A stretch of DNA of 64,000 nt, taken from an uncultured delta proteobacterium (lineage in GTDB: Bacteria; Desulfobacterota; Desulfobulbia; Desulfobulbales; Desulfocapsaceae). Every line of letters begins with the position of its first letter. The stretch's first letter is position 1. A program made the position numbers and the translations under genes. The stretch spans positions 1 through 64,000 of the forward strand of contig CAIQWD010000100.1 in the NCBI GenBank assembly GCA_903875445.1. Direction: 5' to 3'. Shown in pieces: positions 1 through 64,000 of the stretch. The notes beneath the pieces are model-generated. The model was not told where the DNA came from, made no database searches, and saw only the letters and a list, made by a program, of their open reading frames with translations.

Positions 1-300
1 ACCTTGCAGAACATCTACAAAACCACTAAGTAAAAGAAATATCCAAAAAACAAGAACCGGAACTCGCAATTTGCTATTGGTATACAACCCATGCTTTATA
101 ATCGAATATAAAAAGAAAAAGATAAATAAAAGAAGCCCTGTATCAGATACTTGGTGCGGAAATATAAAATTAGATTTGCCACCATCACCATAATTGACTT
201 CAAGATAGCTGGACGCAAGAATAAAAATTGATACAAAAACAATATGGTATTTCTTCAGTAAAAACTGAATAGAAGCAAAATAGAAAATTAAAAAATCCAT
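1..300 (-). CDS. Partial membrane protein, likely O-antigen polymerase (Wzy/EpsG-like); runs off the left edge
   Basis: My reverse-strand translation from ATG at 300 gives MDFLIFYFASIQFLLKKYHIVFVSIFILASSYLEVNYGDGGKSNFIFPHQVSDTGLLLFIFFFLYSIIKHGLYTNSK..., open to position 1, hydrophobic, followed directly by glycan genes. Not in the ORF track because it has no stop in the window. Confidence 0.6.
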   Translation of the reverse strand, partial: MDFLIFYFASIQFLLKKYHIVFVSIFILASSYLEVNYGDGGKSNFIFPHQVSDTGLLLFIFFFLYSIIKHGLYTNSKLRVPVLVFWIFLLLSGFVDVLQG

Positions 301-301
301 G

Positions 302-1330
302 TTATCTCAACCCATTTGTCAGAAACTTCATAGAATCGAGTTTAAGCATTGATAATTTCTTAAAAACATCTTCATAATTTATTTCCTGCAACAAGCCTGC
401 TGAATTGTATAATACATCCATATTCTTAAAATAACGTGTTTCTAATCCTAGCATTTCAAGGAGGTGTTTAATTCTACCGGCCCGGTTCGTATGCGCTGGC
501 ATAGCAATAAATTGTTTTTTGAAAATAATGGCAAATACTGTTCCATGAAATGAGTTGGTAATTACAAAGGTACTATTGGCAATCTGCGATAGCCATTTCT
601 CAACTGTCACCCATGGCTGATAGGATATTCCCTTATGTATCCTCCTTTCTGACAGCATTACCGGATGCGTATTTGTTTGTTTTGCAATATATTGGATCAG
701 TTTTAGCCACTCGTGCGTTGTTTTCAGCAGTGAAAAAACAACTAATGTTTTTTTATGAGGTTTTGTTTCTGGGATAATTAACGCGTCGTAGTTATCCAAC
801 AGCAATGTCGGGTCAATTGTTAACGTGGCATCAACATTAAAGATTTCTTTGCAAATCTGAACGCCTGAACTCTCTCTAACTCCAATGGCAGAAAATTTAT
901 TAAGGCAATTACGAACACCTGTCTCAATATTTTTTTCAGGCCATTCTGAAGTGCCGAAACTTGCAGCATACGAAATTCGCTTAACATGATTAGGCAGAAA
1001 ATTAAAAAAATAATCCAATGCTCTGTCCCCAGTCAGATCTGGATTCCACACCTGGTCACTTCCAACAATATATATATCATCCTTATTGACTTGGCAGTCG
1101 GTTAAGTTAACTTGGTGAGGCAAACGATTGCGCCTGAAGATATTAAAAAAAAGATCACCAATACGAAAGGTTAAGTTTCCTATAAAACCATGCTCAGGTT
1201 TGACTATCGGAATCCTTAGCAACTCGACATTATGGCCTAAATCAGTTAACACTTTGGACAGTGCATAACATTGGAGCATGGCGCCAAAGCTATTTTGGTT
1301 GGAAAATGTTAATAATTTAATATTATTCAT
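302..1330 (-). CDS. Polysaccharide pyruvyl transferase family protein
   Basis: Motifs NxGAMLQCYAL near the N-terminus, YIVGSDQVWNPDLT, and S-FVITNSFHGTVFAIIF near the C-terminus are typical of the family. Confidence 0.9.
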   Translation of the reverse strand: MNNIKLLTFSNQNSFGAMLQCYALSKVLTDLGHNVELLRIPIVKPEHGFIGNLTFRIGDLFFNIFRRNRLPHQVNLTDCQVNKDDIYIVGSDQVWNPDLTGDRALDYFFNFLPNHVKRISYAASFGTSEWPEKNIETGVRNCLNKFSAIGVRESSGVQICKEIFNVDATLTIDPTLLLDNYDALIIPETKPHKKTLVVFSLLKTTHEWLKLIQYIAKQTNTHPVMLSERRIHKGISYQPWVTVEKWLSQIANSTFVITNSFHGTVFAIIFKKQFIAMPAHTNRAGRIKHLLEMLGLETRYFKNMDVLYNSAGLLQEINYEDVFKKLSMLKLDSMKFLTNGLR

Positions 1331-2591
1331 GTAACATCGTTTTTAAAAATTCATTGTTATATTTATTTCGGATTTTAAGGCCAATTTTCCATAATATAAA
1401 ATTGAAGATTTTATAGGGAAGCCAGAGAATTTCAGAATTTTTGATTTTCCCTCCGTAGATCTTTCCTAGGATTTCGATTGGCAGGTGCGCAAAATTCCAG
1501 GCGAGCAGCCTACGTGCAGGATGAATTTTTAAAAATGGTAATTTCCTATAAACCATCTTGTTATATGGAAGAAATTCTTTCCAATTAATCGCATGGAGAG
1601 TGACATCAACCTTTTCTAAAATTTTCCGGCCAGCATGGCTGTGTGTAACAACACAGGACACTCCTTTATAATGTTCCTCTAAAAATGTTTTATCATTCCA
1701 GAAATCTGCCAATGTCAAATCCGCCTTTCTATTAAGTTTAGTAAATTGACAATCCCCGCAACTGTAACGAGCGGAGTATCCACTTAAGAAACCGTTAAAT
1801 ACAAAGTTTTGTGGGGCATAATCTACTACGGCACATTCATTGGTGCCATGACCAATCCTATCATTACTGCAGTAACGAACGGTAATTTTTTGGGATTTTT
1901 CCCATCCCTCATTTTTGTTGCGGTAGCTCACATTAATTTTTTTGGGATTTTCTGATCCGGCAAGGACTGCAGGGTAAATATATTTTACAAATCGTTGAAG
2001 AAAATGAGACGATGGAAAACCGGAGCATACAAGATCGGAGGTCAGAAGCAAATCCGAATCACCGAGCTTTCCCAAGAAAGAATAAAGACCCGCGACCTGG
2101 CATGGGACACCTGAGAAAAAGACAAGATGGTTCTCTTTTAACTTTTCCTTTACCGCACAATATATTCCTGTCGAATCTCCCTGTTGATATTTAGACCCTT
2201 GCATCCGAGCAATGTCGCCTTGATTGTTGCTAATAATGTGCCTTACCTTGATACCATCCATAACCGCACCTGCAACATAACCCCCGTATCGGATTATGTG
2301 ATATGCTATTGCCGCGAAAATTCCGCCTGAAGAGCTTTTCATTCTGATGGCGTCATCATTTGCCCAAGCAGCATATGGGGTTGATGTTGACTTTTCGCTT
2401 TCATAAGAAAAATCATTGACAACCGGGCATGATTTTTCGCAATTACCGCAACCCGTGCACCTATCTTCTCTAAAAATCACATATAAGTGTCCGTCATCAG
2501 CCCATTCTCCGTTGAGGGCAGAAAAGCCACAAGAGTCAACGCAGGCCATACAGCCGGTGCAGGTATATTTTGTTGCTAAATTGGGAGTCAT
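1323..2591 (-). CDS. Coenzyme F420 hydrogenase/dehydrogenase beta subunit (FrhB)-like Fe-S protein of a glycan locus
   Basis: Two N-terminal ferredoxin motifs (CTGCMACVDSCG, CTGCGNCEKSCP) and an FrhB-type core (SSGGIFAAIA, FFSGVPCQVAGL, CGDCQFTKLNRKADLTLADFW). ATG at 2591 preferred over the TTG at 2600. Confidence 0.85.
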   Translation of the reverse strand: MTPNLATKYTCTGCMACVDSCGFSALNGEWADDGHLYVIFREDRCTGCGNCEKSCPVVNDFSYESEKSTSTPYAAWANDDAIRMKSSSGGIFAAIAYHIIRYGGYVAGAVMDGIKVRHIISNNQGDIARMQGSKYQQGDSTGIYCAVKEKLKENHLVFFSGVPCQVAGLYSFLGKLGDSDLLLTSDLVCSGFPSSHFLQRFVKYIYPAVLAGSENPKKINVSYRNKNEGWEKSQKITVRYCSNDRIGHGTNECAVVDYAPQNFVFNGFLSGYSARYSCGDCQFTKLNRKADLTLADFWNDKTFLEEHYKGVSCVVTHSHAGRKILEKVDVTLHAINWKEFLPYNKMVYRKLPFLKIHPARRLLAWNFAHLPIEILGKIYGGKIKNSEILWLPYKIFNFILWKIGLKIRNKYNNEFLKTMLHE

Positions 2592-2748
2592 TTTGTCCAA
2601 TCAATAGTATCATCTATGATTTTTGCTGGAACACCTTCAACTAATGCCCTTGGCGGAACGTCTTTATTTACCAATCAACGAACGGCAATTATGGAGTCAT
2701 TGCCAACAATTACACCCTTTATAACAATGGCAGTTAGACTGAGCATAC
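2588..2748 (-). pseudogene. C-terminal remnant of a hexapeptide-repeat (LbH) acyltransferase with an in-frame TGA
   Basis: My reverse-strand translation: GMLSLTAIVIKGVIVGNDSIIAVR*LVNKDVPPRALVEGVPAKIIDDTIDWTK*. It matches the LbH acyltransferase C-terminal consensus (KGV.IG..S.I...S.V.KD.P......G.PAK.I). Internal stop at 2675-2677; terminal TGA overlaps the next gene's ATG (ATGA). Confidence 0.75.
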
Positions 2749-4254
2749 CTATTTTGTTGAACAAATCTTTTTGATAATATCTATGTCCATGTATTTTTTT
2801 AAATACACGTATACCCAAGTTCCTGCACATATTATTAGAAAACTACCGACATAATAATTATATTTTTCTAAATAAATAGCACTATACAATGCTGCACTTA
2901 TAAAAATACTTGATATGAGAAAAATTTTTTTTAAGAGATATGAAAATTTAAATCCAGTAATTTTATGACATGCTATATAAGTCAAACATAAATACACAAT
3001 ATAGGCTGCGAAATAGTTGATACCTAACCCATTGAAGCCAAATTTACTAGAAAAAATAATCAACAATAAGTAATCTCCCGTCCAAAATATAGCTTGAATA
3101 ATTATATATGTAAAAGGCTTATTATGCGCCATAATAAGATAGGAAAAGGGAAACGCGATGACACGCAAACTCACCCCTAAAACTTGCCACCGAATAATAC
3201 TTACACCGATAATAAATTCGGTAGAATAGAGCATATGAAGAATAATGGGGGAAAATGTAATAATGCCCAACACTCCAATTGAAGCAACTAAAGTTCCTAA
3301 TTCAATCTGTTCATTAACTGTTTCATTTAACTTCTGTGAATTATTTATTAGTTTCATTATACGGGGCATGAAATCTACACCCATTGCGCTTAAGATAGTT
3401 CCAATATACAAGTTAGAGATTGTCCAGCTTGCTTGGTAAATACCGACTGCTGTTAAATCATAATTTTTTGCAAGATAAGTACGGGACAATAAAGTCATCA
3501 CAGAAGCTATAATTCCGGCCGCACTATACCCTAACCCCAGATAAATGAGCTTTTTAAATATATTTTTTGCTTCTTCGTTGGATGGTCTAATGGGCTTTAT
3601 GTTTGTTTGTCTCACGAACCACCATGTTGATAAAACAGCTGTAAATCCGATGGCTACTAGAAATATAGGAATCCCATTCAAACCGAGAATATATGCAAGC
3701 GTGATACAAGCCACAGATCCTACGATCGAACCGATTATTTGGCTTATAGCAATCCCACGTATATCACGAAGACCATTTAATATTGCCAATTGGCCTTTTG
3801 ATACACCGTTGCATAATATAGCAAAAGAAACGACCATCACTCCCACGTAGTACTCTTTTGTTCCAAACAATAAAGCGCTTACATTTTTTGAAAATATTAT
3901 AGACAGTAACGTAATAGACAAGGAAAAATAGAGTAAAGCCCGCTTAAAAATCCAAATACATTTTGCCACAGCAACATGATCATCATTTTTAGCTATTTCA
4001 CGTACACCGCTTTGATCTAAACCCAAAACAGAAAAAGCCGACACCATTTCAATATACGTACTATATAAACCCCAAATTCCGAAACCCTTGGCGCCTAAAA
4101 CTACCGAGATAATTTTATTCCTGAGAGCTCCAAATATGATTTGTATCACCTGAACAATCGCTATCATGCCGGTTGTTCTGACAATTTCTTTATAAGAAGA
4201 CATCAGGATCTCCAAGACCAAATGAGAGGACATCCGCATAAAAAAAGGGGGCAA
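2749..4254 (-). CDS. Polysaccharide biosynthesis/O-antigen translocase (Wzx-like flippase)
   Basis: 501 aa polytopic membrane protein of MATE/PST type (NKIISVVLGAKGFGIWGLYSTYIEMVSAFSVLGLDQSGVREIA). Confidence 0.88.
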   Translation of the reverse strand: MPPFFMRMSSHLVLEILMSSYKEIVRTTGMIAIVQVIQIIFGALRNKIISVVLGAKGFGIWGLYSTYIEMVSAFSVLGLDQSGVREIAKNDDHVAVAKCIWIFKRALLYFSLSITLLSIIFSKNVSALLFGTKEYYVGVMVVSFAILCNGVSKGQLAILNGLRDIRGIAISQIIGSIVGSVACITLAYILGLNGIPIFLVAIGFTAVLSTWWFVRQTNIKPIRPSNEEAKNIFKKLIYLGLGYSAAGIIASVMTLLSRTYLAKNYDLTAVGIYQASWTISNLYIGTILSAMGVDFMPRIMKLINNSQKLNETVNEQIELGTLVASIGVLGIITFSPIILHMLYSTEFIIGVSIIRWQVLGVSLRVIAFPFSYLIMAHNKPFTYIIIQAIFWTGDYLLLIIFSSKFGFNGLGINYFAAYIVYLCLTYIACHKITGFKFSYLLKKIFLISSIFISAALYSAIYLEKYNYYVGSFLIICAGTWVYVYLKKYMDIDIIKKICSTK

Positions 4255-4303
4255 ATCTTTGCTTGACCCTTCTTGTTCTACTTCTCGCTTTCATTTTCTT
4301 TTC

Positions 4304-6099
<1,796 letters not shown>

Positions 6100-6575
6100 T
6101 GGAGATCGGATTCGGGGTCGGGGTATCTGAGTATTTCTGCTGCATCCCTTCGAGAGTCGTTCTTCGACTATACAAGGATAGGCTGCTGCTGTCAAGCAGA
6201 AAGAATGGGTACATTTCCGGCCCAAGGTGGCAGGTGACGGAAGGTTTCCGCACATTTTGCTCCTGTACTGTCTCTGGTCCGAAATCTGAAATCAGAAAAC
6301 AGCATTGCCAAGCTTTAGCAAATTCGGTGCCATCTGGACGATCTTTCGCTGGAATGGTGCTGGCCTGCCTCCGGGGATAAACAAGAATGAAGTGATTTCT
6401 GTCTACGGAATGGTTGTGCGGAAATACGGAATAGTGGCCCTGAAAAACGAAAATGTTGGTTAGTTTTGCTCGTCGTTGGGATTAAAGAATTGCAGTGTAG
6501 GGAACGGCAGGAGACGATTGCTTTTTTCAATCAGAATGTATACACTGTTTGTATATATTCAACATGGAGAGGATT

Positions 6576-6806
6576 ATGGATACAGCAAAGCTTTTCAAGA
6601 GCGGCAACTCCCAAGCCGTGCGTTTACCGAAGGATTTCAGGCTTCCCGGCCAGAAGGTCAGGATTTTTCGCAGGGGAAATCAGATCATCCTTGAACCCTT
6701 GGAAGTAACCTGGGACGCTTTTTTTGCCTCGCTTGACGATTTTCCCGAGGATTTTATGGAAAATGGACGACAGCAGCCTGATGGGCAGACAAGGGAGTCA
6801 TTTTGA
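6576..6806 (+). CDS. vapB: VapB-type antitoxin (AbrB/SpoVT fold)
   Basis: MDTAKLFKSGNSQAVRLPKDFRLPGQKVRIFRRGNQIILEPL; stop overlaps the downstream PIN gene start. Confidence 0.9.
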   Translation: MDTAKLFKSGNSQAVRLPKDFRLPGQKVRIFRRGNQIILEPLEVTWDAFFASLDDFPEDFMENGRQQPDGQTRESF

Positions 6807-7207
6807 TGCATTTCTTGCTCGATACCAACATCTGCATCTATCTCATCAAGAACCGGCCGCCGGGAGTTCTCGAAAAATTCAAACAGCATCAGCCTTCGGA
6901 GGTTGCGATTTCCACCATTACCCTGTTCGAGCTTGAATACGGAGCCGAAAAAAGCAATTGGAAGCAGCAGTCCCAAAAGGCTCTGAAAAATTTTTTGTCG
7001 CCTCTTGACATCGTTGATCTGGACCGGGCCGCTGCTAATGAAGCGGCTGTTATCCGGGCGAAACTCGAGAAAAAAGGTACACCCATAGGCCCGTATGATA
7101 TACTTATCGCCGGCCTGGCCAGATCCCGTTCAATGACCCTGGTGACCAACGATATTAAGGAATTTTCAAGAGTTGACGGCTTGTTGCTGGAAAATTGGAC
7201 AGAATAA
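6803..7207 (+). CDS. vapC: VapC-type toxin (PIN-domain RNase)
   Basis: MHFLLDTNICIYLIKNRP, ISTITLFELEYGAEKS, GPYDILIAGLARSRSMTLVTNDIKEFSRVDGL: full PIN domain. Confidence 0.93.
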   Translation: MMHFLLDTNICIYLIKNRPPGVLEKFKQHQPSEVAISTITLFELEYGAEKSNWKQQSQKALKNFLSPLDIVDLDRAAANEAAVIRAKLEKKGTPIGPYDILIAGLARSRSMTLVTNDIKEFSRVDGLLLENWTE

Positions 7208-7348
7208 TAATGGTGGCAAGATGCATGCAAGGAAAGCATAGTATATTTTACTGGCCGCATCCGGGACATGACCATCATCCAGCAGATCCGCAGCTACAAG
7301 CAAGGCATGATCCGCCTTATCCAGATATCTCCTTATCTCCTCAGTCAT
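7166..7348 (-). pseudogene. Truncated HEPN-domain protein, N-terminal portion only
   Basis: MTEEIRRYLDKADHALLVAADLLDDGHVPDAASKIYYA is a HEPN N-terminus; similarity stops near 7236, close to the 3' end of vapC. ATGA overlap with the upstream nucleotidyltransferase gene. Confidence 0.75.
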
Positions 7349-7704
7349 ATCGCAATGCCTTCTTGCATAACATTTCGATAAAATGAGAAACCTTTCGCGG
7401 CAGCTGCACGAAACCGATCCTCAGTAAAGACCTTGAGGGAGATCATTGGCTTGAAATCACGATCCCACATCACATTGTAGGCGATCTCATCCAGCATAGA
7501 CTCCAACTCCGGAGTTTTTTCATCTACCAATGCAACCAGATCAAGGTCGGAATCATCGGCCGCATCTCCCCGTACACGCGAACCGTAGAGGATTAACTCC
7601 CGGATATGCGGCAGTACCTCTGTTGGTATTCGTTGCCTCAGTTCTTCAACGATCTCCTGGTCTATTATCCCCTTAATTGCCACCTCACTCTCCTTATTGG
7701 ACAT
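7345..7704 (-). CDS. Minimal nucleotidyltransferase (MNT) domain protein
   Basis: GSRVRGDAADDSDLDLVALV carries the GS-x10-DxD nucleotidyltransferase motif. Confidence 0.85.
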   Translation of the reverse strand: MSNKESEVAIKGIIDQEIVEELRQRIPTEVLPHIRELILYGSRVRGDAADDSDLDLVALVDEKTPELESMLDEIAYNVMWDRDFKPMISLKVFTEDRFRAAAAKGFSFYRNVMQEGIAI

Positions 7705-7758
7705 ACCGCACCTCGTTTAAAATTCGATCCCGTAAGCGCGGTTTAACAGCCTCCTTTT

Positions 7759-7808
7759 GAGATGGGGTCGGACCGAGCTATCTATATGATCGTTCAACAT
7801 TTAAATCC
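7759..7808. repeat. 50-bp dispersed repeat, copy 1
   Basis: 42/50 identical to 9167-9216 by my hand alignment. Confidence 0.75.
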
Positions 7809-7842
7809 CAAAAATACGTGTTTTCCGCTCTTAAATGCAGGA

Positions 7843-7887
7843 TGCACTCTGTGCACCTATAAAACCTGAGATGGTGCACGGAGTGCA
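7843..7887. repeat. Inverted repeat/hairpin with self-palindromic arms
   Basis: TGCACTCTGTGCACC ... GGTGCACGGAGTGCA; 14/15 complementary, with the remaining position a G-T pair. Lies just downstream of the hepT-like gene. Confidence 0.7.
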
Positions 7888-7900
7888 CCCTACACTCGAG

Positions 7901-8263
7901 TTAACTTGAAAGCTCATTGGAATAACTCGCCCTTTTTAACTTTTTCAATTCGTGCAACAACACCGGGATATCATCCTGAATAATACTCCAGAGGACATCG
8001 TTGTCTATTCCCAGATAACCGTGAATCAGTCGGTTACGAGTTGCCACAACCTGTCGCCAGGGGATTGACGAAGCAGGTTCGCGAATTGTATCCGGGATAT
8101 GTGTTGCAGCCTCTCCCAGTAACTCCAGCATTCTTATTGTTGCATCGTATGACTTCTCGTCAGATTCAAATCCCTTTCGATCCAGCCGTTCGGTATAGGA
8201 TAGCACCTTTTCGCAAAATTTGATCATGTCATCCAGATAGAATCTCCATTCCCGTTCAGACAT
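7901..8263 (-). CDS. hepT: HepT-like HEPN toxin (DUF86)
   Basis: MSEREWRFYLDDMIKFCEKVLSYTE... with the RX4HXY motif RNRLIHGY; start overlaps the MNT stop. Confidence 0.88.
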   Translation of the reverse strand: MSEREWRFYLDDMIKFCEKVLSYTERLDRKGFESDEKSYDATIRMLELLGEAATHIPDTIREPASSIPWRQVVATRNRLIHGYLGIDNDVLWSIIQDDIPVLLHELKKLKRASYSNELSS

Positions 8264-8546
8264 AGATCGCCTCGTTTTCGATATATGTCCTAAGCTCGGG
8301 TCGAAGTGCCTTTTCAGTAACCAGGTCGATGCTGCATCCAAAGAGATCCTCCAACATGAACTGAACACCAAAATATTTTGAAGAGGTGGCAGGTCCATCA
8401 AAGGCCACCAGGACATCTACATCGCTTCTCTGGTTGGCATCATCACGGGCCATCGATCCGAACAAGGCCAGGCGGGTAACTCCGAACCGTCCAGTCAATT
8501 CAGGTTTAACCCTGGTAAGTGTATCGAGCGCATCTTGCCGATTCAT
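8256..8546 (-). CDS. mntA: MntA-like nucleotidyltransferase antitoxin
   Basis: LFGSMARDDANQRSDVDVLVAFDG: GS-x10-DxD motif, adjacent to DUF86. Confidence 0.88.
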   Translation of the reverse strand: MNRQDALDTLTRVKPELTGRFGVTRLALFGSMARDDANQRSDVDVLVAFDGPATSSKYFGVQFMLEDLFGCSIDLVTEKALRPELRTYIENEAIYV

Positions 8547-8579
8547 ATCAGTAATTTCCTATTTTCCTCTGATTTTATG

Positions 8580-8618
8580 TATCTATTCAGCACTATTGAC
8601 AAAGTTCCCCCTCCCCTT
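8580..8618. repeat. 39-bp dispersed repeat, copy 1
   Basis: TATCTATTCAGCACTATTGACAAAGTTCCCCCTCCCCTT; 36/39 identical to 56745-56783. Confidence 0.8.
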
Positions 8619-8838
8619 GCGGGAGAGGGGAGCTAAAACCAATCAGACAGAGTACATACACTTGAAATATATTGAATAGTTGCGCAAAAACAAGCATATA
8701 GATTTCGAGATATGGATTTCTGCAAACTGAAAACCCTTGGACTTCATGAAACAAAGTACACTTTAATCGGATGAACCACTTGTCACCACCGATAAACTGC
8801 AGAGGACAACCGAAGAAGGGACCAGCGCCTGCAAACGT

Positions 8839-8907
8839 TCACGTTATTGGTGAGTCCTGATTATTCAGAAAAGAAATACAGGCATTTGTATCTAGCAAAT
8901 ATGTCAT
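8839..8907 (-). pseudogene. Truncated VapC/PIN toxin, first 22 codons only
   Basis: My translation: MTYLLDTNACISFLNNQDSPIT*. It begins with the canonical PIN strand (YLLDTNACISFLN) and overlaps the upstream antitoxin stop by ATGA. Not in the ORF track. Confidence 0.8.
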
Positions 8908-9146
8908 CGTATGGTATCTCGCACTTCATACTCTCCTTGGTTTTCACGAACCAAAGGTGTGCCGGCAAAACAACCGGCAGTCTTTGTAAAAAAGTCTTTG
9001 GGCCATATGTCAACTGTCTCCGGTATTGACCTCATTTCATCTATGGGCATGACAATAACTTCCAGGGTGCGGTTTCTAAAAGCCTTTGGAATTTTTATTG
9101 ATATGCGATCGGAATCAACCTTTTGTATTTTTCTTAACACTTGCAT
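8904..9146 (-). CDS. Probable antitoxin paired with a truncated PIN toxin
   Basis: 80 aa: MQVLRKIQKVDSDRISIKIPKAFRNRTLEVIVMPID...; position and ATGA coupling to the PIN remnant. Confidence 0.65.
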   Translation of the reverse strand: MQVLRKIQKVDSDRISIKIPKAFRNRTLEVIVMPIDEMRSIPETVDIWPKDFFTKTAGCFAGTPLVRENQGEYEVRDTIR

Positions 9147-9166
9147 AGTCTTTTCTGTCCTTTGTT

Positions 9167-9216
9167 GAAATGGGGGCCGACCAAGCTATTTATTTGATCA
9201 TTCAACATTTAGATCC
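9167..9216. repeat. 50-bp dispersed repeat, copy 2
   Basis: See 7759-7808. Confidence 0.75.
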
Positions 9217-9696
9217 ACTAAACTCTACAATCATAGCAGATACCTCCGGGATTTTCTTGCTATTTATCGCGCAAGGTGGACCTTGCGGCATTTCTTCTCC
9301 GATGGTTCCATGGCGCTTTCCTTTGTGTCTTCCGACGCACTCTCTTTACAGGGTTTCTGGTGGTCAAATCCCAACAGCAGGTTGTTTGTACTGACTGAAT
9401 TGCCAAAGATTGTCTATTACTGGGTTTGGCATGGTATGTTGGAGATTGCTGAAGATCCGCAATGGGCTATTGATCTGGAGCGGGGCTATCTGGCCTTTGT
9501 GAAGGCTATGGTTTGCAGATGCTGAATTTCTTGTGTATTTGGGCTGCTCCGGTCTGACCAGCCGACGCTCGCCCAAAAATTTTTAAAATATCCGATATCT
9601 TGATACTGAAACGATAATTTGACTTGGACCTCAGAGATGGGTATTTTAAAAGCATATGGCAATTATTTATCAGTGGAAAAGAAACCGAGGTGTAAC

Positions 9697-9915
9697 ATGC
9701 ACACTACACTGCCTTTAAACGAAATGACAACCACGGAAAAGCTTGTTGTGCTGGATCAGATATGGGAAGATTTGATGCGAAATACAGATGATATCCCATC
9801 TCCTGACTGGCATAAGGAAGTTTTATCAGCTCGCGCCAAACGAGTCGAAAATGGCGAATCGGAATTTATGAACTGGGAAGATGCAAAATCCCGCCTTCGT
9901 GCTGAATTTAAGTGA
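9697..9915 (+). CDS. Addiction module component (RelB-like antitoxin, TIGR02574 type)
   Basis: LPLNEMTTTEKLVVLDQIWEDLMRNTDDIPSPDWHKEVLSARAKRVENGESEFMNWEDAKSRLRAEFK. Confidence 0.85.
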   Translation: MHTTLPLNEMTTTEKLVVLDQIWEDLMRNTDDIPSPDWHKEVLSARAKRVENGESEFMNWEDAKSRLRAEFK

Positions 9916-10052
9916 AAATTAAAATACTTGACGAGGCGCATAATGATTTGGTGGAACAAGAAGTCGTTCAGGTTTATGCGGTTTTAGATTGCAGACGAAA
10001 TCCCAAGGTAAATCATGAACAATTAATTAGGCGGTCTGTGTCAGGATCCTAA
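9912..10052 (+). pseudogene. Internally deleted RelE/ParE-superfamily toxin
   Basis: My translation from GTG 9912: VKIKILDEAHNDLVEQEVVQVYAVLDCRRNPKVNHEQLIRRSVSGS*. The N-terminus KIKILDEAHNDLVE and C-terminus VYAVLDCRRNPK are typical; the core is missing. Confidence 0.75.
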
Positions 10053-10223
10053 TTCCAAGAAAAATACCAGGATTCACAGCACAGGATTCAGCGTTCGCCC
10101 CAGCAGGAATTTGCGAAATTACTTGGTGTCTCACCACACACACTTCAAGAGTGGGAACAAAATCGACGTCAGCCGTCTGGTGCTGCGAAGTCACTGATAA
10201 ATCCACGCAAGCGGTACTCTTGA
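10053..10223 (+). pseudogene. C-terminal fragment of an XRE/HigA-type HTH antitoxin
   Basis: My translation: FQEKYQDSQHRIQRSPQQEFAKLLGVSPHTLQEWEQNRRQPSGAAKSLINPRKRYS*; QQEFAKLLGVSPHTLQEWEQNRRQPSGAAKSL is a clear HTH_XRE segment. Confidence 0.8.
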
Positions 10224-10256
10224 TTTCATCAATGAGCGTTCCACTTGCGGTGACAT

Positions 10257-10463
10257 TCATGCGACAGAACTATACATTTCTTGAAACGAGAATTCCTGCA
10301 ACCGTGCATTAACCCGCGCATGTTCGATTGTCATGCTCACCGGATTACCTTGCCGATCCAAATCAATATAAATGTTTTCGCTGAGTTCCTTTGTTTCCAC
10401 CACCTCATTTTCAGTGAACTCAACCAGCGCAGTATCGGTATCCGAAAAATATCTTACTTTCAT
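10257..10463 (-). CDS. DUF2283 family protein (candidate antitoxin)
   Basis: MKVRYFSDTDTALVEFTENEVVETKELSENIYIDLDRQGNPVSMTIEHA. Confidence 0.8.
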   Translation of the reverse strand: MKVRYFSDTDTALVEFTENEVVETKELSENIYIDLDRQGNPVSMTIEHARVNARLQEFSFQEMYSSVA

Positions 10464-10702
10464 ATTTGGCTCTCCTTAAATGACCTGTCAAAGAAGGCAT
10501 TATGTATCGTTTCACCGTCTTCTAAAACAATGACTCTCAGATATTTGTTCTCTTCCTCAATCCAAGCCCATTTCCGTATTCTTCCATCGGATTGGATTAC
10601 AATCTTCTCTGGAGACTGAAGGACATGCAGGATCCATTCATCCCTTATTGCAAACCGGTCGGGTCGTTGTCTCGTATGCTCGAAATAGTGCGTTACCTTC
10701 AT
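10460..10702 (-). CDS. DUF4258-like small protein (candidate toxin partner of DUF2283)
   Basis: HYFEHTRQRPDRFAIRDEWILHVLQSPEKIVIQSDGRIRKWAWIEEENKYLRVIVLEDGETIHNAFFDR; 4-bp overlap with DUF2283. Confidence 0.65.
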   Translation of the reverse strand: MKVTHYFEHTRQRPDRFAIRDEWILHVLQSPEKIVIQSDGRIRKWAWIEEENKYLRVIVLEDGETIHNAFFDRSFKESQI

Positions 10703-10726
10703 GGGACCATATCGCCAAAATTGTAC

Positions 10727-10930
10727 TTATAACTTGTCATATTCGGCGTTTTCCGGGTTATCCCAAACTTTCGCAAACAATTGCGCAGATAATCGGCCAG
10801 CCCACTTGACCAAGCCATCCTCTTCGTTACGAAGCCTTAAAAACTCAACAACGTCCTCGATTTCGGCCACATTTTCCGATGGCAGCATATAAATTTTGTC
10901 CAATAAATCCTGCCTACGCAGGGTCTGCAT
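10727..10930 (-). CDS. Small antitoxin-like protein
   Basis: MQTLRRQDLLDKIYMLPSENVAEIEDVVEFLRLRNEEDGLVKWAGRLSAQLFAKVWDNPENAEYDKL; the AKVWDNPENAEYD tail resembles antitoxins that precede MazF/PemK-type toxins. Confidence 0.6.
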   Translation of the reverse strand: MQTLRRQDLLDKIYMLPSENVAEIEDVVEFLRLRNEEDGLVKWAGRLSAQLFAKVWDNPENAEYDKL

Positions 10931-11138
10931 AGTTTACCTCCTGATTTCGGTCCGGGTGGCCGAAGTCTTTTAGGATCGCGACAAAAATCTCTGTTTTCAG
11001 CCAATATTCTATGTCACTAATGTAGCACAAGTATATATCACAAGCAAGGTTCAAGACTTGGGCTTCGAAGTTGTAAATCAAGAAAGTCTATAGGGCAGGC
11101 TTGGAAGATGTTAGTGTAAGAGCGATAGGATGATGTTT

Positions 11139-12032
11139 TTACTTGCTATTTATAAACAACTGTATCACCGGTGCCGCGTCCGGGGTGTCGGGGGCAATGC
11201 CCTTTACCACCTCGAGGTCTGCCGAAACTCTCCAGGCGATTTCCAAGGCCGCGTAAAGATAACTGTTTGTCATTTGGGAAAGATACCACGGGGGTTGCCT
11301 TTCAAGTATATACCCCTTTTGTACCGAATCCTGAAGGATGTAGCTGTCATCTATTTTTGCCAGCACCCGGGCCTGCGCCAGTGCATCGCCCTTCCTGCCG
11401 GAAGTGAGGTAATGAAGGGCAAGGGCATATCGCAGCGGGGCGTTCACCGGATAAGCGCTTGCCGCTTTTTCGAACTCTGCGGACGCCGGCCCCGGTTCGC
11501 CGCGGTTATCGTACAGCAGTCCGAGGGCCAGGTGAACATCGGGGTTGGTGGGCTCGAGTGCGACTGCCCGCTGGAGGTGATAGAGCGCCTTGTCTGATGC
11601 GTCAGAGGGTGAGATGGCGTTGGTTGGTATGGGGGCGTTCAGGGATTGCATGATCTCCGACCACTTTCCTAGGCGGTTATACAGGTCGGCGAGGGCGCTG
11701 TGGTAAAGGGACCGCGACGGGGCGAGGGTAACGGCTTTTTGGAGGGCGTCGATGGCTGCAAGGTAGGCGGGCATTGATTGTTCGGAAATGAGCATTACAT
11801 CGAGGTCTTCTGTGGTTTTGTCGTCTAGGAGGCTGGTGGTTTTTCGGTAGTAGTAGTCGGAGGCTAGGTCTCGGAGGGGGAAGGTTAGGAGGAGGACGGA
11901 GGACAGAAGGCAGAGGACGGTTAAGAGGAGAGGACGGGTTAAGGCAGAGGACGGAGGACGGGTAAGGGCAGAGGACGGAGGGCGGATAACAGAGGGCGGA
12001 GGACGGAGGGCGGAGGACGGTTTAGGGTTCAT
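11139..12032 (-). CDS. TPR-repeat membrane-anchored protein of the EPS locus
   Basis: TPR motifs (ALYHLQRAVALEPTNPDVHLALGLLYDNRGEPGPASAEFEKAA); start at MNPKPSS with ATGA overlap to the upstream gene. Confidence 0.75.
   Translation of the reverse strand: MNPKPSSALRPPPSVIRPPSSALTRPPSSALTRPLLLTVLCLLSSVLLLTFPLRDLASDYYYRKTTSLLDDKTTEDLDVMLISEQSMPAYLAAIDALQKAVTLAPSRSLYHSALADLYNRLGKWSEIMQSLNAPIPTNAISPSDASDKALYHLQRAVALEPTNPDVHLALGLLYDNRGEPGPASAEFEKAASAYPVNAPLRYALALHYLTSGRKGDALAQARVLAKIDDSYILQDSVQKGYILERQPPWYLSQMTNSYLYAALEIAWRVSADLEVVKGIAPDTPDAAPVIQLFINSK
11884..12023. repeat. Purine-rich low-complexity repeat tract (GGACGGAGGACGG / GGGCAGAGGACGG / GGATAACAGAGGGCGG)
   Basis: Direct reading; lies inside the TPR CDS and encodes PSSALRPPPSVIRPPSSALTRPPSSALTRP. 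Confidence 0.9.
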
Positions 12033-12418
12033 TTTTGGGGGCGGTGGCAGAAGGGTTGGGGGGTTTTTATCATGCTGCCTAGCATTCTGCCGATTTCTTG
12101 GCATTTTTGGTTGAGCTTTTGGTGGATTGGTGCGTCGATATAATGACAGGCCAATGCGGTATCGAGCCAGTGTTGGGTTTCAGCCTGTTCTGAATCTGCA
12201 TCGGTCAGTTTGCTGACAAAATGTTGTTCATAGCGTCGTTTTTGCCAGGCTTCGGCAAGATTTGCACCGATAGCACGTGAAGATCTTCGCATCTGATCGG
12301 TCAAGGAATACATTTCATCTTTGGGGAATGTTTTTGTAATCACGAAGATTTCCTGTTGCAATGCAAAGGCTGCCTGATAAACTCGCAATTCGTGGAAGCT
12401 ATCAATACGATCTGTCAT
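12029..12418 (-). CDS. Four-helix bundle protein (23S rRNA intervening-sequence protein-like, TIGR02436)
   Basis: FHELRVYQAAFALQQEIFVITKTFPKDEMYSLTDQMRRSSRAIGANLAEAWQKR. Confidence 0.92.
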   Translation of the reverse strand: MTDRIDSFHELRVYQAAFALQQEIFVITKTFPKDEMYSLTDQMRRSSRAIGANLAEAWQKRRYEQHFVSKLTDADSEQAETQHWLDTALACHYIDAPIHQKLNQKCQEIGRMLGSMIKTPQPFCHRPQK

Positions 12419-12424
12419 TGTTTT

Positions 12425-13804
12425 TTATGTTTGATAGCTGCCCACAATGGCATCTAGCCGTTCCACCAAATAGAGGGGAAGGGAAATTAATGTATATTTT
12501 ACCTGTTGGCGTTGTTTGTTCATGGTGATAACAGTATCTATCTGATTCACAGCAGGCAGTTGTGTGTCAAAGCGGATGGCAAGTGGGGCCTGCTTCATAC
12601 CCATAAATTGATGCAGGGATTTCAAAGTGCCGGTGGTGCCGGATTTAACCTCTATGGGAATTATTTTTCCCCGCAGCCCAATGACAAAATCCAGTTCGGC
12701 GTTGGCCGAGCGTCCTTCGCGCAACCAATAATTTAATTCACGGTTTGGTTTATCCGCCAGCATGGCTTGTAAATGTTGTCCTATAAATTGTTCAGCAATA
12801 GCCCCCTGGTTAATAAGCTTTGTGTCATTCATTTGTGAGATACTGCGCCAGTCCAAACCACAAATCGCATTCATCAGTCCAACATCAAGGAAGAGCAGTT
12901 TGTAAATTTTTTCCTCAAGATCAGCCTGCAACGGCAGACCAGAGCAATGACTATGGACCACTTTGCCAACTACACGAGCCATTGTCAGGAGATCGATATC
13001 CTTTTTTATGGTAACACTCTGGTCTTGAGCCGAAATATTGGAGTATTTGATTTTTACGCCCACATTTCTTGCGGCAAAATTAAAGACATTCAGCATCCGA
13101 TTCTGATTTCTGGAACCGGCATATTTGGGAAAATCATCTCGATAAGTCTCGATAATAGAATTATGCACTTCGCTTACATCTTTATAACTATGACTCTCGG
13201 CAAAAACGGCCACTGCTTCCGGCATGCCGCCGATAGAGTAATAAGAACGCAGTAAATGCAATAATCGTTGATGGACAATATCTCCTATTTCCTGACCTGG
13301 TTGGTAATTATCTATAAAATTCTTCAGAAGTTCCTCGTCAAGTGCCAGCAGGAACTCGCTGAAAGTCATGGGGCCCATGTGTAAATACTGAATCCTTCCC
13401 ACAGGCATGGAAAAAGAATGGTCTCTCAGGGCAAATTCCAATAAAGATCCAGCGCAGACCACCGGAAGTTCAGGCATATCTTCATAAAAATAGCGCAGCG
13501 CAGGAATGGCCTCTGGAACGGCTTGGATTTCATCAAGAAACAAAAGGATATCCTTCCCAATGCTTCCCATGTTCGGCAGAAATTCTATTTGTTGAAGAAT
13601 GTGTTCAGGGGCCTTGCCGGAAAAAATGGATGACAGCTCAGGATGACGTTCCAGATTAACATTTCGTAAAGAGAGCTGATGTTGCTTGGCGAACAATTCT
13701 ACCAGTGTCGATTTGCCGACCTGTCCGGCACCACGAATAACAAGAGGTTTGCGATTTTTATTTTGCAGCCAGGTAGAGAGGAATTGTAATTGTTGTCGTT
13801 GCAT
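12425..13804 (-). CDS. AAA-family ATPase with DUF4143
   Basis: MQRQQLQFLSTWLQNKNRKPLVIRGAGQVGKSTLVELF (Walker A), ILLFLDEIQ (Walker B), C-terminal DUF4143 (ELDFVIGLRGKIIPIEVKSG). Start taken at MQRQQ near 13804. Confidence 0.9.
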   Translation of the reverse strand: MQRQQLQFLSTWLQNKNRKPLVIRGAGQVGKSTLVELFAKQHQLSLRNVNLERHPELSSIFSGKAPEHILQQIEFLPNMGSIGKDILLFLDEIQAVPEAIPALRYFYEDMPELPVVCAGSLLEFALRDHSFSMPVGRIQYLHMGPMTFSEFLLALDEELLKNFIDNYQPGQEIGDIVHQRLLHLLRSYYSIGGMPEAVAVFAESHSYKDVSEVHNSIIETYRDDFPKYAGSRNQNRMLNVFNFAARNVGVKIKYSNISAQDQSVTIKKDIDLLTMARVVGKVVHSHCSGLPLQADLEEKIYKLLFLDVGLMNAICGLDWRSISQMNDTKLINQGAIAEQFIGQHLQAMLADKPNRELNYWLREGRSANAELDFVIGLRGKIIPIEVKSGTTGTLKSLHQFMGMKQAPLAIRFDTQLPAVNQIDTVITMNKQRQQVKYTLISLPLYLVERLDAIVGSYQT

Positions 13805-13933
13805 TGAAGTGGACGCTCCTTTCTTATTGTGATACCGCAACACACCAATTATACAATAGTATGGTTATTGTTTCAATGGTGTGTTTCCTTTTGGCGTCTA
13901 GGTTGATAAGATATTACTTGCTACTGACAACAA

Positions 13934-15445
13934 TTATGCCACCTGAATGGGATCGGGGGTAATGCCGTTCTTGTCTGATACGTTGAAGATGGCGGCGTAG
14001 GTGATGGCTGCTATTACAGAAAAAAGGAGGGCATTGGCCGGAATGTGCAGGTTAAAATCAACAAAGCTGTGCACGGCGAGAGCGACCAGGGATGTAAGCC
14101 CCCCTGCCCCAATGCATTTGCCGAACATATTGCGTTTTTGTCGCCAGCGCCGGTATGCATTCCGGAAAAAGACCAGGGCAATGCCTATGCCCAGCAAGAA
14201 TCCGACTATGCCGGTATCCGTTAACAGTTCCAGGTAATCATTATGGGCATGATCGAAAAGAAACCTCGACATGGACGTCTGATAGCGCATACCGGCGTTC
14301 TTAAAGGTCCCCAAACCCGTGCCCAACACAGGATAATCGCGTACAATCCCGATGGAATCCTGCCAGATGCTGAGTCTGCTCACATGATCCTGCTCAAGAT
14401 CGGCAAATCTGTCCTCCAGTCTGTCCCAGGAAGCCACTACGGCAACGACAAAAATCACAGCGGCCAGAAGCGCCAGGAACCCGGTCTTTTGCTTCAAAGA
14501 CCGTCTCCGGCGGGTAATCGCAGCGAAAAAAAGAGAGGAAAAAACAAATGCCAAGATGCCTCCCCTGGAAAAGGTGGCAATCAGGGCCGCTGCCAGCAGC
14601 AAAACAAGCAGGAACAGCAGGGAATATGGCGTGATGTTTTCACTGGCCATAAACCGGGCTATCTTCAAAGTCAGAGGGGCGTCCGGCAAAGTTGTGATAC
14701 GTGGCGCCCGGTAAAGGAGCAGCCCCAGCGCCAGCGGTATCGCCATCTCCATATAACCGGCAAAATTGTCGTAGCTGATGTAGGAAGCCCATATCCTGTG
14801 GCCGTTTCTCAAATCCACATCCACCGGATAGACCCAGAAAATCCTGCCGTTCCAGGTCATCTTCTGGATGATGGCGAAGACTACCAGAAAACAGCCCATG
14901 AAGAGAATCGTCTTGACCAGGGATTTCACCTGATCCTTGGTGCGGTAGTGGCTGACGATGACGAAGAATATGGCTGCATGGGAAAGGAGTAGGAAGATTT
15001 CCTGCCGGGTTGCATCGAGATTGAGGCTGATGGGATGGAGGGTGGCGGCTGGGTTGTTGCCGAAAATTTGGTAGGTGGTTAGGGAGGCTGGGGAGATTAG
15101 TTTTATTATCGCCTCGGGGAGGGGTTGCATCTGGAAGAGGGTGAGGAGGAGGAAGAGAAGACAGAGGACGGAGGGCAGAGGGCGGTTGGGGGCGGATGAC
15201 AGATAACGGATGACGGATAACGGATAACGGCGGAGGGCGGAGGACGGATTAGGGCTGGGGGCTGAGGGCTGAGGGTTTTGGAGGATTTTTTTGATGAGGT
15301 AGATGAAGAAGAGGGTAAAGGCGGTGATTTCCATTACCGCGATGGACCAGGGTTGGACGGTGCCGAAGGCTAGGGGGGTAAAGATCAGAAGGGAAATAAT
15401 GCCTTTTTCTATGATGGCATCGAGGTATTTATGTGGTTGCGGCAA
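13934..15445 (-). CDS. O-antigen ligase/polymerase (Wzy_C family)
   Basis: Polytopic; GTGLGTFKNAGMRYQ...FDHAHNDYLELLTDTGIVGFLLGIGI. Confidence 0.9.
   Translation of the reverse strand: MPQPHKYLDAIIEKGIISLLIFTPLAFGTVQPWSIAVMEITAFTLFFIYLIKKILQNPQPSAPSPNPSSALRRYPLSVIRYLSSAPNRPLPSVLCLLFLLLTLFQMQPLPEAIIKLISPASLTTYQIFGNNPAATLHPISLNLDATRQEIFLLLSHAAIFFVIVSHYRTKDQVKSLVKTILFMGCFLVVFAIIQKMTWNGRIFWVYPVDVDLRNGHRIWASYISYDNFAGYMEMAIPLALGLLLYRAPRITTLPDAPLTLKIARFMASENITPYSLLFLLVLLLAAALIATFSRGGILAFVFSSLFFAAITRRRRSLKQKTGFLALLAAVIFVVAVVASWDRLEDRFADLEQDHVSRLSIWQDSIGIVRDYPVLGTGLGTFKNAGMRYQTSMSRFLFDHAHNDYLELLTDTGIVGFLLGIGIALVFFRNAYRRWRQKRNMFGKCIGAGGLTSLVALAVHSFVDFNLHIPANALLFSVIAAITYAAIFNVSDKNGITPDPIQVA
15161..15275. 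repeat. Purine-rich low-complexity repeat tract, second copy
   Basis: AGACAGAGGACGGAGGGCAGAGGGCGG...GGATGACGGATAACGGATAACGGCGGAGGGCGGAGGACGG...GGGCTGAGGGCTGAGGG; encodes NPSSALRRYPLSVIRYLSSAPNRPLPSVLC inside the ligase. Confidence 0.9.
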
Positions 15446-16241
15446 AGGTGAAATTCCTTAAGCGGTTAAACCAATTTGTGCTTTGCGTTTTTGTTGGGGG
15501 AGCTTGTTGCGTCGGTTCCATTGCCGGGAGCGGCCTGCCTTCGATAATGGCAAGGGGGTTGGCAGTGACCAGGGCCTCGGCCTGTTGCCTGCCCACTACA
15601 TCCGCGGCAAGACGGACGGCTTCCGACAGCTTCGGCGGACGGAAATCGGCCGAGTGGCCGTCGGAAGCTATCACATGTACCAGGTTCTGCTTTAAAAGAT
15701 GTATGGCGTAGTCCCTGGATTCGAAGCCGAATTCGCCTGTCAGGCTCATGGCCGTAATCTGGAGCTTGACGCCGCTCTGCACGGCTGCTGCCAGGGCATC
15801 GGGATGATTGACGAACCAGGCGTTTCTTTCGGGATGGGCGATAATCGGGGTCAGGCCGGCATCCAGAAAAGAAAGGAGAAAGGTATCCCAGCCGGCGGGC
15901 ACGGACAGTGGGGAGAATTCGGCAAGGAAATACCGGCCATGGTTGAGCGTAAGGTGCCCCCCCATTTTTAAATTGGCGGCCATTTCCGGGGAAACGGTGA
16001 CTTCGGCACCGGGCAGGATGCGGATATCGAGCCCGATGTTTTGGATTGCCGCCATCAGGGCGTTGACGGCTTCTATGATTCGAGGGCCGGTGAATTCGAA
16101 GGTTCCGGGTTTATAATGGGGAGTGGCAACAATGCATGTAACCCCGTCCGCGGCAGCAGCCCGGCATAAATCAAGGGACTCGTCAAGAGACTCGGGTCCA
16201 TCATCCAGGCCGGGCAGAATATGACAATGGATGTCGATCAT
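15429..16241 (-). CDS. PHP-type tyrosine-protein phosphatase (CpsB/YwqE family)
   Basis: MIDIHCHILPGLDDGPESLDESLDLCRAAAADGVTCIVATPHY; ATGA overlap with the upstream tyrosine kinase. Confidence 0.92.
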   Translation of the reverse strand: MIDIHCHILPGLDDGPESLDESLDLCRAAAADGVTCIVATPHYKPGTFEFTGPRIIEAVNALMAAIQNIGLDIRILPGAEVTVSPEMAANLKMGGHLTLNHGRYFLAEFSPLSVPAGWDTFLLSFLDAGLTPIIAHPERNAWFVNHPDALAAAVQSGVKLQITAMSLTGEFGFESRDYAIHLLKQNLVHVIASDGHSADFRPPKLSEAVRLAADVVGRQQAEALVTANPLAIIEGRPLPAMEPTQQAPPTKTQSTNWFNRLRNFTFAATT

Positions 16242-18433
16242 GTCTTGCGCTTCTTCTTGGCCTTCTGGTCGGAATCGTAATAAGAATAATAGGGATAGTA
16301 ATAATAGGATTTTTTCGATGTATCGATCTTGTTCAGCACAACACCGAGCATCCTGGCATTGCTTCCTTTCAAAAGTTGAGCCGCTTTCTGAATAAGAGCG
16401 CGCGGGGTTTTCCCACCCCACACCACCATGATGACACCGTCTGCCAGACTGGCCAAAACAAGGGGGTCTGAAAATGCCAGGAGTGGTGGAGTATCGATGA
16501 TCACCCTATCGTAGTGTTTTATCGCTCCGGCTATAAATGCCTTCATTCGCTCTGAACCGAGCAGTTCAGACGGGTTCGGAGCCGAGGTTCCGCCGGTAAG
16601 AATAGTGAGTTTGGGATAGGCATCCAGGCGCTGAACAGACTGGGAAAACCTGGCAGGATCGATAAGGATATCGGTGAGGCCAGAGTCATTGGCAATACCG
16701 AACATGTTATGGAGACTCCGCTTGCGCATATCGCAATCGACTATCAGTACCTTTTCTCCCATCTGGGCCATGGCCACTGCCAGGTTCGCCGCGGTGGTCG
16801 TCTTTCCTTCATTGGGGGTGGCGCTGGTGATCACGATGACCTTCAATTGATTGACGGCGGAAGAGAGCATAAGCCCAGTCCGGGTGGTCCGGTAGGCCTC
16901 AGCCGTAGGCGAGTTTGGCTCGGAAACCATGAAAATCGTGCCATCCTTTTGGGCAGCCAGTGGAACAACGTCTAGAAAGGCAAGACTCATTTTCTTTTCC
17001 ACGTCTTCAGCCGTTTTGATGGTGTCATCCATGTACTCCATAAAAAACGCTGCAAAAACTCCGCCGAAAAGGCCAAGCATCACGGCAAGGAGCAAATACT
17101 TGGCTCTTTTGGGTTTCTCAGGAAAATCCGGGATGACGGCACCATCCACCACCTGGAGGTTCGAAATGTTAATGCCGCTGGAAAGCGATGCCTCCTGATA
17201 TTTTTTTAACAGCAGTTCGTAAAACTGTTTGTTACTTTCGGATTCACCGGCCAGGACATTAAAGTTAATGGCCTTTCGGGCAAGGTCCATCACCTCCTCT
17301 TTCTGCGCGTCGATAGTCCGCTTAAGCGAAACTTGGCGGCTGCTGGCTATCTCGAACTCCGTCTTGGCCGCGTTCAGCATTTTTCTGGCCTCGGCAATAA
17401 TGTTCTTCTGCACCATGGCAAGCTGCGAATTGGTATTCATGACCTGAGGATGTTTGTCTCCGAATTTTTCGGACAAATCGGAAAGCTGTTTCTTGAGGCT
17501 CAGTTCATCGGTTCGCAGCCCCTGAATCACCAGATTGTTCATGATATCGGGAACGGTGGCCAGTTTTTCAGGGGAATTGATTACGCTGTCTATCTGTTGG
17601 TATTTTATTTCCGCTTCCTGCCGTTTGCCTTCTGTCTGGACCAATTGGGTAATGAGCTCCTGAAGCTGCTGGGTAATGACGTTATCCTTGGTCTCGAAGG
17701 AGACGATACCCTTACCTTCCCGGTACTGTTGCAGGATTTTTTCGGTATTCGCCACACTTTCCTTGGATTCTACAAGCCTTGCCGATAACCACTCCGCCGC
17801 ATCGCGGAAGGGTTTGATCCGAATGTCAAGATTGTGCTCGATTAAGGCATCGGCGATACCGTTGGCCATGGCAGCGGACACGGTGGGGTTATCGGCCAGG
17901 TAACTGATCTTGATCAGATTGTTTTGCTTTCCTATTTCAATCTCGGTATTATCGAGGATGATATCCGTCAAATCCGGATCGAGTTCCGTTTTAATACTGG
18001 AATCGGGAAACGGATTAACAGGCTTGGCCTTTTCCGGAAACAGGAGCTTGATATTTTTTTTAAACGTCGCCAATAAAGTCTTTTCGGCCTTGTCCTTCAA
18101 GTCCATGTAATAGGCATTTTTATCGAGCTGCAGCTTTCTGACCACCCGGTCGGCAAATGACCGGCTGGCAATAATCTCTTTTTGGGTATTGAAATACTCG
18201 GCGGAGTCCTTCATCTGAATCATGGCACCCCCACCTTCGGTAAAATTCAGGGTCTGGTTTTTATCCAAGTCAACCAGCACCTGGGTTGTGCCCTTAAATA
18301 TCGGAGTTGCAGCAAACACATACACCAGGACAATGCCCACGACCATGAAGAAGAAGCTGAAGAACACGTTCCTTCTTGTTGAAAGTATCCGCCAATAATC
18401 GCGGAGATGGATCTCTTCTACCTGCGTATTCAT
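16238..18433 (-). CDS. Polysaccharide biosynthesis tyrosine autokinase (Wzz + BY-kinase)
   Basis: Wzz domain, Walker A ITSATPNEGKTTTAANLAVAMAQ, Walker A' VLIVDCDMRKR, C-terminal Tyr cluster SYYYYPYYSYYDSD. Confidence 0.95.
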   Translation of the reverse strand: MNTQVEEIHLRDYWRILSTRRNVFFSFFFMVVGIVLVYVFAATPIFKGTTQVLVDLDKNQTLNFTEGGGAMIQMKDSAEYFNTQKEIIASRSFADRVVRKLQLDKNAYYMDLKDKAEKTLLATFKKNIKLLFPEKAKPVNPFPDSSIKTELDPDLTDIILDNTEIEIGKQNNLIKISYLADNPTVSAAMANGIADALIEHNLDIRIKPFRDAAEWLSARLVESKESVANTEKILQQYREGKGIVSFETKDNVITQQLQELITQLVQTEGKRQEAEIKYQQIDSVINSPEKLATVPDIMNNLVIQGLRTDELSLKKQLSDLSEKFGDKHPQVMNTNSQLAMVQKNIIAEARKMLNAAKTEFEIASSRQVSLKRTIDAQKEEVMDLARKAINFNVLAGESESNKQFYELLLKKYQEASLSSGINISNLQVVDGAVIPDFPEKPKRAKYLLLAVMLGLFGGVFAAFFMEYMDDTIKTAEDVEKKMSLAFLDVVPLAAQKDGTIFMVSEPNSPTAEAYRTTRTGLMLSSAVNQLKVIVITSATPNEGKTTTAANLAVAMAQMGEKVLIVDCDMRKRSLHNMFGIANDSGLTDILIDPARFSQSVQRLDAYPKLTILTGGTSAPNPSELLGSERMKAFIAGAIKHYDRVIIDTPPLLAFSDPLVLASLADGVIMVVWGGKTPRALIQKAAQLLKGSNARMLGVVLNKIDTSKKSYYYYPYYSYYDSDQKAKKKRKT

Positions 18434-18457
18434 TATACGGGTATTCCTTGTAATTGA

Positions 18458-19303
18458 TTAAAAGAAGCTCTCGGGAACAACGATGATGTCGTCCGGCATG
18501 ACCTGGTCTTCCATTTTGACCCGAATGGATTTTTCGGTATTTCCGATCTTGCGGACAATTTCGGTTTTGTCTTGGTTGGCTTTGATCGTCAAGCCGCCGG
18601 CGAGAGTTATGGACCGCAGCACCGTCAGTCCCTTGGTGAGTTTATAGGCGCCTGGGGCTTTGACCTCCCCCGATACATAAACAAATGCGGCTTTGGGAAC
18701 ATAAATACTGTCGCCATCCAAAACCGGGACATTGGCCGACATATCCGTGCCCTCCAGAAGCTTTATCAGGTCTATCGAAATGATGATATCGTCCTTCCGG
18801 TTTTCGCTGCCTTTGACGGAATTGCGCTGGATAAAAAGTGTTTCTCCGGCATTGGCGGTGATGCCACCGGCATTGGAGATCACTTCCATCAGGGTGGAAT
18901 TGCCTCGCATTTCGATGAGTCCGGGTTTAACAAATTCACCCAGGGTCGTCACCTTCTTGCTCTTGTATTCTATAATAAATACAGATACTTGAGGTTTTTT
19001 TATATAACCGTTTGCAAACAACACGGCCAGTTTTTTGCCGATTTCCGTTGCAGTCATTTCATTGACGAGAACTTCGCCGATCAAGGGTACGGTAATCTTG
19101 CCCTCACCGCTGACACGCACTTCCGAAGTCAAATCTGGATTGTTATATATCGTAATTCTGAGCAGATCCCCATCACCGACACCATACTCTACTCCGTGGC
19201 TAAGAATGGGCAGAAAAAAAATCAGGGCCGCGAGACAGGCAAAGATCCGCGTCGACATTTCGAATAGCCGGTGCAAACCGGCATGGGAATTAAATCTCTG
19301 CAT
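18458..19303 (-). CDS. Polysaccharide export protein (Wza-type, Poly_export/SLBB)
   Basis: YGVGDGDLLRITIYNNPDLTSEVRVSGEGKITVPLIGEVLVNEMTATEIGKKLA...VYVSGEVKAPGAYKLTKGLTVLRSITLAGGLT. Confidence 0.93.
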   Translation of the reverse strand: MQRFNSHAGLHRLFEMSTRIFACLAALIFFLPILSHGVEYGVGDGDLLRITIYNNPDLTSEVRVSGEGKITVPLIGEVLVNEMTATEIGKKLAVLFANGYIKKPQVSVFIIEYKSKKVTTLGEFVKPGLIEMRGNSTLMEVISNAGGITANAGETLFIQRNSVKGSENRKDDIIISIDLIKLLEGTDMSANVPVLDGDSIYVPKAAFVYVSGEVKAPGAYKLTKGLTVLRSITLAGGLTIKANQDKTEIVRKIGNTEKSIRVKMEDQVMPDDIIVVPESFF

Positions 19304-19928
19304 CTTTTAAGTACTTCCTTCTTTGTTCTGCTGGTATCGTGGCAGGCTGTGCAGGCGGGGTTTTCTCTTTGACAAGGGACTTCTGGTTAGCTCCCAGCCA
19401 GACTTCGCCAACCGTAAGATAAGAAACATTCCTCACGCTGAGCGACTGGCCGAGGTTGACAATTTCGGTTTCCGACGACGAAGCGTTAATAAAAAAATCT
19501 GAGATCCCGGCACCTACCAGTGCGTGATCCGTCTCAACAGCGAACCGGGAATCACGGCTTCTTCTTTTATACACGACAAAACGGGTACATCCTGTGAATA
19601 CTTTTATAATGGCCGTGCGTCGGTCGATATTCGCATCAGCCAAAAATTCGTACTGCTTTACCTGTAAGCTTGTATCAGGCAGAATATCGACGAAAGAATC
19701 ATCGGTAAATACCAGTTCCGCCCCGGAATCTTTTGCCGACTCCACGAAATTGCCAACGCTGATGCGGTCTCCCGGTTTCAGCCGCGCGACCGTTTCACTG
19801 CCGGTTTTCCGGACAATTACCTGCCCCCGTACCCGGGTGATCATACCGGCTACTTGGTCCCCTGCAAAAAGTGCCCTTTCCGGAATCAACAAAAGGACCA
19901 AGAGTAAGGGCAAAAAACGACATATCAT
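19290..19928 (-). CDS. FecR-domain periplasmic protein of the EPS locus
   Basis: Signal peptide; GMITRVRGQVIVRKTGSETVARLKPGDRISVGNFVESAKDSGAELVFTDDSFVDILPDTSLQVKQYEF. Confidence 0.85.
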   Translation of the reverse strand: MICRFLPLLLVLLLIPERALFAGDQVAGMITRVRGQVIVRKTGSETVARLKPGDRISVGNFVESAKDSGAELVFTDDSFVDILPDTSLQVKQYEFLADANIDRRTAIIKVFTGCTRFVVYKRRSRDSRFAVETDHALVGAGISDFFINASSSETEIVNLGQSLSVRNVSYLTVGEVWLGANQKSLVKEKTPPAQPATIPAEQRRKYLKDAEI

Positions 19929-21121
19929 TACAAAACAAAATTGACGTTCAAAGAAGTGGTATTGTCATTCAAATCATACTGGTTAATATTGGAATCTCGA
20001 TCCAAATGATTATAATCCAGGGCGAATTCCAGCCAATCCTTCATTTGATATTTCAGACCCACCCCGCCCAGGAAGGTATTGTCATTTCTTTCGGCACCCG
20101 TCGTCCCGGCGGCATTGGTATACTCATCTTTGCCATAAGAACCCCTGACTACCCCGGACAGCTTATCTGCCAGCTTATGGGTATATTCGGCAAAGGCCCC
20201 GGTGGTGATATAATAAATTGTCCCCTCCACATTAGGTTCATTTACCTCCCGCAGTCCAACGACCTTAATGGAGGAACGGTCGGTAACTACCTGATCCAGC
20301 TCAAGAGATGCCGTCCAGGTATCAACGTTATCGGTTTTCTTGGATTCAAAATCCTTAAACAGATATCCAACCTTTGCTATTCCTTTCGTCAGTTCCGAAA
20401 TTTCCCACTTCACACCGAGAAGCGGCTTTTGAACCTGATTATCCAGCCCGTCGGTCTTCTCATCAAAAACGACATTTTTGAAATCATATTCGACAAAGGC
20501 GGATGTCTTGGGCATAAAACGATAATACAAATAGGCCGCAATCAAATCTTCGGAGCGGTTCCGGAATTGAGTCTCCGCCGTCGAGAAATCAAAGTTGGTC
20601 CGGGTATAATCCATCTGAGCCTTGAAGCGATCGGCAAACTCATACGACAGTTCGCCTTTTGCTGCATTTTTATCGTATTTGACGAGTTCTCCCGAGCCTG
20701 AAGAAGCTCTTGGCTCATGGCCTTTATCATAGGTGTCCCCCAATTTCAAGCCGATCAGGCTGGCAAATTTCAAATCAGCCAGGGCAGCCGCATGCTGGTC
20801 CGTAACATTTTCAGAGGTGTTATCCACATAATTAAGAAACGATGCACGATATTCCGCAGCAAACGAATGCGTTTTGAAGGGCATCACCAATTTTATGCCG
20901 GGAGTAGTCGTCGTGATCCAATCGCTTTTGGTGTTGGATGCAGTGGCATAAACGTTGTCATCATACGCTTCAGTCACTGAAAGATAGGGATGTATTTCCA
21001 ACTCTTTTATATGAATGTTGCCGGCTGAAAAAGCCGGCAATGGCAAAAATAATAGTAAGAATAATACCCAAAGTTTTTTCATTTTTATGTTCCCCCCCCA
21101 ATTTTCCCAGACTGCCATCAT
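19928..21121 (-). CDS. Outer-membrane beta-barrel protein of the EPS locus
   Basis: Signal peptide, repeated amphipathic strands, aromatic C-terminus SLNVNFVL. Confidence 0.85.
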   Translation of the reverse strand: MMAVWENWGGNIKMKKLWVLFLLLFLPLPAFSAGNIHIKELEIHPYLSVTEAYDDNVYATASNTKSDWITTTTPGIKLVMPFKTHSFAAEYRASFLNYVDNTSENVTDQHAAALADLKFASLIGLKLGDTYDKGHEPRASSGSGELVKYDKNAAKGELSYEFADRFKAQMDYTRTNFDFSTAETQFRNRSEDLIAAYLYYRFMPKTSAFVEYDFKNVVFDEKTDGLDNQVQKPLLGVKWEISELTKGIAKVGYLFKDFESKKTDNVDTWTASLELDQVVTDRSSIKVVGLREVNEPNVEGTIYYITTGAFAEYTHKLADKLSGVVRGSYGKDEYTNAAGTTGAERNDNTFLGGVGLKYQMKDWLEFALDYNHLDRDSNINQYDLNDNTTSLNVNFVL

Positions 21122-21858
21122 GGTTTGGTCTTGCTTGCCGGTTGAGTGTGTGAGCCAATACCCGCTCCACCGATGGGTGCACCTCCCCCGCCGCCAAATC
21201 CTCCCCCGCCGCTAATAATCGACGTCTGAACTACTGCTGCTGGCGCTGGTGCCGAATATCCCTCAACTGGAGCCCCACCACCCGGGCCTTGGCAAGTCTC
21301 TGCACTGGCATTGGCAAGAGCGATCGGGGGCATGCCTGCGCTTGCCATCCAACTGCGAACCTGGGTTTCCGTTTCGCCGGCCTGAGTCGCTGCGGCAACG
21401 ATCGCACACACACGTGAAGAACAAGGAGCTAGTGTTGTATCGGTGCAATACTCTTTATCCACGGCATCGGCAGCGCCCTTGATCACGGATTCGGACGTAT
21501 ACTTGGAGACAATCGCCTCATAGACGACTCTTCCTGGGTCGGCACCTGCTAGTATCATCACCTCCACAGCCTGCTCTACCGTCATTCCGGACTCAACCGC
21601 ATTCTTGATAATGACCGCGATACCGGTTCCGGCTGCCACTCCCGAGGCAATCGCCGCCTTTTGTGCGTCCGTCTCTGCAGCACTAAGCGGAGAAGAAATA
21701 ACACTTGAGATTAGAAGAAAAGCAATGGCCATCATGCAGGCGAAATATCGATTTTGCTTTTTACCGGCGCCGGAATCCGGCCTGCATTTAAGATACGCAC
21801 CCCCCTGCAAACACTCTCTTCCTGTCGCGGATTGGTTATTCATAAAACACCTCTTCAT
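21118..21858 (-). CDS. Secreted Ala/Gly-rich protein of unknown function
   Basis: Signal peptide; Gly/Pro-rich C-terminus SGGGGFGGGGGAPIGGAGIGSHTQPASKTKP; four Cys in the mature region; ATGA overlap with the beta-barrel gene. Confidence 0.7.
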   Translation of the reverse strand: MKRCFMNNQSATGRECLQGGAYLKCRPDSGAGKKQNRYFACMMAIAFLLISSVISSPLSAAETDAQKAAIASGVAAGTGIAVIIKNAVESGMTVEQAVEVMILAGADPGRVVYEAIVSKYTSESVIKGAADAVDKEYCTDTTLAPCSSRVCAIVAAATQAGETETQVRSWMASAGMPPIALANASAETCQGPGGGAPVEGYSAPAPAAVVQTSIISGGGGFGGGGGAPIGGAGIGSHTQPASKTKP

Positions 21859-22065
21859 TTTTATTGAAAAAGACTTCCTATTGATTATCCGTAAATATCA
21901 AACAGTTATCCTATTGACAACCTGCCATAACACACCGTGTAACAATTTTAAAAACCTTTAGAAGGTATGCTTACGCAACATAGTATTAACATAAAAACCA
22001 AGCATAGTGTAAAAAAATATTGAAAAAAACAATAACATTGTACTGAACCAGCCAGTGAGGGTCAA

Positions 22066-22701
22066 TCAATACTTTCTCAACTCTTCAAAGAGATGCGCAT
22101 CAACATATTGAGCAAGTATTTCGGCAGTTGCTCTTGGTGGCCTTACACTCAAAAAATTGTCAATTATTGCATGCCCTAATTCATGTGCCAACATACCCTC
22201 ATGCACATCTTTTACATTCAGATATACTGTATTGTTATCAAAAAAATACCATCCTCTGAGATTGCCACCCTGTTGATAGAGCTTCTTAAAAGATTCCTGT
22301 AATTGCACCTCATTCGAATGCATTCGAACAGTTACCTTGTTCATTGGTTTTCGCATATCAAGAATGAGTTGCGCTTTTTCAAACAACAGGTCCACTTTTC
22401 GTATAACCTCTTTCCGCACATCGCTTGAACTGGGAGTACTAAAAATAGAAGCCAGTGAACTGGCGGCTTCATACTTGATGGAATCATTAAAGGTGGCCAT
22501 GTCTTCTTCAGTATTAAACATCAGGATTGTATGCTTTGTTGTAATAATAAGCGGTAAATCTGCCGCATAACTTCCCGTTACAAACACCAGGCTCAGAAAA
22601 ACAACCAACGTGTTGCGACTCATTAACTGTTTTACCCACAACCATCTTTGCATCACAGGTTTTCTTAGAGTTTGAATTCCGCGTCGATATTTCTTCGACA
22701 C
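22066..22701 (-). CDS. Predicted zinc metallopeptidase-like exported protein
   Basis: Signal/TM segment and HExxH motif in EGMLAHELGHAIIDNFL with a downstream TAEILAQYVD Glu. Confidence 0.65.
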   Translation of the reverse strand: MSKKYRRGIQTLRKPVMQRWLWVKQLMSRNTLVVFLSLVFVTGSYAADLPLIITTKHTILMFNTEEDMATFNDSIKYEAASSLASIFSTPSSSDVRKEVIRKVDLLFEKAQLILDMRKPMNKVTVRMHSNEVQLQESFKKLYQQGGNLRGWYFFDNNTVYLNVKDVHEGMLAHELGHAIIDNFLSVRPPRATAEILAQYVDAHLFEELRKY

Positions 22702-23231
22702 TTTTCCAAATCATCTTGAAAAGCCTGAGGCAGGTTCTGGGCCACAGCCTCTTCTGCAATCCGTGCCAAATCTTGATGCACTTCACTCAATTTGACGTTA
22801 AGCTTTTCTACCATTTCATTGAGGTTCCGGGCCACACTGCCAAACTGATCACCGTTTCTGATATGTATTTGTTTCTGCAAATTGCCCTGGGAAATTTCTT
22901 CTATATCCTTTTCAAAACGAAACATCGGTCCGGCAATCTTATGCGATACCAGCAAAGTGATAATGATGACAAACACCCCGACAATCAGGGTGGTGATCAC
23001 ATTCGTTAAAATCACGGACGGGAGAATTGCTAACGAGGTTTTTTCGATAACCAGCTTTGAGCCTTCAAACGATGATGTCAAAGTTGCTTGGGTGGTGAAC
23101 ATGGTAATAGCAACCGACAATATTGCACCGAGAATCAACACTAGAACAAATTTCAGGATAAAACCTGCCTGGAATTTTCGGTTAATAAAATACTGTCGTC
23201 GCTTAAATTTTTCCATACCTTGCTTAGCCAT
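22665..23231 (-). CDS. Two-TM HAMP-like membrane protein
   Basis: Two TM segments then HKIAGPMFRFEKDIEEISQGNLQKQIHIRNGDQFGSVARNLNEMVEKL (HAMP); no recognisable output domain. Confidence 0.75.
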   Translation of the reverse strand: MAKQGMEKFKRRQYFINRKFQAGFILKFVLVLILGAILSVAITMFTTQATLTSSFEGSKLVIEKTSLAILPSVILTNVITTLIVGVFVIIITLLVSHKIAGPMFRFEKDIEEISQGNLQKQIHIRNGDQFGSVARNLNEMVEKLNVKLSEVHQDLARIAEEAVAQNLPQAFQDDLEKCRRNIDAEFKL

Positions 23232-23808
23232 CGTTCCTTTTAGAATTAACCCTGGCAGCCAATCCGGGATCCTTAATCTCAATTACCGCACCAGCTTTAA
23301 GATCCTCGATCCAAGATGCCAGTCGAGCACTTACCTTCTGATCTTCAATTTTCTTTACCAGTTCGGGTTGCAACTCCTCAAGGGTGCCTTTTCCCAAAAA
23401 CCCCTTGTTTTTATTGTAATATTCTTTCACTTCTTCCTGTGTTACCACAGTGGTTTTGCGCAATTGTGCACCTTTTTCCGCCAGCAGATCGCGAATTAAG
23501 GTGCTTTCCCAGTAGCGCTGGATGGTCTGTCGGAACATTTCCCGCTGGTCCAGTTTTTGTTTTTTAGCTTCCTGTATCAGTAACTGAGATTGGATAAGAT
23601 TTCTGACAAATTCGGCACGGGTGTCTTCGGAGACATAGAAGTTGCTGTTGAGATCAGCTTCAAACTTCAGACGACTGTCAATCTCGTCACTGCTAATGGT
23701 ATACGCATTGACTTTGATGAGATGTCCTTTTTTCTCTACCGAGTCTCCAGTGCAACTGACCAACAACAGTCCGGCAAAAAGGAAAAATGTAAATAGTCTT
23801 AGCTTCAT
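23224..23808 (-). CDS. SurA_N/PPIase-like lipoprotein
   Basis: Lipobox LLLVSC; HLIKVNAYTISSDEIDSRLKFEADLNSNFYVSEDTRAEFVRNLIQSQLLIQEAKKQKL. Confidence 0.7.
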   Translation of the reverse strand: MKLRLFTFFLFAGLLLVSCTGDSVEKKGHLIKVNAYTISSDEIDSRLKFEADLNSNFYVSEDTRAEFVRNLIQSQLLIQEAKKQKLDQREMFRQTIQRYWESTLIRDLLAEKGAQLRKTTVVTQEEVKEYYNKNKGFLGKGTLEELQPELVKKIEDQKVSARLASWIEDLKAGAVIEIKDPGLAARVNSKRNDG

Positions 23809-24035
23809 AAGGATTAAGTTTTGCCCCGCCAACAATTCTCGTCCACAACCGACAAGCCATATCTCGCAGCCCCCCTGGGTACCTGGCCATTACAGAGCCT
23901 GCTCAGATTTTACATACCATGCAACGACAGCGGTTGCCATAGGTATAAATACCCTTTTTTCGATATTGCCCAAAACAGGGTAACACAACCAGCTTCCCAA
24001 CGAACAACCATTCCAATATCGGACAAAGCAGCAGC

Positions 24036-24557
24036 CTAGTCCCCCTCAAACTCCATTATGGAAAAGATCTTGCAATCGGCAATTCTCTCACGGCCCTTGA
24101 GGTCCGGCAATTCAATAAGAAAAGCACACTCAAGAATGTCGGCACCGAGCCTCCTGACCAGATAGACAGTGGCGCCGACCGTGCCGCCGGTGGCGATGAG
24201 ATCGTCGACGATGACCACTCTGTCGCCTTCGTCAATTGCATCTTTGTGAATTTCCAAGGTTCCTGACCCATACTCAAGCAAATAGGATTCTTCCACCGTT
24301 TCGGCGGGAAGTTTTCCCTTCTTGCGGACGGGGACAAAACCTACGCCCAGTTGATATGCAAGAACCGCGCCGAAGACAAAGCCACGCGCATCGATACCAA
24401 CTACCTTGTCGATTTTCATGTCGCGGTAGCGCCGTATAAGAATATCACAGGCCTCCTTGAAGGCCTCGGGATCTTTCATCAGGGTCGTCAAATCACGAAA
24501 AACTACTCCTTTGATCGGCCAATCCACTATGCTTCGTACACTCTTTTTTAAATCCAT
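24036..24557 (-). CDS. apt: Adenine phosphoribosyltransferase
   Basis: GVVFRDLTTLMKDPEAF, GIDARGFVFGAVLAYQLGVGFVPVRKKGKLP, RVVIVDDLIATGGT. Confidence 0.97.
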   Translation of the reverse strand: MDLKKSVRSIVDWPIKGVVFRDLTTLMKDPEAFKEACDILIRRYRDMKIDKVVGIDARGFVFGAVLAYQLGVGFVPVRKKGKLPAETVEESYLLEYGSGTLEIHKDAIDEGDRVVIVDDLIATGGTVGATVYLVRRLGADILECAFLIELPDLKGRERIADCKIFSIMEFEGD

Positions 24558-24571
24558 TTTTCCCTCAATTT

Positions 24572-25324
24572 TTATCTATTTTTAAAGGCTTCGATTACCT
24601 TGACCAGCAATCCGGTGACATTAGCGGCGTTTTTCCGGAAAACCGTTAAAATTTCATCCCAGGTTACGGGTGCTTCATCTTCTTTCCAACAATCATAATC
24701 GGTTGACATGGCGACAGCCGCATAGGGAATCCCCACCTCGTTTGCCAGCATTGCTTCCGGAGCGGTGGACATGTTGATAACGTCGGCCCCCCACAAACGG
24801 AACATCTTCGACTCGGCCACCGTCGAAAAACGTGGTCCCTCAATGGTCACAACACAGCCACGGGCATGAACCGGAAGTTGCAGAGCCTCTGCCGCGGCAG
24901 AGAGTTTACCCCGTAACTCGTCGCTGAAGGGATGCGCCATGGCGGTATGATGCGCACCGGATTCAAAGGAATCAAAGAAGGTGTTTTTGCGAAACCTGGT
25001 GAAATCGATAAACTGATCGAGTATCACCAGATGCCCCCGATCAATCTCCTTTCTGAGACTGCCACAGGCCGTGGTGGCAATGATGTGGCTGACTCCCACC
25101 TCCTTCATCGCCATAATGTTGGCACGGTTATTGACCTGGGTCGGACTGTACTGATGATTACTGCCGTGCCTTGCCAGAAGAACGGTCTCGATGCCGCTGA
25201 TTTTACCAATCACCAGCGGCGATGCGGGCTTCCCGTATCTCGTATCCACCTCGACAATCTGCGGGTCTTGAAAAATTGCCGGATTTTCAAGTCCTGACCC
25301 GCCGATTATCCCTATTTTTACCAT
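24572..25324 (-). CDS. mtnP: S-methyl-5'-thioadenosine phosphorylase family protein
   Basis: IGIIGGSGLENPAIF...LLARHGSNHQYSPTQVNNRANIMAMKEVGVSHIIATTACGSL...VINMSTAPEAMLANE. Confidence 0.95.
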   Translation of the reverse strand: MVKIGIIGGSGLENPAIFQDPQIVEVDTRYGKPASPLVIGKISGIETVLLARHGSNHQYSPTQVNNRANIMAMKEVGVSHIIATTACGSLRKEIDRGHLVILDQFIDFTRFRKNTFFDSFESGAHHTAMAHPFSDELRGKLSAAAEALQLPVHARGCVVTIEGPRFSTVAESKMFRLWGADVINMSTAPEAMLANEVGIPYAAVAMSTDYDCWKEDEAPVTWDEILTVFRKNAANVTGLLVKVIEAFKNR

Positions 25325-25563
25325 GTGTCGCTCCTTTTGTTCTCATTCCCGGAAGCTTTCAAATTGATGTCTCACTCCTCACGCCTCACGCCTCAAAAAC
25401 GCCACAATATCGAACTCGGCGAGGGCATGCAATGTATTTATCGGTATAATCTCTCACCTCCCAGGGAAGCAATTGACTTTCTGGTTACTTCAACCGATAA
25501 TGCAGAAATAGGGAGTATCGGCTACCTGCCTCGTCATCGTCCCCAATTTACCGGTGTAAGTCT

Positions 25564-26715
25564 ATGATGGAATTAAGAAAATTTGTTGCCCCGGAATTCA
25601 TATTCGGAGCCGGCGCCATGCAGCTGGTCGGCCGCTATCTGAGTAATTTTGGAGCAAAAAAAGTCCTTATAGTATCCGATCAGGGGGTCATCGCTGCCGG
25701 TTGGGCCGGTAAAACAATCGATCTCCTTGCCAACGAGGGCATTGATTCCGCTGTCTTTGCAGCTATTTCCGCCAATCCCCGCGATACCGAGGTCATGGCA
25801 GGAGCGGATTTCTACCATCAGGAACATTGCGATGTAATCGTCGCTATCGGTGGCGGCAGCCCGATGGACTGCGCCAAGGGCATTGGCATCGTCAGCACCA
25901 ATCGAAAAAATATCCTCGGCATGGAAGGCATCGACAATGTCCCCATTCCCGGTCCGCCTCTTATCTGTATTCCGACAACCTCGGGGACCTCTGCCGATGT
26001 TTCCCAGTTTGCCATCATCACCGATACCAGAGAAAAAAAGAAAATCGCCATCATCAGTAAAACCGTGGTTCCCGATGTGGCTCTCATCGACCCCCTGACT
26101 ACCGTCAGTATGTCTTCTTATCTCACTGCCTGTACCGGGATGGACGCTTTAGTCCATGCGATCGAGGCCTATGTCTCGACTGCCAATTCGCCTCTTCTCG
26201 ATCTGCATGCCCTGGAAGCCGTGCGGCTGGTTTGTACCCATCTGCCGCAAGTACTTGCCGCACCTGACGATCTCGAACTTCGTGGCAAAATGACTCTGGC
26301 CAGTCTGCAAGCCGGCCTGGCCTTTTCCAATGCCAGCCTGGGTGCCGTCCATGCCATGGCCCACAGCCTTGGCGGCCTGCTCGACCTCCCGCATGGCGAA
26401 TGTAATGCCCTTCTTCTCAAACATGTGGTCAACTTCAATTTCCCCAAGGCGATCGAGCGCTACGTGAAAATCGGCGAAGCGATGGGACTTACGGTCAGGC
26501 ATATGCCGATACCTACTGTAAAAGAGGCCATCCTGACAAAAATCAACAACCTTAAGCAGGAAGTTGGCATCAAAAAAAACCTCGGCCAACAAGGTGCTAC
26601 TTTGGCAGATATTCCTACCCTTGCTCGAAAAGCGCTCAAAGATCCTTGTATGGTTACCAACCCAAGGTTTGCCAAGCAGCGTGATATCGAGGTCATTTAT
26701 GAAGAAGCCCTCTGA
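25564..26715 (+). CDS. Iron-containing alcohol dehydrogenase, ErcA-like
   Basis: Fe-ADH fold (GGGSPMDCAKGIGI, NASLGAVHAMAHSLGGLLDLPHGECNALLL); N-terminus ELRKFVAPEFIFGAGAMQLVGRY resembles ErcA; followed by a sensor kinase. Confidence 0.85.
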   Translation: MMELRKFVAPEFIFGAGAMQLVGRYLSNFGAKKVLIVSDQGVIAAGWAGKTIDLLANEGIDSAVFAAISANPRDTEVMAGADFYHQEHCDVIVAIGGGSPMDCAKGIGIVSTNRKNILGMEGIDNVPIPGPPLICIPTTSGTSADVSQFAIITDTREKKKIAIISKTVVPDVALIDPLTTVSMSSYLTACTGMDALVHAIEAYVSTANSPLLDLHALEAVRLVCTHLPQVLAAPDDLELRGKMTLASLQAGLAFSNASLGAVHAMAHSLGGLLDLPHGECNALLLKHVVNFNFPKAIERYVKIGEAMGLTVRHMPIPTVKEAILTKINNLKQEVGIKKNLGQQGATLADIPTLARKALKDPCMVTNPRFAKQRDIEVIYEEAL

Positions 26716-28057
26716 ACCCGAAGACTCCCGCGAACAGTTGCGACAGAGCATCATCGGGCTTGGCGAAAGATCGATCCGCAAAAGCTATTACCCGGAATTG
26801 CAGCAGCGGATTGCCGAACTCGAAGAAAGAAACCGGGAACTGCAAACGGAAATAACTGAGCGAATGGTGGCCCAGGCCTCGGCGAGAAAACTGAGCCGAC
26901 AGCTGCAGCAGTCGCAAAAAATGGAGGCTATCGGCACACTTGCCGGAGGAATTGCCCATGATTTTAATAATATTCTCGCAATCATCATTGGCTATACGGA
27001 AATTGCCAAGGTGAATGCCAAAGCCGAGTGTTTAACCCGCAATTGCCCGGTTTTCAAGAACCTCGATCATGTTCTCCAGGCTTCTGAAAGGGCCAAGGAA
27101 CTGGTCAGGCAGATTCTCACCTTCAGCCGCCAACAGGATGACGACAAGAAGCCACTACAAATTGGCCCGGTGATCAAGGAGGCCTTGATCCTTCTCCGTG
27201 CCTCTTTGCCGCAATCAATTGAAATGCGAACGAACCTTGCCTGCGCCGACGCCCAGGTGCTCGCCAATGCCACCCAGCTGCACCAGATCATCATGAATCT
27301 CGGCACCAATGCCCATCACGCCATGCGGGAAACCGGCGGCATCCTTACCGTGGAAGTTGAACAGGTTGAAATTGAGGAATTTGACAAGAAATCGAAAGGT
27401 CTCCTGCTTGCCGCCGGTCGTTATCTGCTACTCAAGGTCTGCGACAACGGTTGCGGTATGGAACAATCCATGCTTGATAAGATTTTCGATCCCTACTTCA
27501 CCACCAAGCCGCTCGGTCAAGGGACGGGAATGGGCCTTGCCGTCGTGCATGGCATCGTCAAAAGCCATGAAGGGTTGATAAGGGTTTACAGTGAACCGGG
27601 AAAAGGCACCAGTTTTTTGATCTATTTGCCCCAGCTCCTTGCAAAACCTGACGATCCGGTACTGCAATGTAATGAAGAAATACCCATGGGAACCGAGAAA
27701 ATACTCCTCGTCGATGACGAGGCTCTCGTCGCCGAGATGCAGGCAAAGTTGCTCGAAAGCCTAGGTTACACAGTGACGTACAAAACCGATCCGCAGCAGA
27801 TGCTGCAGCTTTTCACTGCCGACCCGAGTGCCTACGACCTGATCCTCACCGATATGACCATGCCGAAAATGAATGGGGCAATCTTAACAGAAAAAATCCT
27901 GGCAATTCGCCCCGACATGCCGATTATCCTTTGTACAGGATTCAGCGAACTGATCAACGAGAGAAAAGCCCGATCGCTCGGGGTAAAGGCTTTCGCCATG
28001 AAACCTCTGGTGCGCAAATCCATTGCCGAGCTGGTCAGAAAGGCATTGGCCGGCTGA
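26699..28057 (+). CDS. Hybrid sensor histidine kinase with C-terminal receiver domain
   Basis: REQLRQSIIGLGERSIRKSYYPELQQRIAELEERN, H-box GGIAHDFNNILAIIIGYTE, N/G boxes, REC domain KILLVDDEALVAEMQAKLLESLGYTV...LILTDMTMPKMNG. Start overlaps the ErcA-like gene. Confidence 0.92.
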   Translation: MKKPSEPEDSREQLRQSIIGLGERSIRKSYYPELQQRIAELEERNRELQTEITERMVAQASARKLSRQLQQSQKMEAIGTLAGGIAHDFNNILAIIIGYTEIAKVNAKAECLTRNCPVFKNLDHVLQASERAKELVRQILTFSRQQDDDKKPLQIGPVIKEALILLRASLPQSIEMRTNLACADAQVLANATQLHQIIMNLGTNAHHAMRETGGILTVEVEQVEIEEFDKKSKGLLLAAGRYLLLKVCDNGCGMEQSMLDKIFDPYFTTKPLGQGTGMGLAVVHGIVKSHEGLIRVYSEPGKGTSFLIYLPQLLAKPDDPVLQCNEEIPMGTEKILLVDDEALVAEMQAKLLESLGYTVTYKTDPQQMLQLFTADPSAYDLILTDMTMPKMNGAILTEKILAIRPDMPIILCTGFSELINERKARSLGVKAFAMKPLVRKSIAELVRKALAG

Positions 28058-28205
28058 GTGCATAGCAACACAGTACCAACCCCGGATCACCATCATGGAG
28101 CATTTTTTATGAGCATTTCTCGGCAGTTTCAGGTAACAATGAAGGTTTCCGATTTTTTTGCAAGAGGTTGAGTACCTATCGACAATTTCAATCACGGAGT
28201 CTCCA

Positions 28206-29321
28206 ATGCTAAAAGTAGGATTTATCGGTTGGCGAGGAATGGTAGGGTCTGTTCTTATGGAACGGATGGTTGCCGAGAACGATTTCCAAGGCTTTGTCCC
28301 GGTGTTCTTTACAACCTCGCAGGCTGGTCAGGCGGGTCCGGAGATCTGTGGCGGCAAAGCTCTCGAAGACGCCATGAATCTTGAGCGTCTTGCGGAAATG
28401 GATGTCATCGTTTCCTGTCAGGGCGGCAGCTATACCACCAGTGTTTATGAAACCCTCCGCAGCCGGTGGAACGGCTACTGGATCGATGCGGCATCGACCC
28501 TGAGAATGAAAGACGACGCCATCATTATCCTTGATCCGGTCAACCGGGCGGTCATTGACCAGGGATTGAAGAACGGAATCAAAAACTATATCGGCGGCAA
28601 TTGCACTGTTTCCCTGATGCTTATGGGCCTCGGCGGACTCTTTGCCGGCGATCTGGTCGAATGGGTCAGCTCCATGACCTACCAAGCGGCCAGCGGTGCC
28701 GGGGCCAAAAATATGCGCGAGTTGCTCAGTCAGATGGGCGAGCTGGCCGGGGAAGTGGGCGATCTTCTCGCCGATCAGTCCTCAGCCATTCTCGATATCG
28801 ATAGAAAGATCACCGCTAAGCTGAACGATGGCTCGCTCACCATGGATAACTGGGGGGTACCGCTGGCAGCCAGCCTTATCCCGTGGATCGATGTGCCGGT
28901 AGACGGCGGGCAATCGAAGGAAGAGTGGAAAGGCTTTGCCGAAACCAATAAAATTCTCGGCAAAAGTGCCGCAGAGACTATTCCGATCGACGGCCTCTGC
29001 ATACGGGTCGGAGCGATGCGCTGCCACTCCCAGGCGCTTACCATCAAGCTAAAGAAAGATATCAGTGTTGCGGAAATTGAAAAAATCCTTGCCGGTCACA
29101 ATGAGTGGGTCAAGGTTATCCCCAATGATCGTCAGATAAGCTCGCGAGAACTGACGCCGGTCAAGGTCTCCGGGACACTGACCGTCCCCGTCGGCCGGCT
29201 CCATAAAATGAAGCTCGGCCCGCAATATCTGGCCGCCTTCACGGTTGGTGACCAGTTGCTGTGGGGTGCTGCCGAACCATTGCGGAGAATGCTGCGAATT
29301 GTCCTGAGTTATCTGAGCTAA
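28206..29321 (+). CDS. asd: Aspartate-semialdehyde dehydrogenase
   Basis: [60 protein letters not shown]. Confidence 0.96.
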
Positions 29322-29345
29322 ACGTTTCCGAACCTCCGAACGTTT

Positions 29346-30722
29346 TCACCCCAGATAATCGAGCAAAACTGTTTCAACGCAGAGCCCCTGACATTTGCGG
29401 TCATTCAAGGCGATTTCATATTGTTCTTTGGCATAAAGAGGCTCACCGTGGGCCGAGGTGATGATTTTTAAATTTGGCCTGTCTATCCGTTCGCTGGAGG
29501 TCGTCACCATCCCTACTCTTCTGTCGGAAAGCCGGACATAGGTCCCCGGCGGATACAGACCGACAGCGTCAATGAATGCTGCCAGCACCCCGGGGTGAAA
29601 CGCACCCCGGTCGGCAAGCATGGCTCCATATGCACTCTGGGGCAGAAGAGCTGCCTTGTAGGGTCGAACGGCGGTCAAGGCCTCGAACACATCGCAGATC
29701 TGCAGGAGAGCGGTGGCCGGATGCCTGACCGCCCAGGATGGCCGATGCGGATACCCACCGCCGTCATGACGCAGATGATGCCCCCAGCAGGCAGCTAGAT
29801 CGAGATCGGACACCCCTTTCTGCTCAAGAAGAATTTCCACACCCGTCTGTGGATGCTTGCGGACAACGGCGCACTCCTCCTCGGTTAACTGTCCCTTCTT
29901 TAAAAGGATTTCAACGGGAATTCTGCTTTTACCGATGTCGTGCAACAGCCCTGCGGTTCCTATGGCAAGAAGCTCTTGTTCCGTCCAGTGCAACTTCGTC
30001 CCGATGTAAACGGCAAGAGAAGAAACCCGCACCGAATGGCCAATCGTGTAGCTGTCATAGTCAGGATAATGAACATACTGCATGACATCGGCAAAACTCG
30101 TCTGGATTGAGCTGAGCATGAATTCGCTCACCGACCTGGCTTTTTTGATATCGATGTTCCGGGCCAAGGCTGCGTTGCCATAGGCCTGCGACACAACATC
30201 GAAAAGTTCCTGGTAAAGAAGAGCAGGGCCCTGACCTGCCTCATCGACCGACACATCCTCCAAATCTTTGAACCGATCATCTCTTAGCCCCAGAGTCTGC
30301 TCGGTATACGGATCGCCTATCCCTATGTGACTCATGCCGTAGCTCTTGAATAAGACTCGAGCATCACCGATTTTTTTTACAGGAAGAGAGCGAAGCGCTG
30401 TGATATCAAAGAATTTTTTCAGATCAGCGTGGGTGATCCCCTTTTGCAGGATAAAGCCCCCGCAATAGAGAGCCCCGGCGAACTGAATAAGCTTTTTGCC
30501 GGCGATGGAAGGGCCAAAAATCCTGGTTCCTTCAAAGACAAAGAAGCCATCTGCCATACCGATGAACAGTTCCTCGGCGCCGGTAGCTGCATAATGGTCG
30601 TTGGCGAGCCTGACTATCTCTTCGGCGAGGGAATTTACCCGTGGGTGATCGGCATAATAGAGTTTCCTGTTCTCTATGCCCTTACACAAGAGCATGATAA
30701 TATCGTTTATCCTATCGCTCAT
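29346..30722 (-). CDS. HD-GYP domain protein (predicted c-di-GMP phosphodiesterase)
   Basis: LHDIGKSRIPVEILLKKGQLTEEE...HHLRHDGGGYPHRP...QICDVFEALTAVRPYK; start at MSDRINDI. Confidence 0.9.
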   Translation of the reverse strand: MSDRINDIIMLLCKGIENRKLYYADHPRVNSLAEEIVRLANDHYAATGAEELFIGMADGFFVFEGTRIFGPSIAGKKLIQFAGALYCGGFILQKGITHADLKKFFDITALRSLPVKKIGDARVLFKSYGMSHIGIGDPYTEQTLGLRDDRFKDLEDVSVDEAGQGPALLYQELFDVVSQAYGNAALARNIDIKKARSVSEFMLSSIQTSFADVMQYVHYPDYDSYTIGHSVRVSSLAVYIGTKLHWTEQELLAIGTAGLLHDIGKSRIPVEILLKKGQLTEEECAVVRKHPQTGVEILLEQKGVSDLDLAACWGHHLRHDGGGYPHRPSWAVRHPATALLQICDVFEALTAVRPYKAALLPQSAYGAMLADRGAFHPGVLAAFIDAVGLYPPGTYVRLSDRRVGMVTTSSERIDRPNLKIITSAHGEPLYAKEQYEIALNDRKCQGLCVETVLLDYLG

Positions 30723-30744
30723 TATCCTGGCTATCACATAAAAA

Positions 30745-32709
30745 TCATGAAATTTTCGGCACCTGCCGACTGGTGAGCAGCTGCAGAGCATCTTCCGCGG
30801 CCTTCCGGCATTCTCGGCTCCAGGCAGGCACCACGGCAAATCTCCGTTCGCTGCTTATCCGTTCAAGAAATTCCTCCGTCCCCATTATTTGCAATTCGGC
30901 CATCGCCCTAATGGTTTTTTCGAGCCACGGCAACTCTTTTTGGTCCTCGCTGATATTTTCCAAAAAATCGAGAATAATCTGGCCCGCTGCGGTTTTCAGA
31001 GCTGCCGGCAGTGCCTCGTTTTGGGCATATTTTAGATACGACCCGAGAAGCTGCAAATGATCAGGATTCGCCACTCGGAGAATTGGTCCGACGGCTTCCA
31101 TAAACGCATCCTGAGGATCATTCTGCAATTCGGCAAGCACATTGTCGGCAATTAGATCACCCAGCGAAGTCTCAAAGAGGAAGGCGAAAAAAGGATAAGC
31201 GTATATATAGGATGGCCGAAAAATGATCGGGGCAACTTTTTTTACGCGAAAGGCATCCAGTGCCTCCAGATGGGGGCGCAGGCTCTTCATCGTCTCCGGA
31301 TGCATATGGCAGACGATCTCGGTCAATTCATAAAAATGTTTCTTTTCCCTGGCCATGCCGACGACCAACAATTCGTTGACTGCATAAGGCCAGAGAAGGG
31401 GGTGTAGAGTGTTGGGCATGCCGTTCCACAAATCGACAAGGAATTCGCAGGAAGTGACAGAGGGTGACTCGCGCAGGACAACAAGAATCATCCTGAGAAG
31501 TTTATGAAAACGATCCCGTGTGTTGTCGTCGACAAAATGTTTGTTTCCGGCCAGCAGCACAGCCCATTCCCTGGCAGACAACGGGCTTCTTAGAATTGTC
31601 GCCAGCATCTGTTCACAACGCTCGGTAAGCTTTTGTTTTTCAGTTGCGTGCAGCAGCTGGAAAAGGATGGAAAGAGTTTCTCTGCGATCGATAGTAGAAA
31701 GATTTTCCAATATTTTTGAAGCCATGCGGTTATCATTGACAAACTGTTGCAAAGCGGTTGCCGAGATCTCCGAGACCGGCTTTTCCGTCTTGCCAAGTCC
31801 TGTCATCGCTGTTTGCGACCCTTCACTCACCCAGCTCTTCGAGTTGGCCATACCCGACAAATGGGAAACCAGCAGGCTGATCGTCTCTTTTTCTTTTTTA
31901 CTATCAAGGCCACGCGCAAGGCTTGCAAAAATAGAGGTCAAAACGTTGACATCTCTCTCGACCATGTTGACGGTTTCCCTTGACTTGGACGAAGAGGTGC
32001 TCATGACGGCGGTATGGAGCAAGTTTTGCACATCCAGCCAGGTTGCGTTGGGAAAACCCTGGAGTTCAATTTTTTTTTCTTTTTCCTGGGCTGACAATTT
32101 GACAAGGAAATCTCGACATTTTCGGACATGGACCTCACTCAGCCCCTGTTTGCCGAGGACAGCGCAAATCTCCTCGATCTTTTGCCGATCGAAAGGCTCG
32201 CTGTCGGCGACAACTCCGGTTTGCTTATCAATCGGATACTGACGCTCAGTCACCTTAATAGATTCCGGCAGATCAGCTATCTTGAAGCGAAGAGAGGACC
32301 CGGTGTTTTGCAGTTGCACCCGCCATGCCAAAATACTTCGAACAAACTGGAGAAGCTGCTTATGACTGATGGTCCGTTCAATAAGAAGCGTTCCGATACC
32401 AAGGCTTGCCAGCAACGCATGCAAATCCCTGATAAAGGGGGCCGCGTGCGGCAACACCATTTTTTCAAGGAGAAGCCGATCTTTTTCAACCTCGAGACGT
32501 ATGGTATTGCAGGCGGGGAAAGTCTCCCGGAGCTGCTGGATGAATTTTCCGGCAGCCTGGTCGAGAACTACATGCCCTAAAGGATAATAGATGCCGATTT
32601 TGAATAGCCGGTAAAACACCTCTACAATATAAACAGGTGCCCCCTCGGATACGTCAACACGGCGAACTTGTAGAGATTCAACTCCCTTCATTGTGATGGC
32701 CGGTGGCAA
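30745..32709 (-). CDS. Large protein of unknown function, companion of HD-GYP gene
   Basis: Long continuous ORF, 654 aa; N-terminal region pattern-similar to that of the HD-GYP protein; mostly helical. Confidence 0.75.
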   Translation of the reverse strand: MPPAITMKGVESLQVRRVDVSEGAPVYIVEVFYRLFKIGIYYPLGHVVLDQAAGKFIQQLRETFPACNTIRLEVEKDRLLLEKMVLPHAAPFIRDLHALLASLGIGTLLIERTISHKQLLQFVRSILAWRVQLQNTGSSLRFKIADLPESIKVTERQYPIDKQTGVVADSEPFDRQKIEEICAVLGKQGLSEVHVRKCRDFLVKLSAQEKEKKIELQGFPNATWLDVQNLLHTAVMSTSSSKSRETVNMVERDVNVLTSIFASLARGLDSKKEKETISLLVSHLSGMANSKSWVSEGSQTAMTGLGKTEKPVSEISATALQQFVNDNRMASKILENLSTIDRRETLSILFQLLHATEKQKLTERCEQMLATILRSPLSAREWAVLLAGNKHFVDDNTRDRFHKLLRMILVVLRESPSVTSCEFLVDLWNGMPNTLHPLLWPYAVNELLVVGMAREKKHFYELTEIVCHMHPETMKSLRPHLEALDAFRVKKVAPIIFRPSYIYAYPFFAFLFETSLGDLIADNVLAELQNDPQDAFMEAVGPILRVANPDHLQLLGSYLKYAQNEALPAALKTAAGQIILDFLENISEDQKELPWLEKTIRAMAELQIMGTEEFLERISSERRFAVVPAWSRECRKAAEDALQLLTSRQVPKIS

Positions 32710-32787
32710 ACCATGTGGAGGTTAAGACAGAGGAGGTAAGGCCATACTTTCTCGGTAAAGAAAACAGAATGGCCTGTGTCCGGATTG

Positions 32788-34623
32788 TTAATGCACCGGC
32801 GGAACCGAGTCGGGGTCGCTCAGGGCATCCTGGCCTATGCTGCCGGTCTTGGCGGGAGAGGCAAAGGCCCTGTCAAGCCCATCGATTTTCGTAGGTGAGC
32901 TCACATCCTGATCCGCCAGTACCAAAAGTTTCGGATCGATGGCCATCATCTCCTGTTCCACCCTCTCAAGGTTGCTGATCACCTTCGATTTGATATCCAC
33001 TTCGGGATATTTCACCAAGATGCTTTTCAACAATCTGTGGGTTTCGATCAGAAGTTTCTTCCGACTCTCTACATCCGTGGTCTTGGTAAACCTGGTAAAC
33101 AGGTTGGCCGCCTTTTTCCGATCGGCTTTGGCCGCCTCAACCGACATCTCCTTGATCTTTTCTTTTGCCTTGGTGGAATATTCGGAATCGGAGAGCTTGG
33201 TGAACACGGCGATCGCTTCATCGAATTTTTCAGCTTTTGCCAATACCATTCCGTTATTCCACTGTTTTTGCAGCTCTTGTATGACTGCCATCCGTTGTGT
33301 TTCCTTTTCCACCGCATCGGTTAACGACACCTCCTCGCTCTTGCCTTTGAGGGCGAGGAGTTTATCCGGACCGATTATATCGGACGGCAGGGTTTTGAGG
33401 AGATCCTGCGCTTCTTGGAATTTATTCTCGGATCGCAGCTTTTCGACTTGGCTCATGAACCCGTCAAACCACTTGTCGGCGGCGGTTTTTACCTTTGTTT
33501 TAATAATCTCGATATTGGCCGCTACCGGTGAATAGGGGTATTTGCCGAGGAAATTCTCTGCCTGCCAAAGCAATTTATACCCTCCCTGTTCGACAACATA
33601 CTCAAGATAATCGCGGAGGATAGCGGAGTATTCCTTCAGCTCCGGGCCGCTTTCCTTGGACCGATCGAGTAACGATAATTGCAGTTTCGACCATTCCTCC
33701 AGGCGACCGATGTTTTGATAATCCTCGGAGATTTTTTTATACTGCCCTGTCGCTGCCTTATAATTGCCGGAGGCAATATACAGATCGGCAAGAATTTTTC
33801 TAAGAGACACGATATCGGTAGCCTGCACATCCGAGGACGACATCTGATCGACCACCTGCTGATAAATTTCCGCCGCTTTGTCTTCCTTTTTAAGATACAT
33901 CAGGGCGTTGCCATAGTTGATCTTGCTGCGGAGGTGCACTCGACCAACCTGTCCGCTCGGGATTTTCTGCCAAACCTGGAGTACCTCCTGGTATTCACGA
34001 TTTTCGGCATGCCTGTCGATCAGTGTCTCAAGCTGCGCAAGGTCGGCTGTATCCTCGCGCTGATTCCAGCCGGCGGTCTGGCCGGTAGAATCGGTCAGCA
34101 ATCGCCCACAGGTGCTTTCCATAAAAGATATATCATTTTTCTCAAGTTCGATGACACCGGCACTACCTATCCTTTCAGCAGTCGCCGCTTTCTGGGTCTG
34201 CAATACTTTGCTGCGCAGGTCGGTGTAGCTGCTCAGAACAGTCTGCAATTTGCGAAAACAGCGAACCATTTCCGCCGCTTCATCATCCTTGACTTGTTTC
34301 TTCGCCGCTTGACTATCCAACTCCTTCCAACGTTCGAGTTTCCGCCCATATTCAAAGATACGGTCATTGATAAAAACCATGGAGGGAAGAGTACCCGGAA
34401 TATTTTCCTCGGTTATTTCCGGTGGTTCAGGTTCCACCGGTTCCAAGGTCATAAGAGGCGATCCTGCCCCGGTGATCTTGTTTTCAGAACTGGAAGGGGT
34501 TGGCGATTTCTTTGAAGGCGACGGTGTAGGGGTAGTTTGTACCTGAGTTTTTTTGGGAATTGCGCAAGCCCCAAGACTTGCGGCACAAAACATGACAAAC
34601 GCATATCGGACGATTTTTCTCAT
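32788..34623 (-). CDS. TPR-containing lipoprotein
   Basis: Lipobox AASLGAC; TPR-like repeats (YGNALMYLKKEDKAAEIYQQVVDQ, ADLYIASGNYKAATGQYKKISEDYQNIG). Confidence 0.75.
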   Translation of the reverse strand: MRKIVRYAFVMFCAASLGACAIPKKTQVQTTPTPSPSKKSPTPSSSENKITGAGSPLMTLEPVEPEPPEITEENIPGTLPSMVFINDRIFEYGRKLERWKELDSQAAKKQVKDDEAAEMVRCFRKLQTVLSSYTDLRSKVLQTQKAATAERIGSAGVIELEKNDISFMESTCGRLLTDSTGQTAGWNQREDTADLAQLETLIDRHAENREYQEVLQVWQKIPSGQVGRVHLRSKINYGNALMYLKKEDKAAEIYQQVVDQMSSSDVQATDIVSLRKILADLYIASGNYKAATGQYKKISEDYQNIGRLEEWSKLQLSLLDRSKESGPELKEYSAILRDYLEYVVEQGGYKLLWQAENFLGKYPYSPVAANIEIIKTKVKTAADKWFDGFMSQVEKLRSENKFQEAQDLLKTLPSDIIGPDKLLALKGKSEEVSLTDAVEKETQRMAVIQELQKQWNNGMVLAKAEKFDEAIAVFTKLSDSEYSTKAKEKIKEMSVEAAKADRKKAANLFTRFTKTTDVESRKKLLIETHRLLKSILVKYPEVDIKSKVISNLERVEQEMMAIDPKLLVLADQDVSSPTKIDGLDRAFASPAKTGSIGQDALSDPDSVPPVH

Positions 34624-34655
34624 AGTAGCTATCTCTTGATTTTTCTGTTTAAATA

Positions 34656-37600
34656 TTATTTGCCGCTCTCGGCTATCGTTTGCCAAAATGGCTGATAATT
34701 TCTCTCTCCCACAAAGTGCCCCGTTTCCGACTTTGTCCCAAAGGTCAAAATAGCCGGTTGGTAGCGTGCAGCGGGGCTTACCTGCTGCATCGGCTCAATC
34801 GCCTGGCCACCCTGGTTAGGCGATGATCCTACATACACCTGCCCCAGTTCCTTACGTTTAATCTTCAGACCATTAAACGACAGATCTATCGGGTCAAGTC
34901 TTGCGGCGTAACCTTGCTCACGCAATAAAACATTAGCAATCTCGCTCCATGCCGGCAAGGCTCCGGCAGCACCGCTGATGCGGGTAGCTTTACGGCGCAT
35001 CGGTTGATTATTATCAAAGCCCACATATACCCCGACGGCATAACCATCCTCGAGAACGAGAGAATCTCCGCCTACGGCTATCCCGGGTACGTATCCGAAA
35101 AATGAAGCGTTGGCATAATTATTTGCCGTTCCGGTTTTTCCGAGCAGCGGCACGGGAAGGTTCAACTTTGCAATTTCCGTCCCCGTTCCCTGACCATTAT
35201 CCCGGAGTCTGACTTTTTCATTGGCGGTCTTGCCGGTGCCGAATTTTACAACATTCTCGAGAATTCCGCCAATCGCCAAAGCAGTTTTCTCATCGACAAC
35301 CTTTCTGCTCGTCGGGGTTGTTTGATAAAGCACCTTCCCCTCTTCCGATTCAATGCGATCGAGTATCGCCAGGGAATCGTTGCTCTCATCCTGGTCATTC
35401 TCACCATACGTCGTAACCTTACCGGTAACGAGTCCTTCATACATTCGCGTTGCCTCCAGCAAGGTGACAACATTGGAACCCAGGGGAAAGGAGAGGACAG
35501 GCTCGAGCCCCCCCTTTATCCCCAGTCGGCCCGCCAACTGGATAAGATAATGCAGTCCTACGGTAATACGAAAATCCTCAAGCTGGGAAAGAACCTGGAA
35601 ACTGTATGGCAGACCGTTGCTGAGTTTCTGATATTCTTCCTCCACCTGCTCTTCGACTTTATCAAAGGTGCCGGCGCTCAGCGCATCTTTTAATTGGATT
35701 TTCTGCCAAAACAAGGCGGTTTCGACACTGTTCAAACCTTGCAGGTGGGAACGGAGCCGCTCCCCATCCATGCGCGTCAGATGCGCCGGCGCATCCTCGG
35801 CTCGAAAGAAGGAAAAGGTTCCGTTTATTCGGTTGGAATATAATCCGCCCGATGGGGATTGCAAAAGAGGGTCGCCTGTGCCGACATCCGTCGACTTTTC
35901 AAACATCGATTTAAATGCGGTGAGTTCGTCCCTGAGAGACCTGAGTGAAACGTAACGATTGGCAAGAACTTTTTTGCGAACGGCAATTTCCTCATTATCG
36001 GCCTTAGTCGAGGCATCGTCCTTTACCCGCATGTCATCTTCGACTTCCTCCTTATATCGGTCAAAGTTAAGCCCGAAAGGTAGATCCTTGATAATCCCGT
36101 ACTCAGCCTCCAACCCGTCGAAAATAAAATCGGTTTCCAGACTTTCTACAGCCGTGCGATACGCCGCTGCCCGTAGTACTTCACGGTTGACCTGTATCCC
36201 ATAGCGGTCACGTATTCTTGCGCTGTAAGCCCGATAGGGTTCTTCTTTTCCGTCACTGACCTTCGGTGCCAATCCAAGGTTTTCAGCTACCTCACGAAAC
36301 TGCAGAGGAGTGAGGTGATCGCAGAGGTGGGCAAGAAGCCATACCGTGGCCACATTTTCCGAATGAACTCCGGCATAATCCATGGAAACCCAGTCAAAAG
36401 GACTTTTATGATCCGGCCTGGGAAAATAAGGCCGGCCGTTCAATACGAAAATATTCCGGCGGTTCATCAGCATGTCGGCACTGTTCCAACCAAGTTGCAG
36501 GGCAGCGGTAAATACCAGCGTTTTAAAAGCGGAGCCCATTGTTCTCCGGGCCTGGATCGCCCGATTGAAAAACCGATTCTCAGTTCCGCCTGCCATACCG
36601 TGAATGGCGCCATCCCGTAATACCAAGGCTCCCCCTTGCACTTGCGGATATTTTTCTAAGGCAAACAGGGGGATCAGGCCGTTCTGGGCACGAACACTGA
36701 CCCAGACCCTGTCTCCCTTTTGCAATTGCTCAACTAGTTGCTCCTGATCTCCGGCCGCAGGTTCGGTCCACAGATTTTTTTGCCATTTTACCCGAGCCTT
36801 GACCAGTTCCGACAACCCAGACGCATCAATTACACCCCGTCCGAGTTTTTTATCCAGTTCGACACCTATTCGGATATCTTTGCCCTTGCCACTTATCTCG
36901 GTGATCGTGCCGAAAAGGAATTCTCCTTCGCTGACTATCGAATCGCCGCTGTAATCAAGGCCGCCAAGCTCTTCCTGGACTTCCTTCCTCTCATATCCCC
37001 GCAGTCGAACATCAAGGTGGGATAATTCCCCGCGGAGGATGGACAAGGTTTTTTCCTGAAGTTCGCGATCGATAGTGGTGATTATCCTCACCCCCGAGGT
37101 GGCAATGTTGGAAACGTCATTTTTTTCCAGAGCGCCCAGCACCTCCGTTGAAGATACCGCTTCACGGACCATTTCCATTGCATAATCGAGAGCATAGCCG
37201 ACCTTACCCTGATTAAACCGCAGGTCTTCGGCAACGCCTTCTTGGTATTCGGCTGCACTGATCATACCCAGGTCGCGCATTTTCCCGAGCACGTACTCAA
37301 GCCGGGCCTTGCCCCTCGTTTTGGCAAGATCGGCGCCCTGGTCGGTCTTTTTAATGAATGGATTATAATAATTCGGCCTCTTCACACTGCCGGCAATAAA
37401 GGCACATTCGAGCATTGTCAGTTCTTGCGGCTTTTTATCAAAGTAGTACCTGGCGGCAACCCCGAGGCCAAGGCCATTGCCGCTTACATAAAATTGATTG
37501 GCATAAAATTCGAAAATCTTTTCCTTGGGGTAATGGTATTCCAGTCGTAAGGCAAAAAGGAGTTCTTTGAGTTTCGCCTGAAGGGATCTGTCTGTTCTCT

Positions 37601-38000
37601 TAAAGAGATTCTTGGCGGTCTGCTGGGTCAGGGTACTCCCTCCCTGCACAACCTTGCCGGCCTGAACATTGCGGAAAATAGCCCGGGCAATACCGAGCGG
37701 ATCAAAACCTACGTGGGTAAAAAACCGTTCATCTTCTGAGGCCACAAGGGCATTAACAAAATTTTTGGGGATCTCTTCATAGGTCACATACTGGCGGTGG
37801 GCGGTATCAAAGAATACCCCGAGTTTTGTTGTGCCATCGCTGTAATAGACCTGACTTTCCTTACCGAGAATACGACGAATATTATCCTGCCGAATTTCCT
37901 CGCCCGGTTCGACGACAACCAGCCAGTACACCAAGCCCAGCAAGGCCCCGGCAGCGATCACGCCCAAGGCAATTGTCATAATGAAAATCTTTTTCAACAT
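34656..38000 (-). CDS. Class A penicillin-binding protein (GT51 + transpeptidase)
   Basis: GT51 motifs (EDERFFTHVGFDPLGIARAI, GGSTLTQQTAKNLF), transpeptidase motifs (MGSAFKTLVF, LLGKTGTANNYANASFFGYVPG). Confidence 0.93.
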   Translation of the reverse strand: MLKKIFIMTIALGVIAAGALLGLVYWLVVVEPGEEIRQDNIRRILGKESQVYYSDGTTKLGVFFDTAHRQYVTYEEIPKNFVNALVASEDERFFTHVGFDPLGIARAIFRNVQAGKVVQGGSTLTQQTAKNLFKRTDRSLQAKLKELLFALRLEYHYPKEKIFEFYANQFYVSGNGLGLGVAARYYFDKKPQELTMLECAFIAGSVKRPNYYNPFIKKTDQGADLAKTRGKARLEYVLGKMRDLGMISAAEYQEGVAEDLRFNQGKVGYALDYAMEMVREAVSSTEVLGALEKNDVSNIATSGVRIITTIDRELQEKTLSILRGELSHLDVRLRGYERKEVQEELGGLDYSGDSIVSEGEFLFGTITEISGKGKDIRIGVELDKKLGRGVIDASGLSELVKARVKWQKNLWTEPAAGDQEQLVEQLQKGDRVWVSVRAQNGLIPLFALEKYPQVQGGALVLRDGAIHGMAGGTENRFFNRAIQARRTMGSAFKTLVFTAALQLGWNSADMLMNRRNIFVLNGRPYFPRPDHKSPFDWVSMDYAGVHSENVATVWLLAHLCDHLTPLQFREVAENLGLAPKVSDGKEEPYRAYSARIRDRYGIQVNREVLRAAAYRTAVESLETDFIFDGLEAEYGIIKDLPFGLNFDRYKEEVEDDMRVKDDASTKADNEEIAVRKKVLANRYVSLRSLRDELTAFKSMFEKSTDVGTGDPLLQSPSGGLYSNRINGTFSFFRAEDAPAHLTRMDGERLRSHLQGLNSVETALFWQKIQLKDALSAGTFDKVEEQVEEEYQKLSNGLPYSFQVLSQLEDFRITVGLHYLIQLAGRLGIKGGLEPVLSFPLGSNVVTLLEATRMYEGLVTGKVTTYGENDQDESNDSLAILDRIESEEGKVLYQTTPTSRKVVDEKTALAIGGILENVVKFGTGKTANEKVRLRDNGQGTGTEIAKLNLPVPLLGKTGTANNYANASFFGYVPGIAVGGDSLVLEDGYAVGVYVGFDNNQPMRRKATRISGAAGALPAWSEIANVLLREQGYAARLDPIDLSFNGLKIKRKELGQVYVGSSPNQGGQAIEPMQQVSPAARYQPAILTFGTKSETGHFVGERNYQPFWQTIAESGK

Positions 38001-38183
38001 ATTTCTTGCATGGTTGAGACAAAAGAGATGAACAATGGGGAGAAAAAACAACCTCAACGGAGAGTTCGACGTATAATCCTTGCAATTAACGAAAAGTTCG
38101 GTTTTATATACTGTCAATTGCCGGTAGCAACCTGACGGCTATGAATGTACATGGTTATCAGAGATATCTCAACAGACTAATTA

Positions 38184-38244
38184 GGAGCCGTTGGGAAATA
38201 GCTGGTCCATTTATAACCATTTCCTTACGGCTCCTTATGCCGTT
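38184..38244. repeat. 61-bp palindromic repeat element, copy 1
   Basis: GGAGCCGTTGGGAAATAGCTGGTCCATTTATAACCATTTCCTTACGGCTCC-TTATGCCGTT. Confidence 0.85.
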
Positions 38245-38344
38245 ACAGGCATCTCTTTGGGCATGTTATAGTTTTACAGCGGCTTAGCAAATCAACGGTC
38301 TTTTAACAGGGCCTTTCACCAGTAAACAACAACCGGATTGGCGA

Positions 38345-40057
38345 ATGACACAGACACCCCATACGATTGTTAAGACCCTCGTTCTCTTGCCTTTTTTATT
38401 GTTCCTCTCCGGTTGTGCCGACCGTATCCATTATGGAACAATTTTCCAAGGTGCTCCTCAGGAAGTTGCCGCAAACAGTGCCGCCAATAAGCCTGATACG
38501 GAACTCCAGGATACCGAACCGGAAATGTGCTTGGATCAAGAGTTAAATGCACTCAACCAAACAGGTCTGTGGAATGACCCGTATCCACCGATGAGCTTTG
38601 ATCCGACCGAAAATGTATCCTTTGATTTTCCGGTCGTTTTGAATAAACAGGTGGAAATGTATATCCATTTTTTCCAAAATGACTTTAGAGAGCAATTTGC
38701 CCATTGGCTGCAAAGGGCTGCCGCCTATATGCCGATGATGGAGACAGCATTGGCCGAAGCCGGGTTGCCAAAAGATTTAGTGTATCTGGCAATGATTGAA
38801 AGTGGCTATAACCCGCTCGCCTGTTCGCGGTCGATGGCGGTTGGCCTTTGGCAATTCATGGAAGGCACCGGATCACAGTATAACCTGGAAATCGACAAGT
38901 ATGTCGACGAGCGTCGTGATCCTGAAAAATCCACTCAAGCCGCAGCGACCTTTCTTGCCGACCTTTACAAGGAATTCGGTGACTGGCATCTCGCCGTTGC
39001 TGCCTACAACGGTGGTCCCGGCAAGATCCGCAACGGGCTCAGCAAATATGGCGTCAACAATTTCTGGGAACTGGCCAGCAAAGATTATCTGGCCTTGGAA
39101 ACCAAACGCTATGTGCCGAAACTCATTGCTGCCCTCATTATTGCCAAACAACCGGAAAAGTTCGGATTTACGCAACTTGTCTACCATACCCCGCAACGCT
39201 ACGATGTCATCACCGTCAACCCGGGAATGGGCCTTGATGCGGTGGCTCTGCTCGCTAACAGTAGTACCGACAAAATAAAACAGCTCAATCACGAACTCCG
39301 CCAAAATAGAACGCCACCTAACGTCACTGATTATGAAGTTAAAATTCCTTACGGTACAGCAGCGTTGGCGATGAAAAACATGCCTCGTTTGCATGCCACT
39401 GTCACAACCGCTTACAAGACTCACAAAATTGGCAAAAAGGATACCCTCACCTCCGTCTGCGCCCTGTACGATGTAAATAAAACCACTCTTCTGAAAGCAA
39501 ACAATCTGCAAGGCGGCAAGCTGAATTTCGGCCAGAATCTGAGAATTCCTTACAACTCCATTGCCTACCAGCTCCTGCCGGAAAATATTGCCAAGACAAA
39601 AGCCGCGAACCACGACAACCTGGTTATGCATCAGGTCAAGCCGGGTGAAACCGTTTCCAGAATCTCCAAACTCTATAGTGTTCCTCCTGACTTGATCATG
39701 TCTTGGAATAATTTAAAGAATGTGAAAGCAGTCAAGACAGGACAACAACTTGCACTGTATATCGACCAGCGCGATGCCATAGGGACCGGCGAGAAAACCA
39801 GTCGTATTGACCTTGAGAAAATCGCCGGACTCGAAAAAAATCCGAAACTGGTTTTTTTAAAAGCAGAAAAAAGAAAGACTCATATCACAGAAATCCGTGC
39901 AACCGATTCCTATGCCTCATATAATGTCCAGGACGGCGACACTTTGTATACTATTTCCCAGAGGTTCAGTGCCTCAACATCGGAAATCAAAAAATGGAAT
40001 AACCTGAAATCCGACCTCATTTATCCCGGCGATGTATTGAAACTGAAAAAGGCATAA
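38345..40057 (+). CDS. Membrane-bound lytic transglycosylase D-like protein with LysM domains
   Basis: SLT motifs (LPKDLVYLAMIESGYNPLACSRSMAVGLWQFMEGTGSQYNLEID), then LysM repeats (YNVQDGDTLYTISQRFSASTSEIKKWNNL). Confidence 0.93.
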   Translation: MTQTPHTIVKTLVLLPFLLFLSGCADRIHYGTIFQGAPQEVAANSAANKPDTELQDTEPEMCLDQELNALNQTGLWNDPYPPMSFDPTENVSFDFPVVLNKQVEMYIHFFQNDFREQFAHWLQRAAAYMPMMETALAEAGLPKDLVYLAMIESGYNPLACSRSMAVGLWQFMEGTGSQYNLEIDKYVDERRDPEKSTQAAATFLADLYKEFGDWHLAVAAYNGGPGKIRNGLSKYGVNNFWELASKDYLALETKRYVPKLIAALIIAKQPEKFGFTQLVYHTPQRYDVITVNPGMGLDAVALLANSSTDKIKQLNHELRQNRTPPNVTDYEVKIPYGTAALAMKNMPRLHATVTTAYKTHKIGKKDTLTSVCALYDVNKTTLLKANNLQGGKLNFGQNLRIPYNSIAYQLLPENIAKTKAANHDNLVMHQVKPGETVSRISKLYSVPPDLIMSWNNLKNVKAVKTGQQLALYIDQRDAIGTGEKTSRIDLEKIAGLEKNPKLVFLKAEKRKTHITEIRATDSYASYNVQDGDTLYTISQRFSASTSEIKKWNNLKSDLIYPGDVLKLKKA

Positions 40058-40093
40058 GCCCTTTTGCCGTATCCCGCCTTTCATAAAAACTAG

Positions 40094-40453
40094 ATGCTTG
40101 AAAACACCCCCCAACCCATCCCGATACTTACCGCCCGACAAAAACAATTCCTGAAAGCACTGGCCCATCCTCTCAGCCCACTGGTGCAGATTGGCAAGGA
40201 GGGTATGAGTGCGGGGATCATCGATACGGTAAAAGCTGAATTGCAGAACCATGAATTGATCAAGGTTAAAATAGGCAATAACAGCGGACTGGAAAAACAT
40301 ACCACCTCACAGGCAGTAGCCGAGCAGACGGAGAGCATCCTGGTACAGCTTATCGGCAAGGTCTTTATTTTGTATAAAGCTAACCCGGAAAAAGCCAAGG
40401 ACAAAAAAATCAAATTACCATCAGCGGCAAAGCCCTATCCTGTGCGGCAATGA
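40094..40453 (+). CDS. yhbY: YhbY/CRS1 family RNA-binding protein
   Basis: LTARQKQFLKALAHPLSPLVQIGKEGMSAGIIDTVKAELQNHELIKVKI. Confidence 0.93.
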   Translation: MLENTPQPIPILTARQKQFLKALAHPLSPLVQIGKEGMSAGIIDTVKAELQNHELIKVKIGNNSGLEKHTTSQAVAEQTESILVQLIGKVFILYKANPEKAKDKKIKLPSAAKPYPVRQ

Positions 40454-41177
40454 ACAGGATGGTCTCGCCCCATTGCCGCACCGCCGACTTGGCAGCATCC
40501 CTTGCTAATAACGGTGTGTTGTTGGTTTCGCTTAAATGGGCAAGGACAGCGATATGCAGTTGACTGCCGATGAGTTCGGCGAGGAAAGCTGCCGCGTCTT
40601 CATTACTGAGATGACCCATATGAGAACGAACACGCTGTTGCAACGGCAAAGGATATGGTCCGTTTTTCAGCATTTCAAGGTTATGGTTAAATTCGAGAAT
40701 AAGGGCATTGCAGCCTCTTAGTCTTTCCGCCATGAGATGCGAGACCTTGCCGGTATCGGTACAATAACCGAGACTGCTTTTACCGTCGCTGACCACAAAG
40801 CCGACCGGGTCTGCAGTATCATGGGAAATCCTAAAGGAACGCACCCAAAGGTCTTCTATCTGCACCAGATCTCCGGTCTCGAATTCCTTTGCCGCAAAAA
40901 GCTTTCCGAGTCTTTTCTCGCCGGCACTCAAGGTGCCGAAATTTGCGTAGGTCGGAAACTTAAATTTCCTGGAAATTACCCCTGCACCACAGATATGATC
41001 ATTGTGTTCGTGAGTCAGGCACAATGCCTTGATGTCCCTCAGCTCCCGGCCAATAGAATGCAAACGGGAATCAATTTCCTTACCGGAAAACCCAGCATCG
41101 ATCAAAATGCCGGTCTTACCACTCTCGACGAAAACCGAATTTCCCCGACTGCCGCTGCCAAGAATTGAAAATCGCAT
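40410..41177 (-). CDS. MBL-fold metallohydrolase (YycJ/WalJ-like)
   Basis: MRFSILGSGSRGNSVFVESGKTGILIDAGFSGKEI...LTHEHNDHICGAGVISRK. Confidence 0.92.
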   Translation of the reverse strand: MRFSILGSGSRGNSVFVESGKTGILIDAGFSGKEIDSRLHSIGRELRDIKALCLTHEHNDHICGAGVISRKFKFPTYANFGTLSAGEKRLGKLFAAKEFETGDLVQIEDLWVRSFRISHDTADPVGFVVSDGKSSLGYCTDTGKVSHLMAERLRGCNALILEFNHNLEMLKNGPYPLPLQQRVRSHMGHLSNEDAAAFLAELIGSQLHIAVLAHLSETNNTPLLARDAAKSAVRQWGETILFIAAQDRALPLMVI

Positions 41178-41180
41178 ACC

Positions 41181-41642
41181 CTATACCCCCGTGTGACCAA
41201 ATCCCCCAGCAGCACGAGATGTCGCATCAAGACCCTCAACGAGGGTAAATCTTGCTCTGGTTACCGGCGCCAAAACCAATTGGGCAATACGGTCTCCCCG
41301 GTGAACAACGAATGGCTTTCTGCCAAGGTTGATCAGGGCAATTTTGACTTCACCGCGATAGTCCGAATCGATAGTCCCGGGACTGTTGAGTATGGTCAAG
41401 CCATATTTGACAGCCAAGCCGCTACGCGGACGAACCTGCAGTTCATATCCGGCAGGAAGGGCGACGCCAAAGCCGGTCGGCACAAGAGCCATTTCCCCCG
41501 GTAAGATGACCAATTCATTGTGTACCGCCGCTTCAACATCCATACCGGCAGCTCCCGCCGATTCATAACGCGGCAGATTGAGATCACGCTCAGCCGCAGG
41601 TACCAGCCAACAGATTTTCACTTCCTTCTCATGCATAACCAC
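41181..41642 (-). CDS. dut: dUTP diphosphatase
   Basis: [71 protein letters not shown]. Confidence 0.96.
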
Positions 41643-41678
41643 CCTGCACTATAGATATTCTCAGTCTCCATCGGCGCA

Positions 41679-41714
41679 TAAAAAAAGCCGGTCCCTATGC
41701 AGGAACCGGCTTAG
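41679..41714 (-). terminator. Rho-independent terminator downstream of pnp
   Basis: Reverse strand AAGCCGGTTCC-TGCATA-GGGACCGGCTT followed by TTTTT. Confidence 0.85.
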
Positions 41715-41739
41715 CACACACTATACTCTACTTACACGG

Positions 41740-43818
41740 CTATTCCTCAAGCAGTGCCTTACGGCTCAGGCGAATCCTGCCACGATTGTCGACATCCAAC
41801 ACCTTGACCTCGATTATGTCCCCTTCCTTGACCACATCGGTAACCTTCGATACCCGTTTGATATCAAGTTCGGAGATATGCACCAGGCCATCGGTGCCCG
41901 GCAAAATCTCGACAAAGGCGCCAAAGTCCTTAATGGTTTTGACTACGCCCTTATAAATTGCCCCAACTTCCGCCTCGGCGGTTATAGCCTTGACTCTTGC
42001 CACAAGGGCGTCCGCCTTTTCGCCGCTGAGGGCAAACATTTTCACCAGTCCGGAATCGTCAACCTCAATCTTGGCGTCGAACTCGGCGGACAGCTCCTTG
42101 ATGATCTTACCCCCCGGTCCGATGAGATCGCGAATCTTGTCAGGATTGATCTTGTGGACCATATATTTCGGGGCATGCTCGGCGACTTCATCGCGGGATT
42201 TGGAGATACTCTTCTTCATCTCGGCAAGGATGTGGATACGACCATCTTTCGCTTGAGCAAGGGCTTTGCCCATGATTTGTCGATCAACCCCATCGATCTT
42301 GATATCCATCTGCAGCGAGGTAATGCCTTCGCCGGTACCTACTACCTTAAAATCCATGTCACCGAGATGATCTTCGTCACCGAGGATATCGGAAAGAATT
42401 ACGACCTTGTCACCTTCCTTGATGAGACCCATGGCAATACCCGACACCGGGCTTTTCAAAGGAACTCCTGCATCCATCATGGCCATACTGCCGCCACACA
42501 CGGTGGCCATGGAAGAAGAGCCATTCGATTCGAGAACCTCCGACACAATCCGGATTGAATATGGGAAATCCTCCTCAGCCGGGAGAACCGCCTCAAGACC
42601 GCGGGTCGCCAGGTTGCCGTGACCGATATCCCGACGTGATGGTCCGCGCAGGCCGCGAACCTCACCGACGCAGTATGGGGGGAAATTGTAATGTAGCATG
42701 AAACGGTTGATGACTTCGCCGTGCAGGGTTTCCACCCGTTGTTTATCCCGTTCACTGCCAAGAGTTGTCGAAACCAACGCTTGCGTCTCGCCGCGGGTAA
42801 ACAAGGCCGAACCGTGGGTTCGCGGCAGGTATCCGGTCTCACAGGAAATATCTCTTATTTGATCGAATTTTCTCCCGCCTATCCTGATTTGGCTATTGAC
42901 GACTTTGTCGCGCATGAAGGATTTTTTGTAGGCAGAGAGTAATTCGCTAACTTCCTTGCTGCGTCCTTTCTCCGGGTCGAGGGCGGCAACAACCTCCTGC
43001 TTCAGTTGGTCATACACGCGGCCACGTTCAAGTTTATCGAAAGTATTAAATACCTTGTCCATTCCGGCTGCGGCAAGAGATTGCACCTTGGCTCGCAAAT
43101 CTTCGTCAACCGGCATTGTTTCTACCGGGCGCTTCGGTTTTCCGGACGACTTCTGTAACTGCTCCTGCAAGTCAATGAGAGGCTGGAGATGCTCAAATGC
43201 ATGGAAGATACCGGCCAGGACCTCGTCTTCACCGAGTTCATCGGCCTTACCCTCAACCATGACAACGGCATTACGGGTACAGGCAACAACGATATCCATT
43301 GATGAATTTTTCAGCTCGGAAATCGTCGGATTAAGGACATAATGACCATCGATGTAACCGACACGCCCCCCGGCCACAGGACCGCCGAACGGAATATCGG
43401 AAAGGGTCAGGGCACATGAAGCGCCGGTCAGTGCCAAGATATCCGGTTGCACATCCGGATCAGCGGAAAGAACGGTGGCGATAACCTGGGTTTCGGCAGA
43501 ATAGCCGTCAGCAAAAAGAGGCCGCAACGGGCGGTCGATAATTCTGCAGGTCAAGACCTCGGTGTCGCTCGGTCGACCAATTTCCCGGCGGAAATAATTG
43601 CCGGGAATTCTGCCCACGGCAGCAAGTTTTTCCTGATATTCGATAGTCAGAGGCAAAAATCCGGCCTCCGGTTTGTTCTCGCCGGCACCAACGGCGGTAA
43701 CCAGCACCATGGTATCCCCCGATCGTATGACGATTGATCCTGATGCCTGCTTGGCAATTTTTCCTGTCTCGATGGAAATAATTTTACCACCGATTTCTGC
43801 TTCAACTCTTTTCAACAT
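41740..43818 (-). CDS. pnp: Polyribonucleotide nucleotidyltransferase
   Basis: Two RNase PH repeats, KH (KYMVHKINPDKIRDLIGPGGKIIKEL) and S1 (VGAIYKGVVKTIKDFGAFVEILPGTDGLVHISEL). Confidence 0.98.
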   Translation of the reverse strand: MLKRVEAEIGGKIISIETGKIAKQASGSIVIRSGDTMVLVTAVGAGENKPEAGFLPLTIEYQEKLAAVGRIPGNYFRREIGRPSDTEVLTCRIIDRPLRPLFADGYSAETQVIATVLSADPDVQPDILALTGASCALTLSDIPFGGPVAGGRVGYIDGHYVLNPTISELKNSSMDIVVACTRNAVVMVEGKADELGEDEVLAGIFHAFEHLQPLIDLQEQLQKSSGKPKRPVETMPVDEDLRAKVQSLAAAGMDKVFNTFDKLERGRVYDQLKQEVVAALDPEKGRSKEVSELLSAYKKSFMRDKVVNSQIRIGGRKFDQIRDISCETGYLPRTHGSALFTRGETQALVSTTLGSERDKQRVETLHGEVINRFMLHYNFPPYCVGEVRGLRGPSRRDIGHGNLATRGLEAVLPAEEDFPYSIRIVSEVLESNGSSSMATVCGGSMAMMDAGVPLKSPVSGIAMGLIKEGDKVVILSDILGDEDHLGDMDFKVVGTGEGITSLQMDIKIDGVDRQIMGKALAQAKDGRIHILAEMKKSISKSRDEVAEHAPKYMVHKINPDKIRDLIGPGGKIIKELSAEFDAKIEVDDSGLVKMFALSGEKADALVARVKAITAEAEVGAIYKGVVKTIKDFGAFVEILPGTDGLVHISELDIKRVSKVTDVVKEGDIIEVKVLDVDNRGRIRLSRKALLEE

Positions 43819-43929
43819 GTTTTCTCCAGATGTTTGTAGCATCAGGGAAGGGCGCAGCGCCAATTTCTCCGACTGGATTATCCACCAGCCCCGTATGCTC
43901 TTTTTTTCGGAATTCCATAAACAACAAAA

Positions 43930-43965
43930 ACCTCAAACAGTTCTTAAAGATTGAACTGTTTGAGG
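43930..43965 (-). terminator. Rho-independent terminator between rpsO and pnp
   Basis: Reverse strand CCTCAAACAGTTC-AATCTTTAA-GAACTGTTTGAGG followed by TTTTTGTTGTTT. Confidence 0.88.
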
Positions 43966-44016
43966 TAATAAAACAGCACTATACCCTGAACCGCAAACGG
44001 CCCGGTCAACAAAGAA

Positions 44017-44286
44017 CTACTTCCGCAGATTGAGTTCCTTGAGCATGGTTCGGTACTTATCGAGGTTTTTCTTCTTCAGATAATCAAGCAGACTGCGGCG
44101 CTGACCGACCAATTTCAGGAGACCCTGCCGTGAGTGATGATCCTTTTGGTGAACTTTGAAATGCTCGGTGAGATATTCAATACGATCGGTGAGAAGAGCA
44201 ATCTGCACCTCGGAAGACCCGGTATCGGTGGGATGGGTCTTGAATCTTTCAATGATTTCGTTTTTCTTTACTGCTGAGTGTGCCAC
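44017..44286 (-). CDS. rpsO: 30S ribosomal protein S15
   Basis: [58 protein letters not shown]. Confidence 0.98.
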
Positions 44287-44419
44287 GACAATCCTCCTGG
44301 ATGTATAATAAATGTAAATATTCGGTAGATAAATGTAACAACAAAAAATTCCGTCCGGAGACGAAGAGGGTGCATCTTAGATGCAATCCGTCCGTGCACA
44401 CACTAGCCAACTCGGGTGA

Positions 44420-45151
44420 TTATTGCAAGAGTTTACACGCCCCTTCGACAGATATCATCGCATTCATGCAGTGCTCCAAGGCCTGCTCACCGCCAAGTTC
44501 GTCCCAGCCAAGGCTCCCGTCAAGAGAAAAACAGCCGCTCCTGATCCGCCGCAATTGGATCAGATGTGCCCCGCAGCCCAGATGTCTGCCTATATCGGCA
44601 GCGAGCGACCGGATATAGGTACCCTTACTGCAAATAACCCTGATAGCTAGGGTGGCACCGTCTCCTCCTACAGCGGCGTTGCCATCGGTGCGTTCGAGAA
44701 GCTTGATGTCCACCGCCCGCGCCTCCTTGGTAACAGCTATGCCCTTTCGGGCATAATAATAAAGAGGTTTCCCCTGATGCTTCAATGCCGAATAGGCAGG
44801 CGGCGTCTGCAATTGCTTACCCCGAAAATGGAGGAGACACTCTTCAATGGTTGACGCGGCAATGGTTCCCACCGACTGACAGCCGGTTATCGCTCCTTCC
44901 GTATCAAGAGTCTCGGTCTCCACCCCCAACAACAAGGTGGCCAGATATTCTTTATCCCCATCCATGAGCCCGGAAATAAGCCGGGTAGCCGGTCGCCCCG
45001 CACACAGCACCAGGAGCCCGGTAGCAAAGGGATCGAGGGTTCCGGCGTGTCCGACCTTCTTCATTTGTAAAATCCGCCGAAGCCTGCTCACCACAGCAAA
45101 AGATGTGATTCCGACAGGTTTATCGATGAGAAAAACACCCGCTTCAAACAT
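44420..45151 (-). CDS. truB: tRNA pseudouridine(55) synthase
   Basis: GVFLIDKPVGITSFAVV, KVGHAGTLDPFATGLLVLCAGRPATRL, TPPAYSALKHQGKPLY. Confidence 0.96.
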   Translation of the reverse strand: MFEAGVFLIDKPVGITSFAVVSRLRRILQMKKVGHAGTLDPFATGLLVLCAGRPATRLISGLMDGDKEYLATLLLGVETETLDTEGAITGCQSVGTIAASTIEECLLHFRGKQLQTPPAYSALKHQGKPLYYYARKGIAVTKEARAVDIKLLERTDGNAAVGGDGATLAIRVICSKGTYIRSLAADIGRHLGCGAHLIQLRRIRSGCFSLDGSLGWDELGGEQALEHCMNAMISVEGACKLLQ

Positions 45152-45214
45152 GCGGCAGCAAAACAGGTGGTTGGTACTTTGTCCAAAAGAAAGTAATCAA
45201 GCTGTTTGTTCCCC

Positions 45215-46219
45215 TCATACCAAAGCCCTGCACAAGGCGTCCTGAACTTCCTTCTGTACCTGTTGGATGGACTTGCCAAAGCTGCGAAATCCAGCGGCGT
45301 TACGATGCCCGCCTCCATCAAACTCTTTTGCAACCGTCGCCACATCACATTGCCCTTTGGCCCGCATGCTGACTGCAACGATGTCGTTGCCGGTTTCTTT
45401 GAGCAGCACCGCCACCTTGACCGAATAGAGCGACCGAGGAAGATCGACAAAGCCTTCGACGTCCTGAATAGTGGCACCACTCTCTTCGAGCATTTTTCCG
45501 GACACATGCATAAAAGCGATCTGATCTCGGGCACAGAGGGTTATGGTTGCTAGAACCATTTGCATGAGCTTCAGCCGCTCAACACTGTATTTGTCATACA
45601 GATGACTGCCGACCTCCTCCGGTCGCACGCCTTTTTCAAGAAGGTCGGCGGCGATATGCATAGTTCGAGGGGTGGTACATTCATAGCGAAAGGAGCCACT
45701 ATCGGTGCAGATTGCCACATACAAATTGTACGCACAATTATAGCTGATTGGTGCGTTCAGGGCCTGTGCCAATTCATAAATCATTTCACCGGTAGAAGAA
45801 CGGTATGGATCAACCCAGCTGATCGTCCCGAAGGCCCGGTGCGACCGATGGTGGTCAATAACCAGGAAAGGCTCGATTTTTAAAAACTCGGATTTGGATT
45901 TACCAAGCCGATCGTCATCTCCACAGTCGAGACCGACCATAAGAATATCCTCTCCGGCTTCGACTACAAATTCTCGAAAGTCAGCAAGACTGGTATTGGC
46001 CCGCTCGGTGTCCGGCAAGAAATCGTAATGATGGGAGACCGGTTCTTCAAGAAAGCAGAAGACTTTTTTCCCAAGAGCATAGAGAATATCGGCAAGCGCG
46101 AAAAGAGATCCGAGGGCGTCGCCATCCGGATGGGAATGGGTAAGCAGGACTATATGCGTCGCGCCATGGATTTCTGCAAGCAACCGTTCAGGGATTATCC
46201 TTTCGGGATTCTCGTTCAT
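45215..46219 (-). CDS. nrnA: DHH/DHHA1 family phosphoesterase (bifunctional oligoribonuclease/PAP phosphatase NrnA-like)
   Basis: THSHPDGDALGSLFAL, LDCGDDDRLG, VIDHHRSHRAFG, DGGGHRNAAGF. Confidence 0.93.
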   Translation of the reverse strand: MNENPERIIPERLLAEIHGATHIVLLTHSHPDGDALGSLFALADILYALGKKVFCFLEEPVSHHYDFLPDTERANTSLADFREFVVEAGEDILMVGLDCGDDDRLGKSKSEFLKIEPFLVIDHHRSHRAFGTISWVDPYRSSTGEMIYELAQALNAPISYNCAYNLYVAICTDSGSFRYECTTPRTMHIAADLLEKGVRPEEVGSHLYDKYSVERLKLMQMVLATITLCARDQIAFMHVSGKMLEESGATIQDVEGFVDLPRSLYSVKVAVLLKETGNDIVAVSMRAKGQCDVATVAKEFDGGGHRNAAGFRSFGKSIQQVQKEVQDALCRALV

Positions 46220-46610
46220 TGGCTATTTCCTGAAAAATTTCTTCCAACTCAGCAACTTTTTCCACTACATCATCATATCGAAAATGAAGATCAGGTGTAA
46301 AGCGCAAATTGAGGGTCCGGGCAATATGGCTGCGCATAAATCCCTTGGCGCGTTGCAGTCCCTTTTCAGCCTCCTTGGCCTCTTTACTATCTCCCAGTAC
46401 GGTAAAAAAAACCAGGGCAAGGCTCAGGTCGTCGTTGACCTCAACCCGCGAGATGTTGATGTTGTGCAGGCGGGGATCCCGTACCTTGCTGATAACCAGG
46501 ATCGCCAATTCATTTCTGATCGCCTCCGCCACCCGGGATGGGCGTTTCTGTTCATTTTTGCCCCCGACCCCAAGGGAGTCGAGTGTCTTCTTGGGATCCC
46601 ACGTCTTCAC
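46188..46610 (-). CDS. rbfA: 30S ribosome-binding factor
   Basis: RPSRVAEAIRNELAILVISKVRDPRLHNINISRVEVNDDLSLALVFFTVLGD. Confidence 0.93.
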   Translation of the reverse strand: MKTWDPKKTLDSLGVGGKNEQKRPSRVAEAIRNELAILVISKVRDPRLHNINISRVEVNDDLSLALVFFTVLGDSKEAKEAEKGLQRAKGFMRSHIARTLNLRFTPDLHFRYDDVVEKVAELEEIFQEIANERESRKDNP

Positions 46611-46629
46611 GAGTAAACCTTCCTGTTTA

Positions 46630-46690
46630 GGGGCCGTTAAGAAATAACTCCTACCATTTTGGTCATTTCTTTACGGCCCCTTATGCCGTT
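46630..46690. repeat. 61-bp palindromic repeat element, copy 2
   Basis: GGGGCCGTTAAGAAATAACTCCTACCATTTTGGTCATTTCTTTACGGCCCC-TTATGCCGTT. Confidence 0.85.
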
Positions 46691-46728
46691 CATGATAGAA
46701 AAACGGAATTTTGATTATTGTGCAACGG

Positions 46729-49575
46729 CTAAAGAGTTGCTTCAACTTCGTTCATAACAAAGGCCTCAAGATTGTCGCCAATCTTGATATCATTAAACTT
46801 CTCGACCCCGATACCGCACTCAAAGCCGGAGAGCACCTCTTTCACATCATCCTTGAACCTCCGAAGAGATTCGATTTTGCCGGTAAAAATGACTACCCCT
46901 TCACGCAGTACGCGAATCTTGGCAGTGCGCAGAATCTTGCCGTCGAGAACGGAACAACCGGCGATTGTTCCAACCTTCGGGACGCTGAAGATCTCGCGGA
47001 CTTCGGCCATGCCGATGACCTGCTCTTCATAGGTCGGCTCAAGCATGCCGACCATCGCTTTGCGAATATCGTCGAGGGCATGATAGATGACATCGTATGA
47101 CCTAACATCGACGTTTTCCTTGACCGCCAGTTCCTTGACCTTAGCAATCGGCCTGACGTTAAAGCCGATAATAATCGCATCCGAAGCGGACGCCAGCAGG
47201 ATATCCGATTCGGTAATCGTGCCGGTACCTTCGTGCAGGATTCTGACCTTGATCAATTTGGTGGAGAGATCTTCTGCCGCTTTGGCAAAGGCCTCAAGTG
47301 TTCCTTGGACATCGGCCCTGAGAACGACGCGCAGTTCCTGAACATCGGCCTCACTCATCTGTTCAAACAGTTTATCTAGGGAGATCTTGCTGTTAGCGCC
47401 AAGCTCAGTTTCCCTGGCCTTCAGTGCCCGCACCTGGGAAACACTCCGGGCCATCTTCTCGTCGGTGACTACCACGAATTCGTCGCCGGCACTTGGTACC
47501 CCGGAAAGTCCCTGAACCTCTACCGGGATGGAAGGTCCAGCCTCTTTAATTTTCCGGCCCTTGTCGTCGAGCATGGCCTTGACCTTGCCGCTATGCTGAC
47601 CAACGACAAAATAGTCACCTGCTTGCAGCGTTCCTTCTTGGATGAGCACTGTTGCGACCGGCCCCCTGCCCTTATGCAGCTGCGCTTCGATTACCCGGCC
47701 CCTGGCCTTTCTGGTCGAATCGGCACGCAACTCAAGAACCTCCGCCAGCACCTGAATCGATTCAAGAAGATTATCTATGCCTATGTTCTTTTTCGCCGAG
47801 GTCTCACAGTACATGGTCTGACCGCCCCAATCTTCCGGCATGAGGTTGAGATCGGAAAGTTCGCGTTTGACCCTGTCGATATCGGCATTTTCTTTGTCGA
47901 TTTTGTTTACCGCCACGATAATCGGCACATTGGCCGCCTGGGCATGATTGATCGCTTCTCGGGTCTGATCCATGACGCCGTCATCGGCGGCGACAACCAG
48001 GATGACGATATCGGTCACCTGGGCACCGCGTGACCGCATCTCGGTAAAGGCGGCATGGCCGGGTGTATCGACAAAGGTCACATCGCCGGAACTCGACCGT
48101 ACATGGTAGGCACCGATATGCTGGGTTATGCCACCCGCCTCGCCCAAGGCGACATCCGTTTTGCGGATGGCATCGAGGATCGAGGTTTTGCCGTGATCGA
48201 CATGGCCCATAACGGTAACAACCGGCGAACGCAGCAGTCTCTCGCCACCTTCTTCCGATTCTTGGAGGAGTTGAACACCTATCTCTTCGGTAATTCCCTG
48301 CTCTACTTCATAGCCGAAATCGGCGGCAATGAGCATGGCGGTCTCGGTATCGACCAGCTGATTGATGGTGGCCATGACTCCAAGGCCCATGAGCTTGCCG
48401 ATCACCTCACTGGCTTTGATCTTCATACGCTGGGCAAGATCCCCGACGCTGATCATCTCAAAAACCTTGAAACGCTTCTTGCTGGCCTTCATTTCCGCGG
48501 CAGGAGTAACAATTTTGGGCATTTTTCTGCCTCGTTTGCCGCGCCGCAGATTGCCCTCACGATCAAGATAATCTTGTGCGAAATGGGTGAACTTGACGTT
48601 CTTCTGGCCTTTTTTGCCGCCACGCCGAAATTCACTGTCCTTATCGGAATCCCCTTCAGTGATCTTTTTACCCTTTTTCTTAAGCCGCGATGCCTCATCG
48701 GTTGCTGCGACAACCGGATCCTCATGGCCGGCAGGACCAGACCGTCTCTGCGGCGGTGGTTTCACCACTTTTTTCTTGGGTCGGGCAGATGGTGTCTCCT
48801 CAACTGCCACCGGCAATTCGATGGTACGAACCACCCTGGCCATAGATTTCTTCGGAAACGGTTTCTTTTCCCTTTTGTCCTTTGGCTCGGGACGCGCAAA
48901 GGATGTGATATGCCCGGTGGTGGCCTCGCGCGATGGCGATGGAATTGGTTTTTCCTCTGACTTTACCTGGACCTGTTCCTCGTTTTTTTCATTTGCAGCA
49001 TGGAAATCGGTTTTTTCATGCTGCGCTTTCGGCGCTTCATTCTTTGAAATCACCCTGGCGTGTTGATAATCAACCTGTTGTGGATTTTCAACCGGCTTAG
49101 GTGCCTGCTGCGTACTCTCTTCAGGGGTCGCGATAGTTGCGGAGGGTTCGGACAATTCGACAACCCTTTCCGAAATGGAGTGCGATGCGACCACAACGTG
49201 TTGTTCATCGACTGCCCCTGGCGGAGTGGGTTGTGCTTCGGTTGCCTGCAATTCAGGATTTTCCACCGGGTGTTCGGAGTCAAGTTCAACGCCGCTCGTA
49301 TCATCAACTACGGCAACCGGTCGACGTCGAATAACCGTCGATTTGCGGCGAATCACTGTCTGCCTATCACTTTCGCCGGCACCGGCAACACGTTTGTCTA
49401 CTCGCTCGGAATGAGCCGATTTCTGGAGTGCATTCCTGATACTCTCAGCCGTTTCGTCGTCAACCGATGAACTGTGCCCCTTAATATCAAAGCCCAATTC
49501 CAACAACTTGTCGGCTAACGCTTTACTGCTCATGCCGGCCTCCTTGGCCAGCTCATACACCCTGATTCTGCTCAT
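46729..49575 (-). CDS. infB: Translation initiation factor IF-2
   Basis: IF2_N domain and GTPase motifs ([40 protein letters not shown]). Confidence 0.98.
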
Positions 49576-49677
49576 CCGTGACTCCCGTATTGCATCGAAA
49601 AAGTAAATTCACCTGCGATTTGACTGTCAGCCGTGTGCCGCAGTCTCCAGCAGGCAAATAATTTTAAATCTCTTTGG

Positions 49678-49875
49678 TTAAAGACGAAACATTCTTTTCC
49701 ATTTTTTTCTCTCTTTGAAAAAGGTCCGGCAACACCTCTCCTCGCCGCAACAGTAAGCTCCTCGCCCCGGCAGAGACTGCCGCGGGTCTTGTATCGGCAT
49801 CTCCACTCGCCATACAAAACGCCGGAGTTCCTGTTTGGGTCTTTTCATTCCGCAGGAGACACAGGTTCTTTGCAT
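49678..49875 (-). CDS. ylxR: YlxR (DUF448) family protein
   Basis: MQRTCVSCGMKRPKQELRRFVW...PGRGAYCCGEERCCR. Confidence 0.85.
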   Translation of the reverse strand: MQRTCVSCGMKRPKQELRRFVWRVEMPIQDPRQSLPGRGAYCCGEERCCRTFFKERKKWKRMFRL

Positions 49876-49891
49876 CACCACAGCAATTTTC

Positions 49892-51229
49892 CTACTCGGA
49901 AATGTCGTCTTGCGCTTCGTCCTTCGTTTCTTCCTCTATCGCATCGGTCATTTCCGAAACAACAGAAGATGGTTGCTTGACCGGGGCAGGCACGGCAAAA
50001 GGCTTGATCTTCGCCTCATCAATCAAGGCCTGAGCAAATTTCTCATCAATCGACCGAATAACCATCAAGTCATCAATACTCTTCTCGGCCAGTATACCCG
50101 AAGAGGTGATACCTTTACCCAACAACTGGTCCGCCAGGGTTTCATCAATCCCCCGCAAGGCGAGAAGTGACTGGTATCCGGGATCGGCCAGGTTAGCATA
50201 ACGCTGCTCGCTTTTGACGTCTATCCGCCAGCCGATAAGCTTGGAGGCAAGGCGGACATTCTGTCCCTGCCTGCCGATGGCTAAAGAGAGTTGATCATTG
50301 GGGACGACGACCAAGAGGGACCTGGCATCCTCATCGGCCATAACCATACTGACATGGGCGGGTGCAAGAGCATTATAAACATATTTTGCCGGATCCGGAC
50401 TCCAGGTGACGATATCGATACGCTCGCCCTGAAGCTCCTGTACAACGTTCTGGACCCTTGACCCCTTCATGCCGACACAGGCACCAACGGGATCGACGTC
50501 ACTCTCCGAAGAGCTGACTGCAATTTTCGCGCGAAATCCGGGTTCGCGGCTAACTCCCATGACCCGAACTATACCTTCAGCCATTTCCGGCACTTCCAGC
50601 TGGAATAATTTAGAGAGAAACTCATCACAGGTGCGTGACAGGATGAGCTGCGAGTCACGGCTGGTCTGGCGTACTTCTTTCAGGTAAGCGCGAATCCGAT
50701 CGCCCTGTTTGAAAGAGCGTTTAGCTATTTGCTGATCCTTCGGCAGTATTGCGTCGGTACGACCGAGGTTGATGATCATATTGCCCCGCTCGAAGCGCTG
50801 AACAATGCCGCTCACCACCTCGCCGATTCGGTCCTTGAACATATCATAAATGACCTCTTTTTCGGCATCCTTCATCTTATGGATGATGACCTGTTTTGCG
50901 GACTGCGCCGCTATCCTGCCGAGGTCACTGATGTCTTCCATTTTTTCCCCAAGCTCATCACCGATCTGTACTTCAGGATCAAGCTTTAAGGCATCGACGA
51001 GGGAAATTTCCGTCTGATCATCCTCTGCTTCCTCGACGACATTTCTGAACTGAAACACCTCGACTTCGCCGTACTCCTCGTTATAGCGTACTTCGATCTC
51101 GCGGCGACTCCCGAATTTCTTCCTCGCAGCAGACTGAACAGCCTCTTCAATGGCCTCTATCAGCAATGTTTTGTTGAAACCTCGATCTCGGCTGATCTGG
51201 TCGATTATGCGTTTCAAATCTGAGAGCAT
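49892..51229 (-). CDS. nusA: Transcription termination/antitermination protein NusA
   Basis: NusA N-domain, S1 (IVQRFERGNMIINLGRTDAILPKDQQI), KH (GACVGMKGSRVQNVVQELQGERIDIV), helix-hairpin-helix C-terminus. Confidence 0.97.
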   Translation of the reverse strand: MLSDLKRIIDQISRDRGFNKTLLIEAIEEAVQSAARKKFGSRREIEVRYNEEYGEVEVFQFRNVVEEAEDDQTEISLVDALKLDPEVQIGDELGEKMEDISDLGRIAAQSAKQVIIHKMKDAEKEVIYDMFKDRIGEVVSGIVQRFERGNMIINLGRTDAILPKDQQIAKRSFKQGDRIRAYLKEVRQTSRDSQLILSRTCDEFLSKLFQLEVPEMAEGIVRVMGVSREPGFRAKIAVSSSESDVDPVGACVGMKGSRVQNVVQELQGERIDIVTWSPDPAKYVYNALAPAHVSMVMADEDARSLLVVVPNDQLSLAIGRQGQNVRLASKLIGWRIDVKSEQRYANLADPGYQSLLALRGIDETLADQLLGKGITSSGILAEKSIDDLMVIRSIDEKFAQALIDEAKIKPFAVPAPVKQPSSVVSEMTDAIEEETKDEAQDDISE

Positions 51230-51310
51230 GCTTTTACCCCGTTCTTATGACTTTCCACTCCGCCAAGCGGAGTATTTTGCAATTTTCAAACAACCACGGG
51301 CCCGTCCGGC

Positions 51311-51766
51311 TCAGATGGTCAACCTGGCTTTATTAATCATCTCAAAAGAAAACTGTACCGAACTACCGTCATCAAGTTTCAGGTGTATCAAGTCTTCATG
51401 TACCGCTTCAATTACACCTTCCAACACTTTACGCTCTTCCATCTGATTGTGCAGCTTCACCCTGGCTTTTTTGCCAAGAAAGCGCACAAAGTCGCCCGCC
51501 GACCTGAGCGGTCGCTCCAACCCGGGCGAAGAAACCTCAAGCTGGTAAGCATGATCGATACAATCCTCAACATCAAGGTAATGGCTTAATTCTCGGCTCA
51601 CATCGCTGCAGTGATTAAGGGTTACCCCTGCCTCGGCATCGATAAAAACTCGTAACACCCATCCGTGTCCTTCTCTGCGAAATTGAACTTCAAAAAGCTC
51701 AAGCCCCAGAGAGGGGAGAAGGGTTTGCAGAAAACTCTGCACTTTGTCTGTAATAAACTGACTCAT
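51311..51766 (-). CDS. rimP: Ribosome maturation factor RimP
   Basis: LGLELFEVQFRREGHGWVLRVFIDAEAGVTLNHCSDVSRELSHYLDVED...YQLEVSSPGLERPL. Confidence 0.95.
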   Translation of the reverse strand: MSQFITDKVQSFLQTLLPSLGLELFEVQFRREGHGWVLRVFIDAEAGVTLNHCSDVSRELSHYLDVEDCIDHAYQLEVSSPGLERPLRSAGDFVRFLGKKARVKLHNQMEERKVLEGVIEAVHEDLIHLKLDDGSSVQFSFEMINKARLTI

Positions 51767-52323
51767 TTTCAAAAACCCTGAGGAACCTGGCCCCTGTCGC
51801 TCTTTGGCGGTAAATCGGCTAGTTCGTGTGCTCACATAAAAAAAAAAGCGGGCAGAGCCCACTTCCGAAAGCCGTCCCGTTACAAACAAAAACAGGAGGT
51901 ATAACAAGACAATCCGCTACCAAGGGCAAACTCTATAAAAAAGGGTTCCGTTGCTATTCATTTCTCAAGCGCCGGTACCAAGGTTCTGTAAAGCGAATTA
52001 TCCGACGGGCAATTTAATCATACTATCCAGGCAATGTCAAGCTGGAAGTCGATTGCGCGAGGCCCAAGTGCAAAGTCGAAAACAACAAATCTGGTTGCCA
52101 AGCCAAGGTTGTGTCTTTACTTAATCGACAGTTCCGAGTACCCTCCTGTCTTTGTCGGATTTGTTGCACTGTCCGTTAAGACCTCTATTGTGTTGTATTT
52201 AAAAAAGAACTTTCAATTTTTCGAAACGGCGTAACGCTTTTAATGAATGCTCTCACCCATGGCATCCCCATTGTTGCTTCAGAGCTGACTGCCCCGTTTT
52301 AACACCCGTCACCCACCTATTTC

Positions 52324-54831
52324 ATGACCGAAAAAATTCTTATTATTGCAGAAAAACCTAGTGTTGCCGCTGACCTGGTTAAAAGCCTGCCAGGCAAATT
52401 CGTTAAGGAAAAAACCCATTTCGAAGGAGAAAACTATGTTGTCTCCTATGCCATAGGTCATCTTGTCACCATTTGCTTTCCGGAAGAAATCGACCCGGCC
52501 TATCAAAAATGGGACATGAACAGCCTGCCGATCCTCCCGGAGGCCTTTCCCCTTAAAGGCCTTGACGGCACCAAGACTCAGCTCAGTGCTTTGCAAAAAC
52601 TGATAAGGCGCAAGGACATCAAGCAAATCATCAATGCCTGTGATGCCGGTCGGGAAGGTGAACTGATTTTCAAATATATCCTCAAATTCGTTTGGAACGC
52701 CTCGGTCGCCGAGAAATCTTTTAAGCGGCTTTGGCTACAGTCGATGACCGCAGACTCAATCCGTGCCGCCTTTGCCTCTTTGCGAGACAGCGCCGAAATG
52801 CTGCCCCTTGAGGATACCGCCCTGTGCCGTTCCGAGTCGGATTGGCTGATAGGCATCAATGCCACCAGGGCACTTACCGGCTACAACTCCCGCAAGGGCG
52901 GTTTCTTTCTAACTCCCTGCGGTCGAGTACAGACCCCAACCCTGTCTCTTCTGGTGAAAAGGGAGCGGACTCGCCTGGGTTTTGTTCCCAAGCCATACTG
53001 GAACCTTCAGGGGCTGTTTGCCGTCAGCGATCAGACCTACGAGGGCAAATGGATCGATGCCGCCTTTGCCCGTGAAACCAGTGAGCCAACGGACAGGGCG
53101 GATCGTATTTGGAAAAAAGACGATGCCCTGGCAATTATCGCCAAATGCAGCGGAAAACCGGCAACAGTCGAGGAACAAAGCAAGAAAAACACCCAAAGTT
53201 CCCCGCAACTCTACGATCTTACCCTGCTCCAGCGAGAAGCCAACTCAAGGTTCGGTTTTTCCGCAAAAAACACCCTGGCCATTGCCCAAGCGCTGTATGA
53301 AAGGCACAAGGTTCTTACCTACCCGCGAACCGACAGTAAACATCTGCCGGAAGACTACCTGCAATCGGTAAAAGATGTACTGCAGCGGCAAACAACATGG
53401 CAATTCGGGACCTTCGCCCAAGAGGCTCTGACCAAGAAATATGTCCATCCGGACAAACGAATCTTCAACAACAGCAAGGTTTCCGACCACCACGCCATCA
53501 TCCCCACAACCCTTCTGCCGACACGTCTCAGCGAACCGGAAGCAAAAATTTATCAGATGGTGGTGCAACGCTTTCTCGCCGTCTTTTTTCCACCTGCAGT
53601 CTTTTTCAACACCAAAAGATTTTCCCTGGTTGCCGGAGAAACCTTCCTCACCGAGGGAAAAATCCTCCTCGAAGCAGGCTGGAAGGCCATTTACGGCACG
53701 GCAAGCGGAGATGGTCAGGATCGCATCCTCACACCGATACCGGTTGGCGGCCAGGTAAACTGTCAGGAAATCACCATCGCCGATCACGAAACCACACCGC
53801 CACCGCGTTTCAACGAAGCAACCCTGCTCTCGGCCATGGAAAATTCCGACAAACTGGTCGAAGATGAGGAACTGGCCGAAGCCATGAAAGAACGCGGCCT
53901 CGGCACTCCGGCGACCAGGGCTGCCATCATCGAAAAGCTCATCAAGGAAAAATATGTGGTTCGCGAGGGCAAAGATCTTACCCCCACCGGTAAGGCCTTC
54001 GAACTTCTCGCCCTCCTGGAGGCCATGCAGATTGAGGTTCTCGCCTCTCCGGAAATGACCGGCGAGTGGGAATATAAACTCAACCGAATGCTGAAAGGCC
54101 AGTTTACCCGTGATAAATTCATGGCCGAAATTCGGGCAGTAACCCGGCAAATCATCGACCGGGTAAAAAACTTTGAAACTGCCGAGATCAGACCCGAGGC
54201 GTCTTTTAGCCCCGTGGACGGAATTCGTTTCTTTTCATCACCTACCGCCTATGTCTCGGAGGATAAAAAGATCAGCATCCGCAAGATCCTTGGCGGACGA
54301 ATGTTGACCGAGCCTGATGTGCTTGCCCTGCTGCAGGGGAAGACCATCGGCCCCTTCAGCGATTTCCGCTCGAAAAAAGGCAAACCTTTCACCGCCTCAG
54401 TCCGTCTTCTCGACAAAAAGATCGAGTTTATCTTTGCCGCTTCCATCGACGAACTCGATATCGAGGCCGTCAAACAAGGAACAATTCTTGGCCATTCCCC
54501 CATTGATCAAACCAAAGTCTTTGCCACCCCGATGGCCTATATGTCCGAATCGGCACTCGGAGGCGATGCGAAGAAAGGCCTGAAGATCAGCAGGACTATC
54601 CTTTCCAGGGAGGTTGGCGAAAAACATGTCATGCAACTCCTTGCCGAAGGAAAAACCGAACTCATTCAAGGGTTCATATCGAAAAAGAAAAAACCGTTCG
54701 ACGCCTATCTCCTTCTTGCGAAAAATGGTACACTGAGCTTTGAATTTCCACCGCGGAAAGAAAAATCGCCAAAGCAAAACCCATTGACAGTCCCCAAAGA
54801 AAAAGCCATAAATAGCCATGAAACTGATTAA
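52324..54831 (+). CDS. topB: DNA topoisomerase III
   Basis: Toprim KILIIAEKPSVAADLVKSL...NACDAGREGELIF; active site LTYPRTDSKHLPED; C-terminal repeat domains. Confidence 0.94.
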   Translation: MTEKILIIAEKPSVAADLVKSLPGKFVKEKTHFEGENYVVSYAIGHLVTICFPEEIDPAYQKWDMNSLPILPEAFPLKGLDGTKTQLSALQKLIRRKDIKQIINACDAGREGELIFKYILKFVWNASVAEKSFKRLWLQSMTADSIRAAFASLRDSAEMLPLEDTALCRSESDWLIGINATRALTGYNSRKGGFFLTPCGRVQTPTLSLLVKRERTRLGFVPKPYWNLQGLFAVSDQTYEGKWIDAAFARETSEPTDRADRIWKKDDALAIIAKCSGKPATVEEQSKKNTQSSPQLYDLTLLQREANSRFGFSAKNTLAIAQALYERHKVLTYPRTDSKHLPEDYLQSVKDVLQRQTTWQFGTFAQEALTKKYVHPDKRIFNNSKVSDHHAIIPTTLLPTRLSEPEAKIYQMVVQRFLAVFFPPAVFFNTKRFSLVAGETFLTEGKILLEAGWKAIYGTASGDGQDRILTPIPVGGQVNCQEITIADHETTPPPRFNEATLLSAMENSDKLVEDEELAEAMKERGLGTPATRAAIIEKLIKEKYVVREGKDLTPTGKAFELLALLEAMQIEVLASPEMTGEWEYKLNRMLKGQFTRDKFMAEIRAVTRQIIDRVKNFETAEIRPEASFSPVDGIRFFSSPTAYVSEDKKISIRKILGGRMLTEPDVLALLQGKTIGPFSDFRSKKGKPFTASVRLLDKKIEFIFAASIDELDIEAVKQGTILGHSPIDQTKVFATPMAYMSESALGGDAKKGLKISRTILSREVGEKHVMQLLAEGKTELIQGFISKKKKPFDAYLLLAKNGTLSFEFPPRKEKSPKQNPLTVPKEKAINSHETD

Positions 54832-55195
54832 AAAAGAATATTTAGAAAAAAGCGGCGAGGAACTGGCACAAATCTGCGCCGGCGCTGCCCTTGATACCCA
54901 GGCTGAGGATCTGCTCATCCTTGATGTCCGCGGTTTGGCCACCTTCACCGATTATTGCGTCATCATGAACGGCAAATCAACCCGCCACGTCCAGGCCCTG
55001 GCCGAGGCAATTGAAAGAGCGGTTCGTTCCAAACGGGTCAAAGCGTCTTCCGCCGAAGGACTGGCCGAAGGCTTGTGGGTTCTCCTCGATTTTGATGACG
55101 TTATTGTCCACATTTTCTATCATGAACAACGGCAATTTTACAACCTTGAAGGCCTCTGGTCCGAGGCCAAACGTGTTGCCGCCGAGGCGGAGTGA
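54818..55195 (+). CDS. rsfS: Ribosome silencing factor
   Basis: ILDVRGLATFTDYCVIMNGKSTRHVQALAEAIE...WVLLDFDDVIVHIFYHEQRQFYNLEGLW. Confidence 0.96.
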   Translation: MKLIKKEYLEKSGEELAQICAGAALDTQAEDLLILDVRGLATFTDYCVIMNGKSTRHVQALAEAIERAVRSKRVKASSAEGLAEGLWVLLDFDDVIVHIFYHEQRQFYNLEGLWSEAKRVAAEAE

Positions 55196-55221
55196 CGCAG
55201 TGCCGGAAGAGGGCTAGGATT

Positions 55222-56631
55222 ATGCAATATTTAAGCACCAGGGGGCAAATTTCCCCCATACCATTTTCCCAGGCTGTGATGATGGGGCTCGCAGAGGATG
55301 GCGGCTTGCTGCTGCCGCGTACCATCCCGCGCATCGGCACCGACACCTTCGCCTCCTGGCAAAAATTGAGCTATGCGGAACTGGCGTTTGAAGTCATGTC
55401 GAGATTTGTCGATGACATTCCGGTCAGCGACCTAAAAGACATTATCAACAGATCCTATGCGACCTTCACCGCCAAAGAAGTCACCCCGGTGGTGCACCTT
55501 GGCGATTTGCATATCCTTGAATTGTTTCATGGCCCGACTCTTGCTTTCAAAGATATTGCCCTGCAGTTCCTCGGCAATATCTTCGAGTATCTGTTGAGCC
55601 GCGACCAAGGGGTTCTCAATATCCTCGGGGCAACGTCCGGCGACACCGGTTCTGCCGCCATTTACGGGGTTCGCGGCAAAGAGCGGATCAACATTTTCAT
55701 CCTCCACCCGCACCAGCGTGTGAGCCCGGTGCAGGAAAAACAGATGACCACCGTCCTCGACGCCAATGTTTTCAACATCGCCATCCGCGGTTCTTTCGAC
55801 GACGGCCAGGCCATTGTCAAAAAAATATTCAACGACCTGGAATTCAAAGCCAAATACCGGCTTGGAGCGATCAATTCGATCAACTGGGCCCGGGTTCTCG
55901 CTCAGGTTGTTTATTATGTCAGGAGTTGCCTGCACGTCTCTGCCCACGAAAAAGATTCTTCCGTCGATTTTGCCATTCCCACCGGCAATTTCGGCGATAT
56001 CTTCGCCGGCTATATCGCCAAAAAAATGTTGCCCCCGGGCACCATTCGCCAATTGGTCCTGGCAACCAACGACAACGATATCCTTGCCCGCTTCGTTACC
56101 AAGGGCGATTATTCACAGGCAACGGTGAAAATCACCTCCAGCCCGTCCATGGATATCCAGGCAGCGTCAAATTTCGAACGCTATCTCTATTATCTTTTAG
56201 ACAGCGATCCAGCGCGCACCCGTGAACTCATGGAGGAGTTCGGAAAGAACGGCAAGATCGATCTCTCCGGGCATCACGAGCAGATTCGTCGTGATTTCGT
56301 TGCCACCGCGGTCTCCGAGCAGGAGGTAAGGGAAACCATCGCCGCCTTTTACCAAGAGCATGAATATATCCTCGACCCGCACACGGCAGTGGGCGTGAAA
56401 GCGGCGCAAAAATTTAAAACTGTGGGGGTTCCCATGGTATGCCTGGCCACAGCCCATCCGGCGAAATTCGGCGCAGTAGTGGAAGAGGCAATCGGCAAGT
56501 TACCCGATGTTCCACTAGCCCTTGCCGGTATAATGGAAAAGCCTTCGCGTTGTGAACTTATGGACGCAGAAAAAGGCAAAATTCAGGCATTTGTCGCGGA
56601 AAAATCGGCAACAGCCTTTAACAACGGCTGA
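55222..56631 (+). CDS. thrC: Threonine synthase
   Basis: MQYLSTRGQISPIPFSQAVMMGLAEDGGLLLP...HGPTLAFKDIALQFLGN...LGATSGDTGSAAI. Confidence 0.96.
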   Translation: MQYLSTRGQISPIPFSQAVMMGLAEDGGLLLPRTIPRIGTDTFASWQKLSYAELAFEVMSRFVDDIPVSDLKDIINRSYATFTAKEVTPVVHLGDLHILELFHGPTLAFKDIALQFLGNIFEYLLSRDQGVLNILGATSGDTGSAAIYGVRGKERINIFILHPHQRVSPVQEKQMTTVLDANVFNIAIRGSFDDGQAIVKKIFNDLEFKAKYRLGAINSINWARVLAQVVYYVRSCLHVSAHEKDSSVDFAIPTGNFGDIFAGYIAKKMLPPGTIRQLVLATNDNDILARFVTKGDYSQATVKITSSPSMDIQAASNFERYLYYLLDSDPARTRELMEEFGKNGKIDLSGHHEQIRRDFVATAVSEQEVRETIAAFYQEHEYILDPHTAVGVKAAQKFKTVGVPMVCLATAHPAKFGAVVEEAIGKLPDVPLALAGIMEKPSRCELMDAEKGKIQAFVAEKSATAFNNG

Positions 56632-56744
56632 GATTTGCCAAGCAAGACCTGGCGACGCCAGCCTTGACAAGACACCGGGACCACTCTAATGTCTTGGGAT
56701 ATTAAACGTGGTATTTATTGCAACTGCAATGGAAATTTTCTTAG

Positions 56745-56783
56745 TATCTGTTCAGCACTATTGACAAAATCCCCCCTCCCCTT
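56745..56783. repeat. 39-bp dispersed repeat, copy 2
   Basis: TATCTGTTCAGCACTATTGACAAAATCCCCCCTCCCCTT; cf. 8580-8618. Confidence 0.8.
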
Positions 56784-57129
56784 CCTCTTTGGGTATCCCT
56801 GTCGTTACACAATCTCCCGATAGCGGCAGCCCCAGTTGTCTTCTTATAACATCTCCGCTTTTTTTATTAACATTCACGACCAAGAGCTGCCACCATGTAA
56901 TGACCGTTCCGACTTCCTTTTCGACCGGCAAACACCTTGTGCGGCTATAAATCCCCCACAATCGACCCAATTCTAATAGTCTTGACTTTTTTGTCATAAC
57001 TGGATAAATGTTTTGTTTCGATCGTACGTTTTTGTCTTTGTTTATCCAGCAGCATCCCCCCACCAGATCTGCATTAGATAGACGTTCACCCGTGCCGTCA
57101 GGCAATTATCAACTCTTCTGGAGAACAAC

Positions 57130-58269
57130 ATGTGTCGTTTAGCCCTGAAAACTGCCAGAGAGCCGTTTTCCCCCTACGAGGTCCTCACCGCCATGGAGGC
57201 CATGAAAGAGGGGTACGATGGCTCCGGACTCGGCCTCCTGCTTCGGGGAATGGAGTTTGAAGATTTCAAATACAATCCGCGCTTCCCCATTCTCTCAGGT
57301 ATTGCCCATACGGAAAAAGCATGGCATCGCATGACCGATTATATGGAAGAAATGGAATACGAATTGAAATACGATCACCGTTTTGCCATGCGACCGGAAT
57401 TGATCGAGGCGGAAGATCGCTATCGCTATTTCATGCGTGCCTACCGGATGCCGGTCGAGTTCCGCGACGAAAGTGACGAGCTGCGAGAGGCTGAACTTCT
57501 GCGCGCACGATTGGCACTTAGAAAACTCAGCACCGAAGAAGATCCCCTGACCATCTTTTCCTTCTATCCCGATGTCGCCATGATTAAGGAAGTCGGCTGG
57601 CCGATGCAGATCGGCGACGCCCTGTGTCTACATGACGGCCAGCTGAAATCCCGGGTCTGCATGGCACAGGGACGACAGAACACCAATTACGGCATCAATC
57701 TCTACGCCTGCCATCCCTTCTTTATCCAGGGGATCTCGACCATGACCAACGGCGAGAATACGGCATTCGTACCCATCCGTGACTGGTTGCTCGGCAAGAA
57801 ATTTGCCGGATATACAGGTTACCAAAGCGACAGTGAAGTGTTTACCCATATTCTCCATTACACCCTGAAAAAGCTGAAACTACCGCTGCAGGCCTACAAA
57901 CACATCATAACTCCGCTCAGCAACGCCGAACTGGCCAAGCACCCCCAGGGGGAATTCCTCGCCGGGTTGCGCCAGGTCTGCAAACGGCTGATCATCGATG
58001 GTCCCAATGCGGTTATCGGAACCCTGCCCGATGAAACCAGTCTTTTAGTCATGGATCAGAAAAAACTCCGCCCAGCTACAGTCGGCGGCAGAGATGGAGT
58101 CTGGGCCATTGCCTCGGAGATTTGCGGGATTCAGGCGATGATCCCGGACCGCGACCCCTCCCTCGATTTTCAGCCCATGCGCGAACATACAGTAATTATT
58201 CCCCCCCATAGAAAGGAATTAGAAATATGGTCTCAGTACGATCGGTTTCCATTGGCCCTAGCAGCCTAA
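57130..58269 (+). CDS. Glutamine amidotransferase (class II) subunit of a split glutamate synthase
   Basis: Mature Cys at position 2 (MCRLALKTA...GYDGSGLGLLLRGM), then GATase II features (YGINLYACHPFFIQGISTMTNGENTAF). Confidence 0.85.
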   Translation: MCRLALKTAREPFSPYEVLTAMEAMKEGYDGSGLGLLLRGMEFEDFKYNPRFPILSGIAHTEKAWHRMTDYMEEMEYELKYDHRFAMRPELIEAEDRYRYFMRAYRMPVEFRDESDELREAELLRARLALRKLSTEEDPLTIFSFYPDVAMIKEVGWPMQIGDALCLHDGQLKSRVCMAQGRQNTNYGINLYACHPFFIQGISTMTNGENTAFVPIRDWLLGKKFAGYTGYQSDSEVFTHILHYTLKKLKLPLQAYKHIITPLSNAELAKHPQGEFLAGLRQVCKRLIIDGPNAVIGTLPDETSLLVMDQKKLRPATVGGRDGVWAIASEICGIQAMIPDRDPSLDFQPMREHTVIIPPHRKELEIWSQYDRFPLALAA

Positions 58270-59867
58270 CCCCATCCGACCTCCCATGGATTATCGAGCA
58301 TCGTGAGGACAGATGTACCCTCTGCGGCCATTGTACCGCCGTTTGCCCGAAGGACTCCATCCGCCTTGCCCATATGCGGCAGCGGATGCCCAAGTTGGAC
58401 ATCCTTAGCAAACAGCGCGGCAGCGAGTATCGCACCTTTACCGGTATCCGTCAGGAGACCGACTCGGCGAAACTCTGTATCGGTTGTGGCATGTGCTCCA
58501 TGGTCTGCCCCAATGAAGCCATCACCCCCATTCCCGGCACCAATGAAAACCGTACCCTCTTTTTTGAAAATCGCAAAGGCGAACCGAAGAAGCGGGGCGG
58601 CAGACGTAATGCCACCGGCCCGACCCTTCTCGACCGCATCATGTTCCATCGTATCTCCATGCTCACCGACCCGGCTCTTGATGCCGGTCGCCATGAATTT
58701 ACCACCACAACGACACTTGGACGCATCCTCTCCCCGGAAGAATTCCTCGAACGGACGGTAAGCGGCGGCTGGATCCCCCCGACCCGAGAGATCTTTCCCT
58801 TCGTCATCGGTTCGATGTCCTTCGGCGCCCTGTCGCCCAATATGTGGCTGGGCCTGCTCCAGGGGGTCGCTTATTGCAACGAGGTCCTCGGCCTGCCCGT
58901 CGTCATGTGTACCGGCGAGGGCGGCTGCCCACCGTGGATTTTGCGCAGCAAGTATCTGAAATACATCATCCTGCAGATCGCCTCCGGCTATTTCGGCTGG
59001 GATGAGATCATCCGCGCCATTCCGGAAATGCAGTGCAATCCGGCGGCCATTGAAATCAAATACGGCCAGGGGGCAAAACCCGGCGACGGCGGCCTGCTCA
59101 TGTGGCACAAGGTCTCAAAACTGATCGCCCGGTTGCGCGGGGTACCCGAGGGTGTCGATTTGCCGTCGCCACCGGTACACCAGACCCTCTACTCCATCGA
59201 AGAAAGCGTCATGAAAATGATGCAGACCCTTTCCATGGCCTTCCACCACAAGGTTCCGGTGTATCCGAAAATCTCCGCCTCGACCTCGGCCAAATCGGTA
59301 TTGAACAATCTGGTACGTAACCCCTATGCCGCGGGTCTTATGATCGACGGCATCGACGGCGGCACCGGAGCCGCCTACAACGTCTCCATGGACGCCACCG
59401 GCCACCCCATTGCTTCTTGTGTACGCGATTGCTATCTCGATCTGGCCAAACAGGGCAAGCAGAACGAGATCCCCATCTTTGCCGCCGGAGGTATCGGTAA
59501 AAACGGCAACGTCGCCCAAAACGGCATGGCTCTGGTGATGCTCGGCGCCTCCGGTGTGCATATCGGCAAGTACATGATGCAGGCCGCGGCCGGCTGTCTC
59601 GGCAACGAAAAGAACCGCTGCAATGTCTGCAACCTCGGGATCTGTCCAAAGGGTATCACCAGTCAGAACCCGAAACTCTACCGCCGCCTCGACCCGGACA
59701 AGGTGGCCGAGCGGGTGGGCGAGGTCTTTATGTCGATCAATACCGAGGTGAAAAAGATCATGGCGCCGCTGGGACGCTCCCAGAGCCTGCCGATCGGCAT
59801 GTCCGACGCCATCGGCATTGCCGACCAGGCAGCTGCCGACAGATTGCGTATCCAATATATCTGCTAA
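58227..59867 (+). CDS. Glutamate synthase core (FMN-binding) with N-terminal 4Fe-4S domain
   Basis: Ferredoxin motifs CTLCGHCTAVCP, CIGCGMCSMVCP; Glu_synthase core (FVIGSMSFGALSPNMW, KPGDGGLLMWHKVSKLIARLRGVPEGVDLPSPPVH, IDGIDGGTGAA). Confidence 0.93.
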   Translation: MVSVRSVSIGPSSLTPSDLPWIIEHREDRCTLCGHCTAVCPKDSIRLAHMRQRMPKLDILSKQRGSEYRTFTGIRQETDSAKLCIGCGMCSMVCPNEAITPIPGTNENRTLFFENRKGEPKKRGGRRNATGPTLLDRIMFHRISMLTDPALDAGRHEFTTTTTLGRILSPEEFLERTVSGGWIPPTREIFPFVIGSMSFGALSPNMWLGLLQGVAYCNEVLGLPVVMCTGEGGCPPWILRSKYLKYIILQIASGYFGWDEIIRAIPEMQCNPAAIEIKYGQGAKPGDGGLLMWHKVSKLIARLRGVPEGVDLPSPPVHQTLYSIEESVMKMMQTLSMAFHHKVPVYPKISASTSAKSVLNNLVRNPYAAGLMIDGIDGGTGAAYNVSMDATGHPIASCVRDCYLDLAKQGKQNEIPIFAAGGIGKNGNVAQNGMALVMLGASGVHIGKYMMQAAAGCLGNEKNRCNVCNLGICPKGITSQNPKLYRRLDPDKVAERVGEVFMSINTEVKKIMAPLGRSQSLPIGMSDAIGIADQAAADRLRIQYIC

Positions 59868-59938
59868 ACGAAAAGATTGAAGATCAAGGCGGTATCCAGG
59901 CCTGTCAGGCCGGTGACTGCTGCTATAAGGAGTTTCCA

Positions 59939-62293
59939 GTGACTACAACGGTTGTAAAAGGTCAGAACGAAAAAGGTCAGCGTCTCCGCTCGATGGAATT
60001 CGAGAAGCTGGTGCGGCAGGCTGCCGCCTCATCCGCCGACCTGCTGCTTGAGACGTACGGCCAACATAATATCGGCATCCGCCTGCAACGGCAAGACGGC
60101 CTGAAGATTACCGTCAAGGGACCGTCCGGCCAGAGGCTCGGTTGCATGGGGATGCCCGGCACCACCATAATCTGCGAGGGTGCCACCTCCGATGATGTCG
60201 GCTATCTCAACATCGGGGCGGAAATTGCGGTTCTCGGCGATGCCACCAACGGCGCCTGCAATGCCATGGCCAACGGCAAGGTATTTATCGGCGGCTCCAT
60301 CGGCGCTCGCGGTCTCAGCATGACCAAGTGGAACCCGGAATACACGAGGCCGGAGTTGTGGGTTCTCGGCTCCGTCGGCGACTCCTTTGCCGAGTTCAAC
60401 TGCGGCGGAGTGGCGGTGGTTTGCGGTCATAATCCGAAGAATCCCGCCAACGTGCTCGGCTATCGCCCCTGTGTCGGCATGGTCGGTGGCACCATCTATT
60501 TCCGCGGCAAGATCGACAACTCCTACCCGAAAACCAATGCCAAACTCATTGCCCCAAGCGATGAGCAATGGCAATGGCTGACCAAGAATATCACCGGTTT
60601 TCTCGAAAAAATCCGCAAGCCCGAACTGCACGCGACCCTCACCATCAGGGAAGAATGGCATATCCTCATGCCCATTACTCCGCAGGAAAGGGCGCTGATG
60701 TTTTCCGGCCCCATGCCGATGGCCGAATTCCGCAACGAGCATTGGAACAAGGCCTTTGGCGGCGACCCCCTGCGCGATCTTGCGCCGGGTCTCGATCGCA
60801 GCCGCATCGATGTCATTGTCAGCGGCGAGCTGCGCCGCAAGAAACCCTACTGGGCCAATTGCGAATCGGCGGCACCGTGTACCTACTACTGCCCGGTGCA
60901 TATCCCCACCGTCGACAGGTTGCGGCTCATTCGCGAAGGGCGGATCGAAGAGGCCTACCAGCTCATCCTCCGCTATACTCCGCTGCCCGCCTCGGTGTGC
61001 GGCGCGGTCTGTCCCAATCTGTGTATGGAAAACTGCTCCCGTGCAGGCGTTGATGAACCCATTGATATGCAGATTCTCGGCCGGGCGGTAAATACCCTTG
61101 AGCCCCCGGCAGTTGCCCCATCACTAGGTAAAAAGGTGGCCGTCATCGGCGGCGGACCGGCCGGCATGAACGTTGCCTGGCAGCTGGCCCTGGCCGGGAT
61201 TGAAGCGCATATCTTTGAACAGGATGAAAAAATCGGCGGCAAACTCGCCCAAGTGATACCCTGGGAGCGTCTCTCCCAGGCGATCTGGGACCAGGAGGTG
61301 AAAAGATTCCTGGCCACGCCGAATATCAGCGCCAGCCTTGGCGTAACGATGACCAAGGAAAAATTTGCGGCTCTCCAGAAAAATTACGATTATGTCGTTA
61401 TCGCCGTGGGAACCCACACCCCGCGCCGGTTGCAATTCCCCGGCAACGAAAAGGTGCTTGCCGCCCTCGACTTCCTGAAGGGGGCCAAGAGCAAAAAGCC
61501 ACCGGCCGTCGGTAAAGAGGTGGTGGTCATCGGCGCCGGCAATGTCGGCTGCGACGTCGCCTGTGAGGCCTACCGGCTGGGAGCTGAAAAAGTCACTCTG
61601 GTCGATATCCAAAAGCCGCTGGCCTTCGGCAAGGAAAAAGTTGCCGCCGAGGCACTGGGCGCCCAGTTCCGCTGGCCGGTGTCGACCCGGGAAGTGACCG
61701 ATGCGGGGCTTGTTACCAATACTGGGGAAGTTATTCCGGCCGACACGGTCATCATCTCCATCGGCGATGTCCCGGCCTTGTCCTTTCTGCCCGAATCGGT
61801 TGAAACCGTCACCGTCGGCGGAGCCGCCTGGATTGCCACGGACAAGGCCCATGTCACCTCCGACAGCCGGATCCTCGCGGTAGGCGATGTCGAAAGACCG
61901 GGCCTTGCCACCAACGCCCTTGGTGCCGGCAAGACCGCCGCCGAATACATTATCGCCCACTGCAAAGGACTGGAATGGAAACCTTTTGCGCAGCAGGTTA
62001 TTCCGCAAAAGGCTCTGACCATAGCCCATTATATCCCGGTTGCCGTCGGCAGTACGCAACAGGATCAGGCAAATCGCTGTCTCTCCTGTGCCTCCTGCCG
62101 CGACTGCCACCTCTGCGAGACCATCTGTCCCACCGGGGCAATCAGTCGTCGAGAGATCGTCACCTCAATGGGCGACGAGCAATTTTCCCTGAGAACGGCC
62201 TATGAGTATGTGTCCGATGATAACAAGTGTATTGCCTGCGGTTTCTGCGCCGACACCTGTCCCTGTGGGATCTGGGCAATGAACGCTTTTTAG
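59939..62293 (+). CDS. GXGXG domain fused to GltD-like FAD/NAD(P) oxidoreductase with C-terminal 4Fe-4S
   Basis: GXGXG region (GCMGMPGTTIICEGATSDDVGYLNIGAEIAVLGDATNGACNAMANGKVFIGGSIGARG), Fe-S (CTYYCPVHIPT), FAD VAVIGGGPAGMNVAWQLA, C-terminal CLSCASCRDCHLCETICP, CIACGFCADTCP. Confidence 0.92.
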   Translation: MTTTVVKGQNEKGQRLRSMEFEKLVRQAAASSADLLLETYGQHNIGIRLQRQDGLKITVKGPSGQRLGCMGMPGTTIICEGATSDDVGYLNIGAEIAVLGDATNGACNAMANGKVFIGGSIGARGLSMTKWNPEYTRPELWVLGSVGDSFAEFNCGGVAVVCGHNPKNPANVLGYRPCVGMVGGTIYFRGKIDNSYPKTNAKLIAPSDEQWQWLTKNITGFLEKIRKPELHATLTIREEWHILMPITPQERALMFSGPMPMAEFRNEHWNKAFGGDPLRDLAPGLDRSRIDVIVSGELRRKKPYWANCESAAPCTYYCPVHIPTVDRLRLIREGRIEEAYQLILRYTPLPASVCGAVCPNLCMENCSRAGVDEPIDMQILGRAVNTLEPPAVAPSLGKKVAVIGGGPAGMNVAWQLALAGIEAHIFEQDEKIGGKLAQVIPWERLSQAIWDQEVKRFLATPNISASLGVTMTKEKFAALQKNYDYVVIAVGTHTPRRLQFPGNEKVLAALDFLKGAKSKKPPAVGKEVVVIGAGNVGCDVACEAYRLGAEKVTLVDIQKPLAFGKEKVAAEALGAQFRWPVSTREVTDAGLVTNTGEVIPADTVIISIGDVPALSFLPESVETVTVGGAAWIATDKAHVTSDSRILAVGDVERPGLATNALGAGKTAAEYIIAHCKGLEWKPFAQQVIPQKALTIAHYIPVAVGSTQQDQANRCLSCASCRDCHLCETICPTGAISRREIVTSMGDEQFSLRTAYEYVSDDNKCIACGFCADTCPCGIWAMNAF

Positions 62294-62394
62294 TACCTTA
62301 GAAATTCTTTTCTTGTTTTTTAAGAAAGAATTTCGTGAAGGTACTTATCCCCCCTTGTGGGGGGTTAGAGCCGTTCGAATCAAAGAGAGGACGG

Positions 62395-62430
62395 AAAGCG
62401 CTTCAGCCGGTTGGTTGAAGCGCTTTTTTA
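62395..62430 (+). terminator. Rho-independent terminator downstream of the glutamate synthase genes
   Basis: AAAGCGCTTCA-GCCGGTTGGT-TGAAGCGCTTTTTTA. Confidence 0.85.
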
Positions 62431-62435
62431 TCGGA

Positions 62436-62708
62436 TCATCTACGGATCAAGCGGATAGTCACATCATATTTTGCGGTTTCGATATCGGCAGGAAGAAGGC
62501 TTGCATCCGGCACCATTATTGTCAGCACCCTGCCTTTTCGTGGATCGACGCCCTGCTTGGTACGCCTTTCTCGCCCGGATGGTCCGGCAATTCCCTTCCT
62601 GGGAGGGCGGACATGCAACAACTGGGCTTCGATAAAATTACCGCCTTTTGCCGGTAATTTCTGAGCCTGCGACGGCAGGGGGGGAATGGAACCGATAATA
62701 ATTTCCAT
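62436..62708 (-). CDS. Small hypothetical protein
   Basis: ORF of 90 aa in an otherwise intergenic interval, convergent with a terminator; no family recognised. Confidence 0.4.
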   Translation of the reverse strand: MEIIIGSIPPLPSQAQKLPAKGGNFIEAQLLHVRPPRKGIAGPSGRERRTKQGVDPRKGRVLTIMVPDASLLPADIETAKYDVTIRLIRR

Positions 62709-62823
62709 ATGCTACACTCCTTCTGTGACGGTTGTAGCAGTAGTAACCCATCTCCCCAAAAACATCAAGAAAAGTTATAATAGCAGCCAGTCATAAGCGA
62801 CTGCCTCGTGCAAATGTGTGACC

Positions 62824-64000
62824 ATGACCGACCCCTTAAAAAAAATCCTCGAACCGATCAAGGAACTCCAGAATATTCGCGGTATCGATCTGCCCATCGG
62901 CCTGGAATTTCTGCAGCTCGTGGTAACCGGCCCGCCTGGTGCGGGAAAATCATATTATATTGAACAGATACGCGGATGGCCCAACGAAGGCTACCTCGAT
63001 CTGACGCAGCGAAACTGGTGGAAAAATCAATCCCTGGTTTTTCGCCCGAGAGAAGTACACCTTGGCCTGCCTTTTCAGGGCATTGCCGAAGCGGTGACGG
63101 TATTCGACAAAGAATATTTGCGCTGCACCGCCCCACCGGCAATAGATTATCCGCGAATTAAGCTCCCCCCGGCCAAGAAATATTTTATCCAAACCGATTG
63201 GCGCAACAGATATATTTTTGAATTTCTTATCCCCAGCCCCTCGACCATTTATGAGCAACGCCTGGCACGGCAGAGCGAGGGCTATTTCCCGGTAGACGAC
63301 AACCTCAGCCTGGAAATGGTCAGGCAGCAGGTCGCCGTCTACAAAGAAGTGGCACTCTATCTGCACCGGGCCGGGCTCAATGTCTACTTGCGGAAAAGCC
63401 TCGACAAGCCGCCGATGATCATCGCCGAGAAGGGTGTTGCCAGCGTCCCCCGCTGGACCCTTGATAAAAGCCCCCGCCGGCCAAGCCTGCGGACTGTTGC
63501 CGGCTGGAAATGGCTGGCCCTCAGCCGGTACCCGATTCGCTGGATCACCCTCGGCAGCGAGCCTCAGACCCTGGAGAGTGCCGGGCGTATCGCCCACGAC
63601 GGCAAGAGTTTCGAACTCCTTCTCGGTGATACCCGCCTGCGTTTCCAGCCGGAAATACCTATCGGCAGCAAAAAACACACCAGCCGGAAAAACTGGATCA
63701 TCAATAGCCACCAGGGCTGTTCGCACAGGACCATCAGTGGCTTCCTCCGCCTCCGCGTCGGGGAAACGATTGTCATTGGTCGAAACCATAAGGAGTTTTG
63801 CCAGCTCTTTCAGTTAACCGAAAATGTTGCCGATAAACACGTCAGCGTGACCAACCGCAAAGGCGATCTCATCCTCACGCCTCTGGTCGGCGACCAACCG
63901 ACACAGGTACAAAGACTCGATGATCTCGACTATCGAGAACAGCTGGAGCGCGGCCGCCATAAGGCCTTGCTGGAGATTGGCAGGCTCTATGGCCAAACAC
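62824..64000 (+). CDS. P-loop NTPase-like protein, possibly with a C-terminal FHA-like domain; runs off the right edge
   Basis: My forward translation from ATG 62824: MTDPLKKILEPIKELQNIRGIDLPIGLEFLQLVVTGPPGAGKSYYIEQIRGWPNEGYLDLTQRNWW... open to the window end. Walker A GPPGAGKS. Missing from the ORF track because it lacks a stop here. Confidence 0.8.
   Translation, partial: MTDPLKKILEPIKELQNIRGIDLPIGLEFLQLVVTGPPGAGKSYYIEQIRGWPNEGYLDLTQRNWWKNQSLVFRPREVHLGLPFQGIAEAVTVFDKEYLRCTAPPAIDYPRIKLPPAKKYFIQTDWRNRYIFEFLIPSPSTIYEQRLARQSEGYFPVDDNLSLEMVRQQVAVYKEVALYLHRAGLNVYLRKSLDKPPMIIAEKGVASVPRWTLDKSPRRPSLRTVAGWKWLALSRYPIRWITLGSEPQTLESAGRIAHDGKSFELLLGDTRLRFQPEIPIGSKKHTSRKNWIINSHQGCSHRTISGFLRLRVGETIVIGRNHKEFCQLFQLTENVADKHVSVTNRKGDLILTPLVGDQPTQVQRLDDLDYREQLERGRHKALLEIGRLYGQT

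What the first reader, a model, noticed from the sequence alone, without database searches (positions are those of the whole stretch)
6549..10930. Toxin-antitoxin island where the toxin is the decayed half
I count seven two-gene modules plus a stray HTH fragment in about 4.4 kb. Modules: vapBC (intact), MNT/HEPN (HEPN truncated), mntA-hepT (intact), antitoxin/PIN (PIN reduced to 22 codons), RelB-like/ParE-like (toxin internally deleted), DUF2283/DUF4258 (intact), antitoxin/possible MazF (only a few toxin codons left). In four of seven the antitoxin or antitoxin-like gene reads through intact while the toxin is broken. That pattern could reflect relaxed selection on toxins, or selection to keep antitoxins as anti-addiction guards or regulators. 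The island lies inside a surface-glycan locus, so it may mark a rearrangement or integration hotspot.
Basis: partly seen in the sequence, partly recalled or inferred. Interest (0 to 1): 0.75.

Follow-up and report, generated by a model that had tools for sequence, protein, structure and literature searches.

The report
Toxin-antitoxin graveyard in a glycan locus
A 4.4-kb stretch of bacterial chromosome holds seven small toxin-antitoxin gene pairs, four of which have lost the toxin but kept the antitoxin; related genomes show the same one-sided loss, which fits the known rule that only the toxin can be lost safely, so no special protective role needs to be assumed.

Summary
Seven two-gene modules lie at 6576-10930, and in four (MNT/HEPN, short antitoxin/PIN, Unstab_antitox/ParE, DUF2281/MazF) the antitoxin or MNT gene is open while the toxin is a stub. 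Full-length relatives place the breaks: HEPN after ~38 of 127 codons, PIN after ~20 codons, ParE with ~50 residues deleted internally, MazF after ~16 of 117 codons. The stubs are homologous remnants, not chance.

The same direction of loss recurs in other genomes of the order, with different lesions: 10 one-sided lesions in the MazF and ParE families hit the toxin, none the antitoxin. This fits loss limited by viability, helped here by the toxin being the downstream gene in every broken module. I found no sign of extra selection on the retained antitoxins. Dead stubs are as well preserved as their partners (HEPN stub and MNT both pN 0.17 against the same homologue). No cognate MazF or ParE turned up elsewhere in the genome, and plasmids carry almost no relatives. 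Other genes decay here too: an HTH gene, gmd, and an ISL3 transposase beside the PIN break. This is an ordinary, well-resolved TA graveyard.

The parts
6576..6806 (+). vapB antitoxin, intact
   Evidence: NCBIfam NF047862 103.9 bits (cut-off 100), PF04014
6806..7207 (+). vapC toxin (tRNA(fMet)-type), intact
   Evidence: NCBIfam NF047863 171.4 bits (cut-off 140), PF01850
7166..7348 (-). HEPN toxin stub; homologous part 7236-7348 (~38 codons), rest is read-through into vapC
   Evidence: 67.5% identity to 127-aa HEPN of L028, breakpoint at 7236
7345..7704 (-). MNT nucleotidyltransferase, open, GSX10DXD present
   Evidence: PF01909 35.3 bits; 71% identical to L028 MNT
7757..7808 (.). 52-nt repeat, copy 1, upstream of the MNT gene
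   Evidence: 85% identical to 9165-9216
7901..8263 (-). hepT toxin, intact, RX4HXY (RNRLIHGY)
   Evidence: PF01934 94.2 bits
8256..8546 (-). mntA antitoxin, intact, GSX10DXD
   Evidence: PF01909 57.3 bits
8685..8774 (+). C-terminal 29 codons of an ISL3-family transposase (remnant)
   Evidence: aligns to the last residues of the 406-aa transposase in L027; sister transposase L024 is PF01610
8839..8907 (-). PIN toxin stub, 22 codons, ATGA overlap with the antitoxin
   Evidence: translation and alignment
8904..9146 (-). short antitoxin, open; tail resembles antitoxins that precede PIN genes
   Evidence: remote relatives L037, L038, L039
9165..9216 (.). 52-nt repeat, copy 2, upstream of the antitoxin gene
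9697..9915 (+). Unstab_antitox antitoxin, intact (profile 1-63/63)
   Evidence: PF09720 57.2 bits
9912..10052 (+). ParE toxin stub: start (9912-9956) joined in frame to the C-terminal VQVYAVLDCRRNP (9966-10004), middle deleted
   Evidence: profile positions 1-14 and 70-90 of 92
10053..10223 (+). HTH (HigA-like) fragment without start or partner; HTH_3 match at about 10101-10181
   Evidence: PF01381 26.2 bits, positions 12-38/55
10257..10463 (-). DUF2283 protein, intact, putative antitoxin
   Evidence: PF10049 58.2 bits; pair conserved in L011, L015
10460..10702 (-). DUF4258 (RelE/ParE superfamily) putative toxin, intact; ATG overlaps the stop of the MazF stub
   Evidence: PF14076 16.6 bits, below cut-off; 72% identical to L011
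10699..10749 (-). MazF toxin stub MPNMTSYKYNFGDMVP*
   Evidence: same start position as full MazF in L064-L066
10727..10930 (-). DUF2281-like antitoxin, intact (67/67)
   Evidence: PF10047 15.8 bits, below cut-off; 45-57% identical relatives that precede MazF

Best explanation
The region is a mosaic of horizontally acquired toxin-antitoxin modules decaying by junction deletions, insertions and one internal deletion. A lesion in the toxin is survivable and leaves the antitoxin as a harmless orphan; a lesion in the antitoxin alone frees the toxin and is lost from the population. In all four broken modules the toxin is also the downstream gene, so rearrangements that eat in from the 3' side reach it first: vapBC abuts the HEPN break, DUF4258-DUF2283 abuts the MazF break, an ISL3 transposase tail lies beside the PIN break. 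The orphan antitoxins are open mainly because the toxin losses are recent on the scale of sequence divergence. Shown: modules, stubs, breakpoints, recurrence in other genomes, equal preservation of stub and partner. Inferred: horizontal origin, the viability filter, order of events. vapBC, mntA-hepT and DUF4258-DUF2283 look intact and probably still work.
For: Stubs and breakpoints. The same one-sided loss with other lesions elsewhere in the order: MazF broken beside an intact antitoxin in L061, L063, L067, L083, L094; ParE in L041, L042, L115, L117, L121; PIN next to the relatives of the 8904-9146 antitoxin in L037 and L039; a frameshifted HepT beside intact MntA in the same genome, L197. With intact-toxin queries run over the same genomes, no pair had an intact toxin and a recognisably broken antitoxin; if lesions fell by gene length alone, 10 of 10 in the toxin has P = 0.006. 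HEPN stub and MNT show equal pN (0.17) and the same third-position bias against L028; ParE and MazF stubs are no more eroded than their antitoxins. Other genes decay too: the HTH fragment, gmd, transposase tail.
Against: Antitoxin query loci were capped at 20 and toxin loci at 30, so the tally is a sample, and some lesions in draft genomes may be sequencing errors. Synonymous sites are saturated in nearly all comparisons, so the age of the losses is only bounded. Four of seven modules here have lost the toxin, while 13 of 15 other PIN loci in the genome keep a full PIN with a short ORF just upstream, so the island is richer in losses than the genome background; why is unexplained.
Confidence: 0.8

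Rival explanations
1. The orphan antitoxins are kept by selection as anti-addiction guards: they neutralise homologous toxins on incoming plasmids or phages.
For: All four retained genes are open with no stop. The DUF2281 antitoxin is intact in all eight full loci seen while its MazF is broken in four and trimmed in a fifth. The idea has precedent (PMC2654758, read).
Against: Dead stubs are as well preserved as the antitoxins, so intactness needs no selection. Plasmid collection: two remote relatives of DUF2281, one of Unstab, none of this MNT. Antitoxins of type II systems are usually specific for close homologues.
Confidence: 0.08
2. Partner swap: the DUF2281 antitoxin now leads a coupled operon with DUF4258-DUF2283 and has been kept to regulate or neutralise the new neighbour.
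For: Four overlapping reading frames on the - strand from 10930 to 10257; the stop of the MazF stub overlaps the ATG of DUF4258. In L015 the DUF4258-DUF2283 pair stands behind an unrelated gene (ftsH-like), so the window's arrangement is new.
Against: One genome only. DUF4258 already has its own conserved partner, DUF2283. Translational coupling could be a by-product of the junction.
Confidence: 0.07
3. The broken toxins are assembly or sequencing errors.
For: The genome is a draft in 117 contigs.
Against: The lesions are large junctions or deletions, not single-base shifts; they sit inside a 94.7-kb contig; each is a different event; the joined sequences are themselves real modules.
Confidence: 0.03

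Closest known systems
Degenerating chromosomal TA loci (ccdO157 in E. coli; Mine et al. 2009, cited in PMC7167474 and PMC2654758)
   Same: Chromosomal TA loci lost by deletion and nonsense mutation, with drift towards inactive toxins
   Different: Here several unrelated families decay side by side in one 4.4-kb mosaic
Orphan antitoxins in Klebsiella pneumoniae (PMC7192599) and E. coli (PMC10790755)
   Same: Antitoxins without a functional toxin are common; degraded TA loci are one proposed source
   Different: Here the toxin stubs are still readable, so the breakpoints can be placed
Type VII MntA-HepT (PMC7641770)
   Same: 8256-8546 and 7901-8263 have the GSX10DXD and RX4HXY signatures and the MNT-HEPN order
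   Different: Nothing unusual; the second pair (MNT with PF05168 HEPN) belongs to Class II, whose TA status that paper leaves open
DUF4258 toxins of the RelE/ParE superfamily (PMC11980606)
   Same: 10460-10702 is a DUF4258 protein next to a small partner
   Different: The partner here is DUF2283 and lies downstream; that review lists A/T order, whereas an E. coli survey found DUF4258 partners strictly downstream (PMC10790755)

Membership tests
VapBC (tRNA(fMet)-specific) | VapC equivalog score and adjacent VapB | tested here: met
   NF047863 171.4 bits vs cut-off 140; NF047862 103.9 vs 100
VapBC (tRNA(fMet)-specific) | cleaves initiator tRNA | not testable with these tools
   needs an in vitro assay
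Type VII MntA-HepT | PF01909 with GSX10DXD next to PF01934 with RX4HXY | tested here: met
   motif definition from PMC7641770
Type VII MntA-HepT | NCBIfam equivalog cut-offs | tested here: not met
   NF047752 43 bits and NF047751 39.8 bits, both below 60; Pfam cut-offs and motifs are met
Class II HEPN/MNT pair (7166-7704) | PF05168 HEPN next to a GSX10DXD MNT | tested here: not met
   MNT present, HEPN only 38 codons (13.1 bits, cut-off 22); the homologue L028 meets it
MazF/PemK module (10699-10930) | full PemK/MazF domain behind the antitoxin | tested here: not met
   16-codon stub; relatives L064-L066 have the full gene
ParE module with Unstab_antitox | full ParE domain behind PF09720 | tested here: not met
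   antitoxin 1-63/63, ParE 1-14 and 70-90 of 92
VapC-type PIN module (8839-9146) | full PIN domain behind the antitoxin | tested here: not met
   22-codon stub
Anti-addiction module | homologous toxin carried by plasmids | tested here: inconclusive
   almost no plasmid relatives of three of the antitoxins; the collection may miss plasmids of this lineage
Anti-addiction module | orphan antitoxin neutralises that toxin | not testable with these tools
   needs co-expression

The most novel reading that the evidence does not exclude
The DUF2281-type antitoxin of this MazF subfamily is repeatedly freed from its toxin and kept: of eight loci found in the order all eight antitoxins are intact while MazF is broken by different lesions in four and trimmed in a fifth, so the antitoxin may have a function of its own, for example as a regulator or guard.
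Probability: 0.1. Interest if true: 0.55.

Novelty: new member of a known kind. Interest (0 to 1): 0.3.

Why it matters
Orphan antitoxins are often read as evidence for a guard or regulator role. This locus allows a direct check, because the toxin stubs are still present: they are as well preserved as the antitoxins, so recent loss plus a viability filter is enough. The recurrence of the same direction of loss in several families across one order gives a simple null model that a claim of antitoxin retention should beat.

Tried and rejected
1. Empty-site search: the sugar transferase and TPR genes were searched in 60 genomes of the family and five best loci were fetched; the glycan loci are not syntenic, so the island's outer limits stay open.
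2. Integron-cassette idea: considered because of the 52-nt repeats; rejected since modules lie on both strands and the repeat lies upstream of only two of them. In G018 copies lie by a RAYT-like transposase gene and by DUF1016-like genes.
3. dN/dS of retained antitoxins: synonymous sites saturate against nearly all homologues, so only pN and codon-position patterns were used.
4. Anti-addiction by plasmid homologues: nearly none found.
5. Promoter scan: seven promoter-like sites against 9.1 in shuffles, so uninformative.
7. No literature hit for a clustered set of intact antitoxins with broken toxins in the terms tried; the Mine 2009 paper is not held.

Full report
What is there. The window lies on a 94.7-kb contig of a 4.9-Mb draft genome. 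Between a bacterial sugar transferase gene (4660-6102, PF02397) and a TPR gene (11139-12104), inside a polysaccharide locus with flippase, O-antigen ligase, CpsB/CapC, Wzz/kinase and export genes, seven two-gene modules occupy 6576-10930: vapBC; MNT/HEPN; mntA-hepT; a short antitoxin/PIN; Unstab_antitox/ParE; DUF4258-DUF2283; DUF2281/MazF. A partial HTH gene lies at 10053-10223.

The four broken toxins. HEPN: relatives L028 and L030 carry 127- and 123-aa HEPN proteins directly behind MNT; the window copy matches for 38 codons and stops matching at 7236, 28 bp from the vapC stop. PIN: 22 codons, start overlapping the antitoxin stop by ATGA, with an ISL3 transposase tail about 65 bp beyond its end. 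ParE: the first 14 and the 70th-90th of 92 profile positions are joined in one 46-codon frame, so about 55 positions were deleted. MazF: 16 codons, then a stop that overlaps the ATG of DUF4258; relatives have 115-117 aa from the same start position.

Is the bias real? Two toxin queries and two antitoxin queries were run over the same 194 genomes of the order. In the DUF2281/MazF subfamily eight complete antitoxins were found; MazF is full in three, trimmed in one, and broken by different lesions in four including the window. In other MazF pairs two more toxins are broken beside an open antitoxin, L083 and L094. In the Unstab/ParE family about 26 pairs are intact, five outside the window have a broken ParE beside an intact antitoxin, and five antitoxins have no ParE at all. 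I found no pair with an intact toxin and a recognisably broken antitoxin; one ParE hit (L126) has no recognisable Unstab neighbour and may use another family. Ten of ten one-sided lesions in the toxin has P = 0.006 if lesions fall by length. Remote relatives of the 8904-9146 antitoxin also sit next to broken PIN genes, L037 and L039, and the same genome has a frameshifted HepT beside an open MntA, L197. So the direction of loss is general. It is what the biology of these systems predicts: a free toxin harms its host, a free antitoxin does not.

Is there selection to keep the antitoxins? If the orphans were selected while the stubs drift, the stubs should be more eroded. They are not. Against L028 the HEPN stub has pN 0.17 and 25 of 37 changes at third positions; its MNT neighbour has pN 0.17 and 68 of 102. 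The ParE pieces (dN 0.34 and 0.15 against L043) and the MazF stub (dN 0.19 against L066) are no worse than their antitoxins (0.56 and 0.36). The stub alignments are short (12 to 38 codons) and dS is mostly saturated, so this shows that the losses are recent relative to the divergence from these homologues; it cannot exclude recent selection. None of the retained stub pieces holds a stop or frameshift, so the open state of the antitoxins does not by itself need purifying selection.

Guard function. No match to this MazF or ParE subfamily was found in the genome itself, and plasmids hold two remote relatives of DUF2281, one of Unstab and none of the MNT. This weakens but does not exclude anti-addiction.

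Geometry and mechanism. In each broken module the toxin is the downstream gene, and three of the four breaks lie at or near a junction with another element (vapBC; DUF4258-DUF2283; an ISL3 tail). Modules arriving or deletions entering from the 3' side therefore reach toxins first. Decay is not confined to toxins: the HTH fragment, gmd (4304-4612, two GDP-mannose dehydratase ends joined with the middle lost) and the transposase tail are remnants too. In the same genome a vapC fragment without its N-terminus and without vapB follows an MNT gene on contig C56.

What it is not. It is not a new defence system or a new TA type: the three complete modules are known families. The wider genome is not shedding its toxins: 13 of 15 other PIN loci have a full PIN and a short ORF just upstream. 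Published work already describes decaying TA loci and abundant orphan antitoxins and proposes both drift and guard roles.

Verdict. Observation confirmed, title accurate, guard interpretation unsupported. A mosaic of TA modules with toxin-first decay, ordinary in kind, useful as a clean example with readable breakpoints.

Noticed in passing
window 4304-4612 (-): gmd (GDP-mannose 4,6-dehydratase) remnant: the first ~40 residues are joined in frame to the C-terminal end, with the middle lost, so a non-toxin gene next to the island decayed by the same kind of internal deletion as ParE.
   Followed up: partly
window 7757-7808 and 9165-9216; L147 4988, 6488, 7954, 9180: A 52-80-nt repeat lies upstream of two modules here and recurs four times in 4.3 kb in another genus of the family, next to a RAYT-like transposase gene and DUF1016-like genes.
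   Followed up: partly
window 7839-7923: A palindromic repeat (GGATGCACTCTGTGCACC...GGTGCACGGAGTGCACCC) with 81-88% identical copies elsewhere in this genome and in several relatives.
   Followed up: no
G000:C56:113173-113877 (L002, L190, L198): A vapC fragment lacking its first ~30 residues and its vapB directly follows an MNT gene near a contig end: a toxin remnant without antitoxin in the same genome.
   Followed up: partly
G000:C116 near 10881-11123 (L197): HepT looks frameshifted next to an open MntA.
   Followed up: partly
window 11930-13843: A 23S rRNA intervening-sequence-type protein and a DUF4143 ATPase lie between the O-antigen ligase and TPR genes; both of these encode a similar low-complexity stretch (SSALRxPPSVIR...RPL) from a repeated GGACGGAGGAC-like DNA.
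   Followed up: no
window 9283-9525 (+): An 80-codon ORF with no Pfam match between modules; possibly another remnant.
   Followed up: no
L009 (G003:C13 151500-155120): Three MNT genes in tandem in a genome of the same genus, one 80% identical to the window's mntA.
   Followed up: no
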